This document shows positions 1 through 64,000 of a DNA stretch of 64,000 nucleotides, in pieces. The stretch is taken from positions 1 through 64,000 of the IMG/VR virus record IMGVR_UViG_3300049617_000144. One strand, 5' to 3'. This stretch comes from a virus. How positions within the stretch are numbered: position 1 is the stretch's first letter; every line of letters starts with the position of its first letter. Under the pieces are notes generated by a model. The model saw only the letters and a program-made list of their open reading frames with translations, searched no databases and had not been told where the DNA came from. A program made the translations under genes and the position numbers.

Positions 1-375
1 CACTTCATCAAATGCTTGAAGTTTAGGCTTCATATCTGGAAGTTTTAACTCTTCCTGCATAAGCATCAAAACATCTTCAAGATCGACATTGACAAGCATC
101 CCTTCTCCAGCTTGATCGCCACCGCCTTTGGTCGGTTCTGGATCTTGGCCTATTACATCGCCTTTGTTCCCAGGCCCTCGTTTGATGCCCTGGTTTTGCT
201 CTCCATAGACAAAAAAAGGATTCTCAATTCTAGGTTGGGGCAAAGGAAGTTTGCCATCTTTGGCACGAAGTGGGAAGAGCTTCCCTGTCTTGATATATTT
301 CTTCAGGTCATCCCTGGCCCGCCCAGAAATAATGTCTATGAAATGTTTATAGTCTCTTTCTATGTGACGTGGCAT
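1..375 (-). CDS. yeaH: YeaH / DUF444 family protein, N-terminal part (runs off the window)
   Basis: Reading from ATG at 375 gives about 125 residues beginning MPRHIERDYKHF with no stop before the window edge. It has the layout of the YeaH/UPF0229 (DUF444) N-terminus: a basic start, a Gly/Asp-rich linker with PTKGGGDQAGEG, then LKLPDMKPK, matching the family's LALPNLK segment. In bacteria yeaH sits beside yeaG (prkA) and often spoVR in a stress-response operon. Here prkA lies upstream on the same strand, separated by an HNH gene. A GGAG ribosome site precedes the ATG. The C-terminal von Willebrand-like part lies outside the window. Confidence 0.8.
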   Translation of the reverse strand, partial: MPRHIERDYKHFIDIISGRARDDLKKYIKTGKLFPLRAKDGKLPLPQPRIENPFFVYGEQNQGIKRGPGNKGDVIGQDPEPTKGGGDQAGEGMLVNVDLEDVLMLMQEELKLPDMKPKLQAFDEV

Positions 376-393
376 TTTTCTCCTTCGCCATTG

Positions 394-401
394 TATTTAT
401 A
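394..401 (-). promoter_or_regulatory. T4-type late promoter motif TATAAATA
   Basis: The minus strand reads TATAAATA exactly, the T4 late-promoter core recognised by the gp55 sigma factor with gp33 and the clamp. It sits about 19 bases upstream of the YeaH start codon, at the spacing of a late -10 box. No gp55 gene was recognised in this window, so use by a gp55-like factor is inference. Confidence 0.45.
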
Positions 402-1209
402 CAGCGATAGACTTTCTTTCTTCGTTAGCAATCCTCTTCCTATACTGACATTTGAGACATAAAACTTGCAAAGGTGGATTGTTTGGAAATCCATTCTTCC
501 TCAAGTAAATGTAGAAATTAAACCCCCGTGTACCTGTCTCCATTCTATGAGCCGCCCCATCATCATTAACATGATCTAATGTTAAAACATCTTTATCATC
601 TTCTCCGCACGGACAGATTATCCCATATCGCTCTAGGCATTGCTGTTTTACTAACTTCCTATAATCAGATTTTTGAACTTGCCGCTTAGATGGATTGCTT
701 GGGGCCATCTCTTGATTACGTTTCTTAAAATTACAATTCCAACAAAGAACTTGAAAACCATCTGGAAAACTATTTTTCTTAAGCCAACTGTAGAAATTAT
801 AGCCAGTCTTTGTTCCTACTTCTTTCCTGTGTTTGTTTCCGCCACCATGAACATGATCCATCGTTAGGAGTCCTAGGTCGGCTTCATTGCAATGACACTT
901 AACCTCGCCACCACAGTAGTGAGAGAATACCTCAGTTTTGAGATTATCCCTAGCCGTTTTGCAATTTAGATTGTGTCTGATGCGATTATCTTTAGCCCAA
1001 GCACATACTTTTCTGCTAATTAATTCCTTGTTATCCAAGTAATACTTACGACGTTTGACTTGAATTTTTTCCTTATTTTTAACTATGTATTCCTTGTTCA
1101 GCCGCTTTCTGCATTCCTTGCAGGTCGTATGCAGGCCATCTTTTTTCGAACGATTATGATCGAACAACTCAATCGGTCTACTTTCTTTACAAACATCGCA
1201 ACGTTTCAT
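397..1209 (-). CDS. Homing-type nuclease with two tandem HNH-like modules
   Basis: A 270-residue protein. The N-terminus has a zinc-ribbon pair (CDVC, CKEC) and a basic linker. Two repeated modules follow at about residues 97-165 and 196-262, each with paired cysteines, a DH motif (LLTMDHVHGGG; VLTLDHVNDDG), a conserved FNFY/YNFYSWL segment, and a final C-x-x-C (CWNCNFKK; CLKCQYRK). The second module has lost the usual Asn residues and may be structural. The same architecture occurs at 12,262-13,131. It sits between yeaH and prkA, a typical free-standing homing endonuclease position. Nuclease activity is inferred. Confidence 0.7.
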   Translation of the reverse strand: MKRCDVCKESRPIELFDHNRSKKDGLHTTCKECRKRLNKEYIVKNKEKIQVKRRKYYLDNKELISRKVCAWAKDNRIRHNLNCKTARDNLKTEVFSHYCGGEVKCHCNEADLGLLTMDHVHGGGNKHRKEVGTKTGYNFYSWLKKNSFPDGFQVLCWNCNFKKRNQEMAPSNPSKRQVQKSDYRKLVKQQCLERYGIICPCGEDDKDVLTLDHVNDDGAAHRMETGTRGFNFYIYLRKNGFPNNPPLQVLCLKCQYRKRIANEERKSIAV

Positions 1210-1263
1210 GATTGCACCTCACACTTGCTATAATTGTAACAGCAAAATCAAATGCAATCAATA

Positions 1264-3336
1264 TTACTGATCTTTGCTTGCTTCTCCACGGGCATAGATA
1301 CTCCCGACATAATCTAGGACATCTGTAGCTGATGCCTCAATATAACCATACTGATCAATCAGTCTCTTCTTAAGCATGTCGATCTTTTCTTGAATGTCTG
1401 GTTCAACTACTGATGAAGAACGATCCAGAACCGACAGCTTGATCGTGTCTTTCACTCTGGCAAACAATTCTGCTTCAAGGGCTTTTTTAAGCTCTGGGTT
1501 ACTATGCCATTCAAACTTCTTACCTTGTTGTCCTAGATCGGCCATGCTTGCAGCAATCATGCGGCGGAAATCGTCAATGCCGCCAGACGGTACATCGATC
1601 TTTTCTTCGATAGATCGCATGAGACGTTCATTTGCTTTCTCGTCACGTCCAGTAACAAGGTTCTTTATCTTCCTGTTGTGAACATATGCCAACAAATTGT
1701 CGATGTAGTTTTGGCACAATCTGACAATAGCCTTTTCATCACCAACTAATGCCTTCCTGACTTCATCTTTTAGAATCTCATCTAATTCCCGCAGGGCCAA
1801 ATCGCAACAGTCAAAATACTTCCTTAAATCTTCTTGTTTGCTAATCAAAGGATGATTTTCAAGACCTTTCCTTATTTCATTCATGACCATAAATGGGCCA
1901 ATATAATCGAAGTGATCGCTAAGACAATTACTAATTTTATCTTGAGCATATCGAACAGACACGCCTTTCATGCCTTCTTCTGAATACTTAAGCTGTAATT
2001 CTTTAACGCTATCTTCTGTGAAACCAGGCAGAATCTCGCCATTATAGAGCTTAGCCTTTACCACCGGATCTAATTTGTGTTCCTTATCGAGTTGTAGTCT
2101 TGTAAGAATCAACCACAAAGCAGCAATCTCAATTGTATGAGGAGCAATGTGCTGCTTGACCCTTTTAGGATTGTAATCGTGCTTCAGAATCTTAATCTCA
2201 TCCTCAAGCCTAAGACCGTAAGGAATGTCAATTTTTACAGTGCGATCTTTAAGAGCTTCCATAAATTCATTGTTTTGCAACTTGACAAATTCTGGATTGT
2301 TTGTGTGTCCAAGTAACATTTCATCAATGCTGATTTGAGCAAATTTCTTTGGCTTGATTTGTTTTTCCTGACTTGCTCCAAGAAGATCATAAAGAAACGC
2401 CTGATCTAGCTTGAGCATTTCAATAAACTCTGTCAGTCCACGGTTGCCAACATTAAGCTCTCCGTCAAAGTTGAAAGCACGGGCATCAGAGTCCGACCCA
2501 TAATGAGGCAGTTTGCCCCAGTTTACATCACCGCTCAGTTCTGTAGCGTCCTGATTCTTCTCATCCTTGGGTTGGAATGTCCCGATACCTATACGCTTGG
2601 CTTCGCTATAGCAACGGCGAACAACTCTAATATGTTTGCTCATCACCTTACCCCAATCACCTTGGTTACGCTCCAGCAGTTCTTCCATAAACTTTTCGCA
2701 ACGTGGACACAATTCGCCGTCACAACGCAAATCGTATACTGGGTTTGATTCTTTGTTAATTTCATTTAGCTCGGCAAGAACCTTAAGTCTCATAGGCATT
2801 GGCATAAGCTTAAGTGGCTCTTCATTCATCGGGCACATATCTTCGCTGCTGGTATAAATGCCTTCGTTTCCGGTGGGAAGGTCGATCCATTTGAATGTGA
2901 ACCAAGCACCGTTGTCTGTTTTGGAATAACGTTCCAATCGACGTTTGAGGAGACGTGCAATTGTTGATTTTGCCGAGCCTACTGGGCCGTGCAAAAGTAA
3001 AATTCTCTTTTCAGTACCATAGCAGCCTGCTGCTCCACGAACAAACTTCACGACCCCATCCAAAGGCTTTTCGAGTCCATAGATGGTAATATCATCGTCA
3101 TCAAAGAAGTTGTAATGCGTATGTTGTTCACGATAGCGTTCAAAGGTATTACTGCCCGGTTCAATCAGCATATCATAAATTCTTTGAAAAGATGTGCGAA
3201 CAATCTTAGGCCGCTGATAAATCAGATCAATGTATTCTGAGAAACTACGTTCATCATGCAGTTGCAAAAACTCCTGCTTGTTATACATGTTTGCAATGCG
3301 TAAAAATGTCTTGCCTTTTTCTAGTGCTATTTCCAT
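1264..3336 (-). CDS. prkA: PrkA/YeaG-type serine protein kinase
   Basis: A 690-residue protein, close to the usual ~640-residue PrkA length. The AAA+ domain carries the Walker A GPVGSAKS at about 117-124; the family-typical YHSxx/CP(M/L)NEEP segment appears as CPMNEEPLKL. Further PrkA landmarks are LNEINKESNP, a C-x2-C in CDGELCPRCEKF, and the block beginning GNRGLTEFIEMLK. The C-terminal half has the helical kinase-like region ending GSIYARGE. In bacteria PrkA works with YeaH and SpoVR in stress and sporulation signalling. A phage copy next to YeaH suggests transfer as a unit. The phosphorylation target is unknown. Confidence 0.9.
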   Translation of the reverse strand: MEIALEKGKTFLRIANMYNKQEFLQLHDERSFSEYIDLIYQRPKIVRTSFQRIYDMLIEPGSNTFERYREQHTHYNFFDDDDITIYGLEKPLDGVVKFVRGAAGCYGTEKRILLLHGPVGSAKSTIARLLKRRLERYSKTDNGAWFTFKWIDLPTGNEGIYTSSEDMCPMNEEPLKLMPMPMRLKVLAELNEINKESNPVYDLRCDGELCPRCEKFMEELLERNQGDWGKVMSKHIRVVRRCYSEAKRIGIGTFQPKDEKNQDATELSGDVNWGKLPHYGSDSDARAFNFDGELNVGNRGLTEFIEMLKLDQAFLYDLLGASQEKQIKPKKFAQISIDEMLLGHTNNPEFVKLQNNEFMEALKDRTVKIDIPYGLRLEDEIKILKHDYNPKRVKQHIAPHTIEIAALWLILTRLQLDKEHKLDPVVKAKLYNGEILPGFTEDSVKELQLKYSEEGMKGVSVRYAQDKISNCLSDHFDYIGPFMVMNEIRKGLENHPLISKQEDLRKYFDCCDLALRELDEILKDEVRKALVGDEKAIVRLCQNYIDNLLAYVHNRKIKNLVTGRDEKANERLMRSIEEKIDVPSGGIDDFRRMIAASMADLGQQGKKFEWHSNPELKKALEAELFARVKDTIKLSVLDRSSSVVEPDIQEKIDMLKKRLIDQYGYIEASATDVLDYVGSIYARGEASKDQ

Positions 3337-3388
3337 TTAGACTGCTCCTTAGAGTTACTGTTCACCTATGATAGTAGTAGAATATTTT

Positions 3389-3721
3389 CTATTCTGGTTC
3401 ATCATAGTTTCCGCTGTCGATATCTTCTTGGAAAACAGGATATGGGTCTGCTCCCATGTGTGAATTTTCCTCTGCCGTTCTTCTTTCGGTTGCCGCTTGA
3501 TCCATGTTAAAACCATAGACATAGCTATCGTTATCGCCTTTGCTGGTTCCACGGGGATTGGTAAATATGATTGCTCCTGGCGTGGTAGGCAGTTGCTTTT
3601 TTCTCACCGAGTTGCAAAAAGGACACTTAACATCTGGATATTTGCGAGTTTCATCGAATTTCAAAACCAAATCCTCATAATTTTTTTTACACTTAACACA
3701 CTGAAACACGTATTGTGGCAT
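3389..3721 (-). CDS. FmdB-like zinc-ribbon protein
   Basis: A 110-residue protein beginning MPQYVFQCVKCKK with a second pair CPFC near residue 35, the arrangement of FmdB/CxxC_CXXC_SSSS regulatory proteins (PxYxFxCxxCxxxFE). The C-terminal half is polar and acidic with no recognised domain. The start codon overlaps the stop of the upstream gene (3721-4002), so the two are translationally coupled. A zinc-binding role is likely; a transcriptional role is only a family label. Confidence 0.6.
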   Translation of the reverse strand: MPQYVFQCVKCKKNYEDLVLKFDETRKYPDVKCPFCNSVRKKQLPTTPGAIIFTNPRGTSKGDNDSYVYGFNMDQAATERRTAEENSHMGADPYPVFQEDIDSGNYDEPE

Positions 3722-4002
3722 TAGTCCCCCTCGCCTTCGCTCATCAAACCACTAAGAACTGAGTAACATTCAATAATCATTTTCAATCTGGATTTGTGAC
3801 ATTTTTTATGCCAATCATCATGATTCTCGCACATCTTAATCACACGATTCAACAGCCGTTGATTCAATTCGGACTTCACTATATCCAATTGCATTAGGTT
3901 GAACACCTCTTGCCTTTTATTGAATTCCTGCTCACTTTCTGTATCTGGGAAAATATTTTCATCTTGAAAATCATCATCATCGAAATTGAAGCGTCGTCCC
4001 AT
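3721..4002 (-). CDS. Hypothetical acidic protein, 93 aa
   Basis: Not recognised. It begins MGRRFNFDDDDFQDEN, an acidic head followed by a mostly helical body and an acidic tail (SEGEGD). A GAGAGGATAAA ribosome site precedes the ATG, and a TAAATA box lies further upstream at about 4047-4052. It overlaps the FmdB-like gene by one base. Confidence 0.55.
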   Translation of the reverse strand: MGRRFNFDDDDFQDENIFPDTESEQEFNKRQEVFNLMQLDIVKSELNQRLLNRVIKMCENHDDWHKKCHKSRLKMIIECYSVLSGLMSEGEGD

Positions 4003-4083
4003 TTTATCCTCTCAATTGAAACATGCCCAAACATAGACATCTCTATTTACAAAAGGTAAGCGATATAATGGAGTAGATAAACA

Positions 4084-4278
4084 TTATTTCTTACCGACGC
4101 CAATAGTTTGCTTGAATGGTTTAGGAGGTTGAATTTTTTGAGCCTTTTTGATCTTGAACAGATTGCCAAGCATTCCTGAGTCTGGTTTAATTTGGGGAAT
4201 AATAGGATTTGCTTTCAATTTGGTGGGACGCAAAGTCTGTTCATCCATTAACCTCATGTAATCTTTGAAAGTAATCAT
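4084..4278 (-). CDS. Small protein with capsid-targeting-like N-terminus, 64 aa
   Basis: Begins MITFKDYMRLMDEQ and then is Pro/Lys-rich. The FKDYM core followed by an acidic LMDE resembles the T4 internal-protein targeting sequence (MKTYQEFIAEA) and the N-termini of about 13 other proteins in this window. Its start overlaps the stop of the upstream gene by four bases (ATGA). Function is unknown. Confidence 0.55.
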   Translation of the reverse strand: MITFKDYMRLMDEQTLRPTKLKANPIIPQIKPDSGMLGNLFKIKKAQKIQPPKPFKQTIGVGKK

Positions 4279-4565
4279 AATGCCAACCTAGGATTGATCT
4301 TTTGGGCAATATCCATAGCATTTATATTATCATCTTTGGAAACAGCATGTCGCAAAGACTGACCTACAATCCTATTGATTGTGGGTGCCCCAGCTTTGGA
4401 AAGATCGACAGGAGTACTTTGTATAGCCCTTCCAACAGCCTTGCCTGCTGCTTGATTAGCAGCTTTGGATTTAGAACTTGCTTCTGGCGACACTTTAATG
4501 GCCTGTTCGGCTTCAAAAAGCTCTCTTTCTGCCAAGAAATCAGTAAATCTCTTACGTTCTACCAT
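4275..4565 (-). CDS. Hypothetical Ala/Ser-rich protein with targeting-like N-terminus
   Basis: I chose the internal ATG at 4565 (MVERKRFTDFLAERELFE), because the upstream ATG at 4604 lies inside the HNH gene that ends at 4582. GATAAATA precedes this ATG. The N-terminus RFTDFLAERE fits the recurrent F-x-x-aromatic-hydrophobic motif. The rest is Ala/Lys-rich and low in complexity, with no recognised domain. It overlaps the downstream 64-aa gene by four bases. An internal head protein is a possible role. Confidence 0.5.
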   Translation of the reverse strand: MVERKRFTDFLAERELFEAEQAIKVSPEASSKSKAANQAAGKAVGRAIQSTPVDLSKAGAPTINRIVGQSLRHAVSKDDNINAMDIAQKINPRLAL

Positions 4566-4581
4566 AATGGTATTTATCAAT

Positions 4582-4860
4582 TCACTTGAATTTCTCTTCA
4601 CCATTTTCTATGTAATGAATGACGGACAGCTTGTTTCCACCCATGCACTTATATTTTCCCAAAATCTTAATGATTCCTGCGTGAACCCTTCTGTGACAAT
4701 TGCTGCAAAGTGTTAGAATATTCCACCAATTATACGTGCCGCCATCCTGGCCTTCGATAATGCGATGCCCGTCTAAAAGGTCGTATTCCTTCTCGCCGCA
4801 AAAAAAACATTCCTTATCATGGAGTTTTTTGATTTGTTTCAAACTTTTTCTTCTTGCCAT
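4582..4860 (-). CDS. HNH endonuclease, 92 aa
   Basis: A compact HNH nuclease: CFFC zinc pair at about 18-21, the catalytic stretch LLDGHRIIEGQDGG, NILTLCSNCHRRVH with the Asn, second cysteine pair and terminal His. A basic N-terminus (MARRKSLKQIKK) could bind DNA. It is likely a free-standing homing nuclease inserted in a small-gene cluster. Overlap with the next gene depends on which start that gene uses. Confidence 0.8.
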   Translation of the reverse strand: MARRKSLKQIKKLHDKECFFCGEKEYDLLDGHRIIEGQDGGTYNWWNILTLCSNCHRRVHAGIIKILGKYKCMGGNKLSVIHYIENGEEKFK

Positions 4861-4922
4861 AATTTCAACTCTATGTATACTTATTGTAGAACTGAATTTG
4901 TTCTTAGAAAAGGAGTCGGAAA

Positions 4923-5156
4923 ATGAAAGTAGTGTATTATTTTGTCACGTTTGTGGCTTCGTTGATGATTATCTCTTTCGTAAGCTGGGAAACTTATCAA
5001 CAATGGCCTGTCATTCAGGCAACCGTCACAAAAGCCGTGGCTCCAGCACCTAAAAAGTGCGACGACTGTTGTGCCCCAGGGGCTAAGAGGAAGTGTGAGT
5101 GTAGTCCTTGTCCTAAAGGTGGATGTGAGGACTGTACTTGTTCTTCAAAAAAATGA
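4923..5156 (+). CDS. Small membrane-anchored cysteine-rich protein, 77 aa
   Basis: One N-terminal hydrophobic helix (VVYYFVTFVASLMIISFV) is followed by a short linker and a tail with nine cysteines in CxxCC, CxC and CxxC patterns. A GGAGTCGGAAA ribosome site precedes the ATG. The tail would lie in the periplasm or cytoplasm depending on topology, and may bind metal or form disulphides. It lies on the opposite strand to its neighbours and ends at a strong terminator. No family was recognised. Confidence 0.6.
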   Translation: MKVVYYFVTFVASLMIISFVSWETYQQWPVIQATVTKAVAPAPKKCDDCCAPGAKRKCECSPCPKGGCEDCTCSSKK

Positions 5157-5162
5157 GGTGTG

Positions 5163-5193
5163 AAACGCTGGTTATCAACTGACCAGCGTTTTT
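5163..5193. terminator. Intrinsic terminator shared by convergent genes
   Basis: AAACGCTGGT pairs with ACCAGCGTTT across a nine-base loop, followed by TTTTTATTTT on the plus strand. It sits between the end of the cysteine-rich gene (plus) and hldE (minus) and overlaps the hldE stop. Confidence 0.8.
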
Positions 5194-6563
5194 ATTTTCT
5201 CGATCAAATTAGTGGTAGACCTATCCTCGACAAGCGGCACAAAATGAACCTCTCCAGCATATTCACTACCAACTGCACCGCCCTTGTCCTTCCAATCTGA
5301 TCCTTTAATTAGCACTTCAGGTCGAATGTTCTTGATGATCTCCAAAGGTGAGTCTTCATCAAAGCTCATAACATAATCAACCACTTCCAGGGCAGCTAAC
5401 ATCTCCATACGCTCTGCTAAAGGAATTACAGGTCGCATGGGGCCTTTGAACCTGGAGACACTGGCATCTGAATTCACAGCTACAACCAACCGATCACCCT
5501 TTGATTTGGCATATCTCAAAGACTCCAAATGACCAGAGTGCATAATATCAAAACAACCATTGGTAAAAACTAGCTTGTATTTCCTGTCAACAAGCTCTTC
5601 TGGAGTAATGAATTTAGACTTCTTTTGAAGCTGCCAAGGAGTCAATGGACTACGACATCGACTTTGAACATAAGCTGATCCTGCCTCAAAGGCAATTTCG
5701 GCTGCATCGGCAATGCTGAACTTGTATCCAATGGCCATGCCCAAAACACCAACAAAACAATCGCCTGCCCCTACTACATTGTGTGCGTTTACCTTTGTTG
5801 TTGGACGATGCTCAAAGTAATCATTGCCATCTAAACCTACAACACCGTCCCCTTCCTGAGTGATTACCACTCCTTGACAGCCAAGAACTTCCTTGAAATA
5901 AGCACACTGCTCTTTCCAACCAGAAATGCCACTAAGATTGACCGCCTCAGCGGCATTGGGCTTAAAGATTGTACATCCTTTCCATCGTTCTAAGGGAAGT
6001 TTTTTGGGGTCTACAATAACAGGAATGCTTGGGAAAAGTTTTACCGGAATCCCATCTTGAAAAAATCCCTTATCATAGTCTGACACAATTATTGCATCCG
6101 GCTCGGCGACGTGCCAAGCATATGAACCAGCAAGCATATACTTGTAAGATTCCATCATCTGCCCAACACCATACAAAGGACGTTCTATGTCCCAGCGGTC
6201 TCCTACCTGTACGCCATTTTGGTAAAATCTCTTCTTCAGAGGTGTAACACCTTCTTGTAAAGTGATAAACCCAGAAGCGTTCAATCCAGAATTAATAAAA
6301 CTGGTTTTAACGTAATTAGTTACATATGTGAAAAGCTTCACATCTACATTGAAGTTGCTTAGCTGATAGCAAATATTTGCGGCACCGCCTGGATGTTCCT
6401 TGGTAGGATGCTCTTGGTCTGCCAACATGACACAAATATTGGGAGATTCAGGAGAAATACGAGTCATTTTGACCTCGTAGTCCTGGTCAAGCATTGAGTC
6501 ACCAAGAACATGTATCTTGATGCGTTGAGATTTATTTTTGTCAAGAAATTTGGATATGTTCAT
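5175..6563 (-). CDS. hldE: HldE-like bifunctional heptose-7-phosphate kinase / heptose-1-phosphate adenylyltransferase
   Basis: At 462 residues it matches full-length HldE (~477). Residues 1-310 form a PfkB-type sugar kinase with HPGGAAN near 57-63 and the catalytic NVVGAGDCF at 262-270. Residues 328-462 form a nucleotidyltransferase with FTNGCFDIMHSGH at 333-345 (HxGH), VAVNSDASVSRFKG and the closing EDRSTTNLIEKI. The enzyme makes ADP-D,D-heptose from heptose-7-phosphate, together with GmhB, in the cytoplasm. An HldD-like epimerase gene lies at 60,843-61,745. The N-terminus MNISKFLDKN loosely resembles the recurrent targeting-like motif. Confidence 0.92.
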   Translation of the reverse strand: MNISKFLDKNKSQRIKIHVLGDSMLDQDYEVKMTRISPESPNICVMLADQEHPTKEHPGGAANICYQLSNFNVDVKLFTYVTNYVKTSFINSGLNASGFITLQEGVTPLKKRFYQNGVQVGDRWDIERPLYGVGQMMESYKYMLAGSYAWHVAEPDAIIVSDYDKGFFQDGIPVKLFPSIPVIVDPKKLPLERWKGCTIFKPNAAEAVNLSGISGWKEQCAYFKEVLGCQGVVITQEGDGVVGLDGNDYFEHRPTTKVNAHNVVGAGDCFVGVLGMAIGYKFSIADAAEIAFEAGSAYVQSRCRSPLTPWQLQKKSKFITPEELVDRKYKLVFTNGCFDIMHSGHLESLRYAKSKGDRLVVAVNSDASVSRFKGPMRPVIPLAERMEMLAALEVVDYVMSFDEDSPLEIIKNIRPEVLIKGSDWKDKGGAVGSEYAGEVHFVPLVEDRSTTNLIEKIKTLVS

Positions 6564-6566
6564 TCA

Positions 6567-7109
6567 TTAAATGAGTTTGGGCATCAGCAAATCTAAATCT
6601 GACCTAATATCCTGATTTGGGTCATATTCCCAAACAGGCTTAAGTCTACGGAAGTATTCGTAAACTTCAAACTTTTCATAAGTTTGGACAAGTCGGCGAT
6701 ACCAGCCAGTTAACTCTGGGAAAAATAAATCGCCGCCGAATTGTCCTTTTATGTGGCTGACTACGATCTTGGCTACTTTTCCAGAGGCTAACGCTTCTTG
6801 GTAGACTTGCAGCCCACCAATAATGAATATCTCTTTGCCAGGGGCCTCCCGCTCGGCAATCTTCAAAGCATCATCCAAACTGTTTGCCAAGAAAGCTTCT
6901 GATGCAAATTCATGCCTGGACATGACAATGTTGACCCTGCCAGGAAGTGGCTTGATAGGCAAACTATTCCAAGTTTTCGAACCCATAATTACTGAGCAAC
7001 CCATAGTAGTCGCTTTGAAATGCTTGAAGTCTTCAGATATATGCCAAGGGATCGTACCATTTTTGGCAATGGCACGATCCTCATCAAAGGCAACTATGAT
7101 TGAAATCAT
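6567..7109 (-). CDS. folA: Dihydrofolate reductase
   Basis: A 180-residue DHFR with MISIIVAFDEDRAIAKNGTIPW at the start (Trp/Pro folate loop), acidic Asp in ISEDFKHFK, MGSKTW (NADPH binding), LPGRVNIVMSR, and IFIIGGLQVYQEAL with the GG. It regenerates tetrahydrofolate used by ThyA, encoded about 1.6 kb away. Its start overlaps the previous 58-aa ORF by four bases, so the genes are coupled. Confidence 0.95.
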   Translation of the reverse strand: MISIIVAFDEDRAIAKNGTIPWHISEDFKHFKATTMGCSVIMGSKTWNSLPIKPLPGRVNIVMSRHEFASEAFLANSLDDALKIAEREAPGKEIFIIGGLQVYQEALASGKVAKIVVSHIKGQFGGDLFFPELTGWYRRLVQTYEKFEVYEYFRRLKPVWEYDPNQDIRSDLDLLMPKLI

Positions 7110-7282
7110 TTATCCCCCAACACATACTCTTTAAGCTCTTTGGCGGCATTTGCATACTTCTCCCTTAGACACTGAAACTTCTTGTCTTTTATTTCTTCCC
7201 AATTGCTATAGTCCGTAAAGCAATAATCGAAGCCTTCACATTCAATATTGTGTTCCAACAATTCTCTTTCTTTTTTAGTCAT
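7106..7282 (-). CDS. Hypothetical protein, 58 aa
   Basis: ATG at 7282 opens MTKKERELLEHNIECEGF and ends in LKEYVLGDK; the TGA overlaps the DHFR start (ATGA). It is charged, with two Cys and several aromatic residues in the middle (FDYCFTDYSNWEE). GGAG lies about seven bases upstream of the start. Tight packing on both sides supports it as a real gene. No family was recognised. Confidence 0.6.
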   Translation of the reverse strand: MTKKERELLEHNIECEGFDYCFTDYSNWEEIKDKKFQCLREKYANAAKELKEYVLGDK

Positions 7283-7283
7283 T

Positions 7284-7532
7284 TCATAAATCTCCGGTTA
7301 AATCAATTTTCTCTTTTGTATGATTGTTCACGCAAGAAACCAACACGCCTATCGAGGTAGGTGTAAATGTGTAGCTGTCATCATGAATTGCTCCGTAATA
7401 AGGCACAGGTTGACCATAACCTCCTTGACACTCACGGGCAGTGCCCTTTTGTTCTATTATCACTTTAGCATCTTGTTCTTTTTTCCAAAGCAGCAACTTG
7501 GTGACTTGTTCTTCACCTAATGAAAAATTCAT
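7284..7532 (-). CDS. Hypothetical protein, 82 aa
   Basis: I chose the ATG at 7532 (MNFSLGEEQVTKLLLW), because AAAGGATACTT precedes it and the longer ORF would overlap the upstream gene. The protein has a charged helix followed by a Gly/Tyr/Pro stretch (CQGGYGQPVPYYGA) and a beta-rich C-terminus (VLVSCVNN). No domain was recognised. It lies in the DHFR-side operon. Confidence 0.6.
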   Translation of the reverse strand: MNFSLGEEQVTKLLLWKKEQDAKVIIEQKGTARECQGGYGQPVPYYGAIHDDSYTFTPTSIGVLVSCVNNHTKEKIDLTGDL

Positions 7533-7542
7533 AAGTATCCTT

Positions 7543-8052
7543 TCACAGGTTTTCGGAAGAATCGCAATGGGTGTCCTTGTCACTAATCACTATCCTGTCA
7601 TAATACTTTTTGCCCTCTTCCAGAGCTTCTTTTGTATACTTTTTCAAATGCGAAGGAGATTTGAACTCTTCTGATGGCTTTTCAAGAGGCATCCCCTTCG
7701 CCAAATCATGAGTGATTCCATGCCATTTACAGTCAAGACACTGCACATCGTTTTCATCCTTGAAGGCTTCTGGATTCTCTGTACTAATCACATAGCCAAT
7801 ATAAGTGGAAGAATATCGTTTAGAGCCGCATTGCGGACAACAAACATGGTCTACATGATAATAACGCTCCTTGCACTCTCGGGCATGTTTGATCTTTGGC
7901 AGATAGATATCCTGGTCCAAGCCTTGTTCTTTATACATCTCGGCCAACTGCTCATCCGTCAATGGCCTGTTTACGGGTACGTAAGGAACATAGAAATAAC
8001 CTGTTTCTGGCATTTGTGTTGTTTTGGTCCATTTAATCTCGTTATCTGACAT
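7543..8052 (-). CDS. Zinc-ribbon protein of unknown function, 169 aa
   Basis: Begins MSDNEIKWTKTTQMPETGYF with a YVPYVPVNRPL stretch. Two cysteine pairs (CCPQCGSKRY and CLDCKWHG), about 30 residues apart, form a likely zinc ribbon. The C-terminus is charged and helical. GGAG precedes the start, which overlaps the stop of a 33-aa membrane ORF. The function is not recognised. Confidence 0.6.
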   Translation of the reverse strand: MSDNEIKWTKTTQMPETGYFYVPYVPVNRPLTDEQLAEMYKEQGLDQDIYLPKIKHARECKERYYHVDHVCCPQCGSKRYSSTYIGYVISTENPEAFKDENDVQCLDCKWHGITHDLAKGMPLEKPSEEFKSPSHLKKYTKEALEEGKKYYDRIVISDKDTHCDSSENL

Positions 8053-8143
8053 GATTAACTCCAGGAAAAAACCAAATGATAATCATGAAATAAAGAAAGA
8101 AAGTCACAATAAGTACAAAACAAAGATCATTCTTCTGTTCCAT
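8042..8143 (-). CDS. Small single-helix membrane protein, 33 aa
   Basis: ATG at 8143 opens MEQKNDLCFVLIVTFF with a continuous hydrophobic helix to about residue 28 (FMIIIWFFPG), ending VNHVR. It overlaps the next gene's start by 11 bases, as expected in this compact operon. The ribosome site (GGA 11 bases upstream) is weak. A single-pass membrane peptide is likely. Confidence 0.45.
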   Translation of the reverse strand: MEQKNDLCFVLIVTFFLYFMIIIWFFPGVNHVR

Positions 8144-8192
8144 CGCAATTATTCCATAATTCGTCTCCAAAGTCTCCGTAGTCTATCTCCAT
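8127..8192 (-). CDS. Tiny acidic ORF, 21 aa
   Basis: ATG at 8192 opens MEIDYGDFGDELWNNCDGTEE. AAGG lies eight bases upstream. It overlaps the end of the GIY-YIG ORF and the start of the 33-aa membrane ORF. It could be a real leader peptide or a chance frame. Confidence 0.25.
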   Translation of the reverse strand: MEIDYGDFGDELWNNCDGTEE

Positions 8193-8674
8193 TCGAGGTG
8201 CCTTACGTGTCTAGCTCGTATCGACCAATGATTGCCGAAATTTGGATTGTTTTCACCACGCACTTTTTCGCTACGTAGATGTTTGTCTTCAGAGGACATA
8301 TTGGCAAAACGATTCTTTAATGTCTCAGATATTTTTTTGATTATCTCTTTCTTTTTTGGATTACTTGTAAGATTGTCACCACCACTAGCTTGCCTGCCTA
8401 TGTTGTAACCTATTTGAAAAATAAATGCTCTTGTGTGATCGAGCCAATATTGCTCACGTTCGAGCAACATGCTAACATTAACTTCTTCTACAATTTCAAA
8501 CACAAAGCACTTCTCGCCAAAATAATTCCAAGCTCTTTGTAGATGAACATTATGATGCACGCCGCCACACAAATCAGTGGTATGTTTCTTCCACCGCTTA
8601 CAACAGTCCTTAGAACTTCCTATGTAGAACTTGTTGTTAGAGGTATTTATAATCTTATACACACCAGAAATCAT
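8183..8674 (-). CDS. GIY-YIG homing endonuclease with NUMOD3
   Basis: From the internal ATG at 8674: SGVYKIINTSNNKFYIGSS is the GIY-YIG core (GVY / YIG), with the catalytic Arg in KRWKKHT and Glu in LEREQYWLD. The NUMOD3 motif GENNPNFGNHWS appears near residue 145, then the protein ends abruptly, so it may have lost further DNA-binding repeats. It sits directly downstream of thyA, the gene that in T4 hosts the I-TevI intron. It is likely a free-standing homing endonuclease. Confidence 0.85.
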   Translation of the reverse strand: MISGVYKIINTSNNKFYIGSSKDCCKRWKKHTTDLCGGVHHNVHLQRAWNYFGEKCFVFEIVEEVNVSMLLEREQYWLDHTRAFIFQIGYNIGRQASGGDNLTSNPKKKEIIKKISETLKNRFANMSSEDKHLRSEKVRGENNPNFGNHWSIRARHVRHLEWR

Positions 8675-8684
8675 AGTCGCTCCA

Positions 8685-9623
8685 CTAAACAGCAACTGGT
8701 ATTTTTATGATTGGCCCAGGATTGTAACCAATTAACTCAAAGTCATCAAGTTTATATGCGGTAATGTCATCAGCCTTATGTAAATTCAATGTTGGAGAAT
8801 CAATAATTGAAGCATTGAGATATTTTTCAGTAGCTTCCAACTGATCTTCATAAATGTGACAATCTCCTCCACACCATACAAATTCATAAGCTTTGTAGCC
8901 GGTTTGTTGTGCTAACATCATGGTGAACGCAGAATAAAACTGCACGTTTGCTGGCACTCCAACCATCATATCGCATGAGCGTTGATTTAACAGCCCCGTC
9001 ATTCTGCCTTCATCATCAATAAATACTTGATAAGCATAATGACAAGGTGGCAGCTTTTGCTTGTGTAAATCTTGTGGATTCCATAAAGAAAACATGATGC
9101 GACGACAAGAAGGATCTTCTTTGATTCGCTTGATGATATAAGCAAGTTGGTCAAAGCCATTAAATCCATATTGGTCTTGGAAAGATACTTCTGGTTCTTC
9201 TCCAAGCATAGCTCGACACATATTTTTGGATGGCTCAGGGATGCCACCAGCACCATCACCGTAATTGCCGCCAAAGTAACGAAGCTGAAACCCGTAGACA
9301 GGGCCGAATGAACCTTCAACGAATCCGTGCTTTTTCTCGAACTCAGCATCTACCCAGGGAGTCCAGATATTGGCTCCCAGCTTTTGAAGGTCTTTGTTAT
9401 TGGTTGATCCCGATAGGAACCAAAGAAGTTCGGCGAAAATGGAACGGGGCCAGACCTTTCGCCTGGTCACAATGGGGAAATACTCATCGATGCGATAGCG
9501 ACTCATGATGCCCATGATCGCCCTGGTCTTGATCCCCGTTCTCTTGTTTGATTTTGCAACACCCTGCTCTAAGATCATCTTAAGAGCATTGTCGTAATCC
9601 TGCATTGTGTAACGACTCATCAT
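8685..9623 (-). CDS. thyA: Thymidylate synthase ThyA
   Basis: ATG at 9623 is preceded by AAGGAGGC; the upstream frame is an overrun. The 312-residue protein has the ThyA landmarks: RAIMGIMSRYRID, FAELLWFLSGSTN, the catalytic Cys194 in LPPCHYAYQV, QRSCDMMVGVPANV, and GGDCHIYEDQ. It methylates dUMP to dTMP with methylene-tetrahydrofolate, and DHFR is encoded nearby. The coding region overlaps the upstream zinc-protein gene by about 44 bases. Confidence 0.96.
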   Translation of the reverse strand: MMSRYTMQDYDNALKMILEQGVAKSNKRTGIKTRAIMGIMSRYRIDEYFPIVTRRKVWPRSIFAELLWFLSGSTNNKDLQKLGANIWTPWVDAEFEKKHGFVEGSFGPVYGFQLRYFGGNYGDGAGGIPEPSKNMCRAMLGEEPEVSFQDQYGFNGFDQLAYIIKRIKEDPSCRRIMFSLWNPQDLHKQKLPPCHYAYQVFIDDEGRMTGLLNQRSCDMMVGVPANVQFYSAFTMMLAQQTGYKAYEFVWCGGDCHIYEDQLEATEKYLNASIIDSPTLNLHKADDITAYKLDDFELIGYNPGPIIKIPVAV

Positions 9624-9849
9624 GCCTCCTTGCACAACTTGGACAAACCCTTGTTTCTTTCACAATCTGCTTGCCTGGCCCGCCGTAATCCTTATACCAT
9701 CCCCATTTCCATCTGTGCTTCCTATCATCCCACTCCCATCGCTGTCCAGCAAATTCCCGGAAAGGATGTTGGTAAGAGTGTGATTGCACAATCACATGAC
9801 ACGGGATACGTGGACCAACTGATTTACGACATAATTCACATCTGAACAT
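9580..9849 (-). CDS. Small zinc-ribbon protein, 89 aa
   Basis: Begins MFRCELCRKSVG and ends near CPSCARRHDESLH; the CxxC pairs at residues 4-7 and about 70-73 suggest a split zinc ribbon. The middle is Trp-rich and basic (WEWDDRKHRWKWGWYKDY). Its 3' end overlaps thyA. The function is unknown. Confidence 0.55.
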   Translation of the reverse strand: MFRCELCRKSVGPRIPCHVIVQSHSYQHPFREFAGQRWEWDDRKHRWKWGWYKDYGGPGKQIVKETRVCPSCARRHDESLHNAGLRQCS

Positions 9850-9894
9850 TCTCCAAGCCTTATACAGCCGCAGCTTGGCTACTTCTGCGGAGGG

Positions 9895-10068
9895 TTAAAA
9901 AAAAAGTGCTTTCATCTTACTGACAAACTCATCTATTGGAATAGTAACTTTCTGTGGATCTTTTTCGTTAATCCATATCGTTACTGCACTGCCTTCATTA
10001 ACGGCAGTCATTTCAATAAAGTAATCCTTGTCTATTGCCGACCGAGTGTAGTTTTTTACTATCAACAT
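9895..10068 (-). CDS. Hypothetical protein, 57 aa
   Basis: ATG at 10,068 opens MLIVKNYTRSAIDKDY and closes DEFVSKMKALFF. It has alternating beta-type stretches (AVTIWINE, VTIPIDEF). It fills the gap between two recognised small genes on the same strand. No family was recognised. Confidence 0.55.
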   Translation of the reverse strand: MLIVKNYTRSAIDKDYFIEMTAVNEGSAVTIWINEKDPQKVTIPIDEFVSKMKALFF

Positions 10069-10099
10069 GTAAAGATACTAAAAAGTTAAGCAAGATTTG

Positions 10100-10291
10100 T
10101 CAATCGCTCTTCTTCTTTTTACGTTTGCCTTTTTTCTTCTTGGGACGACGTTCGTCGCCCCAGTGGCTTTCTTCATCTGGATAAGCCCTTGAGACCATAC
10201 CGCCAACAGGTCTAGCGAAGACGGCAACACAATTTGATCCTGTTCCTACTTCTCGAAGCTTAAGCCAATCCGTAAAATTGAGTCTTCTCAT
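10100..10291 (-). CDS. Small protein with targeting-like N-terminus and poly-Lys tail, 63 aa
   Basis: Starts MRRLNFTDWLKLREVGTG and ends with a 15-residue Lys-rich tail (KKKKGKRKKKK). NFTDWLKLRE fits the recurrent N-terminal motif, with a Leu-x-Glu after it that resembles a T4 prohead protease site. The basic tail would bind DNA, as internal head proteins often do. This role is inferred. Confidence 0.55.
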   Translation of the reverse strand: MRRLNFTDWLKLREVGTGSNCVAVFARPVGGMVSRAYPDEESHWGDERRPKKKKGKRKKKKSD

Positions 10292-10344
10292 AAAGATATG
10301 TAGTCATTATGATAGTTTTTCAATGGCGTCAATATATAAGCATT

Positions 10345-10467
10345 ATGAATAAAGCAGTAGACAACTTCATGTTTGGATTGTGTTTTGGCATGGGCTTCTT
10401 TGTGGCACAAGCAGTCTTAAGGTTCATAGTTAGCTTGCTGTCTGGTGCCTCACATGCTGGTTTGTAA
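10345..10467 (+). CDS. Small membrane protein, 40 aa
   Basis: ATG at 10,345 opens MNKAVDNFMFGLCFGMG; the body is one Gly/Phe-rich hydrophobic helix (FFVAQAVLRFIVSLL). TATATAAG lies five bases upstream and there is no Shine-Dalgarno, as at other starts in this window. A strong terminator follows. Single-pass membrane protein of unknown role. Confidence 0.5.
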   Translation: MNKAVDNFMFGLCFGMGFFVAQAVLRFIVSLLSGASHAGL

Positions 10468-10470
10468 AAC

Positions 10471-10501
10471 AAAAAGGCCCAGAGTAATCTGGGCCTTTTT
10501 T
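10471..10501. terminator. Bidirectional intrinsic terminator
   Basis: AGGCCCAGA and TCTGGGCCT form a nine-base stem with a four-base loop, flanked by A and T runs on both sides. It lies between the plus-strand membrane ORF and the 3' end of the RNA ligase gene. Confidence 0.9.
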
Positions 10502-10504
10502 GCG

Positions 10505-11593
10505 TCAAAATAGGATTTTGACTATTTGATCAGATCCATCCCTCCACAGCTTCTTGGGATCAATTCCACGCTTCCTGGCGTCAAACAGGATGCCGGTGAA
10601 CGGCGTCTTTTTGAGAATCGCCAGAGCAAAGTCCTTTTGTACTGGGATCTCCTTGGATGCCTCCCAGACCGTCATCATCTGAGCATATGCCACTTCAACC
10701 TTCTCCTTGACCTCCATGAACTTTTCCTTGACCTCGGGAAAATAAACAAGCAATTCTGAACTTTCCCCAGCCAGAACAAAAGGCAAAAGGTTCTTCGGAT
10801 TGTAAAGATTGTCCCCTTCGCCTCTTAGTCTATGCAACGCCAAATAACTGGAATTTTTTATCTTCCACCTGGCGTTGTTCTTGTCTCTGATCACCACCCC
10901 TTCGAAAGTCGGGTCTTCCTCCCCTTGCTTGTTGAGAAAATCCTGCACTTCTTCGATGCTGTGAAAATCGTAACGGTGCGGCAGCGAAAAAAGATTGCTC
11001 GGCAAAGTGAACCGAGCATGATTCCAATGCAACTCCTCCTCGCCGCAAAAAGCCGTCAGCAGAAACATTTTCGGCTCACTGTAGGTCCGCACCACCTTAT
11101 TCCAGGGCGAAACGAACTCACAGACATAAGTCAGTTTTGGGTCCAACTTTCCCTCAAGGTCGGCCAGGTCCGAGATCCCCATCGCCTTGCAGAAACCTTC
11201 CTGCCAAGTGAACCTTTGGAACTGCATGGTGTCTAGTCCAAAGGAGCCCCTGGTGTTTGCACGCCATTGGCCATTGAAGTGATACAGGAGAACCAAGCTA
11301 CCGTCTTCCTTGCTCTGCACGCAGAAGTCCGAGAAGTCGAACAACTTCATTTCATCCTGAACCTCACCCCAATTAAAAAATCTTGGGAAAGAGCGGGCCA
11401 CAATCTCGTTCGTGGTGCTGTTTAGCACTAGACCACGGCATTCCCTGACCACAGGATGGGTCTTAGGGGAATCGATCTGGTCGTAGTTAACTATGACCAG
11501 TGGCTCTGTTTCGTGCCGGGTAAGTCGGATACCCAGTTCTGTTGCCAGATCATCATAAGACTTCGAAGACAAATAGTCTTGTACGTGCAACAT
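10505..11593 (-). CDS. T4 Rnl1-type RNA ligase
   Basis: A 362-residue nucleotidyltransferase. The AMP-accepting Lys is K95 in the KEDGS motif (SKEDGSL). Motif Ia-like RGLVLN precedes it, motif IIIa lies in TYVCEFVSPWNKVV, motif IV is EGVVIRD and motif V is WKIKNSSYL. Rnl1-family ligases join 5'-phosphate and 3'-OH RNA ends, in T4 to repair tRNAs cleaved by host anticodon nucleases. A PNK-like kinase (49.5 kb) and a 2H phosphoesterase (60.3 kb) may be partners. Confidence 0.9.
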   Translation of the reverse strand: MLHVQDYLSSKSYDDLATELGIRLTRHETEPLVIVNYDQIDSPKTHPVVRECRGLVLNSTTNEIVARSFPRFFNWGEVQDEMKLFDFSDFCVQSKEDGSLVLLYHFNGQWRANTRGSFGLDTMQFQRFTWQEGFCKAMGISDLADLEGKLDPKLTYVCEFVSPWNKVVRTYSEPKMFLLTAFCGEEELHWNHARFTLPSNLFSLPHRYDFHSIEEVQDFLNKQGEEDPTFEGVVIRDKNNARWKIKNSSYLALHRLRGEGDNLYNPKNLLPFVLAGESSELLVYFPEVKEKFMEVKEKVEVAYAQMMTVWEASKEIPVQKDFALAILKKTPFTGILFDARKRGIDPKKLWRDGSDQIVKILF

Positions 11594-11708
11594 AATGCAC
11601 CTCCTTGTTAAAGGGTGTTAGTGAATGGAATCTTCTAATTAGATGGATGAATTACAGAAAGGTTCACTTAGTGCTACGGTTTGTTCTAACGAACAATCCA
11701 ACACGCTA

Positions 11709-12209
11709 TTACATGCCGCCTATTCCGCCACCCATTCCACCACCCATTCCACCTTGTGATTGATTGGCGGCGGCTTGCCAGCCTCGGCCAAGCATCTCAG
11801 CAAGCTTGTCAATACTAATGATAATTTCTTTTTCGTCAATAGCACCTTCATAGTGTTTGACGCTGCCGTCCTCTTTTCTCACATAAATACGGCGATTAAG
11901 ACTTGGGCTATTTAGGTTGTGTAGTTGAATCTTCACGTAAGGGACACTTAACTCGATGGGTTTAATAAGTTTGAAAACACATTGATTGAAAAGTAATACT
12001 TGTCCATCGTATTCAAGCTCAACAGGACCGCTCTCGATAAAATCAGGAAGATCATTCGGATCAATGCCCAATTCTCCCCAAAGCCGATCCAGATAATTCT
12101 CTGGCTCCTCTTCGTGTTTTTTGTGCTTTTTCATCGAATGCACTTTGTCTTCAAAGAATACCTTGAAACCTGACAAATAACTTCTCATATCGTATATATC
12201 AATCGCCAT
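11709..12209 (-). CDS. Hypothetical protein with Gly/Met-rich tail
   Basis: I chose ATG at 12,209 (MAIDIYDMRSYLSGFK); the longer ORF runs hydrophobic nonsense across the start of the divergent HNH gene. It is about 166 residues with a charged linker, a beta-rich body (VELEYDGQVLLFNQ, VPYVKIQLH) and a tail GGMGGGMGGGIGGM. No family was recognised. The tail resembles flexible ends of chaperone or scaffold proteins, which is not evidence of function. Confidence 0.6.
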   Translation of the reverse strand: MAIDIYDMRSYLSGFKVFFEDKVHSMKKHKKHEEEPENYLDRLWGELGIDPNDLPDFIESGPVELEYDGQVLLFNQCVFKLIKPIELSVPYVKIQLHNLNSPSLNRRIYVRKEDGSVKHYEGAIDEKEIIISIDKLAEMLGRGWQAAANQSQGGMGGGMGGGIGGM

Positions 12210-12261
12210 CAAAAGATTTTCTTCTGGATTACCGAAATGATTTTTGCTATATAATAGTGAT

Positions 12262-13131
12262 ATGAACAAAATAGAATGGCAAAAAGAGACAAGAACAAAA
12301 AGGAAACTACAAGGGTTGTGCGTACAATGCGGCAAATTTGCAAATGGCTATGTATCTTGTGATGCATGTAGGAAAAAAGAAAGAGATTATAACAAAAAGT
12401 GCAGCAATAATGGCTATTGTAAATGTTGCAACAGGTTGGCAAATAAACCTTACAAATATTGTAACGCTTGCTTAACCAGTCGCAGAGCCAAATCAAAAGC
12501 AAGACGAGTCAAAAGAAGAAATCTTGGGTTGTGTTCCAGTTGCAGCAATCCAGTAAAAAACAATAACTGTCTATGCGACAAATGTAACGCCTCCTTGAAA
12601 CAAAGGTATGCGGTAACTAAAAATAAAGTGTTCACGGCTTATGGAAAAAAATGTGTTTGCTGTGGAGAAACCACTATTGAATGTTTGCAAATAGACCACA
12701 TCAATGGCGGGGGCAGAAAACACAAACTGTCTCTAAAAATTAACTTTTATGCATGGCTGGTAAAGAATAAGTTCCCCTCTGGATTCCAGACGTTATGTGC
12801 AAATTGCAACTTTGCCAAAGCAAGACATGGATGTTGCCCACATCAAAGTCCTGTAATACCAAAAAGAATAAAAGAAAAAACAGATTGTTTCGAAGCATAT
12901 GGTGGAGCAAAATGCAATAGTTGTGGAGAAAACAAAATTGCATTTTTAGAAATTGATCATATAGATAACAATGGCGGCGTGTTAAGAAAAATAGACAGCA
13001 GACAAGTAAACATCTACAGATGGCTTAGATTAAACAATTACCCTAATGGATATCAAGTATTATGTTCGAACTGCAATTGGAAGAAAAAAATATTATTAAT
13101 TTCAAATCATGGTTCGAAACTGCCGAACTAA
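12262..13131 (+). CDS. Modular zinc-ribbon nuclease with two tandem HNH-like modules
   Basis: Start taken as ATG 12,262 (MNKIEWQKETRTKR); TATAAT lies just upstream. The N-terminal third has three zinc-ribbon repeats (CVQCGK...CDAC; CKCCNR...CNAC; CSSCSN...CDKC). Two HNH-like modules follow: CVCCGE-IDHINGGG-CANCNFAK and CNSCGE-IDHIDNNGG-CSNCNWKK. The same double module is found at 397-1209. It disrupts the 5' end of the downstream paralogue gene. Probable homing endonuclease. Confidence 0.75.
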   Translation: MNKIEWQKETRTKRKLQGLCVQCGKFANGYVSCDACRKKERDYNKKCSNNGYCKCCNRLANKPYKYCNACLTSRRAKSKARRVKRRNLGLCSSCSNPVKNNNCLCDKCNASLKQRYAVTKNKVFTAYGKKCVCCGETTIECLQIDHINGGGRKHKLSLKINFYAWLVKNKFPSGFQTLCANCNFAKARHGCCPHQSPVIPKRIKEKTDCFEAYGGAKCNSCGENKIAFLEIDHIDNNGGVLRKIDSRQVNIYRWLRLNNYPNGYQVLCSNCNWKKKILLISNHGSKLPN

Positions 13132-13415
13132 TATCACAAATAATTAACGCCAAGGGTCTGATTTTTTTCTTCACATTTAACAAAAAAACATTTGGTGCCC
13201 CTGAAGAAAGCAGATTGGTATTTTCAAAACTAAAAGACCCAGACGACAACGATACCACAAATTGGAATGGAGCCAATTTTATTGCCTACAATATGCAGGA
13301 TGCACTTTCTGGAATAGAAACATCATGTATGTTCAACGATAAAGACATCAAGGGCATAAAAGTAATTGATCAAAAGCAAATTAGTAAATTATTGGAGAAA
13401 GACAGGAAAAAATGA
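13062..13415 (+). CDS. First copy of a tandem paralogue pair, 5' end disrupted
   Basis: The open frame starts inside the upstream HNH gene, but similarity to the next gene begins only at about 13,170 (TFGAPEESRLVFSKLKDP against VYGAPEESRLVFARMKDP). Later blocks also align: FIAYNMQDALSG with FVGYEMKQALAG, and KDIKGIKVI with KDLKKLKVI, ending KDRKK in both. No clear ATG remains where the second copy starts; an ATT or CTG sits at that point. Insertion of the HNH gene probably replaced its start. The function is unknown. Confidence 0.5.
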   Translation: MFELQLEEKNIINFKSWFETAELISQIINAKGLIFFFTFNKKTFGAPEESRLVFSKLKDPDDNDTTNWNGANFIAYNMQDALSGIETSCMFNDKDIKGIKVIDQKQISKLLEKDRKK

Positions 13416-13753
13416 CATTTTTTCAAAAAGACGATGGGCTTCGTAAGGTGTATGGGGCACCGGAAGAAAGCCGCCTCGTTTTCGCAAGAATGAAAGATCC
13501 AGAAGATAATGATGAAGAATGGGCCAAAGAAGCCACTTTTGTCGGCTATGAAATGAAGCAAGCCCTGGCAGGAAAAGAAGTTGCCAGGTTGTTTTCAATA
13601 AAAGACCTTAAGAAACTCAAAGTGATTTCAAAAGAAAAAGCTACTAAGTTGTTAAGCAGCAAGAAGAAACCAGCCAAGAAAACCGTGGACTTACCGCCTG
13701 TGCATGGTAAGGATGGAGCAGGTATGGTGCAAATCAAAGATAGGAAAAAATGA
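13412..13753 (+). CDS. Second copy of the tandem paralogue pair, 113 aa
   Basis: Starts MTFFQKDDGLRKVYGAPEE. The ATG overlaps the stop of the first copy (AGGAAAAAATGA), and the same AGGAAAAAATGA string ends this gene, as expected from tandem duplication. The C-terminus adds a Lys-rich stretch (SSKKKPAKK) absent from the first copy. Charged alpha/beta protein, no recognised domain. Confidence 0.6.
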   Translation: MTFFQKDDGLRKVYGAPEESRLVFARMKDPEDNDEEWAKEATFVGYEMKQALAGKEVARLFSIKDLKKLKVISKEKATKLLSSKKKPAKKTVDLPPVHGKDGAGMVQIKDRKK

Positions 13754-14419
13754 TCAGCCAAAAATACAGTGATATTGTTCTTTAATTGCCAACTTATACT
13801 CTTCTTCTGTCATGGCTCCTTTCATTCGATTAACGTCATACTGATATTGACCGCCAAAATAAATCCACTGCAAGTTTGATATATCATTGCTCCCACCTCT
13901 TGACACCGGCACCCTATGATCAAGCGTTGTATTAACTCCTAACACAAGTTGCCGTCCAGTATATGGGCAAATTGATTGGGTCTCAAATAATGATTTAAGT
14001 TCACGCCATAAAGATGTTATACTAAAATTAGTTCTTGCAACCTTCTTCAAATAACACGTTTCGCAATATCTTTCTTTAACAAAACCATTTTCTATCGCTT
14101 CCCGTCCACATTGCTGGCACTTGCCGCTCAATTTTCGTGCTTTTCGCTTATCTTCAAACGAAGCAATAAAGAGATAGCGTTTTTCAAGGTGTTTACTACA
14201 CAAACCCCGATCTTTAACTGGCATGCCACACTCTGTACAAACTCCAAGTTGCTTTCTTGATTCCCTTGACATTTTAATCCTTGCTGCCTCTTTGTTCAGA
14301 CAAGCCCGGCACATACGACCACCATTAGCAGGTTCATTGCCACACCTGACGCAAATTCCTTTATCTCTCCGTGTGCGATATTCATTTCTACGCATATAAT
14401 TTATCTCATGTCTATTCAT
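13754..14419 (-). CDS. HNH endonuclease with N-terminal zinc-ribbon repeats
   Basis: A 221-residue protein. Zinc-ribbon repeats fill residues 20-130 (CVRCGN...CRAC; CTECGM; CQQCGR...CETC), like those of the plus-strand nuclease at 12,262. The C-terminal nuclease is a canonical HNH: LDHRVPVSRGGSNDISNLQWI with VNRMKGAMTEEEY. Shared zinc arrays joined to different HNH types imply domain shuffling. Probable homing endonuclease. Confidence 0.8.
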   Translation of the reverse strand: MNRHEINYMRRNEYRTRRDKGICVRCGNEPANGGRMCRACLNKEAARIKMSRESRKQLGVCTECGMPVKDRGLCSKHLEKRYLFIASFEDKRKARKLSGKCQQCGREAIENGFVKERYCETCYLKKVARTNFSITSLWRELKSLFETQSICPYTGRQLVLGVNTTLDHRVPVSRGGSNDISNLQWIYFGGQYQYDVNRMKGAMTEEEYKLAIKEQYHCIFG

Positions 14420-14505
14420 ATATAATTTCCTAGATTGTAATTGGACAAGTTAAACGACTACTTAATATAGTAGTAATTTTTTGTTTTCGTAAAGTTTGAG
14501 TTATT

Positions 14506-15210
14506 ATGCTGCCATTTGAAAAAGACACAAAAAGAGTATTCGTGTGCTTCGTGTGCGGAGAGAAATACGAAGAGTATCAACCTTACAAAGAACACCTTGC
14601 ATCAACTCATGAAGAAGGCAGAGATTTTGTCTTTTGCCCCCTGGAACGGTGCCAGGCACCCGTGCGAGACGTAAAGATGCACTTCAAAGCTAAACATCCA
14701 CACGATAAAATCCCTGCAAAGGGGGCGATGAGATCCATCATTTGGAAAGACATTAACACAAAGGGTAAATTCAAGACCCGTAAACCAGCATTTCACGAAG
14801 GATGGTTTGTAAGCATCAAAAACAACGGCAAAGAGTTTTACTACAGGTCCAGGTGGGAATGTAAAGTGCTGGAATACCTGGAACTTATCCCGCAAATACT
14901 ACGCTATGAAGTAGAGCCGCTTAAAGGCGGCATCCCCTACTTGTTCGAAGGTAAAATCCATCATTACTTCCCAGACCTGTTTATCTATTTTTCAGATGGT
15001 CATGTAGAAATATGGGAGATTAAACCTGAGAACCAGAATGATCTACCTATCAATCAAGCCAAATGGTCTTCTGCTCAGCCTTATTGCGAATCAAAAGGTT
15101 GGCGTTTCGTGATAATCAATGAGGACGAAATTTCTAAGTTGCAAACTATGGCGAATAAAATCAGGAACCAACAAATTAGTGGTCATCAAGACCAAGGGCT
15201 CGTTAGTTAA
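14506..15210 (+). CDS. Zinc-finger plus TnsA-like (PD-D/ExK) nuclease
   Basis: A 234-residue protein. Two C2H2-like fingers lie in residues 10-65 (CFVCGEKY...HLASTH; CPLERC...HFKAKH). The nuclease domain follows: YRSRWECKVLEYLEL, then FPDLFIYFSDGHVEIWEIKP, with the PD and E-x-K of the PD-(D/E)xK fold. T4 gp4-type head-completion proteins and TnsA share this arrangement, so it could trim DNA during packaging or act as a mobile nuclease. Its 3' end overlaps a convergent HNH gene by 120 bases. Confidence 0.6.
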   Translation: MLPFEKDTKRVFVCFVCGEKYEEYQPYKEHLASTHEEGRDFVFCPLERCQAPVRDVKMHFKAKHPHDKIPAKGAMRSIIWKDINTKGKFKTRKPAFHEGWFVSIKNNGKEFYYRSRWECKVLEYLELIPQILRYEVEPLKGGIPYLFEGKIHHYFPDLFIYFSDGHVEIWEIKPENQNDLPINQAKWSSAQPYCESKGWRFVIINEDEISKLQTMANKIRNQQISGHQDQGLVS

Positions 15211-15471
15211 AGGATTGACGTATTTACATCCTCGTTTGACGTTACAGGCCCGACACGCTACAACAAAATTGCCACATTTGTCTATGCCCCCTTTTGTCCT
15301 TGGAATAACATGATCCATTGTAGCTAAATTATCAACTCTATTATCTCTTGAACCACTTGTTGGTAATCTTAACTTCTTTCCGCACCAGTAGCATCCATAC
15401 TTCTGCGTAACAAGCAATTCATTTCTGTGCTTCTTAAGTTTTTTGTTCAGTTTGAATCTATTCTTAGACAT
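15091..15471 (-). CDS. HNH endonuclease, 126 aa
   Basis: CYWCGKKL at about 27, the catalytic stretch MDHVIPRTKGG, and NFVVACRACNVKRG with second Cys pair and Asn. A GGGGG ribosome site lies about eight bases before the ATG and comes from the flank of TnpB element 1. The C-terminal 40 residues overlap the convergent TnsA-like gene. Likely a free-standing homing nuclease. Confidence 0.8.
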   Translation of the reverse strand: MSKNRFKLNKKLKKHRNELLVTQKYGCYWCGKKLRLPTSGSRDNRVDNLATMDHVIPRTKGGIDKCGNFVVACRACNVKRGCKYVNPLTNEPLVLMTTNLLVPDFIRHSLQLRNFVLIDYHETPTF

Positions 15472-15490
15472 AAATCAATCCCCCTTTGTT

Positions 15491-15600
15491 ACCGTTCCTT
15501 CAAACTTGGAAAAACTTACCCAAGCAAAAAAGGTTTGACGAAACCAACCCACATCCTGCCGTTATACGCAGAATGCTCTTAATGGATCGATCCGTACTGG
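15491..15600 (-). ncRNA. Candidate omega-RNA of TnpB copy 1
   Basis: The last codons of tnpB and the 3' sequence are conserved with copy 3: CTGCGTATAACGGCAGG, a GGGTTGGTTTCGTCAAACC-type hairpin, then CTTGGGTAAGTTTTTCCAAG (stem CTTGG/CCAAG) and GGAACGGT. In this family the guide is the flank directly after the right end; here it would start AACAAAGGGGGATTGA. The 5' limit is a guess. Confidence 0.6.
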
Positions 15601-16734
15601 CCTTGCGGCAAGGCTCTTATCAAGTCGGCTGAGAAACTCAGCGTTCCCGATTACTTTTCTCCCGATGTTCGCTGATCCATTGCAGTCAGCATTGATGATA
15701 CGACCGCCACTACTCCGGTAGCGTCCACGACCCATGCGAGTACCAGAAAACTTATGCTTTACTCCAGCGACATACTCAGGCAAAGGATCACGATCAAAGA
15801 AACTGGCTTTGCTGGTATACGCTTCCTCCGTGAAAACAACGTCAAGTCCAGCCAATGCTGCCTTGTACTTAACCTTCTCCAAGAGTCGGTAGAACGGAAC
15901 ATTCTGGAAGTCAGTCCTCGTCCTCCTGTCCAGTTTCTTCATGCCTTGCTTCCAGCCATCATTCTTACCAATGATGATCGTGCCAATGCCATGTTTGACA
16001 CAATGAGCCACAATGAACTTGCTAACATGGTGGAAGTAGTTTTCCAGACGGAAGTAGCGTTTCTCGCTTTCACGCTTGGTCTTGAACCTGTTGAAATGCT
16101 TGTTGATGCTCTTGCAAATGCGACCGTTGACCAGTATGGGAGTCGTCTGATCGGAAGTTATCGCAGCAAGATTGTTCAAGCCAATGTCAATACAGGCAAC
16201 ACCTTTTGCCGTGGTTTTATGTGGGACGTTCTGTTCGTATTGCACGTCCACAATGAAGCCGAATCGCTTGGGTGTAATGACTACTTGCTTGTAGTCTCGG
16301 TTACTTTGAATGCCGAAGCAGTTGTTACTCGGCGTGATGGTTGTGAGTTTCTGGTTCTTCTTGGATTGTCCTCCTTTGATGGTTTCGTTGTAGAAGATAA
16401 CTTGAGCCAATTTGTCCTTGTAGTAGGGAGGCATAGGCATTTTGACAAACTTGCTTGGGTCTTTCTTCCATGCGTTGAGTGCCTTCTTGAAGTTCGTCCA
16501 ATCGGTCAAGCACTTACGGACGGTTTGCTTGGCGGTCTTTGTGTTGTGCAGATTGCGGAAACAGTCCTCGTTCTTGACGGCAGAAATGAGCATGTTGATG
16601 TTGGGTAGCATCGTACCACCGAACCATGCTTTTCGCATGAGGAAGTTACATTGGTTGTACAATTCCTTGCTCATTTTGCAGAGTCGGACGATTTCGTGTG
16701 TTCCGTGTATTTGGTGTCGCTCAACGAGTAGCAT
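15562..16734 (-). CDS. tnpB: TnpB RNA-guided nuclease, copy 1
   Basis: A 390-residue OrfB/TnpB. The RuvC-I Asp lies in ACIDIGLNNLAAITS; the RuvC-II region is GTIIIGKNDGWKQ with the acidic residue shifted to FTEEAYTSKASF; RuvC-III is INADCNGSANIGRK. The usual CxxC zinc knuckle is absent. The N-terminus MLLVERHQIHGT is identical in type to copies 2 and 3. TnpB proteins cut DNA next to a short flanking motif with an omega-RNA made from the element's 3' end. Antisense long ORFs here are shadows. Confidence 0.9.
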   Translation of the reverse strand: MLLVERHQIHGTHEIVRLCKMSKELYNQCNFLMRKAWFGGTMLPNINMLISAVKNEDCFRNLHNTKTAKQTVRKCLTDWTNFKKALNAWKKDPSKFVKMPMPPYYKDKLAQVIFYNETIKGGQSKKNQKLTTITPSNNCFGIQSNRDYKQVVITPKRFGFIVDVQYEQNVPHKTTAKGVACIDIGLNNLAAITSDQTTPILVNGRICKSINKHFNRFKTKRESEKRYFRLENYFHHVSKFIVAHCVKHGIGTIIIGKNDGWKQGMKKLDRRTRTDFQNVPFYRLLEKVKYKAALAGLDVVFTEEAYTSKASFFDRDPLPEYVAGVKHKFSGTRMGRGRYRSSGGRIINADCNGSANIGRKVIGNAEFLSRLDKSLAARPVRIDPLRAFCV

Positions 16735-16888
16735 GTTCTTATATAGTAGGGTTAGTCCTGTTTTTCGGAGGCAAAATCATGAAATTGGCAAGATTTTGTT
16801 CCAAGATTGGGCAAATTCTTCCAAGTTTGGCATCAACTGTTCCCAACCCTGTAACTGTCGCTCTCCAGATGTTCTGTGGAGAACTCGA

Positions 16889-17593
16889 TTAACTTGCTGT
16901 CCGGCTGAACTGATGAGATTCCATAATGCCTATACCTCGAAATGGATTTGGGTTTTGAAAGTAGTTTTGAACATGCACCCTCAAATTAGTTTCAATTTCA
17001 TTCTCCAACTCTTTTAGGGCGCCTTTATTAATCAAAAAGTAGTCGTAAAATTCCAGGCCAAAAGGAGGCTGTCCAAACTGCTTATTCAAACATATTGGAC
17101 CGCCGAATCTGTAGTTAAAGCACTTTGCACAATACTCAACTAACGGCTTAATCTCAGCTTCGGATTTATTTGGATCATCGTTTTCAAAGCCAGGTCTCCA
17201 GAGCAATATGTTGTAGCCGCCCTTACCTTTGACCTGTTTGGCCTCGTTGATATAACGACCATCGGAAATGACAACGTTATCGCTTGCCCCAAGATCTCGT
17301 AAAGCAAGTTGAATCCATATGTCGCCTTGAATTTGCCTGAATCCATCCCCGATGAATTGAAGGGACTGTCGGACATTCATGTCCATTCCTTCTGGAGGTT
17401 CTTTTTTACGCTTCCACTCTTCTACAAAGTCGAAGTCCTTATCAAAAGCATCCATATAGATTTTTTTGACAGCATAAGCAAAAGCGATCCTTCGCCACCG
17501 CTTCATATCAGTGATGTTGAGTTTGTCCACAAGGAAGTTTGCAACTGTGTCTTTTCCGTTCAATAGTTGAGATGATAATGCCACAATTCGCAT
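16889..17593 (-). CDS. Deoxynucleoside monophosphate kinase (T4 gp1-like)
   Basis: A 234-residue P-loop kinase starting MRIVALSSQLLNGKDTVAN with the GKDT P-loop of the T4 gp1 family (GKDTVADF-type). Other features: VRQSLQFIGDGFRQI, DNVVISDGRYINEA (Walker B-like with Arg) and LLWRPG. It phosphorylates dNMPs to dNDPs, in line with the nearby thyA, dCMP deaminase and DHFR genes. TnpB element 1 sits just downstream. Confidence 0.85.
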   Translation of the reverse strand: MRIVALSSQLLNGKDTVANFLVDKLNITDMKRWRRIAFAYAVKKIYMDAFDKDFDFVEEWKRKKEPPEGMDMNVRQSLQFIGDGFRQIQGDIWIQLALRDLGASDNVVISDGRYINEAKQVKGKGGYNILLWRPGFENDDPNKSEAEIKPLVEYCAKCFNYRFGGPICLNKQFGQPPFGLEFYDYFLINKGALKELENEIETNLRVHVQNYFQNPNPFRGIGIMESHQFSRTAS

Positions 17594-17670
17594 TTTATTT
17601 ACTCCTTGAGTATAATGGAGAGCGACTGAACGATTAGACTATTTGCCAAAGTTTAAGTCAAGAGGAAGAC

Positions 17671-18060
17671 ATGAAAAAATCCAAAAAACCGCCTAAAACG
17701 AACCCCAAAAAAAAACTGCCCAAGATAGTGAAGCAGTATAAAAAAAGAAAACCTAAAGTTTTACCTAAGAAGATAGAACCAAAATGCAAAAATTGCTTGC
17801 TAGCTGACAGAGAGAAGGGGCAATGCAAAGTGGCCATCCTGGTCAATGGCAAGGAATATCACATGCCTATCTTCCCCGAAGACCTATGCCATATGGATCA
17901 GCTAGGAATACCTGTTGAGCAAGTTAGATGGTTCGTGACAGATCCTAAAACAGGCAAACCTACATCCGGGAACGGCACTGTTCAAATTGAATATCCTCAA
18001 GGATTCTTCGGTAAAGAAGAAGAGAAAAAGGATGATATCGATGAGTTACTGGACTCGTAA
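17671..18060 (+). CDS. Hypothetical protein with strongly basic N-terminus, 129 aa
   Basis: The first ~38 residues are almost all Lys and Pro (MKKSKKPPKTNPKKK). A Cys-containing segment follows (CKNCLLADREKGQCK ... DLCHMDQLG), possibly metal-binding, and an acidic tail (EEEKKDDIDELLDS). TATAAT at about 17,614 and AGAGGAAG before the ATG suggest its own promoter. Convergent with the next gene. Function unknown. Confidence 0.55.
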   Translation: MKKSKKPPKTNPKKKLPKIVKQYKKRKPKVLPKKIEPKCKNCLLADREKGQCKVAILVNGKEYHMPIFPEDLCHMDQLGIPVEQVRWFVTDPKTGKPTSGNGTVQIEYPQGFFGKEEEKKDDIDELLDS

Positions 18061-18402
18061 TTTACCTTCCCTGATGTTAATCAGCATGTCTGCCTCTTCT
18101 TCTGTGATCCTGTACCTCAGAAGATAATGATTGAAGTCCAGGACTTTCTTGGCACCACGTCTAATGTCAGACAGTAATTCCTCTTCCTCAATACTAATAG
18201 GCTTTGAGCTAACTAATGGAGAATTTTCCTCTTCAAACATAATGTCATCTTCACGAATGTAAGTGCCATTAAGCGACCTAGCGGCAGATATCAAAGAATG
18301 AATAGCTTTTTCACGGGTATCCTCAACCCAGTGTTCTGTACCATCTTGAATCCTGCATGAAACTGCCCATTTGCCATCAAGACGCCTCATAATGTCATAC
18401 AT
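18046..18402 (-). CDS. Hypothetical protein, 118 aa
   Basis: I chose ATG 18,402 (MYDIMRRLDGKWAVSC), because AAGGAG precedes it and the longer start would overlap the upstream gene. The N-terminal half suggests a small beta-sheet domain (WAVSCRIQDGTEHWVEDTREKAI). The C-terminal half is acidic and helical. Not recognised. Confidence 0.55.
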   Translation of the reverse strand: MYDIMRRLDGKWAVSCRIQDGTEHWVEDTREKAIHSLISAARSLNGTYIREDDIMFEEENSPLVSSKPISIEEEELLSDIRRGAKKVLDFNHYLLRYRITEEEADMLINIREGKLRVQ

Positions 18403-18412
18403 TGTCGTCTCC

Positions 18413-18673
18413 TTACAATTCATAAATATGAAGTTCACCAATTTGATTAACAGTCATGAACATTTTGCCGTCTGATATGGTAATTTGCAACCCAGCATCA
18501 GTTTTAGCGACTTCCGTCTTACACATTCCTTGTTCGATGCTACTTGCCATCAATCCAATCATGCACTCCAAATGCCCTCTCAAAGTACTATTGCCCCAAG
18601 ACTTCATACTTTTGTTTGTATCTTTTGTTACAACAGGAGATATCCTGCCTGAACAGTGTTCAAATTTCGTCAT
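18413..18673 (-). CDS. Hypothetical protein, 86 aa
   Basis: Starts MTKFEHCSGRISPVV; a helix-rich middle (GHLECMIGLMASSIEQ) is followed by beta strands (AGLQITISDGKMFMTV). The start overlaps the helicase stop by four bases, so it is coupled to that gene. Not recognised. Confidence 0.5.
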   Translation of the reverse strand: MTKFEHCSGRISPVVTKDTNKSMKSWGNSTLRGHLECMIGLMASSIEQGMCKTEVAKTDAGLQITISDGKMFMTVNQIGELHIYEL

Positions 18674-20706
18674 GTGTTATCGTCTCCTAGCAATATAAGA
18701 CCTTCTGCCTGTTGAATGATTTCGTCAATCTTCTCTTGTTTGAACCCTAGGGCAGCCTTAACACGGGCAGGATTGGCCACCACGTCCTGAAGGCTCTTGA
18801 TCCCAACCGAATAAAGCTTTTGAGCCCTGACCCGGCCAACATCAGGAAGCTGGCATAGCTTAGCCATAGGCCCCTTGACGCCATAGCTGATACGCATGTT
18901 GAGCGTATCAAACCACTCTTTACAGTTCCATTTGCCTGTGAAGCTTCCCAGGGCCTGAATGACCTGGCTCAACCTTGGAAAGTCCCATTGCAGTCCACGG
19001 GACATAGCAGCCATGTACTGGCTGTTGACGCCATTCAACAGGTTGTAGTAGCCGCACCCTGCCTTGATTGCCTGGTCCAGATACCTGCCCTTGCCGCAAA
19101 TACCTTCAACTTCTCTTTGAAATTTGGCCATTTCCTCACGTTCAACCTTGCTGACATAATTGCAACGGTGAGTGTCGAGATTACCCAAAGCCATAGCCAA
19201 ACAATGATCATCGTCCTGGTTGCTTTTTTCAAACAGTTCCACGAAGTTGCTTCGGAGGTCAGAGACATCAAAAGGAGTGAAATAGAACATCGAAGCTACC
19301 TTGCCAACGGTAGTGGCAGACAACTTGCCGTTTTCATCCCATACAGCCCCGCACTTCTTAAGAGAAGTGATTGTCTTTTCAGTCACCTCTTGCTCTAATT
19401 CAGCCGACTGGAAATAGGCAAGGCTTCGTTTGTACCAGTGCAATACATCATCCTGGCTGGTAACATTCTCCTGATGAATCTCGCTAACCAAATGAAAAGC
19501 CAGTGTTTTGTGATCCTCTCCCATAAGTTGGGATTCAATCTTCTGTGGCCTCTTCAAACGTTCCTTGTGTGCATCGTAGGTCTTCTCGGGCAGTAAAATA
19601 TAGGCATCCCCGACAGGATCAAAAGATGGACGCCCGGCCCGGCCCACCATTTGAGAAATGTCATAGGTAGCAACTTCCTGCATGCCTCGATGCACCCCTA
19701 AAATGATGACACGCCGGGCTGGTAAATTAAGGCCCCAGGCCAAAGTAGAAGTGGCAATAATGACACGCAGCGTTGGATCTTCCTTGAATTGTCTTTCCAG
19801 GGCTATACGTTTGCTTTTTTCCAAGTCTGCATTGTGAAACTCACACTTGATCCCCGCTCTTTGCAGAGAAGTCTTCATGCTTTCGCCGGTTCTTTTTGTG
19901 TGAGCGAAGATCAAAAACTTGTCATCGGCATAATACTTGACGATATCCAGGGCTGAATTTACCTTTTGTCCTTCGTTTTCTTCGTAAGACTTTTCGCCGT
20001 CATAATACTTTTCGTAGTGCAGATTCAACGGACAGGGCCTGTACTTTGACTTCACAAGAAAAGTTTCACGTTGCGTCAAGATGTAAGATACCCAATCGGC
20101 GATCTCTTCGACGTTTGGCATAGTTGCCGAAAGAAGGACGAGCCGACACTTTGGGTTAAGCTCGGTGAACTTCATCAAACCCGATTCTAGGTGATCTCCA
20201 CGACCTGGCACTGTCAATAAATGCGATTCATCGACAACGCATGTTTTAATGTCCAACATCCAACTATTTTTCTCGAAGTTGAAATTACGACATCGGGAAT
20301 TAAGCATTTCCGATGTAAAGATAATCAGATTGGCCTTTTCAAGCTCCTCACGTCGTTTGTCTGTTAATCTGTAATCCCCGGTGCAGCAAGACACATTTAG
20401 ATCGCTAAAATGGTGATCAGGGCTTTTCCATTCATCCAGTTTCTCTTGTGCCAATGCTCGGAGCGGACATAAATACAAGCCTTTTCCGCCACGTTCACGT
20501 ATTTCGTGGGCGAGCATCATTTCTGCTGTTGCAGTTTTCCCAGATGAAGTTGCCGCAGCAATAACGCCATTCATATCCTTGTTGTAATACTCAAAAACCC
20601 TAGATTGAACTGGATTAAAATTGGCAAAACCAAATTTAGCATAAGAAGGGAATTTAGAAGTAGGAACTAATTCATTTTGATCTTCTAACTTAATTACTGG
20701 CGGCAT
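18670..20706 (-). CDS. Ski2/Hel308-like superfamily 2 helicase
   Basis: A 678-residue DExH helicase: Q-motif-like FNPVQSRVFEYY, motif I AATSSGKT (51-58), PLRALAQEK (Ia), motif II VVDESHLL, motif III LLSATMPN, motif IV IFAHTKRT, and motif VI QMVGRAGRPSFDPVGDA. The C-terminal helix-hairpin-helix (LPDVGRVRAQKLYSVGI) matches the Hel308/Ski2 family. Such 3'-5' helicases unwind forks or RNA. This type is uncommon in phages, which more often carry UvsW; a UvsW is also present at 54.9 kb. Confidence 0.85.
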   Translation of the reverse strand: MPPVIKLEDQNELVPTSKFPSYAKFGFANFNPVQSRVFEYYNKDMNGVIAAATSSGKTATAEMMLAHEIRERGGKGLYLCPLRALAQEKLDEWKSPDHHFSDLNVSCCTGDYRLTDKRREELEKANLIIFTSEMLNSRCRNFNFEKNSWMLDIKTCVVDESHLLTVPGRGDHLESGLMKFTELNPKCRLVLLSATMPNVEEIADWVSYILTQRETFLVKSKYRPCPLNLHYEKYYDGEKSYEENEGQKVNSALDIVKYYADDKFLIFAHTKRTGESMKTSLQRAGIKCEFHNADLEKSKRIALERQFKEDPTLRVIIATSTLAWGLNLPARRVIILGVHRGMQEVATYDISQMVGRAGRPSFDPVGDAYILLPEKTYDAHKERLKRPQKIESQLMGEDHKTLAFHLVSEIHQENVTSQDDVLHWYKRSLAYFQSAELEQEVTEKTITSLKKCGAVWDENGKLSATTVGKVASMFYFTPFDVSDLRSNFVELFEKSNQDDDHCLAMALGNLDTHRCNYVSKVEREEMAKFQREVEGICGKGRYLDQAIKAGCGYYNLLNGVNSQYMAAMSRGLQWDFPRLSQVIQALGSFTGKWNCKEWFDTLNMRISYGVKGPMAKLCQLPDVGRVRAQKLYSVGIKSLQDVVANPARVKAALGFKQEKIDEIIQQAEGLILLGDDNT

Positions 20707-21547
20707 GTTGTTTCTCCGTAAATTGTTTCTTTTTGAATTTTCCAGTATGCAATTCTTTGTATTGATATATTTTGGGCAATTTTCTGCTCATTTTGGCAAC
20801 AGGAATCTTTTCTAGCAATTCTGCCAGATACCAAGAATGAATGTTTGCACGCCACACAGACAAATTCTTCCTCTTCACGACTTTCCCAGTGCGACCTTCT
20901 ATGTTAGCTTCTAAAAGCTCTTTGTCCAATATATTTTTTATCCAAGTAACAACTTTGTATGTCCCACATACTCCTAGGTTTAAATATCTCTTATATTGAA
21001 CCCATCCATCTCCATCAATGTAACCAGCTATGAAAGCTAACTTGTGTTCTCTAACTAAATCAATAGGTGGATTCAATCGTATTGTTTTGCCTGTGCAAAC
21101 GTTAAAATTAGAGAACAGATCATCAAGCATTTTAGAAGAAGTTATCGAAATTTCGGCTACAAAAAGCCTCTTTCCTTTCCTAATTCTTTGTCGCACTTTT
21201 ACAGCAGAGGAGTGACCTATATCACTCATAAACCTTTCAAGTTGGTCTTTATCCTTTACCGCTAACGAGCAAGATAACTCGGACAATCTCCTTTTCCCTC
21301 CTTGTCTACGAAGGCTAAAATCGGCAGCAATAAATCCAGCCCAATAACTGTTTAACTCATTTGGAATAGCAAAAAAATCTTCATTAAATTTATATGTTTT
21401 ATACCTCCCTTTTGGACGCAATTTAACACCAAGTTTCAACAATCTGTATTTTACACTGTTGGCCTTTATGGAAAACTTTTTACCTATTTGGTTTAAGCTC
21501 CATCCTTTTTCATTATACAGGATTGACAAATCTTCACTTATAACCAT
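20690..21547 (-). CDS. LAGLIDADG homing endonuclease with N-terminal HTH
   Basis: From ATG 21,547 (MVISEDLSILYNEKGWS). Residues 1-45 form a helix-turn-helix (GWSLNQIGKKFSIKANSVKYR). Two LAGLIDADG helices follow: YWAGFIAADFS and FIAGYIDGDGWV, each with an acidic end. TATATAT lies four bases upstream of the ATG. It overlaps the start of the helicase gene by 17 bases, a typical homing-gene position. Confidence 0.85.
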   Translation of the reverse strand: MVISEDLSILYNEKGWSLNQIGKKFSIKANSVKYRLLKLGVKLRPKGRYKTYKFNEDFFAIPNELNSYWAGFIAADFSLRRQGGKRRLSELSCSLAVKDKDQLERFMSDIGHSSAVKVRQRIRKGKRLFVAEISITSSKMLDDLFSNFNVCTGKTIRLNPPIDLVREHKLAFIAGYIDGDGWVQYKRYLNLGVCGTYKVVTWIKNILDKELLEANIEGRTGKVVKRKNLSVWRANIHSWYLAELLEKIPVAKMSRKLPKIYQYKELHTGKFKKKQFTEKQHAASN

Positions 21548-21613
21548 AACATATATAGCACGGTGCAAATAGAAAATTAATTTCAGCAAAACAATTATCT
21601 ACTGATATATTCT

Positions 21614-21820
21614 CTATGAGCCATTCTTTTTGATTTTTTCCAATATGCTCGTTGTCAACAGGAATGCTCCAATGGTCATTCCTATAGCACAATAAGCAAT
21701 TCCATAGGAATCGCCAACATTAAGTTTTGGCCCCTGGAAATACATAATGTAAATCAAGAGCCCTATCAAAATGAAACTAGCCAGCCACATAGCGGCATTG
21801 ACCAAATAGATGAACCACAT
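21614..21820 (-). CDS. Two-helix membrane protein, 68 aa
   Basis: ATG 21,820 (MWFIYLVNAAMWLASF) is preceded by AAGGGATAACC. Two hydrophobic helices (residues 2-27 and 42-60) are separated by a short loop with KLNVGDSYG. The C-terminus is charged. Inner-membrane location is likely; the role is unknown. Confidence 0.6.
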   Translation of the reverse strand: MWFIYLVNAAMWLASFILIGLLIYIMYFQGPKLNVGDSYGIAYCAIGMTIGAFLLTTSILEKIKKNGS

Positions 21821-21858
21821 GGTTATCCCTTTGTTTGCAAAGTAGTTTAGCAAGCATA

Positions 21859-22119
21859 TCACCTTCTAACAATATCAGATGCCCGCTTGCTGTATTCTCT
21901 ATCTACATACTCCTGCATGGTATCTACCATGTCATACAACTCATCGCAAGACTTCGCACTGCGAAGCCAGTGATTTATCTCTTCGTTCTCGGAGACTAAG
22001 TTTATAGCCTCTGGAAGATCAGCATGCAAACGACTTTCTAGCCTATCTGCTAGAAGTTTGATGTCGTCATATTTGAGAGCGGCCACATATTCTTTGAGCA
22101 TTGTGTCAAGTTTCCTCAT
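21859..22119 (-). CDS. Hypothetical helical protein, 86 aa
   Basis: ATG 22,119 (MRKLDTMLKEYVAALK) has GAGG upstream; the longer ORF has an unlikely Ser/Cys-rich head. Almost all helical and charged (LADRLESRLHADL, YDMVDTMQEYVD). Not recognised. Confidence 0.55.
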   Translation of the reverse strand: MRKLDTMLKEYVAALKYDDIKLLADRLESRLHADLPEAINLVSENEEINHWLRSAKSCDELYDMVDTMQEYVDREYSKRASDIVRR

Positions 22120-22215
22120 TGTAAACACCTCGATATTAGAGGAACAAAATGAATTACCCAACTCAGTTGACTGAGACGAATCGCAGTTTACTCGCAAGCA
22201 ATCAATTAAGCAATG

Positions 22216-22515
22216 TCAAACAACGTCCAATCGGCGAACCTTGTCCCCTTCCCTAGTGACAAATTCATCTTCTAAGACAACCGCCTTTTCCTCATTATCA
22301 AAGCGTATGCCCAAATTGAATTTGTCAAGAATGGCAGATCTTCCTTCCCGACTGGCCATGATCCAACAGTAGTCGTCTACATTCACTAATTTACCATCTG
22401 CACTTTCTTGATTGACTCCTATCTCCAGAACCACATTGTCCGGCAATAAAAGCTTGACGGACCCGTGCTTTTGAAGATGGGTTATCAGTAATTCTTGTAG
22501 TTTGTTGAAGCTCAT
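22216..22515 (-). CDS. Hypothetical protein, 99 aa
   Basis: Starts MSFNKLQELLITHLQKHG, then a beta-rich part (VKLLLPDNVVLEIGV, KAVVLEDEFVT). AGAGGAAC precedes the ATG. Pattern resembles small phage regulators with a helical head, but no family was recognised. Confidence 0.55.
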   Translation of the reverse strand: MSFNKLQELLITHLQKHGSVKLLLPDNVVLEIGVNQESADGKLVNVDDYCWIMASREGRSAILDKFNLGIRFDNEEKAVVLEDEFVTREGDKVRRLDVV

Positions 22516-22585
22516 GGAATGTTCCTCTTAAAAGAATTGTGTAGCTTATATACGGTTATTAAATTGCGATTGACGACAATAACGA

Positions 22586-23044
22586 CTAATAAAAATTAAC
22601 CTCGTTTGGATTCATGGTTTTGTAATACAGGCCCTCATAAACACAGTCCTTAACCTTGACTTTGTACGGACAGGCGACTGCCTCGTTTTTGCCGTCCTTG
22701 GCTACGGACCAACAGTAGATTTTTTTCCCTTCTTTGAATATTTCTACCAATGACAAATGATTTGATCCCAAGAAAGCCTTGACGATTTTAACCACTACCC
22801 AAAAGGGCAAAAAAGGATGATGTTGACCAAGGATTTGGAGTGTTTCCAAGAAATACCTACCATGATCGGATTTGCTGTAAAAAATAATGATCGAATAACC
22901 ATCAACGATTATATCTCTGGATTTGAATATTAAAATGTCATCCTCTTCCTCTGGAGGAACTTTAGGATGGTTGTAAGCTACTAGAATCTCTCCAAGGCCA
23001 CGCATTTCCTTTACGTGCAACGCAAGTGATTTATGTGGAAACAT
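22586..23044 (-). CDS. Hypothetical protein, 152 aa
   Basis: Starts MFPHKSLALHVKEMRGLG. Alpha/beta with a hydrophobic core (YSIIIFYSKSDHGRYFLE; PFWVVVKIVKAFLG) and a C-terminal segment with Cys and Tyr (CVYEGLYYKTM). AGAGAGGAAC lies before the ATG. Not recognised. Confidence 0.55.
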   Translation of the reverse strand: MFPHKSLALHVKEMRGLGEILVAYNHPKVPPEEEDDILIFKSRDIIVDGYSIIIFYSKSDHGRYFLETLQILGQHHPFLPFWVVVKIVKAFLGSNHLSLVEIFKEGKKIYCWSVAKDGKNEAVACPYKVKVKDCVYEGLYYKTMNPNEVNFY

Positions 23045-23132
23045 AAGTTCCTCTCTAAAAATCTATTCATATATACCGATCTGTTTTGTGATTTTGAACC
23101 CTTACGATATAATAGTAGAAGGAGGAGATCAT

Positions 23133-23612
23133 ATGAAAGACTATCAATGTTTGATGATCAAAACAAAGGACAAACGCAAATTCTTTACGCACGAAGCTAA
23201 TTTGCCTCAAATTATCGAATTCTCAAAAATGTTCAAAGCTGAGATTTCAACAGTGCAGGTGAGTGAAGCTCAAATATTAGACCTTGAAGAGTTGGCCCCG
23301 GCGTTTTGTAATGCCAGCTACACACAGCCTAGCTCATACAAGCTCCTCAAAACTATGTTCCCTACCAAACGCAAACGCAAAAATATACTGAAGAATTCAG
23401 CTAAAATCAGAGACTTTATCAGAACCAAACTGTTCAAAAGAGGTCAAATTAGTCTCGATGAACTGAAAGATAGGTTCAAAGACGAAGGTCTTACAACAGC
23501 TTGTTTTTGCAACCATTTACGTTTTATGAAGTCCGAGATCGTCGATATGGGCAAAAATTTAGTAAAGGTGAGTGTAGGCATGTACCGCATTGAGGAGATA
23601 TCTGGGAGTTAA
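23133..23612 (+). CDS. Hypothetical protein, possible winged-helix C-terminus, 159 aa
   Basis: ATG 23,133 (MKDYQCLMIKTKDKRK) is preceded by AGGAGGAGATC and, further up, GATATAAT. The C-terminal half (residues ~95-150) has a helix pattern that could be a winged helix: RDFIRTKLFKRGQISLDEL, then LTTACFCNHLRFMK. The N-terminal half is beta-rich. Ends at a strong terminator. Confidence 0.55.
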   Translation: MKDYQCLMIKTKDKRKFFTHEANLPQIIEFSKMFKAEISTVQVSEAQILDLEELAPAFCNASYTQPSSYKLLKTMFPTKRKRKNILKNSAKIRDFIRTKLFKRGQISLDELKDRFKDEGLTTACFCNHLRFMKSEIVDMGKNLVKVSVGMYRIEEISGS

Positions 23613-23645
23613 AAAGCCCCAGGAACTTTTCCTGGGGCTAGCATA
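23611..23645. terminator. Intrinsic terminator between convergent genes
   Basis: AGCCCCAGGA and TCCTGGGGCT form a ten-base stem with a short loop, preceded by AAAAA on the plus strand so that the minus strand ends in T5. It separates the plus-strand 159-aa gene from recA. Confidence 0.8.
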
Positions 23646-23646
23646 A

Positions 23647-24858
23647 TCAGCTAACTGTGGCGTTTGCCTCGTCTTCTGCACTATCGAGCGAATCGTCTTT
23701 GACTTCTTTCTCGACAATATCTTCACTGTTACCTGCGTTGATGGCTCCCTCGAAAATTGCCAAGTAGTTGCGAAGCTCATCCTCGGTGGCATCTACCATA
23801 GCGGGACACTTCAATAGGGCTTCTGATGTTATGCCCTTCCCTAATGTAGCAGTGAAAGTAATTTCCTGTCCTCCAGCCCAAGGTTCGTTTACTTTCCACA
23901 AACCTTTGGTGTTAACCCTTTGAATTCTTCTTGATTGTTCAAGTATGCCTAAAACGCCCGAAATAGGATTGACACCTTTGTCAAAGAACAATTGAATGCC
24001 TTCCGCTTCTTTGAATGGCGTCGAACAACGGTTCTTTTTGTTTTGAACTTTCAGATTCACACCAATAATTGAACCAAATTCCTTGGTCTCAATTCTCTTC
24101 TGAGCTTGCGTTCTCAAACGTACACCGGCATAAAACTCCAAGGCAAGCCCGCCACCTGTGGTCTCTGGATTGCCATACATCACGCCGATCTTCATTCTTG
24201 TCTGGTTAATAACCACCAAAGTGGTGTTGGTCTTATCTAACAAAGTCTCCAGCTTCCTGAATTCTTTGCTGCAAATCTTGGCACGTTCGCCAGGCTGTTC
24301 CTTTGCCCCTACAACACGCTTCCATTCAGCTTTGGTGTATTCCTCGTCTAGGTTAGTTTCACGCAATTCTCGCTCACAGGGAGAGGCGGAAAGGCTATCA
24401 TAGACGAAAACCAATGGCTTATCAGGAAACTTCTCACGAACCGCCCTGATAACGTTGTATATTTTACTGAATACTTTCTCCAAAGTATCTGGAGTATAGC
24501 GAATGATTTTGCTGATATCGATATGGCTTGCAGCGGCAGCAAACTCACTATTCATGGCATTTTCACAATCCAAATAAATCGGTATGCCGTCGATGGCTTG
24601 GGTGCCACGTAAAATATTGGTTCCCCAATAAGACTTGCCTGAAGATGATGGTCCGTAAAATTCGATAATCTTACCGCCTGGAACGCCACCACCTATGAAC
24701 TTGCCACTAACTATGTAGTTCATAGCTAGGCTGCCAGTGTCGATGTAATATTTTGCATGATCGCAATCACGAAGGATGTTGCCTCCGGTGGCCGTGGCCA
24801 AAGAAGACAGATCGTCAAGAACGACTTGTTCGCTAGTTGCTTTTTTGGTTCTACTCAT
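23647..24858 (-). CDS. RecA/UvsX-type recombinase
   Basis: A 403-residue RecA-fold ATPase: Walker A GPSSSGKS at 69-76, IYLDCENAM, Walker B-like PLVFVYDSLSAS, NQTRMKIGVMYGNPETTGGG (loop L2 region), RLRTQAQKR. The C-terminus is acidic. It would form filaments on ssDNA for strand exchange and recombination-dependent replication. The gp32-like SSB is encoded directly upstream and a UvsY-like mediator at 34 kb. Confidence 0.92.
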   Translation of the reverse strand: MSRTKKATSEQVVLDDLSSLATATGGNILRDCDHAKYYIDTGSLAMNYIVSGKFIGGGVPGGKIIEFYGPSSSGKSYWGTNILRGTQAIDGIPIYLDCENAMNSEFAAAASHIDISKIIRYTPDTLEKVFSKIYNVIRAVREKFPDKPLVFVYDSLSASPCERELRETNLDEEYTKAEWKRVVGAKEQPGERAKICSKEFRKLETLLDKTNTTLVVINQTRMKIGVMYGNPETTGGGLALEFYAGVRLRTQAQKRIETKEFGSIIGVNLKVQNKKNRCSTPFKEAEGIQLFFDKGVNPISGVLGILEQSRRIQRVNTKGLWKVNEPWAGGQEITFTATLGKGITSEALLKCPAMVDATEDELRNYLAIFEGAINAGNSEDIVEKEVKDDSLDSAEDEANATVS

Positions 24859-24907
24859 TTGTTTCCTCGTTGGTTATAGTTTTAGTTAATGACGCACTTA
24901 GTTTACA

Positions 24908-24947
24908 AAAAAGGCCCCACAGTTCTCCCCAAAGAATCTGTGGGACC
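24908..24947 (-). terminator. Intrinsic terminator after the SSB gene
   Basis: On the minus strand, CCCACAG pairs with CTGTGGG over a 15-base loop and is followed by GCCTTTTTTG. It would end or attenuate transcription between the gp32-like gene and recA, letting SSB be made in excess. Confidence 0.7.
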
Positions 24948-24971
24948 AAGGTACACACATGTTAACGTGTG

Positions 24972-25997
24972 TTACGACTGCATTCTTCTAAGCTCCTCCA
25001 TGAAATCCTGCTCAGTCATTGCTGCATCTTCTGGAGGCGGGGTTCCTGCCACAACAGGAGTTGGCGTTGCTGGGGTTGCCGTCACCGTAGGCTTCGGTGG
25101 AGCGGCTGTAACGGTCGTTGTCGCCGTAGAAGTAGCTGCATTCACTTGCTCTTCCAGGCTAGGAGCCTTTTTACGCTTGTTACGGAATTTGCTGATGTCA
25201 TACTGCTCTTCTTGAGCCGGTTCGCCATCCAAATACTTCTCAAGCATGACTTCCATCTCTTCTACGGTCTTAAGAACTCGTAAAGAGTCAAGATCGTGCA
25301 GACTGTTGATCCACTTGTCGATCTGATCTGGATTGCCCAGTGGCGTTTGATCCTCAAAATCTGACTCGTCATACTCTGGATATGCGTCTTTACCTTCACC
25401 TTTGAGACGCTTCCTGATGCAAAGATCTCGGCCTGTCTTCGGGTTGGTAACATCACCATAACCCTTCTTCTTCATGCTTGGATCGCCCACGATGCCACGA
25501 ATGATTTTTTGGTGCATGGTCTTGCCACAACTGTAAATCAGTGGACCAACATCAACTTCTGGAGCATTGGTCTTGCGATTGAGTTGAGACCTAGCAATCA
25601 CATTGTAATAGTATCGGTCGACAGGCTTGATAGCTCTGGCCTGAATCTTGATCTCTTCTGCTTCTTTCTTGCGACCAGCCTTTTCAAGCTTTTCAATGTC
25701 TTTCCAAAGATCATTGTAGTACTTGCAAATGACACAAGGTCGCTTCGGATCGGCATCTATCCAACGACCATTTGTCAAAGTCTTGGTGCAATGAACATTG
25801 CGATCATCCAATTTGTGGGTTCTGGTAGAACAGAACAGGTTCTTACCTTTAGCCTTTGGCAAAAGGCGTACGGTAACGTATCCTGCTTTCTCGGGCATAC
25901 GAACGAAGTTCTTCAGAAAGTCCTGATTGCCTTGACTTTCAAGTCGTTCTGCTTCGTCATTCAGTTCCGCCAAATTAAGTTCGTCAAAATCAGCCAT
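24972..25997 (-). CDS. gp32-like single-stranded DNA-binding protein
   Basis: A 341-residue protein with a gp32-like layout: an acidic-basic N-terminus (MADFDELNLAELNDEAERL), then an OB-type core with a zinc site spanning HCTKTLTNGRW and CVICKYYNDLW, RYYYNVIARSQLN, and an Ala/Thr/Pro linker leading to an acidic tail (TEQDFMEELRRMQS), as in SSBs that recruit partners through the C-terminus. GGAG precedes the ATG. It coats ssDNA at forks and in recombination with the adjacent RecA. Confidence 0.85.
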   Translation of the reverse strand: MADFDELNLAELNDEAERLESQGNQDFLKNFVRMPEKAGYVTVRLLPKAKGKNLFCSTRTHKLDDRNVHCTKTLTNGRWIDADPKRPCVICKYYNDLWKDIEKLEKAGRKKEAEEIKIQARAIKPVDRYYYNVIARSQLNRKTNAPEVDVGPLIYSCGKTMHQKIIRGIVGDPSMKKKGYGDVTNPKTGRDLCIRKRLKGEGKDAYPEYDESDFEDQTPLGNPDQIDKWINSLHDLDSLRVLKTVEEMEVMLEKYLDGEPAQEEQYDISKFRNKRKKAPSLEEQVNAATSTATTTVTAAPPKPTVTATPATPTPVVAGTPPPEDAAMTEQDFMEELRRMQS

Positions 25998-26078
25998 AGT
26001 TATCTCCTGTTAGTTAAAGTTTTCGCCACCACTTGAGTGGTGAGTAGGTTGTAAATAATATCGCTGTTTTAGTCAATC

Positions 26079-26441
26079 TCATTCAGGAGATTTTTTTGAG
26101 TTCATAGAAATGACATTAGTCATAGCGGTAGGACCGGCTTGCCACGGCGTTATCATATGAGGCTCAACAGGCTTAGGATTGGACTGATTCGATTCGGCTT
26201 CTAATGCCTTCAACACTTCCATATTATGAAGCAGTTGTTTTTTGATTTCTTCTTCCTTGATAGCCTTGGCTGTAAGAAACTCTGCACGGTTAATAGGCTT
26301 TCGCTTTGGATTAAGCATTTGCTCGCCGAGCAGTATTTGCCTTTTTTCTTTTTCTTTAGCCCGCAAACTCATGCGTTTTTCAAGGATCTTCTTCTTAACC
26401 TGTCGTTCACGATCTTTCTTCTTTTGAAATTTCTTATCCAT
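26079..26441 (-). CDS. Basic coiled-coil protein, 120 aa
   Basis: Residues 1-60 are a highly charged helix (KKKDRERQVKKKILEKR ... RAKEKEKRQ), likely coiled coil. The C-terminal third is Pro/Ser-rich. It overlaps the upstream gene's stop. Could be scaffold or DNA-binding; not recognised. Confidence 0.5.
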   Translation of the reverse strand: MDKKFQKKKDRERQVKKKILEKRMSLRAKEKEKRQILLGEQMLNPKRKPINRAEFLTAKAIKEEEIKKQLLHNMEVLKALEAESNQSNPKPVEPHMITPWQAGPTAMTNVISMNSKKSPE

Positions 26442-27601
26442 TATCCTCTCCTTAGTTTTCTAACATCCGGGACATCCCCGTAATCTAAGTCTATATCATC
26501 TGGTGGATTAATTGGCACTGGAGAATTTACTTTTCTTCCTTTTGGAGCCCTTCCCTTTGGTCGTGGATTGCTCTCTTCATTTATCTCAGCGGTTTTTCTT
26601 TCAGACCTAGCAACAATAGCCATCATATCTTCATCTACTCCAGCCAAGGAATTCTTAGATTTTGATCGGGCACGTACATCAAGCATTTCCATAGGTTGCC
26701 CGCCAGCATCATCTCCTAATGCCATTCCACCTTGCATAGCCGCTTGCCGTAGTGCTTTAGCTCGCTGCATGGCAATATTCTCTGGGCTCCTGGAAGTAGC
26801 GGCTCGCTGGGCGGCAGCTATAGCTTTTGGCCCGCCCTTCTTAAGCTTGTTAAGATCAGGCATAGAATCATAACCAGCATCATCGTATAACAACTTAGCC
26901 CTTGTTTGTGGTCTTACAGCGGCTGCATAAGTTTCTTCGCCATCACCATCAACAAGCCTTACTGTGGATTTCAAGAAATACTTACTGTCTACTTCTACTG
27001 TTCTTTCTGCATCATCTTGCATGGTGTACACAGAACTGCCAAGAATACGGCCTGGTCTTTCAGAGAAAACTGGATATTTTTTGCCCTCTGAAAATTGCAA
27101 TCTCTTTTGTTTAATCTCTAGCAACATAGGAAGGTCGCTATCCAAAACCACTTCCTTGACTACTCGACGATTTCCACTTGTTGGGCTATGTGCATGAATA
27201 TTCACCTCTGGAGCAAGATGCTCATGTGGTTGAGCCCAAGGAGGCAATGGTGCCGCACCAGGAGGTGTACCACCCGAAGGACCAGCGTAAGGAGCAGCAG
27301 CAATCTCCTCGGCAGCGGCTACCGTAATAGTTCCATCAAGATTGAACTTTTTGTTCTTGATGATGAAACCACCCTTAGTTTCCTTGCAACTTATTTTTGC
27401 CTTTTTGAATTCAAAAATTTCCCAGTCAACTACCCATATGTCACGCCGAGCTAACAAGCCCATTAAACTTGAAGCAAGCTTCTCAATAGTCGTATCTTCA
27501 TATGCATCGCCAACTTTACAAGTCTTTTCTAACATCTCTTCTTTGTTAAAATTGCCATCATCCAACTTCTCGTTAAAGTGATATCTTATTTCGAATCCCA
27601 T
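26441..27601 (-). CDS. Hypothetical protein with Pro/Ala linker, 386 aa
   Basis: Starts MGFEIRYHFNEKLDDG. Residues 1-95 look like a compact beta-rich domain (GLLARRDIWVVDWEIFEF). A Pro/Ala/Gly linker (GPSGGTPPGAAPLPPW) is followed by a second domain with VVLDSDLPMLLEI, KYFLKSTVRLVDGDGEE, and a long charged tail (RPKGRAPKGRKVN). No family recognised; a DNA-associated role is conceivable from the basic tail. Confidence 0.6.
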   Translation of the reverse strand: MGFEIRYHFNEKLDDGNFNKEEMLEKTCKVGDAYEDTTIEKLASSLMGLLARRDIWVVDWEIFEFKKAKISCKETKGGFIIKNKKFNLDGTITVAAAEEIAAAPYAGPSGGTPPGAAPLPPWAQPHEHLAPEVNIHAHSPTSGNRRVVKEVVLDSDLPMLLEIKQKRLQFSEGKKYPVFSERPGRILGSSVYTMQDDAERTVEVDSKYFLKSTVRLVDGDGEETYAAAVRPQTRAKLLYDDAGYDSMPDLNKLKKGGPKAIAAAQRAATSRSPENIAMQRAKALRQAAMQGGMALGDDAGGQPMEMLDVRARSKSKNSLAGVDEDMMAIVARSERKTAEINEESNPRPKGRAPKGRKVNSPVPINPPDDIDLDYGDVPDVRKLRRG

Positions 27602-27635
27602 GATTTTTCCTTTGTACTTTCTCTAATAGGAGTAG

Positions 27636-27682
27636 CTGGCTGTCTCTATTGTCATGTCTCAAAAGCAATTTGAGACAGCCAG
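27636..27682. repeat. Inverted repeat, possible terminator
   Basis: CTGGCTGTCTC and GAGACAGCCAG form an eleven-base perfect stem around a 25-base spacer. There is no T-run directly after it on either strand, so a terminator role is uncertain. ATAAATAG lies nearby at 27,687-27,694 on the minus strand. Confidence 0.5.
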
Positions 27683-27720
27683 TCCTATCTATTTATTAAC
27701 TTTCACACGACTTTTTCAAA

Positions 27721-28341
27721 TTACTTTTTAACAAGACCGACACCGTATCGAGTGTTGACAACGATGGAAGTCCTATTATTTCCTTTGCAAAAATCATGGT
27801 ATGCATCCCAACTTGGCTTGTGATTATTGATATAATCCATTGCTATGATGCCATTTAAGCTCATGTGAGACCAGCAAACATCAAGAATTGATCTGTAAGT
27901 ATCGTAGTTAAACTCGTCGTCAATAATGACCATATCCCAATTCGTCATGGTCAACAAACGCCTCGTCTCTTCATCATGGATGCCGCCTACATGAAGCCAC
28001 ATATCGTTTTTGTAGTGGTCCCTTACATTCCTGCGGCCAAGATTAGGCGAGTAAAATTCCTCAATTCTTTGTTGAAAACCGACAAATTTTTTTACCGTTT
28101 TGCAACCTTTCAAAAAACAGGCACTGCATAGTCCAAGACGAAACCCAACTTCTACAAAATTCTCTGGGCAAACCAAGGTTCCTAACCAATAGTAAAAGGG
28201 AATGTAACGAGGGTCTGTGTAGGAATTGGTTTTCCTCGACTCCTCATCAATGACCCGCAAACGATCCAAAAATATTCCAGATGGATATTGCTTGTCAAGT
28301 TTTTTCTCAATTTTACTTTTGAGTTCCTGTAAATCATCCAT
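27721..28341 (-). CDS. Class I methyltransferase-like protein
   Basis: About 206 residues from ATG 28,341 (MDDLQELKSKIEKKL), which has AGCAGG upstream. The longer start at 28,383 (MKVFSFQHYLIAG) falls in a 16-base stem. The core shows FVEVGFRLGLCSACFLKG (motif I-like), TNWDMVIIDDEFNYD (motif IV-like) and LNGIIAMDYINNH, as in Methyltransf_24-type proteins. The SAM motif is imperfect. Substrate unknown. The longer form would carry the recurrent targeting-like N-terminus. Confidence 0.55.
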   Translation of the reverse strand: MDDLQELKSKIEKKLDKQYPSGIFLDRLRVIDEESRKTNSYTDPRYIPFYYWLGTLVCPENFVEVGFRLGLCSACFLKGCKTVKKFVGFQQRIEEFYSPNLGRRNVRDHYKNDMWLHVGGIHDEETRRLLTMTNWDMVIIDDEFNYDTYRSILDVCWSHMSLNGIIAMDYINNHKPSWDAYHDFCKGNNRTSIVVNTRYGVGLVKK

Positions 28342-28370
28342 TGGGCCTGCTATAAGATAGTGTTGAAATG

Positions 28371-28407
28371 AAAAGACCTTCATGAAAACAATTCATGAAG
28401 GTCTTTT
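28371..28407. terminator. Perfect 16-base hairpin with T-run
   Basis: AAAAGACCTTCATGAA pairs fully with TTCATGAAGGTCTTTT around AACAA. On the plus strand T7 ends the stem; on the minus strand it closes in TTTTC. The alternative start codon (28,383) of the methyltransferase-like gene is buried in the stem. On the minus strand it would end, or attenuate, transcripts of the structured segment upstream. Confidence 0.8.
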
Positions 28408-28412
28408 TTTGA

Positions 28413-28544
28413 GGAGATTGTGTCTCCATTTTGGGTTGACCTGTCTCCTGGCCTAAGACCATCCGAGACCCATGAAAGTCATTACCCAGCATAACCGGAA
28501 TTTACACCATCCTCATGGGCAGATGTAGACCCGATTGGTTATGC
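28413..28544 (-). ncRNA. Candidate structured leader or small RNA
   Basis: Gene-free stretch (28,384-28,716) with nested stems: GGAGA/TCTCC (28,413-28,427), GTCTC/GAGAC (28,443-28,469) holding TGG/CCA, and GCATAACC/GGTTATGC (28,489-28,544) enclosing GGG/CCC. Read on the minus strand it precedes the 16-base hairpin and the methyltransferase-like gene, the layout of a riboswitch or attenuator. No known riboswitch class was recognised. The remaining part (28,600-28,716) holds only a short remnant-like frame and a weak hairpin. Confidence 0.35.
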
Positions 28545-28716
28545 AACAGGGATACACTATCTAGTTTTCGCAATCTTTTTCTCACCTGAAAAAAAGTTCA
28601 GTGCCTGAAATTAGCCAAGTTCGGCTGCGTCGATAGGCGACTTCTCCAGATTGCTCTTGAATTTCTTGGCTGCCTTCATGAAAGTATTGAAGACATCCTC
28701 CTAGTTAAATACCTAC

Positions 28717-29379
28717 TTAACCTCGACCTGGAATTGTCGCCGTGAACCATTCAGGCGGCACTAAAAGAAGATTCGTATTACTTTTTTCAAACATCCAGCG
28801 AGATGAATAAGGACTGTAATCACCGCCCTCATCGGCATCAGCAGGCACAACAGCCACAACTGTATGAAGTCCGGCTTCCAGAATAATCTTTGTGCAGTCG
28901 ATACAAGGCACCCCACATGCACAAATCATCCAGCAATCAAACAACGGCCTTCTTGCTTTGGTTACGGCATCTGTCTCACCGTGAATACAGGTACAAAGCT
29001 CTAACCTCTGCCCGCTCGGGGCACCTATGATCCTTCGTGGACAAATGCCACAATGAGAATAATCTTTGACGAATTTATCTCTTAGTTCTGGTGCGTATCC
29101 ACCACCCTTCATCGCAACCATCAATTCATGTGTGCTGAGTTGTGGCACAACTACCTTCTCTAGGTAATCAGGGTCGTCACATACAGGTAAATTCACAGGA
29201 GGACCATTATGTCCAACGGAAACTACATCATCATGCACTGGGTCTACAATAATGACGCCAATGCTTCTTGATAAGCAGGGTTTTTCATTCTCTTTGGCAA
29301 AGACTGCCATTCTCATCCACTTTTGGAGATTTTTGGCACCTTCTGGAGTCATTGGTTGATTTTCTATTTTCGTTATCAT
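28717..29379 (-). CDS. dCMP deaminase
   Basis: A 220-residue zinc deaminase. The HxE motif is CIHGETDAVTKA and the PCxxC motif is CGVPCIDCTKIILEAG. RSIGVIIVD lies at about 38 and VGHNGPP at 54. A longer insert with CGICPRR before the HxE could bind a second zinc, as in T4-type dCMP deaminases. Produces dUMP for ThyA. AAGGAG precedes the ATG. Confidence 0.88.
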   Translation of the reverse strand: MITKIENQPMTPEGAKNLQKWMRMAVFAKENEKPCLSRSIGVIIVDPVHDDVVSVGHNGPPVNLPVCDDPDYLEKVVVPQLSTHELMVAMKGGGYAPELRDKFVKDYSHCGICPRRIIGAPSGQRLELCTCIHGETDAVTKARRPLFDCWMICACGVPCIDCTKIILEAGLHTVVAVVPADADEGGDYSPYSSRWMFEKSNTNLLLVPPEWFTATIPGRG

Positions 29380-29536
29380 TCAGCACTCCTTTGCTTATGA
29401 TTACCTCAGCTTGAGTTTCAAGCCACACGACTGCTCCACATGAAAGCGGTTTGTCTGGACTATAAACTACTTTGCAAGGCCCTTTGATTTCCACTTCATG
29501 AGCATAGACATTACTTTTATATGTCTTAATTGTCAA
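29285..29536 (-). CDS. Hypothetical protein overlapping dCMP deaminase, 83 aa
   Basis: Starts MTIKTYKSNVYAHEVEI; residues 1-50 look like a real beta-rich protein (CKVVYSPDKPLSCGAVVWLE). The last ~32 residues are read inside the next gene's start in another frame and are polar. The 95-base overlap is unusual, so the true end may differ. Confidence 0.4.
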   Translation of the reverse strand: MTIKTYKSNVYAHEVEIKGPCKVVYSPDKPLSCGAVVWLETQAEVIISKGVLNDNENRKSTNDSRRCQKSPKVDENGSLCQRE

Positions 29537-29573
29537 TGGAGGATTCCGCTTGCCGGTTTTGCGGTTTATCTCT

Positions 29574-29690
29574 GGGCGGCGGGAAAACCTCTACCATCTC
29601 TCTGAATAGAGAGATGGCTGGTTGCAAAGCGAGCGACCGAAGGGAGCGAGACTGCAACCAGCCCTTTAGGGTAGAGGATGAGAGCCGCCC
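29574..29690. ncRNA. Compact three-way-junction structured RNA or DNA element
   Basis: Perfect nested helices with no spacers: outer GGGCGGC/GCCGCCC (29,574-29,580 with 29,684-29,690); CCTCTACC/GGTAGAGG (29,588-29,595 with 29,670-29,677); hairpin ATCTCTCT-GAAT-AGAGAGAT (29,596-29,615); and an eleven-base stem GGCTGGTTGCA/TGCAACCAGCC (29,616-29,663) capped by a purine-rich loop with GCGAGCGACCGAAGGGAGCG. No ORF spans it. Coding strand unknown. It resembles either a folded RNA or a palindromic mobile repeat. Confidence 0.55.
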
Positions 29691-29711
29691 TTAGTGGGGG
29701 TAGTTCACGAT

Positions 29712-29885
29712 TTAACAAACGTCAGTTGCATAGCCATGAACATCATATTCTTCTTCTGCCGGATATATCAAGGCAGAATTAGCTTGTTTTTCAACAAATG
29801 CTTCCTTGGCTATTGTAAGTTGTTCAATCAGTTGATCCACCTCTCTTGGGTTTAAGGAAATCCTAAACTCAGAATTCATGGCCAT
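29712..29885 (-). CDS. Hypothetical protein, 57 aa, cut off from its upstream sequence by TnpB element 2
   Basis: Reading from ATG 29,885 gives MAMNSEFRISLNPREVDQL to GYATDVC. The upstream neighbour would have been at 31,191-31,343 before element insertion. If the element is removed with the junction GGGTT/CTTGCC, the two reading frames fuse into one ORF of about 102 codons. It could therefore be the C-terminal half of a broken gene rather than a gene on its own. No ribosome site is visible at 29,885. Confidence 0.5.
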   Translation of the reverse strand: MAMNSEFRISLNPREVDQLIEQLTIAKEAFVEKQANSALIYPAEEEYDVHGYATDVC

Positions 29886-30013
29886 ATCAGAACTAAAAGG
29901 GTTTGGGACAGTTGAACCGAAATCTGGAGAAATCTAGGGATACCTCAAGAAAAATCTTGCCAAATCCGTGATTTTGCTTCAGAAAAACAGGACTAACCCT
30001 GCTATATAAGGAT

Positions 30014-31174
30014 ATGCTACTCGTTGAGCGACACCAAATACACGGAACTCCTGAAATTGTCCGACTCTGCACACTCAGCAAGGAACTGTACAACAAGTGC
30101 AACTTCCTGATGAGGAGAGCATGGTTCGGCAGTACAATGCTACCCAACATCAACACCCTCATCGCTGCTGTCAAAACCGAGGACTGCTTTCGTAACCTGC
30201 ACAACACCAAGACGGCAAAGCAAACTATCCGTAAGTGTTTGACTGATTGGACGAATTTCAAGAAGGCACTCAATGCCTACAAGAAAGACCCGAGCAAGTT
30301 CCTTCGGTGTCCCAAACCGCCGTACTACAAAGACAAACTGGCTCAGGTCATCTTCTACAACGAAACCATCAAGGGAGGACAATCCAAGAAGAACCAGAAA
30401 CTCATGACCATCACGCCGAGTAACAACTGCTTCGGCATCAAAAGCGTCAGAGACTACAAGCAAGTGGTCATCACGCCCAAGACTTTTGGCTTTGTGGTGG
30501 ACGTACAGTACGAGCGTGAAATCAAGAAAGAGAAAGTCAGCAAAGACAACGTATGTTGTATCGACATTGGCGTAAATAATTTGGCTACGATAACCTCCGG
30601 TCAACTCGGTCATCCGATATTGGTCAACGGTCGTATCCTCAAGAGCGTCAACAGGTTGTACAACAAGTACCCCAACAAGAGGACGAGCAGGAAGCGATAC
30701 TTCCAGATTGAAAACTACTTCCACCATGCCAGCAAGTTCATCGTGGACCTGTGTGTCAAGCACGGCATCGGTTGCATCATCGTGGGCAAGAACGATGGCT
30801 GGAAACAAGAAGTCAAGATGCAGAAGGAACAGAAGCAAAACTTCCAGTACATTCCATTCTGGCGGTTCATTGAGAAAGTCAAGTACAAGGCAACATTGGC
30901 TGGTATCGTCGTAGACTTCACCGAAGAGGCATATACCAGCAAGGCGAGTTTTCTTGACCATGACGAACTGCCTGTTTGGGATGCCAAGCCGCCACACTTG
31001 TCGGGTAAGAGGATCAAGGGAATATACAAGACATTCCGCCCTATTCATGCTGACGTGAATGGAAGCCTGAACATCGGGCGAAAAGTAATCGGGGATAAAG
31101 TCTACGAGACTTTCCCTGATAGGAGCATTGCCGCAATGCCAGTACGAGTAAAGTTTTCAGCGTATAACGGCTGA
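30014..31174 (+). CDS. tnpB: TnpB RNA-guided nuclease, copy 2
   Basis: A 386-residue protein, very close to copy 3. RuvC motifs: CCIDIGVNNLATITS, IIVGKNDGWKQ with FTEEAYTSKASFLD, and IHADVNGSLNIGRK. The zinc knuckle is missing as in copy 1. The C-terminus differs (VRVKFSAYNG) from the INPLKAFCV of copy 3, owing to an altered 3' end, so its omega-RNA scaffold also differs. TATATAAGG precedes the ATG. Confidence 0.9.
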   Translation: MLLVERHQIHGTPEIVRLCTLSKELYNKCNFLMRRAWFGSTMLPNINTLIAAVKTEDCFRNLHNTKTAKQTIRKCLTDWTNFKKALNAYKKDPSKFLRCPKPPYYKDKLAQVIFYNETIKGGQSKKNQKLMTITPSNNCFGIKSVRDYKQVVITPKTFGFVVDVQYEREIKKEKVSKDNVCCIDIGVNNLATITSGQLGHPILVNGRILKSVNRLYNKYPNKRTSRKRYFQIENYFHHASKFIVDLCVKHGIGCIIVGKNDGWKQEVKMQKEQKQNFQYIPFWRFIEKVKYKATLAGIVVDFTEEAYTSKASFLDHDELPVWDAKPPHLSGKRIKGIYKTFRPIHADVNGSLNIGRKVIGDKVYETFPDRSIAAMPVRVKFSAYNG

Positions 31175-31225
31175 AAACGGGTTGGTTTCGTCAAACCCAG
31201 ATTTCCCTAGATTTCTGGGAACGGT
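31150..31225 (+). ncRNA. Candidate omega-RNA of TnpB copy 2
   Basis: Shared parts are GTATAACGGC, GGGTTGGTTTCGTCAAACCC and the terminal GGAACGGT. The terminal hairpin differs in sequence (CCAGATTTCCCTAGATTTCTGG) while keeping a stem. The guide would begin TCTTGCCAACAGTGG. The 5' limit is a guess. Confidence 0.55.
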
Positions 31226-31343
31226 TCTTGCCAACAGTGGCGGTTATTTGTATTGTTCTCCAGGCTGGACAATGAACGTATAAACTACCATTTTCAACAT
31301 GAAAAGACTTATGATCTGTATGATACTTTGCAAATGCTGACAT
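31191..31343 (-). pseudogene. 5' part of a small phage gene interrupted by TnpB element 2
   Basis: ATG 31,343 has a strong AAAGGAGATAT ribosome site. Residues 1-39 (MSAFAKYHTDHKSFHVEN... to TATVGK) are phage sequence; the next 11 are read from the element end and stop at 31,191. Joining with the frame at 29,712-29,885 is possible in frame with one choice of junction base. The function is unknown. Confidence 0.6.
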
Positions 31344-31430
31344 ATATCTCCTTTGCTAACAAAATTCATTTACCAATTTTTCTCTAAAAATTCCGTTTCA
31401 ACTTCCTGACGCCATCCTATTCCACCTAAA

Positions 31431-32252
31431 TTAAGCATTGTTGTAGTCAGGATGTTCTTTGTAACTTGCCTCGAAAACAGAAAAATTGTTCTTCTTTTCT
31501 AAGGCTTCTGTATACTTTTCATAAAACCATTTCCCTCTGCTTTTTTTACCGTTTGGTGTAGCTACGACAATACAATTCCCCCCGCAAGAAAGTTGTGGCC
31601 ACATACATTTCCACCATTTATCCATGTCTTCGATAAAAGCGGCCTCATCTATGAAAAGATGACTTATTGCCATTCCACAAGTCGCCTCTGGTACAACAAA
31701 ACGTATTCTACTGCCAGTATCTCCAAATTCTTTCAAATGGTCATTGCATCGAGTCATCCTTGGATGCAACCATTGCGGCAATTGTGCAATCATCCTTTGA
31801 ACAATATCGCCAATAGCAATTGCTTCTCTGTCCGTTTTACTCAACACGACAATTTGTTGATTCGGCTTAAACATAGCAAGCCATAGCAAATATGCTACCG
31901 TATAAGTTGTGAAGGCCCCTTGTCGAAACTTCTTGACAATAGAAAAACGATTGTTTTGATAATGCTCAACAAGCCTCTTATGATACGGATACACATCCAA
32001 ATGTATCAAACCACGGGTCGGATGCCAAACCTTCAGATGCTTGGCGAAGCAAAAAAAGTCTTTGGCACAGTCAAGGTATTCTGGCTTTCTTTCACCAAGA
32101 TCTACTTCTTCTTCAGCTTCCTCTAACCTATCTTTGATCTTACTCAAGAACTTTTCGATGACTTTGTTTACCCCGTAAGTTTCATTGAGAATATCATATA
32201 AACGTTTCCAAGATGCAGCGTCTTGTGTGTACGTCAACTTCATTAATTTCAC
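31431..32252 (-). CDS. Terminase large-subunit ATPase domain; nuclease domain absent
   Basis: A 273-residue packaging ATPase-like protein with an adenine-motif region, a Walker A-like KKFRQGAFTTYTVAYL, LSKTDREA, Walker B SHLFIDEAAFIED and coupling motif VVATPNGKKSRGK. T4 gp17 is about 610 residues with a C-terminal RNase H nuclease; here the frame stops after EHPDYNNA. A different frame just downstream reads MLNLGGIGWRQEVETEFLEK, matching the linker seen next in terminases, then stops. So the gene is truncated, frameshifted or split. GTG start with AGGAG. Confidence 0.75.
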   Translation of the reverse strand: MKLMKLTYTQDAASWKRLYDILNETYGVNKVIEKFLSKIKDRLEEAEEEVDLGERKPEYLDCAKDFFCFAKHLKVWHPTRGLIHLDVYPYHKRLVEHYQNNRFSIVKKFRQGAFTTYTVAYLLWLAMFKPNQQIVVLSKTDREAIAIGDIVQRMIAQLPQWLHPRMTRCNDHLKEFGDTGSRIRFVVPEATCGMAISHLFIDEAAFIEDMDKWWKCMWPQLSCGGNCIVVATPNGKKSRGKWFYEKYTEALEKKNNFSVFEASYKEHPDYNNA

Positions 32253-32458
32253 TTTTCTCCTATTAGTTTTTTCAATTCTTCATTTGCTTCTAAGGCGTCA
32301 CGATATTCACAGGCCAAAACATTGTATATGTTCTCTCCATGCATAGAAAGAGCCAGGAACATCTCGTTGTCAAGAGTCATTTTGGTCTTAAATTCAATTT
32401 CAATGAAAGGACAAAAATTGTCTGGATTCAATATCGGCTTAGAAACTTTCAATTCCAT
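32249..32458 (-). CDS. Hypothetical protein, 69 aa
   Basis: Starts MELKVSKPILNPDNFCPF; strand-rich then helical (YRDALEANEELKKLIGE). Its stop overlaps the terminase GTG start, so it is co-transcribed. Not recognised. Confidence 0.5.
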   Translation of the reverse strand: MELKVSKPILNPDNFCPFIEIEFKTKMTLDNEMFLALSMHGENIYNVLACEYRDALEANEELKKLIGEK

Positions 32459-32459
32459 G

Positions 32460-32735
32460 TTACCATCCGTATTTAGCCATCATAATCTCATCTTCTTTCA
32501 TGATTTCAAAAGCAGTCTCAACATCAAAACTGTCCCATTTCTGGCAATGTCCTTCCGTCCACGTTTCCTGTTGATACATATCTGATTCTGGATTATTGCA
32601 CGGACCTGGATTCCAACGAGGTTGATTACCGAACGATCCATCACCATTACCTTTATCGGTGCCTTGCCAGAAACGACAACTCCTGCACTTGCCCCACCAG
32701 TCCGAGTGAATTCGCTTGCTTTCTTCTTTATTCAT
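32460..32735 (-). CDS. Cysteine-rich protein, 91 aa
   Basis: Cysteines at CRSCRFW (about 17-20), CNN (about 47) and GHCQKW (about 63) could bind one metal ion. Trp-rich (DWWGKCRSCRFWQGTD). The family with CxxCxFW is common in phages, but I cannot name this one. Confidence 0.5.
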   Translation of the reverse strand: MNKEESKRIHSDWWGKCRSCRFWQGTDKGNGDGSFGNQPRWNPGPCNNPESDMYQQETWTEGHCQKWDSFDVETAFEIMKEDEIMMAKYGW

Positions 32736-32793
32736 GTTTCAACGCTCTCTTCAAAACATTGTGAACTACCCCTGCCCTAGGAATACAGATGCT

Positions 32794-33120
32794 TCACTTG
32801 TCCTCTGCCTTGACAAGCGAATGACCCTTTAGCCATTCTGTATGACCGTCTTGGAACTTACAGTTATATTCAAAAGGAAAGAAATCATCCCTGCAAAAAA
32901 TCCCTACATCAATAAGTTCAAACTCCTCGAATTCTCTACAATATGATGGATGTAAGCACATCCTTTCTCCTTTTTTGTAAGGAGACTCGGACCAAAGTAA
33001 CTCTTTGAACCTTTCTGCCTTCAACTTGTTTTCGTTTGTCTCAATCACTTCGTATGCTCCTAATATCGTGGCTCTTGTTCCTTCTCGCATGGCAAGATAT
33101 TCTTTGAATGATGTAATCAT
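32794..33120 (-). CDS. Hypothetical protein with targeting-like N-terminus, 108 aa
   Basis: Starts MITSFKEYLAMREGTRATI. FKEYLAMRE-G matches the recurrent motif and is followed by a Met-x-Glu-Gly, like a T4 prohead protease cleavage site. The body has Cys/His (CLHPSYCREFEEF) and beta strands. A TAAATA box (33,125-33,130) lies four bases upstream of the ATG with no ribosome site. Its ATG overlaps the stop of the interrupted gene. Confidence 0.5.
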   Translation of the reverse strand: MITSFKEYLAMREGTRATILGAYEVIETNENKLKAERFKELLWSESPYKKGERMCLHPSYCREFEEFELIDVGIFCRDDFFPFEYNCKFQDGHTEWLKGHSLVKAEDK

Positions 33121-33980
33121 GCAGTATTTACTGTTTCATCCATCAATTCTGCTGCCTCCTCAAATGGATCAACTTCCTCATCATCTGCCTCTGACACTGC
33201 TTCTCCAACTTGAAGCGTTTCTGCTAGTTTCTTCTTGTTTTTGCTGCCCTTTGGACGACCACCACGCTTGCCAGCCGTGCCGAGAAACATGTAAACAAGC
33301 TCAACACGTCCTGCACTAGCTCCTCATTGTCATCCTTGGTTGCTTTCTCATCCAAAAACTCTACCGTGCATCCCAATCCCTTGAAGAACCGCATCAAGAA
33401 CTTGAAACCATAACGAGCCAGCCTGTCCTTGTACTCCACGACGATGTGGTTTACTTCCTTCTTGAGAACCGCATCAATCAGTTTGTGCAGTTTCGGGCGG
33501 TTATCGTTGAGTCCAGACCCAATCTCGGAGTATTCTTTTACTTCTCCGTAACCTTTGTCCTGACAGTGCTTTTTGAGCCGTTCTACCTGTCGCTCAAGGT
33601 TCTCTTTTTGTTTGGCGGTACTGCATCTGGCGTAGTAGGCATACCGCTTGAGTTCTTTTACTTCACCTATCTGGAGCAGTCCTTGAATATCATCTTCCAG
33701 CCATCTCCGATGCCCTCCAGCCGTTCTTTTTGGTTGAAGTTTGCCGTCTCGTTCCCATTTCAGGAGTGTATCATGGTGTACACGGTACTTTTCCCCTATT
33801 TCGTTTGCTTTCAGTAACATTGCCATTCACCAATTCATTCTGGATATTGGTGAGCCACTTCACAAAGTCTTCACGGTTTGGCGTTTCCTCCCACGGTTGG
33901 TCAAATTCCATGCGTTCACCGTTTACAACGGCATATTCTTTGGTCAGTTCGCTCACTTCTACCTTTATCATAGTATTCAT
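33117..33980 (-). pseudogene. Phage gene interrupted by an IS607-type tnpA cassette
   Basis: The 5' half (MNTMIKVEVSELTKEY to LTNIQNELVNG) runs from 33,980 to about 33,823. The 3' half (KRGGRPKGSKNKKK to AAELMDETVNTA) runs from about 33,270 to 33,117. Removal of the cassette at a GG dinucleotide fuses the two in one frame. The restored protein of about 95 residues would have an AT-hook-like basic centre and an acidic tail. Function unknown; it lies near the terminase gene. Confidence 0.7.
33224..33820 (-). CDS. tnpA: IS607-family serine recombinase (TnpA)
   Basis: From ATG 33,820 (MLLKANEIGEKYRVHH): a MerR-like helix-turn-helix (residues 1-45, GGHRRWLEDDI), then a serine recombinase catalytic domain starting RYAYYARCSTAKQKENLERQ with the Ser nucleophile, and VVEYKDRLARYGF. 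The C-terminus after TCFSARL is read from the flank, so the final ~20 residues normal for TnpA are missing. The ATG lies within a few bases of the junction, leaving almost no non-coding end. No tnpB accompanies it. Confidence 0.85.
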   Translation of the reverse strand: MLLKANEIGEKYRVHHDTLLKWERDGKLQPKRTAGGHRRWLEDDIQGLLQIGEVKELKRYAYYARCSTAKQKENLERQVERLKKHCQDKGYGEVKEYSEIGSGLNDNRPKLHKLIDAVLKKEVNHIVVEYKDRLARYGFKFLMRFFKGLGCTVEFLDEKATKDDNEELVQDVLSLFTCFSARLASVVVVQRAAKTRRN

Positions 33981-34063
33981 CGTCATTTCCTTTCAAAAAC
34001 TTTAGGCGATTTTCATGGATTTTCTGGTTTTATCATTGGTTTAGTGAAAACTGCTAATCCTCC

Positions 34064-34543
34064 TTAGTTAGATTTAACGATTTCGTTTACACGTCTTTCC
34101 AAATCACTTTGCTCCATCATAATGTCAACCCTAAGCTTGTCCATTTCTTTCCTCAAGAAATGACCACGGGATTGAGCATTTTCATGGGCTCGGTCCCACG
34201 AACGTAAATGCTGCTGTAACAGCCTTACTTTGTGTTTTGACGCAATGAAAGCCAAGTTTGCCTTCTCTACGTCTTCATCTGCCCGAGCCGATTGTTCAGC
34301 CATTTTGTCTGATTTGCCCTGATCTTTCCACTCCTTGAACCTTTCGGCAAACATGACATCATGATGACTTTCCAGGCGTTGCATAACGTATTCGGCATCA
34401 GCCAAAGCCCAGCCAAAGTAATCATAATAGGCCGCTTCGGTCTCCAAGAAATTACTTAGAGTAACCTCATTGAATTTCATGTTCTCAGGATCAAGAACAA
34501 TCTGCTTGTCACCTATTTCAATTACTCTTTTTTCATCAAGCAT
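34064..34543 (-). CDS. UvsY-like recombination mediator (tentative)
   Basis: A 159-residue all-helical protein. Its layout resembles T4 UvsY: a helical block YYDYFGWALADAEYVMQRLE, a basic spacer with FKEWKDQGKSDKMAEQ, SARADEDVEKANLAF, and a C-terminal NAQSRGHFLRKEMDKLR like UvsY's AIKSRGFAIKHIQDMR. UvsY loads UvsX on gp32-coated ssDNA, and both partners are encoded here. The similarity is by eye and modest. Confidence 0.5.
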   Translation of the reverse strand: MLDEKRVIEIGDKQIVLDPENMKFNEVTLSNFLETEAAYYDYFGWALADAEYVMQRLESHHDVMFAERFKEWKDQGKSDKMAEQSARADEDVEKANLAFIASKHKVRLLQQHLRSWDRAHENAQSRGHFLRKEMDKLRVDIMMEQSDLERRVNEIVKSN

Positions 34544-34551
34544 AGCATCCC

Positions 34552-34749
34552 CTATTCGATAATGACGACCTTACGCTTACCATATTCGTCATCTTGTGTT
34601 AGCCATTCTCCACAAGTCCTCGCTCTCACCTGTTTGACCTTACCGACTTGAACCAGTGCGGCAGTGCCGTAGCTAGGATGCTCTCGAACTACATGAGCGT
34701 CCTGATCAAACTTAGAAAGATTCTCGATAAGCTGTTTTACGGTAAGCAT
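34552..34749 (-). CDS. Hypothetical protein, 65 aa
   Basis: Starts MLTVKQLIENLSKFDQDAHV, followed by a beta-rich C-terminus (KRKVVIIE). The opening resembles small phage proteins that begin TVKELIEKLSKFP-D, common but uncharacterised. Lies between dnaB and the UvsY-like gene. Confidence 0.55.
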   Translation of the reverse strand: MLTVKQLIENLSKFDQDAHVVREHPSYGTAALVQVGKVKQVRARTCGEWLTQDDEYGKRKVVIIE

Positions 34750-34832
34750 AATCGGTCTCCCTTATTGTAAGGATAGTAAAGCACGAACACAAAAAACGAT
34801 GATAACAACAATGAGCGATTAAGCAATACGAA

Positions 34833-36380
34833 TTATTGTCTTTCGCCTTCTGATGGAGTAAAGCTTCTTGTGGCCCGCTCTGCCATTTGTTCGGCGGTAG
34901 CATCGGAATCTTTTGATGATACCTTGGCCATACGACCTCGATATGTATCATCGCTTATATCAGACATTCTCAATGTCTGATCCTTGAAATCGTACTTGAT
35001 CTTGAACGAGAATTTACTTCTACCGTTACGAGTCTTGGCCACATATATCCTACCAACCTCTGCTTTTTGTTCATTGGCAGTCTGATTGATCGTCCAAAAT
35101 GCATCCAAAACACGATTCTGCATAAACGAGTCGGCCAGCTTGGATTCATCAATGAAATCCTCAATCTTAAGCTCGGCGGCAGACTTATTTGGCTGTAATG
35201 CAGTAAGTGTGCAATGGTTGGACTCTACGCCAAAACCACGAAGGTCTCGAAGAATGCGGAACCTGGACTCCCAGGTTGGAATACCGGGGAAATCCTTCAT
35301 ATCTCCGATGTAATCAACAATCATAAGGTCTGGCTTAAAGCCCCACATTCCTAACTGGGCGTAATAAGCTCGGAAGGTGTTAACGTCGGCGGTTCCAGAT
35401 GGAAATTGCTTAATTACTAATCGTCGCTTGTCTTCGTAATCCCGCACGCCTTCAAGCAACGCTCGTTTGACACCTTCTCGCTGCTCTTGCAATTTATTGT
35501 GACCGATTGATGTTGTCATACAATCAAATCGCTTTGCCACTCGATCCTGATCCATTTCCGTAGTGATATACAACACCTTTTTGCCGCCACTGACATTCAA
35601 AACCGAAGCTTGTACCAATGCCAAGGATTTCCCAACACCTGGCAAAGCCATGTAAGCACCAATTTCACCACGTCTCAGACCACCATCATCGAGACCACGA
35701 TTGATCGGCTCGAATCCCGTATGAAACACTTCAATACCGCTTTCCTTCTCTTCTTGCATGCGATTATAACGCTCGTCAATAGTTTCGTAGTAATTCAAGC
35801 CAATATCCGATTGGCGATCAACCAGTCGGGCCTCATTCAGGATTTCATTCACTTCAACCCAAGTGTCATCCAGATGCGGACTTTTGCGAATAAGGGCCAA
35901 AGACTGGGCAAATGCTTGTCTCATAGCCTGCGTCTTGGCAAATGCCAGGATTTTATTGATGATTGCTTCGGGGGAATCCAAGCCAGGCAGCATGTCGCCA
36001 ACACCGCCGTTGGTGTAATAGTCGTAGACTAAATTAAGTTCAGCAACATAAAGCAATTTCATGCTTTCGTAGGTTTCTTCGTTGTGTTTGTAGCGTACCT
36101 TTAGATGATCAATCAATTCCTGCTTAAGGAAAATCTTGCTCGGTTGCTGTTTGTGAGCATCAAAATATTCAAAAAGGACTTTCGCAATCGCTTGATGAAT
36201 TTCATTGGTGAAGTAATTTTTCTTGATCAGACCAACGCTTTGTTGCATAAAGTAACGGTCACAAAGCAATAAGCCCAGGACGACTCTTTGAAAGTCCTCG
36301 TCCCAGGCGTAATGCACCTGACTTTGTTGATTAGGGTCAGAAAGTTTAGCAAAAAGTTCTTGATCTTGTTCGTTGAGCAT
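34833..36380 (-). CDS. DnaB / T4 gp41-type replicative helicase
   Basis: A 515-residue protein with the DnaB layout: an N-terminal helical domain (residues 1-170), then GGLRRGEIGAYMALPGVGKS with Walker A at 245-252, VLYITTEMDQDRVAKR (H1a), PDLMIVDYIGDM (Walker B), and QNRVLDAFWTINQT, with the arginine-finger-like region at KTRNGRSKFSFKI. It unwinds DNA 5'-3' at the fork as a hexamer. A loader and primase were not recognised here. Confidence 0.9.
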   Translation of the reverse strand: MLNEQDQELFAKLSDPNQQSQVHYAWDEDFQRVVLGLLLCDRYFMQQSVGLIKKNYFTNEIHQAIAKVLFEYFDAHKQQPSKIFLKQELIDHLKVRYKHNEETYESMKLLYVAELNLVYDYYTNGGVGDMLPGLDSPEAIINKILAFAKTQAMRQAFAQSLALIRKSPHLDDTWVEVNEILNEARLVDRQSDIGLNYYETIDERYNRMQEEKESGIEVFHTGFEPINRGLDDGGLRRGEIGAYMALPGVGKSLALVQASVLNVSGGKKVLYITTEMDQDRVAKRFDCMTTSIGHNKLQEQREGVKRALLEGVRDYEDKRRLVIKQFPSGTADVNTFRAYYAQLGMWGFKPDLMIVDYIGDMKDFPGIPTWESRFRILRDLRGFGVESNHCTLTALQPNKSAAELKIEDFIDESKLADSFMQNRVLDAFWTINQTANEQKAEVGRIYVAKTRNGRSKFSFKIKYDFKDQTLRMSDISDDTYRGRMAKVSSKDSDATAEQMAERATRSFTPSEGERQ

Positions 36381-36389
36381 AGAAGCCTC

Positions 36390-36689
36390 TCAATTATGTT
36401 CGTAGTTTTTTACAGTCTTTTTGCCATCTACAGCCTCTTTGATTACATCAAGATACTTACTCAATACCTTGGCGACCGTTTCATAATCATCAGCGATCTT
36501 CTCTTTTTCAGCTTCGTCAAAGCAATTTTCGTAATCCCTGGCCAATTGCACACAGGTGTCGTAAAAATCGATGATGTCAACAAAAACATCATGAAGTGGA
36601 TTGTCGAAGTCCTCTAAAGACTCTCGAATGCGGGCAACGAATTGGTCTCGCTCAAAAAAGAAACTAGGATCATACATGACTGTCCTCAA
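36390..36689 (-). CDS. Hypothetical acidic helical protein, 99 aa
   Basis: Star residues MRTVMYDPSFFFERDQFVAR; almost all helical and acidic (AEKEKIADDYETVAKVLSKY). Its start overlaps the Nudix stop by four bases. Not recognised. Confidence 0.5.
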   Translation of the reverse strand: MRTVMYDPSFFFERDQFVARIRESLEDFDNPLHDVFVDIIDFYDTCVQLARDYENCFDEAEKEKIADDYETVAKVLSKYLDVIKEAVDGKKTVKNYEHN

Positions 36690-37201
36690 TGAAAAAATGC
36701 TACGCCTGGCATGTTTACTTGAATAGCTTGCGGGTTCTCTTTGTCTAACGACAAAACAACCTGATGGGTAAAACTACGCCAGTTACCGTCCCAATCCTTA
36801 ACGGTCCAGCCAGTAGCCCCTGATACACACAGGGGAATTACCAATCTGAGATTGGGCATGAGCTTAGGATGCATGCAAACACTGACACGATTGTGCCAGG
36901 AAAAAACTTCTGTTTCATCTTCCCTAGGCCGCAACGGCTCTTCATGAACTTCTATTTTGATGACATGAATCTCAGATTTGCTTCCCAAAATTCTACCCAT
37001 CAAGACAGGAATGTTTCTAGGCGTTAGACCAGTTTCTTCTTGTAACTCCCTCCGTGCCGCCTCGATAACAACTTCGCCCTCTTCAATCTTACCGCCAGGC
37101 ATATTGAGCATGCCTTTGAGTTCTTCGGGACGATCCTTAAGGACCATCGGCAAGGTATTATTCTCGCTTGGAGCGTATATCAAGACATATTGCTTTTGCA
37201 T
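36686..37201 (-). CDS. Nudix hydrolase
   Basis: A 171-residue protein with a full Nudix box GGKIEEGEVVIEAARRELQEETGL at about residues 35-58 (GX5EX7REUXEEXGU). Nudix enzymes remove nucleoside diphosphates linked to other groups; phage members may hydrolyse dNTPs, ADP-sugars or RNA caps. Overlaps both neighbours. Substrate unknown. Confidence 0.88.
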   Translation of the reverse strand: MQKQYVLIYAPSENNTLPMVLKDRPEELKGMLNMPGGKIEEGEVVIEAARRELQEETGLTPRNIPVLMGRILGSKSEIHVIKIEVHEEPLRPREDETEVFSWHNRVSVCMHPKLMPNLRLVIPLCVSGATGWTVKDWDGNWRSFTHQVVLSLDKENPQAIQVNMPGVAFFH

Positions 37202-37202
37202 T

Positions 37203-37376
37203 TTACCATCCTTGGAATTCAGGGAGCTTTTTGAAATCTTCTTCAGCCATTTCCTTGGCCTGTAAAGTTATTTCGCTTTCATCCTCATCAAGGTTAATCT
37301 TTAATTCATCAAAGACTTCCTGCAAGGAAGAAAAAGTGCAAGAAGAACCGCACATTCTCATTTCGTATACTCTCAT
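37203..37376 (-). CDS. Hypothetical acidic protein, 57 aa
   Basis: ATG 37,376 opens MRVYEMRMCGSSCTFSSLQE and ends KKLPEFQGW. Predicted helices are strongly acidic (LDEDESEITLQAKEMAEED). It abuts the Nudix gene with a two-base gap. Not recognised. Confidence 0.55.
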   Translation of the reverse strand: MRVYEMRMCGSSCTFSSLQEVFDELKINLDEDESEITLQAKEMAEEDFKKLPEFQGW

Positions 37377-37431
37377 GGCAGGAGTTTATCTTGCCATGAG
37401 ATATTTGTAAATATCAACCGTAAATAAACCT

Positions 37432-37767
37432 ATGAATAAACCAGAAGTTAATCCAAAGCGAACAGGCGTCAAAGCTAAAACAGTCGTCTTCACTGCCGAT
37501 GATTTTTGTGATTATGCCGAGCCTGGATCTGTACAAATTAAGCATGATGATTGCAATGGTCATTACATGGTGAACGCCTGCCCTGGATGTGGACGTGTTC
37601 AAGCAATGCATATTGGCCACCCAAAACCCAGCGATTCACCAAGTTGGGATATTACTATCGGCTCAGTTAACGATGTAACAACGATGACACTTTCGCCAAG
37701 TATTAACTGTATTGGATGTTGTAAATGGCATGGGCACCTTCGGAATGGTATATTCGAGTCATGTTGA
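37432..37767 (+). CDS. DUF6527-like protein
   Basis: A 111-residue protein. The central GHYMVNACPGCGRVQAMHIG and SWDITIGSVNDVTTMTLSPS match the DUF6527 pattern (W-x-x-CPGCG..., W-x-W-x-G, PTx-x-PSI). The last third CIGCCKWHGHLRNG corresponds to the C-H-x-x-x-G ending. Zinc binding through the cysteines is likely; function unknown. TAAATA lies five bases before the ATG with no ribosome site. Confidence 0.6.
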   Translation: MNKPEVNPKRTGVKAKTVVFTADDFCDYAEPGSVQIKHDDCNGHYMVNACPGCGRVQAMHIGHPKPSDSPSWDITIGSVNDVTTMTLSPSINCIGCCKWHGHLRNGIFESC

Positions 37768-37768
37768 G

Positions 37769-37802
37769 GTGTATTTGTCAAAATATATTCTGACAAATAC
37801 AC
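37769..37802. terminator. Inverted repeat between convergent genes
   Basis: GTGTATTTGTCA pairs fully with TGACAAATACAC (twelve bases) over a ten-base loop. It follows the stop of the DUF6527-like gene and precedes the end of the opposite gene. AT-rich with no long T-run; it may act as a terminator or RNA stabiliser. Confidence 0.55.
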
Positions 37803-37815
37803 TAATTTGTCAATA

Positions 37816-38529
37816 CTAACCATTTCCAGCAGTTGCTAGGTAGTCGTAATCCGCAAGCGAAACGAGGCCAGCCCGAAGGGCTTTTTCTTTGGTAATCTTG
37901 CGGCCCATGCTCTTCTGGGTGTTCCATGTAATTGATTTGCAATAGACCCTAAATCTATTGTCAATAGTCAAAATCTGGTCCTTATTTGGCCTAGCTACTT
38001 TAGGGACAATTTTGCTTAGCATTTTTTCCAGTAGGGCTTCTTGGTAAGGGCCAAACTTTTGACGTGAAGCACCGTGACGTGTTCGATTAATCCAAAGTGA
38101 AAGAAGTTCTTTTAAGATGAGCATTGTGAAATCACTGGTGGAACTCTTTGTTTCCGTCATCCTACTCAAAGTAATTTCCGCCTCTTCCTTCAAATAGCTT
38201 TCGGGCTTAATCTCCTCATTGTTGATGATGGAATTTAATAGCATTTCAATGGCTTTTGGACCACCGGCAAATTCTATACAACGAAGCAAACTGCTTTCAA
38301 TGTAAACCTGCCTTTTGTAATAACAGCCTGCCCGACATAGTGACCACAAAAGTTCTTGACGAATGTCATCGAATTCATCGGTATGATTGTTCTTCTTGTT
38401 TTTTCTCAGCAACTCCCAGGATTCAAACTTAGTAAGCTGTCCGAATTCTTTTTCAAGTTCGAAATATTCCTCGTCTTTAATCTTGAAATCTCTTGTGATG
38501 ATCTGCTGGGCAGAAACTGTAGTGGTCAT
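37816..38529 (-). CDS. Hypothetical protein, 237 aa
   Basis: Starts MTTTVSAQQIITRDFKI. Mostly helical with charged segments (EFDDIRQELLWSLCRAGCYY; EITLSRMTETKS; RHGASRQKFGPYQEALLEKML). The C-terminal third is basic. I compared it by eye with sigma factors and loaders but found no firm match. It lies upstream of dnaB-region genes and next to the PolA-like gene. Confidence 0.5.
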   Translation of the reverse strand: MTTTVSAQQIITRDFKIKDEEYFELEKEFGQLTKFESWELLRKNKKNNHTDEFDDIRQELLWSLCRAGCYYKRQVYIESSLLRCIEFAGGPKAIEMLLNSIINNEEIKPESYLKEEAEITLSRMTETKSSTSDFTMLILKELLSLWINRTRHGASRQKFGPYQEALLEKMLSKIVPKVARPNKDQILTIDNRFRVYCKSITWNTQKSMGRKITKEKALRAGLVSLADYDYLATAGNG

Positions 38530-38588
38530 TCATTCTCCTTTTTAGTGCCTTGTCCCAGGATTAATCCCAGAACAGCACATTGTTACAT

Positions 38589-39896
38589 TCAATTAGCCTC
38601 CTTTACTTCTGTTAAGGAGTCGCCTACCTTGCAACTACACTGTAATTTTAAGCCAACGCAAAGCTCACTTTCAAGTTCTAATGTCTGTTTGGCTAGCGAA
38701 CAAACCGTCGCCAAGACTGATTTGGCCGCACAGATGTAATATCCATCATGGACGTGGCAGATTATCTTGCCATAACCTCTAATGGCATTATGCAACTGTA
38801 TCAACTTCTCCAGGCATACCAGCGAAGCGGGCGACTGCACAGCAAAGTTTCGCATTGGGACAAGATAACTCTTGTCCTCAAAAAACCGTTGCCTGCCAAA
38901 GTGATCCTTGCGAACCTCACCTCGCTGATTCTGAAATTCTTCTATCCACGCAAAAGATCGTGAGAACAGTTTACGCTCCCTAGAAACGATCTTGTCGGCA
39001 GTCTGAAAAGGCACCTCTAATGCCTTGGACAGAGAGTCTACCGACATACCATATATAACCGGCAAGAAAGCTTTTTTGACCAAATCACGCTTCTTTTCAG
39101 AATCGCACTCGCCCCCTGAAAGCAACTTGAAAGTAGCTTTGTAGAAGTCCTCACCGCTCGCCAGTATTTTACTAATTCCTTCATCCTTCGACAGCCACTG
39201 AAGTATAGTGACTTCCATATGACGGAAATCAAGCTCTATAAAGCTATCCCCCATCTGCCTTGGATAAAGATTATCCTTTACCTCCTGGCTAAGGCTATGA
39301 GGATTGAAATGCTTCTTGTACGCCTCCGGGCATTTCATTCTGCCGTTCTTGCCTTCGATTTCGTAGTAAGGATGCACCACGGTCTTTTGTTTGCGATCAA
39401 TTAGACCGTTGGTTTCGATGGCCGGAATGACTTTGGTAATCAGCGGCACGTAGATCTTCTGATAAATCGATTTAGCTGACGCCCAGGATGGATCTGAGAA
39501 TATCTTCCCCAAACGAGAGGTTGCTTCTGCGTAACTCTCCGGGGCTTTGTTCATAAGACCAAAGTAACCTTCAATTATTTTCAGGTCGAAAACTTGACAC
39601 TCAGGCTCAAAATCAGCCCTAGTGATATGCTTGAGGTAGCTAAAGAAGTTCTTGATGTCCCAAACGACGTTAAAGGTGTCGTAGCCAAAAACAGAATCCT
39701 TTAAGACGCTTGCGATTTCTAGGATGGAGGTGCGATCAAAAGGTATCGTGACGGAACTGCGGGCAGACTTGATCTCGATGCTTCCTTTGAAATCTGGCTG
39801 GGTGAAGTCAAGAACCTCGGGCAGGAACCGTATGTAGAAGTTTCTGCCTGTCTTCAAAAGTCCTTTAATCTGAATCGCTAGTTCTATTAACGTCAT
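38589..39896 (-). CDS. Family A DNA polymerase, short form
   Basis: A 435-residue PolA palm/fingers. Motif A ELDFRHMEVTILQWLS (D223), motif B KRDLVKKAFLPVIYGMS (R270, K274, Y282, G283), motif C CHVHDGYYICA with the first Asp (D384) but Gly where the second acid (E) normally stands. The N-terminal ~130 residues hold a shrunken 3'-5' exonuclease remnant (VVWDIKNFFSYL, VFDLKIIEGYF) lacking its acidic first motif. No 5' nuclease. Likely a replicative or repair polymerase; proofreading is probably absent. Confidence 0.8.
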   Translation of the reverse strand: MTLIELAIQIKGLLKTGRNFYIRFLPEVLDFTQPDFKGSIEIKSARSSVTIPFDRTSILEIASVLKDSVFGYDTFNVVWDIKNFFSYLKHITRADFEPECQVFDLKIIEGYFGLMNKAPESYAEATSRLGKIFSDPSWASAKSIYQKIYVPLITKVIPAIETNGLIDRKQKTVVHPYYEIEGKNGRMKCPEAYKKHFNPHSLSQEVKDNLYPRQMGDSFIELDFRHMEVTILQWLSKDEGISKILASGEDFYKATFKLLSGGECDSEKKRDLVKKAFLPVIYGMSVDSLSKALEVPFQTADKIVSRERKLFSRSFAWIEEFQNQRGEVRKDHFGRQRFFEDKSYLVPMRNFAVQSPASLVCLEKLIQLHNAIRGYGKIICHVHDGYYICAAKSVLATVCSLAKQTLELESELCVGLKLQCSCKVGDSLTEVKEAN

Positions 39897-40128
39897 AGTC
39901 GTCGGCTCCAGGAAAAGGACCGCATTTATCGCACCACTCGCCGCTCATTCTTGGCCAACGAGGATCTTCTGTGTGATAGTTTACCTTGCCGCCACAGATA
40001 TCGCAAATAGTATCACACTCGCAATTAGGCTGTGTTTTGCCAGGCCGTACGGCAACATGAGGGGTGCCACATTTCGGACAATAAGCTTTTACTTCTTCAT
40101 TCCACCACATAAATTCATCCCACCACAT
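39865..40128 (-). CDS. Zinc-ribbon protein, 87 aa
   Basis: Paired cysteines CPKCGTPH, CECDTICDICGG and CDKCGPF give two zinc sites. Starts MWWDEFMWWNEEVKAYC; a 2.5-fold repeat of WWDE-type segments begins it. Lies between the two polymerase genes and overlaps the first by 32 bases. A polymerase-associated zinc protein is possible but unsupported. Confidence 0.55.
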   Translation of the reverse strand: MWWDEFMWWNEEVKAYCPKCGTPHVAVRPGKTQPNCECDTICDICGGKVNYHTEDPRWPRMSGEWCDKCGPFPGADDYDVNRTSDSD

Positions 40129-40163
40129 AGATCACTCCTTTTAACGCAACGATTGCATAATTG

Positions 40164-41279
40164 CTAGCCCAGGCTCCCAAAACTGGGTGATAAACCGACT
40201 TCCGAGAAGGTTCCCTTGATGATGTCCTTTACTTGTTCAGCATGCCTGGCGGTTGTAAGAATCGAGTCATGAACAGATAGAAACGGAACCGTCTTCAAGG
40301 CATGAAGTTTATTACAAACACCGCTGATCATCAAATCGGCTTCCAACCTCTGCATCTCCAGCGGTAGATCCCTATAATCGTTCCGCTTGTGGTAGTCGAT
40401 CACCTTTTTGACGGCAGGGAATAACAAACTAAATTGCCTACTCAACTCTGTCTCGGTCCCCAAACGAGAATAAAATATCTCAGCGAAGAATTTCTTCTTA
40501 AATCGAGACCTATCTTCTATCCCAACTTCCTCCATCAAAAAATCGTACAACTTGCCCGTCTCCACCAAACTAACAAAAAAAGTCGCATCATTACTTGGAA
40601 GAAAAGAAGATAGAGAGATAGATTTTTTCAATAGTACACTGAAGATTAAAGGTTGAGAGTTTTTGATATCAACATTGACTAATGTTTCTTTACCAATACT
40701 CAAGTATGGTCTAAATTTACTCCACAGACATGCTGCATTATGATACACTCTTCCTCTTTCATCGACACCAAAAAACCAATCCTTTGCTGCTATCTTCTCC
40801 AACATCAATGATTTTTGACTTATATTCTCTTCGCCTATTAGCAGTTTTGCTGCTTCTTCGTAGTTTATCTCAAGTTTATTCAACCATTGCCAGAGTGCTT
40901 CATGCACTGGTGTTAGCAGTGTAGGCTTCCACTCCCGTCTCTTCTTGATCAAAACCTTCTTTTTCAAGGCTATTCTGCCTACCCAGTTTTTACGGTAATT
41001 AGGCCCTAGCCTATATCCAAGACACTTCTCTCTTGGGCAGTATCTACCATCGCACTCGATGGCTTCGATACTAATCAAGGCATCTTTGATTGCTTCGGTA
41101 TGCTTCCCGTGTATTTGTTTTCTAAGCAGGGTCGCTTTAAGGGGAACATAGTCGGTATCCTCGCAATTTACTTTGTATGCGTTGACGAGGACGATGTGAA
41201 CGAACAGGCGACCATAGTCAGAATGACACGGCAGATGCATCTCATCCAGGGCTAGATTTATTGGATTGTAGATGAACAT
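40164..41279 (-). CDS. Second PolA-fold polymerase-like protein
   Basis: A 371-residue protein with an unusual polymerase palm: motif A LVNVDIKNSQPLIFSVL, motif B-like RSRFKKKFFAEIFYSRLGTE, motif C FLSVHDSILTT. A middle region YDFLMEEVGI corresponds to the dNTP/primer loop of PolA-like enzymes. The N-terminal third has Cys-rich segment CPREKCLGYRL. Such NSQP-type palms occur in some phage and plasmid proteins of unknown role. It could make primers or copy special templates. Confidence 0.6.
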   Translation of the reverse strand: MFIYNPINLALDEMHLPCHSDYGRLFVHIVLVNAYKVNCEDTDYVPLKATLLRKQIHGKHTEAIKDALISIEAIECDGRYCPREKCLGYRLGPNYRKNWVGRIALKKKVLIKKRREWKPTLLTPVHEALWQWLNKLEINYEEAAKLLIGEENISQKSLMLEKIAAKDWFFGVDERGRVYHNAACLWSKFRPYLSIGKETLVNVDIKNSQPLIFSVLLKKSISLSSFLPSNDATFFVSLVETGKLYDFLMEEVGIEDRSRFKKKFFAEIFYSRLGTETELSRQFSLLFPAVKKVIDYHKRNDYRDLPLEMQRLEADLMISGVCNKLHALKTVPFLSVHDSILTTARHAEQVKDIIKGTFSEVGLSPSFGSLG

Positions 41280-41416
41280 TATTGCCTAAGTTAGCTAGAT
41301 TACTTTTCTTCTCGACCACTTGCTATAATCATAGTGAGCGTTCGCATTTTGGTCAATTGGAATTGACTTATTCGAACCGGATGTTCAAAATGACGACCTA
41401 TTTTCAGGAGTGGCAA

Positions 41417-41602
41417 ATGAGCAATATCTGGAGATTCGACATGCTACACAAAGCAATGTTAGATACTTGGCCTTCGTGGGATGCCGCTCAAGCTAGTAGA
41501 GATTTATGTTTCAATGCGTGGAGGAAGGGGTATATTGACTTAGATCAGTGGCAAATTATTTGCCGATATTCAAGAATCAATCCCTACCTTTGTCAGGCGT
41601 AA
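41417..41602 (+). CDS. Hypothetical protein, 61 aa
   Basis: ATG 41,417 (MSNIWRFDMLHKAMLD) is preceded by CAGGAG at proper spacing and, further upstream, by GCTATAAT (about 41,322). Helical, Trp-rich, ends INPYLCQA. It stands alone upstream of TnpB element 3. Confidence 0.5.
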   Translation: MSNIWRFDMLHKAMLDTWPSWDAAQASRDLCFNAWRKGYIDLDQWQIICRYSRINPYLCQA

Positions 41603-41763
41603 TATGTGGAAGCGACTAGATCACCGAACATTAGAAGAGCTTGCTAAAGGGTTCGATACAGTTGGTGGCAAACTTGGAAGAAATTGCCTAATCTTGGAAC
41701 AAAATCTTGCCAAATCCATAATTTTACCTCTGAAAAACAGGACTAACCCTGCTATATAAAGAC

Positions 41764-42927
41764 ATGCTACTCGTTGAAAGACACTTGATCGACGGAACAC
41801 CCGAAATCATCCGACTCTGCACCCAAAGCAAGGAACTGTACAATAAGTGCAATTTCCTCATGCGGAAAGCATGGTTCGGCGGCGAGAAGTTACCCGACAT
41901 CAACACGCTCATCGCCGCCGTCAAGAACGAGGACTGCTTCAAGAACCTACACAACACGAAGACAGCAAAGCAAACCATCCGCAAGTGCTTGACCGACTGG
42001 ACGAATTTCAAGAAAGCACTCAATGCTTACAAGAAAGACTCAAGCAAGTTCCTAAGATGTCCTAAACCACCGTACTACAAAGACAAACTAGCTCAAGTCA
42101 TTTTCTACAACGAAACCATTAAAGGAGGACAATCCAAGAAGAACCAGAAACGCATGACCATTACGCCGAGCAACAACTGCTTCGGCATCCAAAGCATCAG
42201 AGACTACAAGCAAGTGGTCATCACGCCCAAGACCTTCGGTTTTGTAGTGGATGTACAGTACGAGCGTGAAATCAAGAAAGAAAAAGTCAGCAAAGATAAC
42301 GTGTGTTGTATCGACATTGGCGTAAGTAACTTGGCTACGATAACTTCAAATCAACTGGCTGAACCCATATTGGTTAATGGTCGTATCCTCAAGAGCATCA
42401 ACAGGTTATACAACAAGCACCCCAACAAAAGAACGAGTAGGAAACGGTATTTTCAAATTGAAAACTACTTCCATCATGCCAGCAAGTTCATTATTGACTT
42501 GTGCGTGAAGCATGGGATTGGTCGGATCATTATCGGCAAGAATGATGGTTGGAAGCAGGAAGTCAAGATGCGTAAGGAGCCGAAACAGAACTTCCAGTAC
42601 ATTCCTTTCTTTAGGTTTATCGAGAAGATCAAGTACAAGGCGATACTGGCTGGTATCGTTGTGGACTTCACGGAAGAGGCATATACCAGCAAGGCGAGTT
42701 TTCTTGATCGTGATGAACTGCCTGTTTGGGATGCAAAACCGCCGCACTTGTCGGGTACTAGAAACAAGGGGATGTACAAGACATTCCGACCCATTCATGC
42801 TGATGTGAATGGAAGCCTGAATATCGGGCGAAAAGTAATCGGGGATAAAGTCTACGAGATTTTCCCTGATAGGAGCATTGCCGCAATGCCAGTACGGATC
42901 AATCCATTGAAGGCTTTCTGCGTATAA
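41764..42927 (+). CDS. tnpB: TnpB RNA-guided nuclease, copy 3
   Basis: A 387-residue protein, closest to copy 2. Motifs: CCIDIGVSNLATITS, IIIGKNDGWKQ, FTEEAYTSKASFLD, IHADVNGSLNIGRK, ending INPLKAFCV. All three copies keep the RuvC acids, so all may be active. Promoter-like GCTATATAAAG precedes the ATG. Confidence 0.9.
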   Translation: MLLVERHLIDGTPEIIRLCTQSKELYNKCNFLMRKAWFGGEKLPDINTLIAAVKNEDCFKNLHNTKTAKQTIRKCLTDWTNFKKALNAYKKDSSKFLRCPKPPYYKDKLAQVIFYNETIKGGQSKKNQKRMTITPSNNCFGIQSIRDYKQVVITPKTFGFVVDVQYEREIKKEKVSKDNVCCIDIGVSNLATITSNQLAEPILVNGRILKSINRLYNKHPNKRTSRKRYFQIENYFHHASKFIIDLCVKHGIGRIIIGKNDGWKQEVKMRKEPKQNFQYIPFFRFIEKIKYKAILAGIVVDFTEEAYTSKASFLDRDELPVWDAKPPHLSGTRNKGMYKTFRPIHADVNGSLNIGRKVIGDKVYEIFPDRSIAAMPVRINPLKAFCV

Positions 42928-43423
42928 CGGCAGGAAACGGGTTGATTTCGTCAAACTTTGTGCTTGGGTAAGTTTTTCCAAGTTTCAAGGAACGGTCGAA
43001 TGGTGATGGCTTACGAAGCTGCCACCGATGATATTGATTATCGCTGTCACTGACCCACTCAAGGTTTGCAATGTGTGCATTTGCCTTATTGCCGTCAATA
43101 TGATTGACAACCCACCTATGCTCAGCGTTAGGCGGTGGCGGTAGAAATAGTTTAGCTACTAGTCCGTGGACGAGATATCTTTTTACACGACGATCTGTGT
43201 TCCAATTGCTAAGATCGACATATAAATAACTGTCGATGTACAAGCCAGTTTTTTGAAAAACTTTAACTGGTCGATAGCTGTCAGACCTATTCAGGATTGG
43301 TTTCTTATTTTTATCTAATTTTGGCCTACCTCTTTGAAAAATGTAATTAGTTCTTACATTACCGTGGTTACTGACTTGATATAAATCGCCGTAGTTAGGT
43401 ATTAACTTCCATTGTTCGTCCAT
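42899..43423 (-). CDS. NUMOD4/HNH homing endonuclease, C-terminus replaced by TnpB element 3
   Basis: From ATG 43,423: NUMOD4-like opening MDEQWKLIPNYGDLYQVSNHG, then HNH core RWVVNHIDGNKANAHIANLEW. After RKPSPF the frame runs into the right end of TnpB element 3, adding about 30 foreign residues. The catalytic core precedes the insertion, so activity could survive. In the ancestral form it would end shortly after, at 41,631. Confidence 0.75.
   Translation of the reverse strand: MDEQWKLIPNYGDLYQVSNHGNVRTNYIFQRGRPKLDKNKKPILNRSDSYRPVKVFQKTGLYIDSYLYVDLSNWNTDRRVKRYLVHGLVAKLFLPPPPNAEHRWVVNHIDGNKANAHIANLEWVSDSDNQYHRWQLRKPSPFDRSLKLGKTYPSTKFDEINPFPAVIRRKPSMD
42910..42996 (+). ncRNA. Candidate omega-RNA of TnpB copy 3
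   Basis: CTGCGTATAACGGCAGG, then GGGTTGATTTCGTCAAAC, then CTTGGGTAAGTTTTTCCAAG (stem CTTGG/CCAAG) and GGAACGGT, nearly the same as copy 1. The guide would begin CGAATGGTGATGGCTT. The 5' limit is a guess. Confidence 0.6.
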
Positions 43424-43442
43424 GCCTAAATTATATGGACGA

Positions 43443-43600
43443 CTAAACCTCTTCAGCAAGGCGAGCCTGCGACTCCTCAATTAGCTTTTTAAGCCGTTCG
43501 CCCTTATATTTCTTACAGATTACCTTAGCAGCACTCACAGGATTATCGGCGGCTATACTAAATCGTGACTTAAATATACCTGCCCAGTCATGTTAACCAT
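43443..43600 (-). pseudogene. Small frameshifted gene upstream of the HNH gene
   Basis: ATG 43,600 has TTGGAG upstream, but its frame stops after 15 codons. A second frame reads HDWAGIFKSRFSIAADNP and ends AEEV at 43,443. Adding one C after the third codon (ATGGTTAAC to ATGGTTAACC) joins both as MVNHDWAGIFKSRF..., about 51 residues. This is a one-base loss or a sequencing error. The remaining gap to 43,696 holds no further gene. Confidence 0.5.
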
Positions 43601-43696
43601 ATGTTTCTCCAAGTTAAGCGGTTGTTCTTGACAGTTAAGCACCAAATTACTATTCTTCTTCAAAGATGTCAATCGAACTTTTCATGAGGCAAATCA

Positions 43697-44395
43697 ATGG
43701 AATTTTCACTAGAACCGATCATCGAATACGATTTTTCAGACCTTGAATCGCAAGCCTACAAGGTCTGCGTGCTTTGGATAAGTCTATCACGCAAAGTATT
43801 CCCAGAATACAAGCACGGCACCGGCTTACCCAAAAAAGGCGATCCAAGAAAGTGCCAACTTTTCAAGTACGCTTACAAGCTCATTAGGGAGTCTCAAGGT
43901 GTCATTAAACCCGAAGATCTTAGTCTTTACATCAAATCTCAACTTGATATGCTCAAAGCAATCACCCAGCAAAGTGATTTTCCTTTTATAGGGCCTCAGA
44001 TCCTCGTAGGCGACAAAGCCTGGATACGCTGGAAGATGTGGAAGCGGCAATATGACGCCATCTCTAAGCGACAAACTCTTGACGAAGCCAATCTCGACAT
44101 GATTCCCTTTGAGGCAGTCAAAAAAGGCTTAGAGGAAACAAAGCAATTTTTGATCGGGAAGTTTGAAGGGGAGCCTAAAGAAGAACAAATTATGATGGGT
44201 CATGTCGATATGAGCCGCTGGGTGGGCCTAGGGAAGGTCTCGCCTTTTTACGCTATTCTATCCCCTTGGGTAAAAAAATACGTTAAAATCGTCAACCTGG
44301 ACCCTCTGGTGTATGAGAAATCAGTTACCCAGGACGTGATCGATTTGTTCAAGAATTTATTCCACTACGAAACGAGTAAGGCAGGTTCTCAATAG
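43697..44395 (+). CDS. Hypothetical helical protein, 232 aa
   Basis: Starts MEFSLEPIIEYDFSDLESQ; largely helical. Segments include CQLFKYAYKLIRESQGVI, DKAWIRWKMWKRQYD and a C-terminal SPWVKKYVKIVNLDPL. I considered a gp59-type helicase loader but saw no diagnostic motif. It is convergent with a zinc-protein gene and overlaps it by 47 bases. Confidence 0.55.
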   Translation: MEFSLEPIIEYDFSDLESQAYKVCVLWISLSRKVFPEYKHGTGLPKKGDPRKCQLFKYAYKLIRESQGVIKPEDLSLYIKSQLDMLKAITQQSDFPFIGPQILVGDKAWIRWKMWKRQYDAISKRQTLDEANLDMIPFEAVKKGLEETKQFLIGKFEGEPKEEQIMMGHVDMSRWVGLGKVSPFYAILSPWVKKYVKIVNLDPLVYEKSVTQDVIDLFKNLFHYETSKAGSQ

Positions 44396-44564
44396 GATAG
44401 TGACAATGGGGACACTGCCGTAGATTTGGCAACATAAAGTCCTCACCGCAGAACCAGCAGGAACCATAAACTGGCCAGGAACATTCTGAGCAAATGCCAC
44501 CGTCACGCTCGCTTACTGGTTCGTAGCAATTTGGACATCGGGTTCTTTGAGTTGAATTTCGCAT
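44349..44564 (-). CDS. Double zinc-ribbon protein, 71 aa
   Basis: Four cysteine pairs: CPNCYEPV, CSECSWPV, CWFCGEDF, CPHCHYPI. This makes two zinc ribbons like those in small phage and ribosome-associated proteins. Overlaps the convergent 232-aa gene by 47 bases and the upstream 69-aa gene by 62. Confidence 0.6.
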   Translation of the reverse strand: MRNSTQRTRCPNCYEPVSERDGGICSECSWPVYGSCWFCGEDFMLPNLRQCPHCHYPIENLPYSFRSGINS

Positions 44565-44712
44565 TGTTCACTCCCATTAACAAAGCCAACTTAAAGCATA
44601 ATGGGCATAATCTTAAACTTATACCCCTAGGAATGTTGTGGAAAATGGTAATACCTTCAGAATGCCCATTGATATCAATGGGCATTCTGCAATGGTCACA
44701 ATGATTCTTCAA
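44503..44712 (-). CDS. Small zinc-ribbon protein, 69 aa
   Basis: CDHCRMPI near the start and CPLCFKLA near residue 35 form one zinc site. Starts one base after the pyrB stop region and overlaps the next zinc-protein gene. Operon with pyrB. Function unknown. Confidence 0.5.
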   Translation of the reverse strand: MKNHCDHCRMPIDINGHSEGITIFHNIPRGISLRLCPLCFKLALLMGVNNAKFNSKNPMSKLLRTSKRA

Positions 44713-44713
44713 T

Positions 44714-45613
44714 TTACTTTCCCAATACGTGGTTCAGGATGGCCATGCGGATGAACAGGCCGTTTCTTGACTGTTCAAAATAAACACATCTTGGATCTTT
44801 GTCAAGTTCTCTTGGCATTTCCTTCCCTCTCGGAAAGTGGTGCATGATCAAGGCATCTTTGCGAATAGCTTCCAGGTAATCCAAAGTAAGTTTGAATTTA
44901 TGAACTGTGCCACCTGGGTTGCTTGGCAGCATGTAAACCACATCTGCCTGATCAAGATAGCCGCCAATTTGCAATTCCGACACACTGGTATGGCGACCTG
45001 TGGGTAGTTGCTGAGGACGGAATTGGCCAGTGTAATAGATGTGCATATCGAACATGTCGGCAAAATGCATCAGGGAAGTTACTACGGCACTCCCGGAGAT
45101 GTCGCCAATGAACATTATCGTCTTGGCGTCTGGCCGCAATCTTTGAATTGTGTACATATCTTGCAGGGCCTGAATTGGATGTTCGTTATTGCCGTCTCGA
45201 CAATTGATGATCGGGCATTTCGAAACGTCGGAAGCCTTGACGGCAGAGCCTGGTTCTGGATGTCGTAGTGCGATAACATCCGAGTAACAAGACACCGATG
45301 CGACGATATCTTCCAGGGTTTCACCACGGAGGTCACAAGTTGAATTGCGAACATTTTCAACCGAGATGACATTCCCACCTAGTTTTATCATAGCTGATTC
45401 GAATCCGAGTCTGGTTCGTGTCGATGGCTCATAGAAGAGGGTGGTCAAGATTTTATTACCAGGAAATGACGACCAGTGTTTGCCGTTTTCCAAATTACTT
45501 TTGGCTTTGTCGGCAAAATCAAATAGATTCTGGATATCGGGCTCTTTGATGTCATGAGAAGAAACAACGTGTTTCATCTTGACGGGGGTACGGGTTGCAA
45601 TTTCAGTTTTCAT
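44714..45613 (-). CDS. pyrB: Aspartate carbamoyltransferase catalytic chain
   Basis: A 299-residue ATCase. Carbamoyl-phosphate loop FYEPSTRTRLGFESAM (STRTR 64-68); RHPEPGSA and NEHPIQALQDMYTI follow; C-terminal HHFPRGKEMP and RNGLFIRMAILNHVL match PLPR and GxFxRQALL. In E. coli PyrB, Lys84 of the 80s loop (GKKGET) completes the neighbouring active site; here the loop reads CDLRGET with Arg instead. The regulatory chain is absent. It makes carbamoyl aspartate, the first committed step of pyrimidine synthesis. This is a rare phage gene. Confidence 0.9.
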   Translation of the reverse strand: MKTEIATRTPVKMKHVVSSHDIKEPDIQNLFDFADKAKSNLENGKHWSSFPGNKILTTLFYEPSTRTRLGFESAMIKLGGNVISVENVRNSTCDLRGETLEDIVASVSCYSDVIALRHPEPGSAVKASDVSKCPIINCRDGNNEHPIQALQDMYTIQRLRPDAKTIMFIGDISGSAVVTSLMHFADMFDMHIYYTGQFRPQQLPTGRHTSVSELQIGGYLDQADVVYMLPSNPGGTVHKFKLTLDYLEAIRKDALIMHHFPRGKEMPRELDKDPRCVYFEQSRNGLFIRMAILNHVLGK

Positions 45614-45664
45614 ATTTTTCTCCTTTGATTGAAATTATAACGAAAAACAACGCTGGAGGCAATG

Positions 45665-46447
45665 TTAGTAATTATCGACATGAACCAATATCGAATCACA
45701 GATTTCCTGTACACTTTGTGAAGGAGAAAAGAATTCAAAAAAACTACAAGGTTCTAGCTGCCAATTATGGCTTTTGATAGGGCTGTCCACTTCCACGGAA
45801 CCAATCGTGATCATACCAGTCGATTCTTCATATCGTATAATAATCTGGTATTGATCCACACGATGCTGGTCACGTCTTTGGACTCCCATGCCGGTGACTC
45901 CCCAATGGACGATATATTCACGATCAGGCTTTGTTTCAAGAATGCCTTCGTACTGGAATATCCTTTGGGACATTTTTCTTTCAATGTAAGATCCAACTCG
46001 TTTAGTAAGAGCTTCCAGGCTTGTGAAATCAGTAACTCCGACTTCAACGTCCCCTCTGTCTACTTCTTTAGCTTCATCGAGTATTTTCACAACTAATGCA
46101 TCTGGATATTTGCAATAGTAATCGTTAATGTCGATTACCTTTTTGCAGATCCAGACAGATTCACCTTTCGCATCAACACTTTGCCTTTGAATGGAACAAC
46201 GCACGCCGCCGTAAGGAGTAAAATTAACCCGAATGGCCCCAAAGCCATCACCCCAAAATACTCCGCTGTTCATAGTCTCATTGGCCATTTTATTGCCGAT
46301 AGAGGATTTACGAAGCTGACGGTTGACGTAATCTAACTGAAGTTCATAGACTGGTTTGTTGCCTGAATTTGGATCGTAAGGTGGTTTTGGCCTATCGAAC
46401 CCAAAGTTTGCAAACTCCAGCCATTGTCGGAACCGTAATTTTTCCAT
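45665..46447 (-). CDS. Hypothetical protein with targeting-like N-terminus, 260 aa
   Basis: Starts MEKLRFRQWLEFANFGFDR, a clear recurrent motif (FRQWLE). Later parts are beta-rich (FGAIRVNFTPYGGVRC, YQIIIRYEESTGMITIGSV). No domain was recognised. The start lies back to back with a plus-strand gene, sharing a 19-base spacer with TATATA. Confidence 0.55.
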   Translation of the reverse strand: MEKLRFRQWLEFANFGFDRPKPPYDPNSGNKPVYELQLDYVNRQLRKSSIGNKMANETMNSGVFWGDGFGAIRVNFTPYGGVRCSIQRQSVDAKGESVWICKKVIDINDYYCKYPDALVVKILDEAKEVDRGDVEVGVTDFTSLEALTKRVGSYIERKMSQRIFQYEGILETKPDREYIVHWGVTGMGVQRRDQHRVDQYQIIIRYEESTGMITIGSVEVDSPIKSHNWQLEPCSFFEFFSPSQSVQEICDSILVHVDNY

Positions 46448-46465
46448 TCGTAATGTATATAGGTT

Positions 46466-46912
46466 ATGCTAAAGAGATTTCATGTATGGCTTGAAGAATA
46501 CAACAAAAAGAAGCGAGTTGAGAAACAACTGATGGACCGCTTGTTTCCTAATGCAGATGTTGATCCTTCTGAGATTAAAATCAAGGGCTTAAAAATGCTG
46601 CCTAAAGCAATTGATGAACTTGGAATTGAGGACGATCATACAGTAGACGATTTGAAAAATTGGATTCCCAACAATCAAGGAGCTACCCTCACTCAGTTCT
46701 TTGCCATGCTCAATCCAGACGACGTGCCCGATCAGGCTCCGCTTCACGGCGACAAGGCACAACTGCCACCGGAACAAGATCAACAGCCTGATCAACAACC
46801 TCCAGAGCAGCCTCAACAGCCAGGCATGGACATGGACCCTCAACAACTACCACAACCCGCCATGCCACAACAGCAGCCACAATTCAGGCCAAAACCGAAG
46901 AGAATAATGTAG
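46466..46912 (+). CDS. Pro/Gln-rich protein with targeting-like N-terminus, 148 aa
   Basis: Starts MLKRFHVWLEEYNKKKRVE. A globular part to about residue 95 is followed by a Pro/Gln tail (PPEQDQQPDQQPPEQPQQP). TATATA lies five bases before the ATG, without a ribosome site. Tail resembles virion-associated linkers, but no function is known. Confidence 0.55.
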   Translation: MLKRFHVWLEEYNKKKRVEKQLMDRLFPNADVDPSEIKIKGLKMLPKAIDELGIEDDHTVDDLKNWIPNNQGATLTQFFAMLNPDDVPDQAPLHGDKAQLPPEQDQQPDQQPPEQPQQPGMDMDPQQLPQPAMPQQQPQFRPKPKRIM

Positions 46913-46931
46913 TTGGAGACTCTGATACAAT

Positions 46932-47162
46932 ATGAACGCATTCAAATTCAAGATCGGCCAAATCATTAAGAGTAAAAGGTTTGGCGAGATGAAAGTTTTG
47001 TTTAGATGGCATCGCCCGCCAGGCGAGAATATCTATGATGTGCAGTTCTTAACCACTGAAAAGAACTGCACATACGACGAAAAAGAATTGGAGAAATTCA
47101 ATGAATCTCAGTCAAACCGAAATGAAGTGCAAACAAATCGAGAAATTGCCCGTCGTCAATGA
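46932..47162 (+). CDS. Hypothetical protein, 76 aa
   Basis: Starts MNAFKFKIGQIIKSKRFG; the opening beta strands (GQIIKSKRFGEMKVLFRW) suggest a small SH3-like barrel. The C-terminus is polar. Its stop overlaps the next ORF start. Confidence 0.5.
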   Translation: MNAFKFKIGQIIKSKRFGEMKVLFRWHRPPGENIYDVQFLTTEKNCTYDEKELEKFNESQSNRNEVQTNREIARRQ

Positions 47163-47344
47163 GTGACCGAAAGTGCGAGGACGATACGAGTCGTCAAAAA
47201 AGACGCTTCACAATCGACAAATTCTGTGGTATAATTAGGAAGGTTAGCATGATGCGAAGAGAGTTAGTCAGGCACATCCAAGCCAGGATGCGTGAGATAG
47301 GTCGGCCTGATCTGGTAAGTTTGAAGGTCGAGGAATTAAATTAA
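47159..47344 (+). CDS. Short basic ORF, 61 aa or 31 aa
   Basis: The frame opens at 47,159 (overlapping stop) but a TATAAT box at 47,228-47,233 and AAGG before 47,249 favour the internal ATG, which gives MMRRELVRHIQARMREIGRP, 31 residues. Basic helix. Uncertain. Confidence 0.4.
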   Translation: MSDRKCEDDTSRQKRRFTIDKFCGIIRKVSMMRRELVRHIQARMREIGRPDLVSLKVEELN

Positions 47345-47372
47345 TTTTTCATGCATTAAGAGAGTAATATGA

Positions 47373-47651
47373 CTAGATTTCTACCGGCTCGCCCTCGACA
47401 TCAAACTTGAAAGAAAGGCCCGGTTTCTTCTTCTCGGGTTTGCTGACTTCGATCTTGAAAATGGAGTCCGCTCCGTCGCCATCCCATTCGAACTTCTTGC
47501 TTTCATCTACCACTATTGGGAAACTGTGACCAGTATTTCCCAACGACTTGATGTGTTTCAACAACTCCTCAAGCGTATTATCCACGTCACGGCAGGTTAT
47601 TGTGATGGTCTTGGTGTTCTGCCCCTGCTTCCACTCGTTAAAAGAGATCAT
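47373..47651 (-). CDS. Hypothetical protein with targeting-like N-terminus, 92 aa
   Basis: Starts MISFNEWKQGQNTKTITI. TAAATA (47,656-47,661) lies four bases upstream of the ATG, in the same CTAAATACTGCATGA context as at 33,120. The body is strand-rich (KFEWDGDGADSIFKIEVS) and the tail is Lys/Pro-rich. Not recognised. Confidence 0.55.
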   Translation of the reverse strand: MISFNEWKQGQNTKTITITCRDVDNTLEELLKHIKSLGNTGHSFPIVVDESKKFEWDGDGADSIFKIEVSKPEKKKPGLSFKFDVEGEPVEI

Positions 47652-47735
47652 GCAGTATTTAGTCGAGGATGAAGTTCTTTATCCTGAAGACTAAGCACTT
47701 TTCCGATCTTTCGGTCCCGGCTCAAGAGGCTGGAC

Positions 47736-47764
47736 TTGATTTTCTGGATTTTTGTTGCTACAAT
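47736..47764 (+). promoter_or_regulatory. Sigma70-type promoter of the ribbon-helix-helix gene
   Basis: TTGATT (47,736-47,741), a 17-base spacer and TACAAT (47,759-47,764) lie immediately before the ATG at 47,773. The leader would be very short. Autoregulation by the encoded RHH protein is an inference. Confidence 0.65.
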
Positions 47765-47772
47765 TCCGCACC

Positions 47773-47958
47773 ATGGCACGACCAAAGAAATCCCCATCAG
47801 AAACCTTGTCCTACATGCTCCGCATTCGCATGTCCCAGGAAGACCGTGAACTCCTGGAACAGGCGGCGAAGTTCAACAGCCTGCAACTATCGTCCTGGGC
47901 ACGGAGCGAACTTGTGGTTCTGGCACGGGCGATTGTTGAGAAAAAAATCAAAAAGTAA
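47773..47958 (+). CDS. Ribbon-helix-helix DNA-binding protein, 61 aa
   Basis: From ATG 47,773: MARPKKSPSETLSYMLRIRM then SQEDRELLEQAAKFNSLQLSS and SWARSELVVLARAI. This is a short strand followed by two helices, as in Arc/MetJ or CopG/MobC-type dimers. It has the GC-rich codon use of the island at 47.7-49.4 kb, unlike the phage genes. Likely a small repressor of plasmid or mobile-element type. Confidence 0.65.
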   Translation: MARPKKSPSETLSYMLRIRMSQEDRELLEQAAKFNSLQLSSWARSELVVLARAIVEKKIKK

Positions 47959-47970
47959 CTAAATAAAAGC

Positions 47971-48127
47971 GTGCCTCTGGTGACACTTGCTAAAGGCTAA
48001 CCCTTCTGGATTAGAAGGAGACGAAGGTGGGATTTGAACCCACGAAACACTCGGCTAGAGCGATGTGCGTGGTTAGCAGCCACGCTCCTTAGACCAGACT
48101 CGGACACTTCGTCGTCACCAGAGGCAC
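47971..48127. repeat. 14-base inverted repeat enclosing the tRNA gene
   Basis: GTGCCTCTGGTGAC (47,971-47,984) and GTCACCAGAGGCAC (48,114-48,127) are perfect inverted repeats around the tRNA-Ser gene, the right arm touching the 5' end of the tRNA. It may be a processing stem or the ends of a small mobile cassette. Confidence 0.75.
48020..48113 (-). tRNA. tRNA-Ser (GCT anticodon)
   Basis: On the minus strand GACGAAG pairs with CTTCGTC (acceptor stem). The D arm includes TCCGAGTCTGGTCTAAGGA, the anticodon arm is CGTGG-CTGCTAA-CCACG with anticodon GCT, a long variable arm is typical of serine tRNAs, and the T arm is GTGGG-TTCAAAT-CCCAC. CCA is not encoded. The coding strand is opposite to the RHH gene. 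Confidence 0.92.
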
Positions 48128-48222
48128 TAGCGTTTCATAGGTAAATACACCTTGTTTGTGTTGAAACAACTTAACCAGCAATCGGCTTTTGAAATTTGGA
48201 CCGTCGCCGCCGAAAAAGCTCA

Positions 48223-48432
48223 TTGACTTTGGTGAAGAAGACGATAGGATAAAGATGGAGCAAACACGCCGACTGAATATCCCCATTGTGATATTCTTGG
48301 GTCGGAGATAGCAGCCCGAATTTGATTGTCGGGCGAGCGACAAGTGTCACCTACGAGGTGGCCTTCCCGATCTGGACAGGCGGGTATTGTTCCAGCCCCG
48401 ACGGCCTTTTTACAGGGCCTTCGGGGTTTTTT
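48223..48432 (+). ncRNA. Promoter-to-terminator structured small RNA, unit 1
   Basis: TTGACT (48,223-48,228), 16-base spacer and TAGGAT (48,245-48,250) precede a run of hairpins: CCGAC...GTCGG with GAATATC/GATATTC (48,269-48,305), GCCCGA/TCGGGC (48,314-48,334), GTCACC/GGTGGC near 48,344-48,359, and an intrinsic terminator CCCCGA-GGCC/GGGCC-TCGGGG with T6 (48,396-48,432). About 175 nt. No ORF fits. Function unknown; regulatory or replication-control RNA are options. Confidence 0.6.
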
Positions 48433-48436
48433 CACT

Positions 48437-48716
48437 TCACGGTGGATACGTCCGTACCCCGCCTTCTCGTTCTTTGATCAGCTTGCGATAATTCGGGCCA
48501 TCTGCCGAAAGCGCCCCGCATACCATATCCACAATCTGGATAAGGTCTTCCGTGTGTGACTTAACTCGTTGAGGGGCTTTGATTCGTGGCACTTTGTTGT
48601 GATAGCCGGCGTGTTTCTTGAGAAAACGCAGGAAGTCCTTGTCGAACTTTTCAGCACTCGGCGTCAAACAGCAGCTTCGCCTCCAACAATTCATCCCTGC
48701 ATTGATCGATGGTCAT
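48437..48716 (-). pseudogene. Frameshifted small gene
   Basis: ATG 48,714-48,716 overlaps the previous stop (TTATGACC) and reads MTIDQCRDELLEAKLLFDAEC then stops. Another frame continues with AEKFDKDFLRFLKKHAGYH to REGGVRTYPP (stop 48,437). Joined they give one protein of about 92 residues; a single +1 shift is needed. Either a mutation, a sequencing error, or a true frameshift site. Family unknown. Confidence 0.5.
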
Positions 48717-49120
48717 AATTTTTCAAATGCGTCCTGTGTCATCTTCCAAGCGAGACGATGTTTATAATTTGGCATTTCCAAATTAGTAAACAACTTCTTG
48801 TGTGTGGTATAGATGACGTTGTTTACTGAATTTTTCGTAATGTTGGTGCCATCGGCAATTTCCTTAATCGTCTTGGGTGCATTACCTATTTTCACGAAGA
48901 AAACGGCAATCTGGTCGAAGTAGGAAGGGCGATTGTTCAAGGTCGTAACCATGCCATCCGTGGAAACCTTTACGGCTTCCTGTTTTAGGTCAGCCAGGGT
49001 AATGTTACCGTTGTCCAACCTCTCTTCGGCTTTGCGGAGGTGAGCAATGGCTTCCTGGAAGGTCTTGACCCTCAACTCCAGACTGGCAATCATGTTCTGG
49101 ATTTGTTCTTTCTCTGACAC
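48713..49120 (-). CDS. Coiled-coil protein with possible winged-helix domain, 135 aa
   Basis: GTG start with GAGG upstream. Residues 1-50 are a coiled coil (QNMIASLELRVKTFQEAIAHL). Residues 68-115 look like a winged helix (APKTIKEIADGTNITKNSVNNV). GC-rich codon use of this island. Its stop overlaps the next ATG. Could be a DNA-binding regulator; not recognised. Confidence 0.5.
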   Translation of the reverse strand: MSEKEQIQNMIASLELRVKTFQEAIAHLRKAEERLDNGNITLADLKQEAVKVSTDGMVTTLNNRPSYFDQIAVFFVKIGNAPKTIKEIADGTNITKNSVNNVIYTTHKKLFTNLEMPNYKHRLAWKMTQDAFEKL

Positions 49121-49201
49121 TTTTTCCTCACTTTCTCAAAAACGCAAGCAGCTGACGCCAGCTGACTTGTGGCAAAAACCCTCGTTTTTCTTGGTTTTTC
49201 C

Positions 49202-49361
49202 TTGACAATAGGGGCGGTTCTGCTACCATGAAACCACACGGGCACACCCCGTCTGGGACGGCGAAACCCTCTGGGCGAGCCATCTTCTATGGGTGTGTGG
49301 CTGGGTAAAACCTTGTGGGCAGAGGGGCGTTCAATCCATCCTCCCACAAGGTTTCTTTTTT
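49202..49361 (+). ncRNA. Promoter-to-terminator structured small RNA, unit 2
   Basis: TTGACA (49,202-49,207), 16-base spacer, TACCAT (49,224-49,229) form a strong sigma70 promoter. The RNA holds CACACCC/GGGTGTG (49,243-49,297), CCGTC-TGG-GACGG (49,249-49,261), and a twelve-base terminator stem AAACCTTGTGGG/CCCACAAGGTTT with T6 (49,308-49,361). About 125 nt. No ORF. It points toward the iteron-like repeats and kinase gene. Confidence 0.65.
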
Positions 49362-49424
49362 CTACCTGCTTATGTTAGCTCGCTATTCTTGAGTGTCAAG
49401 AGAAATGTCGTTCGGAATGTGTTT

Positions 49425-49521
49425 TTGTGCAAGATTTGATGTTATTGTGCAAGTTGCTATTTATGTGCAAAGCCTGTTTGCCTACAAGTTGCACACGAAT
49501 GGGCTATTTATGTGCAAAGCC
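49425..49521 (+). repeat. Iteron-like direct repeats
   Basis: GCTATTTATGTGCAAAGCC occurs twice (49,456-49,474 and 49,503-49,521), and TTGTGCAAG twice (49,425-49,433 and 49,445-49,453). All share TGTGCAA. They lie just before the kinase gene and include its possible start region. They could be operator sites or an origin-type iteron array. Confidence 0.6.
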
Positions 49522-50123
49522 ATAATCGTGGTACAATAGTAAATATTGGATTTAGACAATGGCTTGAAAGTGGGCAGCAAATGATTCCAGACGGATATCG
49601 TGGTATTTTGTACATTATGAGAGGCGTACCAGGAAGTGGCAAAAGTCATCTTGCCCTTCGATTGGCGGGTGGCGACTCGTCAAAAGTTTTTTCAACTGAC
49701 GACTATTTTTCGTCTTTGCCTGGCGGCTACAAAGCCAACTGGAAGGTCGAGAAGCTGTTTCCTGCCCACAAATGGAACCAAGGCAGGGTCCGCAAAGCCT
49801 TGTCCGAAGGCATTGATCCCGTTATCGTGGACAACACCAACCTGAAGTCCAAGGACGCCAGGGTCTACTACGACATGGCCATTGAGCATGGCTACGAGGT
49901 CCGAATTGAAGAATCCCAGAGTCCTTGGTGGCTGGAGATCACGGCTCTTTTGAAGAACAAAAAGGGGAGCGAAGCTGGTCTGAAGAAATGGGCCGGAAAG
50001 CTGGCACATGGATTCATGTATGAGGAACTGCACATCAAGAACGAGCATGGGGTTCCTGAAGATACGATCTACAACATGCTGTTGAAGTATCAGTTCTACA
50101 CCGTGGAGGACTTGGCCAGGTGA
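49512..50123 (+). CDS. P-loop nucleotide/RNA kinase (AAA_33 / PNK-like)
   Basis: The kinase begins near MIPDGYRGILYIMRGVPGSGKS (P-loop GVPGSGKS), then FSTDDYFSSLPGGY, HKWNQGRVRKALSEG, VIVDNTNLKSKDARVYYD and GYEVRIEESQSPWW, as in N4BP2-like/PNK kinase domains; T4 PNK phosphorylates 5'-OH RNA ends. The start is uncertain: a GTG at 49,512, or an ATT at 49,545 that would give IGFRQWLESG, or ATG 49,581. IGFRQWLESG matches the recurrent targeting-like N-terminus. Confidence 0.8.
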   Translation: MQSHNRGTIVNIGFRQWLESGQQMIPDGYRGILYIMRGVPGSGKSHLALRLAGGDSSKVFSTDDYFSSLPGGYKANWKVEKLFPAHKWNQGRVRKALSEGIDPVIVDNTNLKSKDARVYYDMAIEHGYEVRIEESQSPWWLEITALLKNKKGSEAGLKKWAGKLAHGFMYEELHIKNEHGVPEDTIYNMLLKYQFYTVEDLAR

Positions 50124-50138
50124 CCTTCCATGAACTCC

Positions 50139-50816
50139 TTATAGTAATGGTGCCAGACTTTCGTGTTTCCAAGAATTGATCGAGACGGTGCCGTTACTAA
50201 TGGTCAGATATGTCCCAGGGGGTTCAGTCCAACATCCTGAATTGTAGTAGAATTCATCATTATACAAACTGTGAACATGGCCGCAACAAACTGCGTCACA
50301 CCCATGTTTTTTTGCGTACTTGGTTGCACCCTCTCTTATTACTTCTTGACAATGCAGATAATGCTTGCTGTTCATTTTTGCCATACGTGCATACTTGTGG
50401 CCAATTCTTTGGAGCAGGCTGTAGATGAGGTCGCCAATCCAGGTTAGTACTGGTCTTTCAGTAATGAATTTGTCCCACTTGTCACCGTGGATGACCATGA
50501 TTTTCTTATCGCCGCTGGTTAGTATATATTCGTCAAAGACGTGGAGACCAATCAATTCAGAAATTGTGGTCGCTGGACCATCGTGATTGCCAGCAATCCA
50601 TATGACTTCTAGTTTGTCTGACATTTTTCTCAAGCGAGACAATATATGCCACTGAGCTTTGTTAAGGCGGTGGAAATTGATATCGTCGAACACATCACCA
50701 TTCAGGATGAGCTTTTTCGTATTAGTCGGCACCCAATGCAAAAACTCTAACAAGCTTTCAGCCTCGCAAAGCCTACTACCAAGGTGAATATCACTAATGA
50801 CAATTGCGTCTTCCAT
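50139..50816 (-). CDS. Calcineurin-type metallophosphoesterase (LpxH-like)
   Basis: A 225-residue metallophosphoesterase: ISDIHLGS, LILNGDVFDD, WIAGNHDGP, VIHGDKWD and CGHVHSLYN, the full metal-ligand set. Order and length resemble UDP-2,3-diacylglucosamine hydrolase LpxH; phage members may act on nucleotides or RNA. Starts at MEDAIVISD. Convergent with the kinase gene. Confidence 0.85.
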   Translation of the reverse strand: MEDAIVISDIHLGSRLCEAESLLEFLHWVPTNTKKLILNGDVFDDINFHRLNKAQWHILSRLRKMSDKLEVIWIAGNHDGPATTISELIGLHVFDEYILTSGDKKIMVIHGDKWDKFITERPVLTWIGDLIYSLLQRIGHKYARMAKMNSKHYLHCQEVIREGATKYAKKHGCDAVCCGHVHSLYNDEFYYNSGCWTEPPGTYLTISNGTVSINSWKHESLAPLL

Positions 50817-50878
50817 GTAGGTATTTTGTGTTAATACCCCAATAGAGGCAAACTCTTCACAAAAGCTTCTTACACAAC

Positions 50879-51499
50879 TTATTCTATTTTTTTTGCCTTG
50901 GTTATCTTGTTTATTTTCTTAGGTGTCTTCATCCACATAGCAATGCCCATTCGATTACAGTGATGTCCATGTGCATCTATATCATGCCAGCGTTCAAAAA
51001 AATCATTGACAGGCAAAAAGCCTCTTTTCTCTGAAATTGATGGATCTTCGAAATAGATATTTTCGACAGTATAGCCAACAACAACTACGTAGTGTCCGCT
51101 TTCATTATTTTCGTAATGCTTTGGCGACGAGCCCCATGCCTGCATTGCACATATTACGGGGATACCTTGGTCTAAAAAATTCATAAGATCTTCGACTTCC
51201 ATTTCGGTTTTGGCACGAACTTGAAACCCAAATTCTTTAGCGTGTTTGACAATACTTTCTGGCGGTGTTCCATTTTTTTCACTTGTCCCGAGAATTTTCA
51301 TGAAATCATTTTCATCTTCTGGTCCCACATTGAAAAAACGACAAATAGCCCTGAAAGCCATAGCACCGCACGAACCGGCTTTTTGCATACGACCATGAGG
51401 TAGGTGAACCTTAATTGCACCTTCGGGAATTTTTTCTTGATTTTCAAGCCATCGTTGAAAGTTAAGCATGTAAATATGTATGCTGGAGAAAATATTCAT
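50879..51499 (-). CDS. C39-like cysteine peptidase with targeting-like N-terminus
   Basis: A 206-residue papain-fold protein: the Cys in KAGSCGAMAFRAICRF, His in GHYVVVVGYTVENIYFED with Asp after, as in C39-like peptidases. TAGGAG precedes ATG 51,499 (MNIFSSIHIYMLNFQRWLEN); MLNFQRWLENQEKIPEG holds the recurrent motif followed by IPE-G, a T4-like prohead cleavage sequence. If packaged it could act early after infection. Substrate unknown. Confidence 0.7.
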   Translation of the reverse strand: MNIFSSIHIYMLNFQRWLENQEKIPEGAIKVHLPHGRMQKAGSCGAMAFRAICRFFNVGPEDENDFMKILGTSEKNGTPPESIVKHAKEFGFQVRAKTEMEVEDLMNFLDQGIPVICAMQAWGSSPKHYENNESGHYVVVVGYTVENIYFEDPSISEKRGFLPVNDFFERWHDIDAHGHHCNRMGIAMWMKTPKKINKITKAKKIE

Positions 51500-51517
51500 A
51501 ATTTACTCCTAAATATC

Positions 51518-51775
51518 ATGCGTAAAACATTTGTACTTATCAATTATGAAGGCCGCAACATCATAGCAATTGACAACGAGGTTTTTGATTGGGGTGTCGA
51601 TCCAGAAGAAGCAAATAAAGTCATATTGGCCTGCAAGAAAGACGCAGGTGAGAAGAGCAATTACGTTGGTAACATCAAGAATTATTTCATCACATGCTTT
51701 TCTGAATTTGTAGGCAGACCGATAACCTTTCGTGAGATCAACGAGGCTTTAGAGAAAGGTTTCATCGAAGTATGA
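51518..51775 (+). CDS. Hypothetical protein, 85 aa
   Basis: ATG 51,518 (MRKTFVLINYEGRNIIA) follows a TAAATA box (51,510-51,515) by two bases, with no ribosome site. Beta strand then helical; ends REINEALEKGFIEV. It overlaps the glycosyltransferase-like gene by four bases. Not recognised. Confidence 0.5.
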   Translation: MRKTFVLINYEGRNIIAIDNEVFDWGVDPEEANKVILACKKDAGEKSNYVGNIKNYFITCFSEFVGRPITFREINEALEKGFIEV

Positions 51776-52395
51776 ATACGATCAATATCATAACAACAGC
51801 CGAACGTTCTGTTCTATACATCCACGATACGATGAAAAGTATATTTGCGTCGAAGTGGGAAGGACAAATCAACTTAATAGCTGGGTCCAAGGACACAAAT
51901 TATTTGAACGAATACAAATCCAACCCGCAATGCAAGATCATTCCTTGGTGGGTTCCCTGGATGCAAGAGGGTGCGAAAGAAGAAAATGAAGGCAGAAAAA
52001 GAGCCCGATGTGGTTTCAATCACATTAGAGCAATAGCTTACGGCCCGAGTCCTTGCTTGATAATCGAGGACGACGTGATCTTTGTTCCTGGATGGCAGGA
52101 AGAACTGCAAAAAATTACAAACAGTATGTCTGAAGTTGATTACGTTTTAGATGTGGGCAAACACCAGAAAGACACTTTGATTAAATGGGATGGATCTCTT
52201 CAGGGGGCTTGGGGATTGTATTTCTCATCCGTCAACGTAAGATTGAAATCTGTTGAATACCTTTTAACACGCACAGATGGGTGTTGCGATGTCTTGATAG
52301 GCAAGTCAGTAACTGAAAATTTCACTTTGTGGCAGACCAAGACTTTGGTTCGCCATATTGGCAACGTGTCAACCTTTAGCAGGAAAGATAGTTAA
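51772..52395 (+). CDS. Glycosyltransferase-like protein (GT25-type)
   Basis: A 207-residue protein. The DxD-like motif is CLIIEDDVIFVPGWQEEL, preceded by RKRARCGFNHIRAI; the family layout is that of LPS-type GT25 or procollagen-type glycosyltransferases. GWQEELQKI follows. The C-terminal part has ENFTLWQTKTLVRHIGN. Donor and acceptor unknown; could modify host LPS or phage DNA. Immediately upstream of the SET-domain gene. Confidence 0.55.
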   Translation: MNTINIITTAERSVLYIHDTMKSIFASKWEGQINLIAGSKDTNYLNEYKSNPQCKIIPWWVPWMQEGAKEENEGRKRARCGFNHIRAIAYGPSPCLIIEDDVIFVPGWQEELQKITNSMSEVDYVLDVGKHQKDTLIKWDGSLQGAWGLYFSSVNVRLKSVEYLLTRTDGCCDVLIGKSVTENFTLWQTKTLVRHIGNVSTFSRKDS

Positions 52396-52911
52396 ATGAT
52401 ATTTGTCGAAGAAGATGATAACCGTTTTTACATCAAAGAATCAACATTGCCCAATGCTGGCTTGGGATGTTTTGCCAAAATACTAATTCCAAAAGGCGAT
52501 TGGCTGGAAATCATCGGTGTGTACGTCAAAACTGGCGGGATTGCCGACAAATGCACGCATTACGCCAAACGGTACAAATTCGCAGGTTCTCCCAAGATGG
52601 ATGCCAAAATAGTTCCAATGGGCTTTGGCGGCATGGTTAATCACAGCAGTGACTCTAAAGTTCAGAATGTCGTCCTTGAATATTGTGCCGGACTTAGTAA
52701 AAGGAGTAGTCATTCCGGCCAGGTTATCTACCGGGCCTTGCGGGACATCCAACCCGACGAGGAGCTAATAGGCAATTATGGCGATGTTATAGGAGCCGAA
52801 GTGGATCGCATGGCGAAGAACACAAGCTTCTTTTTGACGGAACTTGAGGACTGGCAAAAGTTTGTGTCTCTGAACCCCTATAATTTGCAAGATTTGATCG
52901 ACAAGTTGTAA
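52396..52911 (+). CDS. SET-domain protein
   Basis: A 171-residue protein. SET motifs: STLPNAGLGCFAKILIPKGDWL (SAM site GxG), MVNHSSDSKVQNVVLE (NHS-x-x-x-N), and RDIQPDEELIGNYGDV (GEEL-x-x-Y-G). SET proteins methylate lysines in proteins. Bacteria rarely use them and phages even less. It could target host or virion proteins. Starts one base after the upstream stop. Confidence 0.75.
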   Translation: MIFVEEDDNRFYIKESTLPNAGLGCFAKILIPKGDWLEIIGVYVKTGGIADKCTHYAKRYKFAGSPKMDAKIVPMGFGGMVNHSSDSKVQNVVLEYCAGLSKRSSHSGQVIYRALRDIQPDEELIGNYGDVIGAEVDRMAKNTSFFLTELEDWQKFVSLNPYNLQDLIDKL

Positions 52912-53006
52912 ATCACAACTCATTGACTGGCAATGCGTTAAAAAATTATTGGAAAAAATTTCAAAAAAGGCTGGACACTTTCGCCACTCGACTGTAAATT
53001 ACTGGA

Positions 53007-53920
53007 GTGAGATGAATGAACGGCAGCAACGGCTGCAAGCGATCTTTGAAAACTTAGAGAGTCACTTTGAGAGTCCAGGTGGTGACCGAAAGGACACCAC
53101 ACATAACTAAGTTCGCAACAAAACTGAGGTGCTAGCCTCAGGTACAAAATGGTAATCTTGCGAGAAAAACCAAGGGAAGCGGTGATACAGCCGCTTACGG
53201 CGAGCAATAAAGTCAGGTGCAAACACCTGATTGGAAGGTTTACCGGAAGGTTGAGACGGGCATCGGCATTAAGATGAGCCGCCCATATAAACTGGAAGAG
53301 TCGAGAGAGTCAACCAGGACAAATGGTAGCTAAAAGGCCACTTGAATCGTCAGGCACGCAGACCTGACGAAGATTGGTGCAATCTTAATGGCGTCTTGGG
53401 TTAAGACATAGAAGTAGCAATCTCTATGGCATTCCCATTTCCCTCCCCACAAGGGAGGAACATCCTGGCGAGGATGGAATGAAGACGTTGAGCCTGGTTC
53501 ACGCCTAGAAACGACGTTACCTTACACGACAGGGACAAGGAAATCAGTAGTCAAGATCACCCGCAAATGACAATTAGGATTCACAAGGTAATTATTGGCA
53601 GGGGGCTTCTGGGTAATCGCTTGGAGCAATCTAGGCGATGAAAGAAGTACTGACAAATATTACGTTGAGAGGAATAAGCGTCGTGAGCGGAATGAGAAAC
53701 AACTGATTGTCACGCCGACTGGTTAATCTGGTGGCAACACCCAGCAGTAAGCCCAAAAAGGCTAAAGGTACACGACTCCAGTTGGAAAGTTGCAAAAAGA
53801 ATGACGGACTCGCTGAGCCAGTATATCGTACCTCTACGCAAGCAAGTGCGGTTCTGGTAAAAAAAGTGTGCTGTAAAACCCCGAACAGCGGAACTAACGT
53901 TCTGCGTTCGGGGTTTTCTT
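53007..53920 (+). ncRNA. Large ornate non-coding RNA candidate, ~914 nt
   Basis: A gene-free stretch with a promoter (TGGACA 52,972-52,977, 17-base spacer, TAAATT 52,995-53,000) and a strong terminator (AAAACCCCGAA/TTCGGGGTTTT, 53,875-53,917). Between them lie at least fourteen local hairpins. They include GGTGGTG/CACCAC with inner CC-GAAA-GG (53,078-53,100), CTGAGG/CCTCAG (53,124-53,141), TCAGGTG/CACCTGA (53,213-53,230), TCGTCAGG/CCTGACGA (53,347-53,370), adjacent AGATTG/CAATCT, CATCC/GGATG (53,461-53,476), and CTGGTG-GCAA-CACCAG-type near 53,728-53,744. Two loops are GNRA. Size fits GOLLD or ROOL; class not proven. Confidence 0.75.
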
Positions 53921-53925
53921 TTCAT

Positions 53926-54834
53926 TCACGCTTTCATATCGTCTTGCGACAAAAACGAAAAATACTGCACATGATTGTACCTTAGATCTATTTCGCAGTA
54001 TTTGTCGTTTTTGTTGAAATAATTTGCCCAGAGATTTTCTAATTTCCAAGCCTCACAAAGCTTGCCGCTATCGTCATAAAGCCTGATGAGTCCGGTAGCG
54101 GTAGTCTCCTCTTTGGCCGAGTTGATTAGCTTCAAGAATGCTTCCGAGTGTGGAAGATCAGAATTGTTGATGAACATTTTCATCGTCTGCCATTTGTACT
54201 TGCCAGCCACGAATAATTTTCCGTGCAGGAAATCAATTTCAGTTTCATCTATGTCAACTCTTGGCCGTCGTGGAATTTCCACATCAATCTCTTCCTTAGC
54301 CCCTTCTAGCAGGAATCGCCATTTGTATTTGCAAGGTTCAAGGAAGAACTGGCGGGAAGCCACTTGGTATTCCATTACTATTTCCTGCAACACCTCTTCC
54401 GAAGAAGCCATGTCAAAATCCAACTCCCTGCTAGCCAATTTCAAGCCGCTGAATGTGTATGCATAGAGTCCTTTCCCGCAACCATCCCACACTGTCAATT
54501 TAATAGTTTCATCAGGCCAGCGGCCATCTTCCATACTTTTTGCCCACAGTTCAATAGGCGAATCGCTACCTTGTTGTCCTTTATAGGCTTGTTCAGGGGC
54601 CTCTACCAATTCATAAGCCTTGATAAAAAGCTGCTTTTTTGCTAAATTTACATGAGCCGCCTTAATAACCCAATCTGGAATATTAGGCCCTTCCAAACTG
54701 AATCTGAACTTTCTAACAAAAATCATATTTTGACACCCTAGTTTCCCAAGACCCATTGGCCGCTCTGGAATTTCCAACGACGGCACAGGTTTCTGGACGG
54801 GCGTAGAGTATCCCCGTTCGCATTTTTCTCGCAT
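53926..54834 (-). CDS. Possible two-domain tail-tube-fold protein
   Basis: A 302-residue protein starting MREKCERGYSTPVQKPV with AAAGGATAATCT upstream. Two similar halves are visible: IKLTVWDGCGKGLYAYTF with IVMEYQV, and TGLIRLYDDSGKLCEAWKL with YCEIDLRYNHV. This strand-helix-strand pattern with a final beta strand resembles T4 gp19/gp54 tube-like folds. Function unproven. Its end lies near the big RNA terminator. Confidence 0.45.
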   Translation of the reverse strand: MREKCERGYSTPVQKPVPSLEIPERPMGLGKLGCQNMIFVRKFRFSLEGPNIPDWVIKAAHVNLAKKQLFIKAYELVEAPEQAYKGQQGSDSPIELWAKSMEDGRWPDETIKLTVWDGCGKGLYAYTFSGLKLASRELDFDMASSEEVLQEIVMEYQVASRQFFLEPCKYKWRFLLEGAKEEIDVEIPRRPRVDIDETEIDFLHGKLFVAGKYKWQTMKMFINNSDLPHSEAFLKLINSAKEETTATGLIRLYDDSGKLCEAWKLENLWANYFNKNDKYCEIDLRYNHVQYFSFLSQDDMKA

Positions 54835-54926
54835 AGATTATCCTTTGGATTAAAAAAAGAAATGTAATCTAATGATAGTGTTGGTTTAGAAATTCTCAAA
54901 AAAAACAATAGCTTATGCAACAAGAA

Positions 54927-57401
54927 TTAAAAGTTGATTTGCTCCATGATATTCACTTCATGTTTTTCCTTCTTTAGTATTTGGATTCGTTCCCAAGAAT
55001 GATCCTCAAGATATTCATTGATACGGAAAATGAAGTCGTAATAATGCAGGACTGACTTATCATCGCACGTTCGCAGTCCTCGGCCCATTCCTTGAATAAC
55101 GTCATGTTCTGCTTTGCCGCCCCCGGCGTTTATCAAATTGTGAAGGAATACGTTGATGCCAGCAGAGAAGATGCCTTTGGTAGCGATAGCAACCACGTTC
55201 CCAGTAGCCTCTGTCAATTGCTTGATGACATGGGATCGAGAATCTTCATTGTCCTTTCCTTGGACCCATAAAGAGCCTGGGATCAGGTTATTTAAGGTGT
55301 CGCCGTGAGCTAGGCGTTCAACTAATATGAGCGTTCGACCAGTCAGTTTCTTGGTCAGACGAGCTACCATTTGATGGAAATGCCAGTTCTGAGCAATCCC
55401 ATTAGTCACAGCATCGATATAGATGTCATGAGGGATCTGTGGCTCGTCCACATAATAGAAAAAGCACTTTGATGGCGACAAGTCATGTCGTTCCTCTTGC
55501 AGGAAATTAGTCGTTAGCTTGCCGCTCTCAGTAACGCTGGTGAGCAGGATTGGACCAAAAAACCCTTTTACGCCATATTTGTGAACGAGATCAGTGCCGC
55601 CGTGCTTGAATGGTGTGGCACTTAAGCCTATACGGACCTCACAGCCGGTTAGTTTTTTGTAGATCTTCATGGCAGTGGGGTTCATCATCATATGAACTTC
55701 ATCCACGATCAATGCTCGAAACATAGTCAGTAGTTTGCCTAATTTCATGGCAGATTGGGATGTTGCACAGGTAATCAAGTTCGGCTCATGCACATCTCCA
55801 TCGAATCTTCCAACTCTATCAAAGCCCCACCCCATGATCTCTTTATAGTTTTGCAAGACTAACCCTTTGCGATTACAAAGAAATAGGATTGGCGTATTGG
55901 GCGGCAGGGCTTTCATGATGCCGATGAGAATGTAAGTGTTATGCGTCACTACAAAATTATCAGTCATGTATAAATGATCTGGATGATCTACCATGATACA
56001 TTGACATTCTTTTTTATCTATATATTCAACGTGCGATATGGTCTTATTTTTGTTCCAGACTCTTGTCAATTTACATCTGGATATTTTCCATTTTATCTTA
56101 AATGGTATAAGACCTTCTGGTAAACTAACGCTAATTTGATATGCTTTTTTCCCAAGCTTTTTTTTGCCTTTATAAGTGAAGTGTTTTAATTTCTCTTTAG
56201 TACGTGATGTGCCACCAAGTGAACGTATAAGCCAACTAATGTTTTCTGCAAGAACTAACGAAGTTGTCGTATATGATAAATGTCCCTTTTTTGAAACGGA
56301 ACCATCTGTATCCATAAGTCCCTGCAACAAAGCCAAACGAGACTCATAGCTGTTGATTAGGTAAATGCGTGGTATGAATTTTTCATGTGATTTTTTCCCA
56401 GCAAGTCCAAGATTCTTGATGATTGAGTAGTAGTAATTGGGTGATCCTCCACGGCCATACTTCCCTTTAGTTATTCGATAATCACACGGATGTGTTTTAC
56501 TTCTCTTTAGTTCATATCCAGGTTCTAGTTTGTTAATTATTTCAGTAAGAATGTCAGATTCTATCGAACTCACGCCCATTCCGTGCTTTATTCTAAAGCA
56601 CCCATCTCCTAACAACACGCCAAAAAAATATGAATCTAGTGGCGTTTGACATGCTTTGAAATCGATCCGCTTTGGCATGCTAATATTAAATCGCTTTGCT
56701 CCATTAGGACATAAAAAACGAGCATGAATTTCTTTTGCAGAAATTACTTTTTCGCACCATCCGTCATATGTTGCATTGACCTTCCACAAATGATCTTCAC
56801 AACATTCAACTTGATCTCCGTCTGAAAAAGTTATTTTGATAATCGGTTTCAAACCTTGTGGAAAAACTCCAGTTATTTTAGCAAAACCACCAGATGGCAC
56901 ACATACTAAATCTCCGATTGTAATATCACCCATGCGACGAAACCCACTAGGTGTAGCCACTAGCGAATCTAAAGGTTGAGCTTTCCCAGATGCGGTGGGG
57001 CTTTGGATAATACCCCGGTGGTATTTGATGACTTGATTGATGAAGTCAGCCTGGAAGTCCTTTAGAACGACAGGTTTGTTTTTTGGATTAGGAAACGGTT
57101 TAAGAAAGTCGGTATCTACTTTTTCGTATTGGAACTTGACTGGAGACCTCTCATCCAGAAGGGTGTAAGGGTAGCCCCACGTATAAAGAGCCAGTTTGAC
57201 CTCTGGAAGAAGTCCAGTGAGGAACTTGCCAGAGTTTTCATTGAAGAAGTTAATGAAACCGTCCCACTTCTTTTGCTTGTAAAGCCTGGAGTGGAAGTAC
57301 CCAGGTTTGCGAAATCTCAAAGATTGGTATAGTTTTGTGAATAACTCAGTGTCGTTACTCTGTAAATAGCTGAAGTCGTTTTTAACTTTGATTAAATTCA
57401 T
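54927..57401 (-). CDS. UvsW-like DEAD-box helicase with an intein in the P-loop
   Basis: An 824-residue ORF. The host helicase has QSPTASGK (residues 133-140) then, after the intein, TYILIG, giving the GKT P-loop. Further motifs are ALIVDEVHMMMNP (II), GLSATPFKHGG (III) and IQGMGRGLRT (VI). Excising residues 141-488 leaves about 476 residues, close to T4 UvsW (~500). UvsW remodels R-loops and recombination intermediates. The insertion means splicing is needed for activity. Confidence 0.88.
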   Translation of the reverse strand: MNLIKVKNDFSYLQSNDTELFTKLYQSLRFRKPGYFHSRLYKQKKWDGFINFFNENSGKFLTGLLPEVKLALYTWGYPYTLLDERSPVKFQYEKVDTDFLKPFPNPKNKPVVLKDFQADFINQVIKYHRGIIQSPTASGKAQPLDSLVATPSGFRRMGDITIGDLVCVPSGGFAKITGVFPQGLKPIIKITFSDGDQVECCEDHLWKVNATYDGWCEKVISAKEIHARFLCPNGAKRFNISMPKRIDFKACQTPLDSYFFGVLLGDGCFRIKHGMGVSSIESDILTEIINKLEPGYELKRSKTHPCDYRITKGKYGRGGSPNYYYSIIKNLGLAGKKSHEKFIPRIYLINSYESRLALLQGLMDTDGSVSKKGHLSYTTTSLVLAENISWLIRSLGGTSRTKEKLKHFTYKGKKKLGKKAYQISVSLPEGLIPFKIKWKISRCKLTRVWNKNKTISHVEYIDKKECQCIMVDHPDHLYMTDNFVVTHNTYILIGIMKALPPNTPILFLCNRKGLVLQNYKEIMGWGFDRVGRFDGDVHEPNLITCATSQSAMKLGKLLTMFRALIVDEVHMMMNPTAMKIYKKLTGCEVRIGLSATPFKHGGTDLVHKYGVKGFFGPILLTSVTESGKLTTNFLQEERHDLSPSKCFFYYVDEPQIPHDIYIDAVTNGIAQNWHFHQMVARLTKKLTGRTLILVERLAHGDTLNNLIPGSLWVQGKDNEDSRSHVIKQLTEATGNVVAIATKGIFSAGINVFLHNLINAGGGKAEHDVIQGMGRGLRTCDDKSVLHYYDFIFRINEYLEDHSWERIQILKKEKHEVNIMEQINF
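55938..56981 (-). other. Intein with LAGLIDADG homing endonuclease
   Basis: Residues 141-488 of the helicase ORF. N-terminal block A is AQPLDSLVATPSGFRR with Ala at position 1 instead of Cys/Ser; block B is CEDHLWKVN. LAGLIDADG motifs are FFGVLLGDGCF and LLQGLMDTDGSV. The C-terminal block is DNFVVTHN with the extein Thr next (GK-T). An Ala1 intein with a Thr+1 differs from the common Cys1 forms. Confidence 0.85.
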
Positions 57402-57455
57402 ATATACAAGATAATAATTCAGGACAAAACAAGCAATATTGAATGCAGGAGAAAT

Positions 57456-58175
57456 ATGTTGTTCGAAGACTTTATCAGGAAAAAAGAACTTGAAGAATAC
57501 AACAAAGCTATTGAAAAATCAAGCGAGAGTTATGCCGATGAATTCAAAGTTTTGGGAGAAGTCAATGACTGGCCAATATATCATATCACTTTGAATCCCA
57601 AGGGTATAAAAAGAGTATTCTTTGTTGCAGGCATTCATGGCAATGAGTCTGGTGGGCCTTATGGCATCTTGGAATTCATGAAACAAGGCATGAGGATTCC
57701 AAAAGACACCAAGGTGGAAATTATCCCTTTAGTCAATCCTACTGGGTTTATTAATAAAACCCGTGAAAACGAAAATGGCGTAGATGTTGACCGCCAGTTT
57801 TACGAAAGTAACCTCCCTTCTGAATGTAAATTTGTCTGGGATCGCATTTGCAAGTCGGGAATAGAATATCTTCACACCCTGCGTGAAGATCCAGACGTTA
57901 GCAACTTTTGCATTTACTACACCCATCATCATAACTTGGCCAAGGGGCTTAGAGACAATGTGGCCAAAAAGTATTTTTCCATTCTTGAAAGCAATGAGTT
58001 TCACAATGATGGGCTTATCTCTCTGCCACACACCAAACACAACACTATAGAGGATAGGGTCTTGGAAGAGCTTGGAGTTCCTTACATGATTACCGAGACT
58101 CCAGGAAATGGCTTGTTGAGAACCAGGGCTATTTGCAATAGAGACATTATCAAATATGTAATTCACAATCTGTAA
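57456..58175 (+). CDS. Zinc carboxypeptidase-like (M14 / AstE-like) enzyme
   Basis: A 239-residue protein. FFVAGIHGNESGGPYGILEF holds HxxE; IPLVNPTGFINKTRENENGVDVDR matches the NPxG...R region; YYTHHHN and YMITETPGNG supply further ligands and the catalytic Glu. Likely cleaves a C-terminal residue or an amide. Starts MLFEDFIRKKELEE, a partial match to the recurrent N-terminal motif. AGGAG precedes the ATG. Confidence 0.75.
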   Translation: MLFEDFIRKKELEEYNKAIEKSSESYADEFKVLGEVNDWPIYHITLNPKGIKRVFFVAGIHGNESGGPYGILEFMKQGMRIPKDTKVEIIPLVNPTGFINKTRENENGVDVDRQFYESNLPSECKFVWDRICKSGIEYLHTLREDPDVSNFCIYYTHHHNLAKGLRDNVAKKYFSILESNEFHNDGLISLPHTKHNTIEDRVLEELGVPYMITETPGNGLLRTRAICNRDIIKYVIHNL

Positions 58176-58211
58176 GCATAGATACTGTTGTCATTTCAAA
58201 AGGAGATATCT

Positions 58212-58979
58212 ATGCGTAAGATTAAAAAGTATGGTTGGAAGCCGGATCTGCCGAATATTCATGATAAGTATTTTCATGATCATTTTTGCATGGCAGCAGC
58301 AGCAGCAGCCCCTTCGGCCAAAAGTCTAGTTCCCATGTGCCCTAACGTTTACGATCAAGGTCAATTAGGATCTTGCACGGCCAATGCTATCAGCGGCCTG
58401 GCACAATTCTTGATGATGAAGGGTGGAGGACATGCTTATCGGCCTTCCAGGCTTGATGTTTACTACTGGGAGCGTCAAGTAGAAGGAACCATCAGCACGG
58501 ATTCTGGTGCCCAAATCAGTGATGGTATACAGGTAGTATCGACCCAGGGCTTGCCACCTGAGTTCATGGATCAGTATAACATTGCTAATTTCACTAACGC
58601 ACCATCAAGAGCAGCAGTTGCTTATGGGGCTCCTCATAAACTAGGAAACGCTTATCGTGTCAACCAAGATATTGACGAGGTTCATACTGTCATAGGCGTA
58701 AATGGTCTTCCGATTGTGTTCGGTTTTACTGTATATGAGAGCTTTGAAAGTGATGCAGTGGCATCCACGGGTATGGTTCCTATGCCTGGACCCAACGAAC
58801 AAGTTGTTGGTGGTCACGCAGTTGTTGCAGTTGGCTACAACGATTCGAAGAAATTGGTAACTGTCAGAAATTCTTGGGGTTCAAGCTGGGGGGTTAATGG
58901 CTATTGCTATTTCCCTTATGAATATTTCCTAAGCACTTCTTTAGTAAGTGACCTTTGGACAGCAACCTCTGTGAGTTGA
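58212..58979 (+). CDS. Papain-like (C1) cysteine peptidase
   Basis: ATG 58,212 is preceded by AAAAGGAGATATCT. The 255-residue protein has the C1 sites: VYDQGQLGSCTANAISG with Cys, VVGGHAVVAVGYND with His, VRNSWGSSWGVNGYC with Asn. The N-terminal Lys-rich MRKIKKYGWKPDLPN lacks a classical signal peptide. Phage-encoded papain-like enzymes are unusual. It may process phage or host proteins. Confidence 0.85.
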   Translation: MRKIKKYGWKPDLPNIHDKYFHDHFCMAAAAAAPSAKSLVPMCPNVYDQGQLGSCTANAISGLAQFLMMKGGGHAYRPSRLDVYYWERQVEGTISTDSGAQISDGIQVVSTQGLPPEFMDQYNIANFTNAPSRAAVAYGAPHKLGNAYRVNQDIDEVHTVIGVNGLPIVFGFTVYESFESDAVASTGMVPMPGPNEQVVGGHAVVAVGYNDSKKLVTVRNSWGSSWGVNGYCYFPYEYFLSTSLVSDLWTATSVS

Positions 58980-58981
58980 AC

Positions 58982-59524
58982 ATGCAGACGTTTAAGGAGT
59001 TTTTACAACAACCGGACATGTCCATTACTCCCCATCCCGTTTATGAAAATTACGGGATGGTGAGTACTATGGGACTCATTACTGCATTTAATCCAAAAGG
59101 CGTGCAGCAATCTTATCGTGCGAACTACGACTCCAACAGTAAGCTTTTGCAAGACATCGAATCTTTAGGGTGTGGAGTGACCATGACGCCTGGTATGTAC
59201 GCCGGGCATCAAGAAGAATCATTTCTGATCACCAATATCACCGAATCGGATCTGTTAGGCTTGGCTTACAAACATCATCAAGAATCAGTGATATGGGGTT
59301 ATTTAAGACACGCAGAAAGTAGTTTCTTCGTTTTGCTTTATTTGCAAATGGGCAAAGTCATTGGTCAACGCCGGATGGAAGTTGACGAACGACTGGTACA
59401 AAACAAAGAGGCTTTTTTCGCCGCCTTCAAGACAGGAAGGCTTACGCTCCCCGACTTCAAACCAACGAAAAAAGTCATCAAACCTGCCGAACAGCCAGAA
59501 GACACTCCATCTTTTGACAGTTAG
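58982..59524 (+). CDS. DUF3293-like protein with targeting-like N-terminus
   Basis: ATG 58,982 (MQTFKEFLQQPDMSITPH) overlaps the previous stop region. MQTFKEFL fits the recurrent motif well. The core (GLITAFNPKGVQQS, then EESFLITNITESDLLGLAYK, HHQESVIWG) has the DUF3293 pattern (SAFNP ... ESF-x-v-x-gi). Function unknown. 180 residues. Confidence 0.6.
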   Translation: MQTFKEFLQQPDMSITPHPVYENYGMVSTMGLITAFNPKGVQQSYRANYDSNSKLLQDIESLGCGVTMTPGMYAGHQEESFLITNITESDLLGLAYKHHQESVIWGYLRHAESSFFVLLYLQMGKVIGQRRMEVDERLVQNKEAFFAAFKTGRLTLPDFKPTKKVIKPAEQPEDTPSFDS

Positions 59525-60129
59525 TCGCCAGTAGCTTCAATCCACGCTCGCAACAATCTCAATACATCTTGAGCATCTTCGAGGGCAGTATGCTTAGCTT
59601 TGCTAAGTTTGTCCCCGGTGAATCTTTCCAGACAAACATCTAACGAAGGCGGCTCGGTGTCACGTATTAGATTGGTATAAAGCATCGTAGGATCAACAGA
59701 CCTGTGATGCCATTTGTGAGGAGTTGAAGTTGAAAGCGGATCTGGCCATTCATAACCACGCAATTTTTCCAGAAACTTCTGATCAAATCCTTGAAAGTTC
59801 TTGCCAGCAACGATGATTTTTGGACCATATTTAATCTCTTCTAACCACCCATGAAATTCAAGCATCAAAGTGCTGGAATCACTCCACACGTCAGGATTTC
59901 CTTCTTCCTTTCCAAACCTAGCACGTTTCTCAAAGTAACCGGCGTGCATATTGATTGCATATGGCTCGCCCTGATAACGTTCATGCCAAACGTAGCGATG
60001 AAAAGTTGGAAGTTTTTCTATAGGCGTGGAAAAGCATGAGAAGTCATCGCATATTGCCGCAAACTCGATCACTTGACAATATTCAGGGTCCAGGCCGGTG
60101 GTTTCAATATCGATTGAAATTACTTTCAT
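59521..60129 (-). CDS. DEDDh 3'-5' exonuclease (DnaQ/RNase T-like)
   Basis: A 202-residue exonuclease: VISIDIETTGLDPEYC (motif I DxE), IIVAGKNFQGFDQKFLEK (motif II), and AKHTALEDAQDVLRLLRA (motif III H-x4-D). It could supply proofreading for the short PolA that lost its own exonuclease domain, or degrade DNA/RNA. Convergent with the DUF3293 gene. Confidence 0.85.
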   Translation of the reverse strand: MKVISIDIETTGLDPEYCQVIEFAAICDDFSCFSTPIEKLPTFHRYVWHERYQGEPYAINMHAGYFEKRARFGKEEGNPDVWSDSSTLMLEFHGWLEEIKYGPKIIVAGKNFQGFDQKFLEKLRGYEWPDPLSTSTPHKWHHRSVDPTMLYTNLIRDTEPPSLDVCLERFTGDKLSKAKHTALEDAQDVLRLLRAWIEATGD

Positions 60130-60158
60130 GATACCTCCTTGTAAGGGATATATAACAC

Positions 60159-60320
60159 ATGGACATAAGTAACGAAGAACGGTTAAAACGTCAAGAACTG
60201 CTTCAGTTACTCAAACGTAAGTTGGAGTTAACTGAAATGCAGACTCAAGAACTAGCAAAAGTTGCTGAGGAGATTAGTTGTAAAATACTTACTCCAGTAA
60301 AGCCAGGAGCAAATAAATGA
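60159..60320 (+). CDS. Small helical protein, 53 aa
   Basis: ATG 60,159 opens MDISNEERLKRQELLQLLKR and ends VKPGANK. Long amphipathic helix (LKRKLELTEMQTQELAKVAEE), likely coiled coil. TATATAA lies at 60,149-60,155 within the AAGGGA ribosome-site region. Its TGA overlaps the next start (ATGA). Confidence 0.55.
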   Translation: MDISNEERLKRQELLQLLKRKLELTEMQTQELAKVAEEISCKILTPVKPGANK

Positions 60321-60850
60321 AGTTCGTGGAATGGCTCACAGAGCAGGAACAACAAGAGATGCCTGATGCCAAGGATTTTGAAATCATAGGATGCGTCTTA
60401 CATCTGGCTAGCCAAAAAGATATTGTCAGGGCTGCCCAGGAGTTCATGCAACAAACAACTTCAAGTCTTATTCCAAAGCATTGGACCGGATATGCTCACC
60501 ATATGACGGTAAAATATATGCCGAACATTTCTGATATGAGGATGTATGAAAAGCAATTTGGTAAACCTTTCCTGATTGAAATTGAAGCTTTTGCTGCCGA
60601 CGATAAATGCATAGCGGCGGCTGTCAAGAGTCCTGTGCATACTGATAGGCCAATACCGCACATCACCATAGCAACATCTCCAGAGATTAACCCTGTTTAT
60701 AGCAATGATTTGCTTAGGGATCGTTCTAAATGGAAGAGGTTTGTTGGGGGTAACAAACTGTACAGTTACTTATTGGCTGTAAAGCCTGATAAATTCACAG
60801 TTTGGCCGACGACGCCAGGAGAACTGGCCAGGCCAACATTTGTCATTTGA
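60317..60850 (+). CDS. 2H phosphoesterase-like protein with targeting-like N-terminus
   Basis: A 177-residue protein with two H-x-T/S motifs: GYAHHMTVKYMP and IPHITIATSP, the hallmark of 2H phosphoesterases (2'-5' RNA ligase/CPDase family). MKFVEWLTEQEQQEM carries the recurrent motif. T4 Acb1, an anti-CBASS enzyme that cuts cyclic nucleotide signals, belongs to the same superfamily; tRNA-repair CPDases do as well. Role unproven. It is coupled to the upstream 53-aa ORF. Confidence 0.8.
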   Translation: MKFVEWLTEQEQQEMPDAKDFEIIGCVLHLASQKDIVRAAQEFMQQTTSSLIPKHWTGYAHHMTVKYMPNISDMRMYEKQFGKPFLIEIEAFAADDKCIAAAVKSPVHTDRPIPHITIATSPEINPVYSNDLLRDRSKWKRFVGGNKLYSYLLAVKPDKFTVWPTTPGELARPTFVI

Positions 60851-61745
60851 TTATGCTGGCGTGCTTGATTAGACTGGTGTATCGTTTGATACCATCAGTT
60901 GGCTGGGTTTTTACTTTATGGCCAAGATTCTCAGATTTGCTCATATCACAAACTGTTAATTCCTGGTAAGCACTGCTGATGTTGTTGTCAATGTAGTCTA
61001 TTTCAAGGTCTGAATTCATTTCCTCTTTGATGGCCTTGAAAACGTCATTGAAAGATAGGGCATAGCCTGAACCGCCATTAAAAACACCACTTACTTTAGC
61101 CTCCGCAGCTAGCAAATTGAGGTTTACAACATCCTCAACGTCAACCCAATCTCTTGCCTGTTGGCCATATTTGAACAGCCTGGGCTTTTCTTTTGCCATA
61201 GTCTTCTTGATCATTTGATAAATCATCGAACTGGCGTGGCCTTTATGCCACTCCCCAGCCCCGTACACGTTACTATACCTTAAACCAGTAATGCTTACGT
61301 TGCTATCAAGGAGACCTGGAGCCAACAAATCTAGGGCTAATTTGGACTCGGCATATACATTTAGAGGACAGAATGGACCTTTTTCTTTGAATGGCGGCTC
61401 CACATTGCCATAAACAGCACAACTGGAGGCGTAAACAATAGTCTTACATCCTGCCTTGATGGCTGCCTCAAAAAGCTGCATTGAATGATATGTGTTCACA
61501 TTAAACATCTTTTGACGATCATTCACTAAGGTATCAGTAATTGCCGCCTGATGAAAAACAGTATCTATTTTAGGAAGGTTGTCAAAGTCAATATCGTTAA
61601 AGTCTGTGCCGATAAAAGTAGCTTGAACTTTGTTCTCACCTTGTATTTTGCCGGTGTAATAAACCCAATGACCTAATTGTACTAGCCTTTTAACCAAATT
61701 ACTGCCGATGAAGCCAGACCCGCCAGTTACTAAAAAATTACCCAT
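60843..61745 (-). CDS. HldD-like NAD-dependent sugar epimerase
   Basis: A 300-residue SDR epimerase: FLVTGGSGFIGSNLVKRL (GxxGxxG), YASSCAVYG, PLNVYAESKLALD (YxxxK). HldD-like traits are LRYSNVYGAGEWHKGHASSM (HldD has REGHKGSMAS), FNGGSGYALSFNDVFKAI, and YIDNNISSAYQELTVCDMS. HldD turns ADP-D,D-heptose into ADP-L,D-heptose. With HldE at 5.2 kb, part of the pathway is phage-encoded. A GDP-mannose or UDP-sugar role cannot be excluded. Confidence 0.7.
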   Translation of the reverse strand: MGNFLVTGGSGFIGSNLVKRLVQLGHWVYYTGKIQGENKVQATFIGTDFNDIDFDNLPKIDTVFHQAAITDTLVNDRQKMFNVNTYHSMQLFEAAIKAGCKTIVYASSCAVYGNVEPPFKEKGPFCPLNVYAESKLALDLLAPGLLDSNVSITGLRYSNVYGAGEWHKGHASSMIYQMIKKTMAKEKPRLFKYGQQARDWVDVEDVVNLNLLAAEAKVSGVFNGGSGYALSFNDVFKAIKEEMNSDLEIDYIDNNISSAYQELTVCDMSKSENLGHKVKTQPTDGIKRYTSLIKHASIIK

Positions 61746-61785
61746 TTGTGTCCTTTATTTTTTTACCAATCTCTATATACACATT

Positions 61786-62463
61786 ATGAATCCAGTTGTA
61801 AAAAAATATCAAGATGGAATGGATGAAATTATTGGGAAATACCCACATGTGCCGTTTGGAGAATTGAATTATGTATTCAAGTATGGCATTCTCTATCAAA
61901 GAGACATGACCATATCAGTATCTTATGACGAGGGATATTTTCAACACTATGTTGAACTTGAAGATAGTGAGATTGCCATTAAGCTTAACAAAGGGCGGGT
62001 GGCTTTGAGTCATAAATACTGTGACTGTTTGTTGGATATTGGTATTGGTTCCGGTGAATTCATCATGAAATCTACAGCCAAAATGTATGGCTTTGACATT
62101 AATCCAGTTGGGGTCGTGTGGCTAAAGAATCGATACCTGTGGGCCGATCCTTATGATAACATTCCAGCAGATGTAGAAGGAATTACGTTGTGGGACACTA
62201 TGGAACATATCCCAGAGCCAACCAAGTTGATGAAGCAGGTTCGCTCTGGCATGTATGTCTTTATTTCTTTGCCTATTGTCGAGAATTTGATGAAAGTCAG
62301 GCAAAGCAAGCATTTCAAGGAAAATGAGCATTATTATTATTGGTCGGTTCCAGGAATGATCGCTTATATGAATGATGTAGGGTTTGATTTTGTAGAAATA
62401 AGCGATCATGAAACTACTGTTGGCAGAGAAAATATCCTTTCCTTTGTCTTCATAAAACGGTAA
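61786..62463 (+). CDS. SAM-dependent methyltransferase
   Basis: ATG 61,786 (MNPVVKKYQDGMDEII) has TATATA at 61,774-61,779 and no ribosome site; the longer ORF would run into the epimerase gene. Motif I LLDIGIGSGEFIM and motif IV-like TLWDTMEHIPEP place it in the Methyltransf_23-type class. Substrate unknown; may methylate a sugar or small molecule given the epimerase next door. Confidence 0.75.
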   Translation: MNPVVKKYQDGMDEIIGKYPHVPFGELNYVFKYGILYQRDMTISVSYDEGYFQHYVELEDSEIAIKLNKGRVALSHKYCDCLLDIGIGSGEFIMKSTAKMYGFDINPVGVVWLKNRYLWADPYDNIPADVEGITLWDTMEHIPEPTKLMKQVRSGMYVFISLPIVENLMKVRQSKHFKENEHYYYWSVPGMIAYMNDVGFDFVEISDHETTVGRENILSFVFIKR

Positions 62464-62471
62464 AATAACTG

Positions 62472-63236
62472 ATGATTGAAATAGTTAACATTATCGACTG
62501 GAAGGATAAGCAGGGAATATACCTTATTAAAAACGTCTTGAACAACAAGGCTTATGTTGGAGGGAGTATTTTCGCTACGGACGGCATACGAACCACACGG
62601 TCTATTCATATCCGACTTCGAGAACATTTGTATGACTTGAACAAAGGGAAACATGCGAATCGCCATCTTCAAGCGGCTTGGAACAAGTACGGTACTAACA
62701 ACTTCAAGATGTATATTCTTGAACTCGTTGATGGTGATGTTTTGGTTGCCGAACAACGGTGGATTAAAGAACTGCAAGTCTGTAACCCAGAATTTGGATA
62801 TAATATCTGCTTAGTAGCAGGATCGCCATTCGCAGGGAGAACGCATACCGAAGAAACCAAAGAAAAACTTCGAATGCTTAGCACTGGCAGAAAACACTCT
62901 GAAGAATCTCGAAAAAAAATGAGTCAATGGCAAATTGGCAAAGTGCTAAGCGAAGAAACTAAGCATAAAATCAGCATGTCAGAAAAAGGGAAAGTAATTC
63001 CCAATGAACTACGTCAACGATGGTCTAAAGCAAGAAAAGGTATCCCAAAATCCGAAACATTCAAAAAAATTATGAGCATGTCGGCTCGGACTCGCAAGCT
63101 CAACAAAGAGGACGTATTAACTATTAGAAAACGATTGGCGGCAGGACAATTAGCATCAGTCTTAGCCAGTGAGTATAATGTCACAATTCAGAATATTGCC
63201 GCCATTCAGGCTCGTCGCACATGGAAATACATTTAG
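62472..63236 (+). CDS. GIY-YIG homing endonuclease with NUMOD3 repeats
   Basis: A 254-residue protein: GIYLIKNVLNNKAYVGGSIF is the GIY/YVG core, with Arg in HIRLREHLYDL and Glu in AEQRWIKEL. NUMOD3-type helices follow (GRTHTEETKEKL, GRKHSEESRKKM, GKVLSEETKHKI), then an HTH-like tail (LAAGQLASVLASEYNVT). It lies just after the methyltransferase gene. Confidence 0.88.
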   Translation: MIEIVNIIDWKDKQGIYLIKNVLNNKAYVGGSIFATDGIRTTRSIHIRLREHLYDLNKGKHANRHLQAAWNKYGTNNFKMYILELVDGDVLVAEQRWIKELQVCNPEFGYNICLVAGSPFAGRTHTEETKEKLRMLSTGRKHSEESRKKMSQWQIGKVLSEETKHKISMSEKGKVIPNELRQRWSKARKGIPKSETFKKIMSMSARTRKLNKEDVLTIRKRLAAGQLASVLASEYNVTIQNIAAIQARRTWKYI

Positions 63237-63317
63237 GATGTATGGAAATGTGTCTTGACTAAAAAGTAATTTTTTCTTAGAACTACAAAAGAAGAAGTTT
63301 ATTTACGGAGACGGAAA

Positions 63318-63506
63318 ATGAGTTATCAACATCCTGCTATGGGATTTTTTCAATTTATATTTGCAATCTACACTGTATATTGTTTTCTTTTCCCTATTTG
63401 GATGCCAATCCTGTTATACAGGATACTCCGCAACCAACACTTTCTTCGTGAAGAGTTACTAAACAAAGACAATACGCTGAAAAAGTCAGATGTCGGAAAA
63501 CTTTAA
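63318..63506 (+). CDS. Small membrane protein, 62 aa
   Basis: Starts MSYQHPAMGFFQFIFAIYTV with one long hydrophobic region to residue 35 (CFLFPIWMPILLYRIL) that may form one or two helices, then a charged tail. GGAGACGGAAA precedes the ATG. Role unknown. Confidence 0.6.
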   Translation: MSYQHPAMGFFQFIFAIYTVYCFLFPIWMPILLYRILRNQHFLREELLNKDNTLKKSDVGKL

Positions 63507-63514
63507 TTTCATGA

Positions 63515-63886
63515 TCATTCATTTTTACCACGCTGTTTGACGTGGAGGTAGAAAGTATAAGAATTCGGGATAGCTTGTTGGGTCTTGTTGTCTATTTGCT
63601 GTTTGTAAAGGACGTTGAGACGGGTATTACCTCCTTCGTAAGCAAGCAGTTCTTTAAGTCTTGATATTACACAATCGATAAAAGTGGCACTGCCAGTGAT
63701 ACGCAGTCCATCAAATGCAATCGTTGTTCCCTTGTGATTGCTAGGAATGATGCGTAATTGAGCAATGGGCAAGCCAGGAGCAAGACTATTCCAATGTTTA
63801 AGAGCATCCTCCTTGCTAGCTTTCCAGGGCTTATTCATTTGTGTACCCATATCAGGTTGGGCCTGCATCCATTCTTTGAAATTCAT
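63515..63886 (-). CDS. Hypothetical protein with targeting-like N-terminus, 123 aa
   Basis: ATG 63,886 with GGGAG upstream (the GTG before it is weaker). MNFKEWMQAQPDMGTQM matches the recurrent motif. The body is alpha/beta (IAQLRIIPSNHKG; ATFIDCVISRLKELL; YTFYLHVKQR). Not recognised. The start overlaps the upstream gene's TGA. Confidence 0.6.
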   Translation of the reverse strand: MNFKEWMQAQPDMGTQMNKPWKASKEDALKHWNSLAPGLPIAQLRIIPSNHKGTTIAFDGLRITGSATFIDCVISRLKELLAYEGGNTRLNVLYKQQIDNKTQQAIPNSYTFYLHVKQRGKNE

Positions 63887-64000
63887 CACAAACTCCCATC
63901 ATATGTGACTACCCAATAACAATCCGATCTATTGTCGCTCATTGTATGTAGGACAAGATGTGGAAAACGATGGTATCTTTTTGCCATCTTAAGAACACCC
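63886..64000 (-). CDS. C-terminal end of a gene running off the window, or 33-aa ORF
   Basis: A frame reading MAKRYHRFPHLVLHTM to VVTYDGSL ends at 63,886, overlapping the next start by one base. It stays open to the window edge, so ATG 63,987 may be internal. Too short to assign. Confidence 0.4.
   Translation of the reverse strand, partial: GVLKMAKRYHRFPHLVLHTMSDNRSDCYWVVTYDGSL

Follow-up and report, generated by a model that had tools for sequence, protein, structure and literature searches.

A large structured orphan RNA candidate between convergent genes of a huge phage

The window analysed here, 64,000 nucleotides of a viral record (IMGVR_UViG_3300049617_000144), contains a 0.9-kb stretch without a recognisable protein, which raises the question of what this stretch encodes. 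No open reading frame longer than 54 aa lies fully within 53007-53920 on the plus strand, and the frames of 92-94 aa that overlap its edges on either strand gave no significant match to a Pfam or PHROG family, in agreement with an earlier note, made from the sequence alone, that no ORF of typical phage type covers the stretch. The candidate RNA discussed below occupies 53003-53921 on the plus strand (the stretch originally singled out, 53007-53920, measures 914 nt) and sits between convergent genes, a SET-domain gene upstream (52396-52911, plus strand; PF00856) and a gene for a 302-aa protein on the minus strand (Table 1). The earlier note had placed the stretch between a SET-domain gene and a tail-like gene, the second assignment corresponding to a weak match to phrog_4542. 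The phage is T4-like and of a huge-phage lineage, encoding UvsX, a gp32-like SSB and a DnaB-like helicase, and its PrkA-like protein is 65% identical to the counterpart in LR756511.1 (595 kb). The sole tRNA gene of the window, a tRNA-Ser at 48017-48113, is ~5 kb away from the candidate RNA.

Using dinucleotide shuffles as the null, the minimum free energy (MFE) of 53007-53920, terminator included, gave a z-score of -6.85, and without the terminator the values were -9.6 and -7.8 (12 shuffles each) and -6.2 (100 shuffles). The plus strand folds better than the minus strand, although the latter retains some stability of its own (z about -4 to -7). Ensemble diversity was low (z -2.6), 163 base pairs had a probability above 0.9 as compared to a maximum of 155 among 100 shuffles, and three GNRA tetraloops were present in the MFE structure where 0.56 +/- 0.77 were expected. 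Two other features that had drawn attention to the locus are ordinary. At least fourteen hairpins had previously been counted and the fold has 19, an unremarkable number since the shuffles have 16.9 +/- 2.3; likewise, the supposedly fair promoter at the start is present as a 9/12 match, but sites of that score numbered three in the region against 1.4 +/- 1.4 expected, which is chance level. The real evidence is therefore the stability, the defined long-range fold and the GNRA loops, and not the hairpin count or the promoter match. As a benchmark, a GOLLD RNA together with its 5' region (942 nt, LR745206.1) reached a z-score of -5.1 in the same run that gave -7.8 for the candidate RNA.

ORF-free gaps in the relatives W01, G003 and G001 and in G070 served as a comparison set, and those tested gaps that had comparable z-scores were tRNA arrays, short genes with terminators, and one gap that was stable on both strands. 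Structured gaps considered as similar RNAs in relatives were rejected as tRNA arrays, and G070 159647-160594, considered as a structured RNA gap, resolved to short genes with terminators. The gap with two stable strands is G003 7943-9060, whose z-scores of -6.6 and -7.2 are about equal.

Table 1. Features of the candidate RNA and its immediate surroundings (window coordinates; p, predicted pairing probability)
Feature	Position	Strand	Evidence
Candidate sigma-70-like promoter TGGACA-17-TAAATT	52972-53000	+	9/12 matches
Orphan structured RNA body	53003-53872	+	MFE z-scores from -6.2 to -9.6; ensemble diversity low; p>0.9 for 163 base pairs
Multi-branched core, closing helix GAGUCC 53071-53076 / GGACUC 53806-53811	53071-53811	+	p ~0.94
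GAAA-tetraloop hairpin GUGGUGACC-GAAA-GGACACCAC	53079-53100	+	p 1.00
Hairpin CUGAGGU-GCUA-GCCUCAG	53124-53141	+	p 0.99
Two-helix arm with 9-bp hairpin AGUCAGGUG/CACCUGAUU	53198-53245	+	p 0.92-0.99
Large branched domain with TCGTCAGG/CCTGACGA and GAGA tetraloop	53248-53506	+	predicted fold
Perfect local hairpin AAGAUUG-GUG-CAAUCUU	53370-53386	+	predicted fold; rival long-range helix
Long imperfect rod, GCAA tetraloop cap at 53626-53629	53542-53708	+	p 0.81-1.00; modelled as R1
3' arm, possible second GCAA hairpin (53734-53737)	53715-53785	+	predicted fold
Strong terminator (stem, then U-rich tail)	53875-53921	+	12-nt arms, 100% complementary; predicted fold
Gene for 302-aa protein, weakly tail-tube-like	53926-54834	-	phrog_4542, E 8.9e-4

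The predicted fold is multi-branched, and its long-range helices with p>0.9 reach across more than 700 nt of the candidate RNA. Both GNRA loops proposed earlier, GAAA and GCAA, were recovered, the MFE structure adds a third (GAGA, 53303-53306), and a fourth (GCAA, 53734-53737) appears 1.6 kcal/mol above the MFE. Of two hairpins described as packed side by side, the TCGTCAGG/CCTGACGA helix is predicted at p 0.98, whereas the AAGATTG/CAATCTT hairpin gives way to a long-range helix, 53267-53275/53382-53390 (p 0.89), with less than 1 kcal/mol between them, and an alternative fold of this region is thus possible in the model. Palindromic kissing loops were sought in the unpaired stretches of the candidate RNA and none were found. 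At the 3' end, the strong terminator that had been described with an eleven-base stem was confirmed with perfect arms of 12 nt, AAAACCCCGAAC/GTTCGGGGTTTT (53875-53886/53906-53917), which extend to 18 bp in the predicted fold. The convergent gene for the 302-aa protein has its 3' end here as well and could be served by the terminator, which is therefore not by itself proof of transcription of the RNA.

Size, density and phage setting had been taken to fit the giant-RNA classes GOLLD and ROOL, but the covariance models matched neither. Rfam scans of the region, at gathering thresholds as well as permissively at E up to 10, returned only noise, with no match to GOLLD, ROOL, OLE, HEARO or group II models. 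For GOLLD (RF02032), a covariance search of the whole record at E up to 10 and a permissive cmscan were both empty, while the same search detected GOLLD in the huge phages W02 and W03 (E 1.1e-83 and 4.5e-80; 287 and 275 bits). These GOLLD RNAs, at LR745206.1 420875-421280 and LR756502.1 434685-435091, both huge phages of ~640 kb, provide the negative result in our record with a working control and demonstrate that large RNAs do occur in such phages. The corresponding search for ROOL (RF03087, a 574-position model), likewise at E up to 10 over the record, gave no match and was run without a positive control. A weak GOLLD match in G027 (18 bits) was not confirmed by cmscan. Near the LR745206.1 GOLLD, a sub-threshold tmRNA-like match was observed (L280 462-553; 22.8 bits, cut-off 47).

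The candidate RNA nevertheless resembles GOLLD in being large, ornate, phage-encoded and non-coding, and GOLLD is also present in huge phages; in contrast, the conserved GOLLD 3' domain is not matched. Phage GOLLD RNAs are often encoded near tRNA islands, and the one in W02 adjoins a tRNA, unlike the candidate RNA. Like ROOL, it is large, ornate and carried by a phage, and neither has a known function, but it differs in the lack of a match and in its length, ~0.9 kb against the 574 positions of the model. OLE and HEARO are similarly large structured bacterial RNAs; however, both were absent from the Rfam matches to the candidate RNA at E up to 10, and no nearby partner gene of either was identified. 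Many GOLLD members exceed 800 nt, a multimeric cage self-assembled by GOLLD and an RNA-only nanocage of ROOL have been reported, and the functions of both classes are unknown (PMC12286853).

Searches for homologues, which the earlier note had proposed in jumbo-phage and metagenome contigs, found no relative of the candidate RNA among phages, plasmids and related viral records. There was no blastn match in phages and plasmids at distant settings, and among ~125 related viral records only matches of 14 to 41 nt were obtained, none convincing; six of the short matches were judged by their open-frame context and the others were considered chance by length and E-value only. In exact-pattern scans, four viral and one genomic, each hit that was checked fell inside an open frame (minimum length 80 or 100 codons), a follow-up with nhmmer was empty, and the single-sequence covariance models R1 and R2, run over 50 records, matched only the window itself. 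The collections searched are without metagenome contigs and, as they state themselves, may omit the closest relatives of the genome that the window belongs to, hence this absence of homologues is not proof.

Three syntenic relatives (LR756511.1, G003, and G070) have the SET gene and UvsW within ~75 bp of each other or overlapping, so that the candidate RNA and the 302-aa gene form a lineage-specific block of ~2 kb. The block may have been gained here or lost elsewhere, as the three relatives fit either, and on gene order the 302-aa gene would be tied to the candidate RNA by association only. Judging from the sequence, a short ORF appears to lie in the SET-UvsW gap of G070 and LR756511.1. The UvsW-like helicase of our phage (54927-57401, minus strand) carries an intein-like LAGLIDADG insert and measures 824 aa as compared to ~470 aa in the three relatives. 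Mobile genes are abundant in the phage and include this intein, HNH and GIY-YIG genes, and three TnpB-like (OrfB_IS605 / Cas12f1-like) genes at 15562-16734 (minus strand), 30014-31174 and 41764-42927 (both plus strand). In LR756511.1, tRNA-like genes at 289.2-291.4 kb (minus strand; locus L140) contain a repeated insert, ACTTGGAYRCGAAAGYRTCCCC...TACAAAC, and this pattern has four exact matches in L140 and none in the other loci compared.

Several explanations other than a stand-alone RNA have to be weighed. Decayed coding DNA, or intergenic DNA, that merely happens to be stable would agree with the lack of homologues found, the chance-level promoter and the partial stability of the minus strand, but z-scores of -6 to -9.6, low ensemble diversity, high-probability pairs beyond all 100 shuffles and edge ORFs without a protein-family signal speak against it, and we regard it as unlikely. 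Rather improbable, too, is a very divergent GOLLD or ROOL RNA beyond recognition by the Rfam models: the size range and phage setting are the same and GOLLD is found in other huge phages, yet the dedicated and permissive searches described above were empty (for ROOL with no positive control), the conserved GOLLD 3' domain, present in W02 and W03, is absent here, and the nearest tRNA is ~5 kb off.

The lineage-specific insertion, compared with a near-empty site in three relatives, and the richness in mobile genes could also indicate a self-splicing or mobile RNA element (a group I or II intron, a circularly permuted intron or an IStron) inserted between genes. However, group I, group II and domain V had no Rfam match in the region even at E up to 10, no gene is interrupted, as the stretch lies between the SET gene and the convergent 302-aa gene, and it ends in a terminator, which leaves this explanation quite improbable. 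Less credible still is a guide or scaffold RNA of a mobile nuclease (a TnpB omega-RNA or the HEARO/IscB type); three TnpB genes do lie within the window, but none is adjacent, the nearest ending at 42927, an nhmmer search over the whole record revealed no copy of the candidate RNA near the TnpB genes, and HEARO was unmatched.

The analysis shows the unusual stability and definition of the predicted fold, the lack of a recognisable protein and the lineage-specific presence. There is good support for a large structured non-coding RNA at this locus of a huge phage, and it is likely a real, unusually structured orphan RNA. The explanation we find probable is that the phage encodes a non-coding RNA that stands alone, measures ~0.87-0.92 kb, folds into a defined multi-branched structure, is terminator-ended and lineage-restricted, and works in a GOLLD/ROOL-like manner. 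In favour of this explanation are a z-score beyond the GOLLD benchmark, the long-range helices, the GNRA enrichment, the position between convergent genes and the terminator at its end, while the single sequence, the chance-level promoter, the terminator shared with the convergent gene and the partly stable minus strand count against it. Such an RNA would have been acquired, or kept, in one huge-phage branch only, between SET and UvsW, and would be transcribed from its own candidate promoter up to the strong stem terminator. The RNA itself would be the product, most likely working as GOLLD and ROOL do, and may form a compact, possibly multimeric scaffold made during infection, through a presumed assembly or partner.

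A new RNA class, resting on one sequence, is plausible, whereas the more specific proposal of a new giant phage RNA class, unrelated to GOLLD and ROOL and forming its own RNA-only assembly, is possible but doubtful. Cage formation or a defence role of the candidate RNA, both raised earlier, is speculation. So far, few giant, ornate RNAs have been described in phages. If true, a third, unrelated giant RNA in a huge phage would suggest that such RNAs have been invented more than once by phages, and it would be a fresh object for asking what these RNAs do; with GOLLD in two other huge phages, a comparison among huge phages becomes possible.
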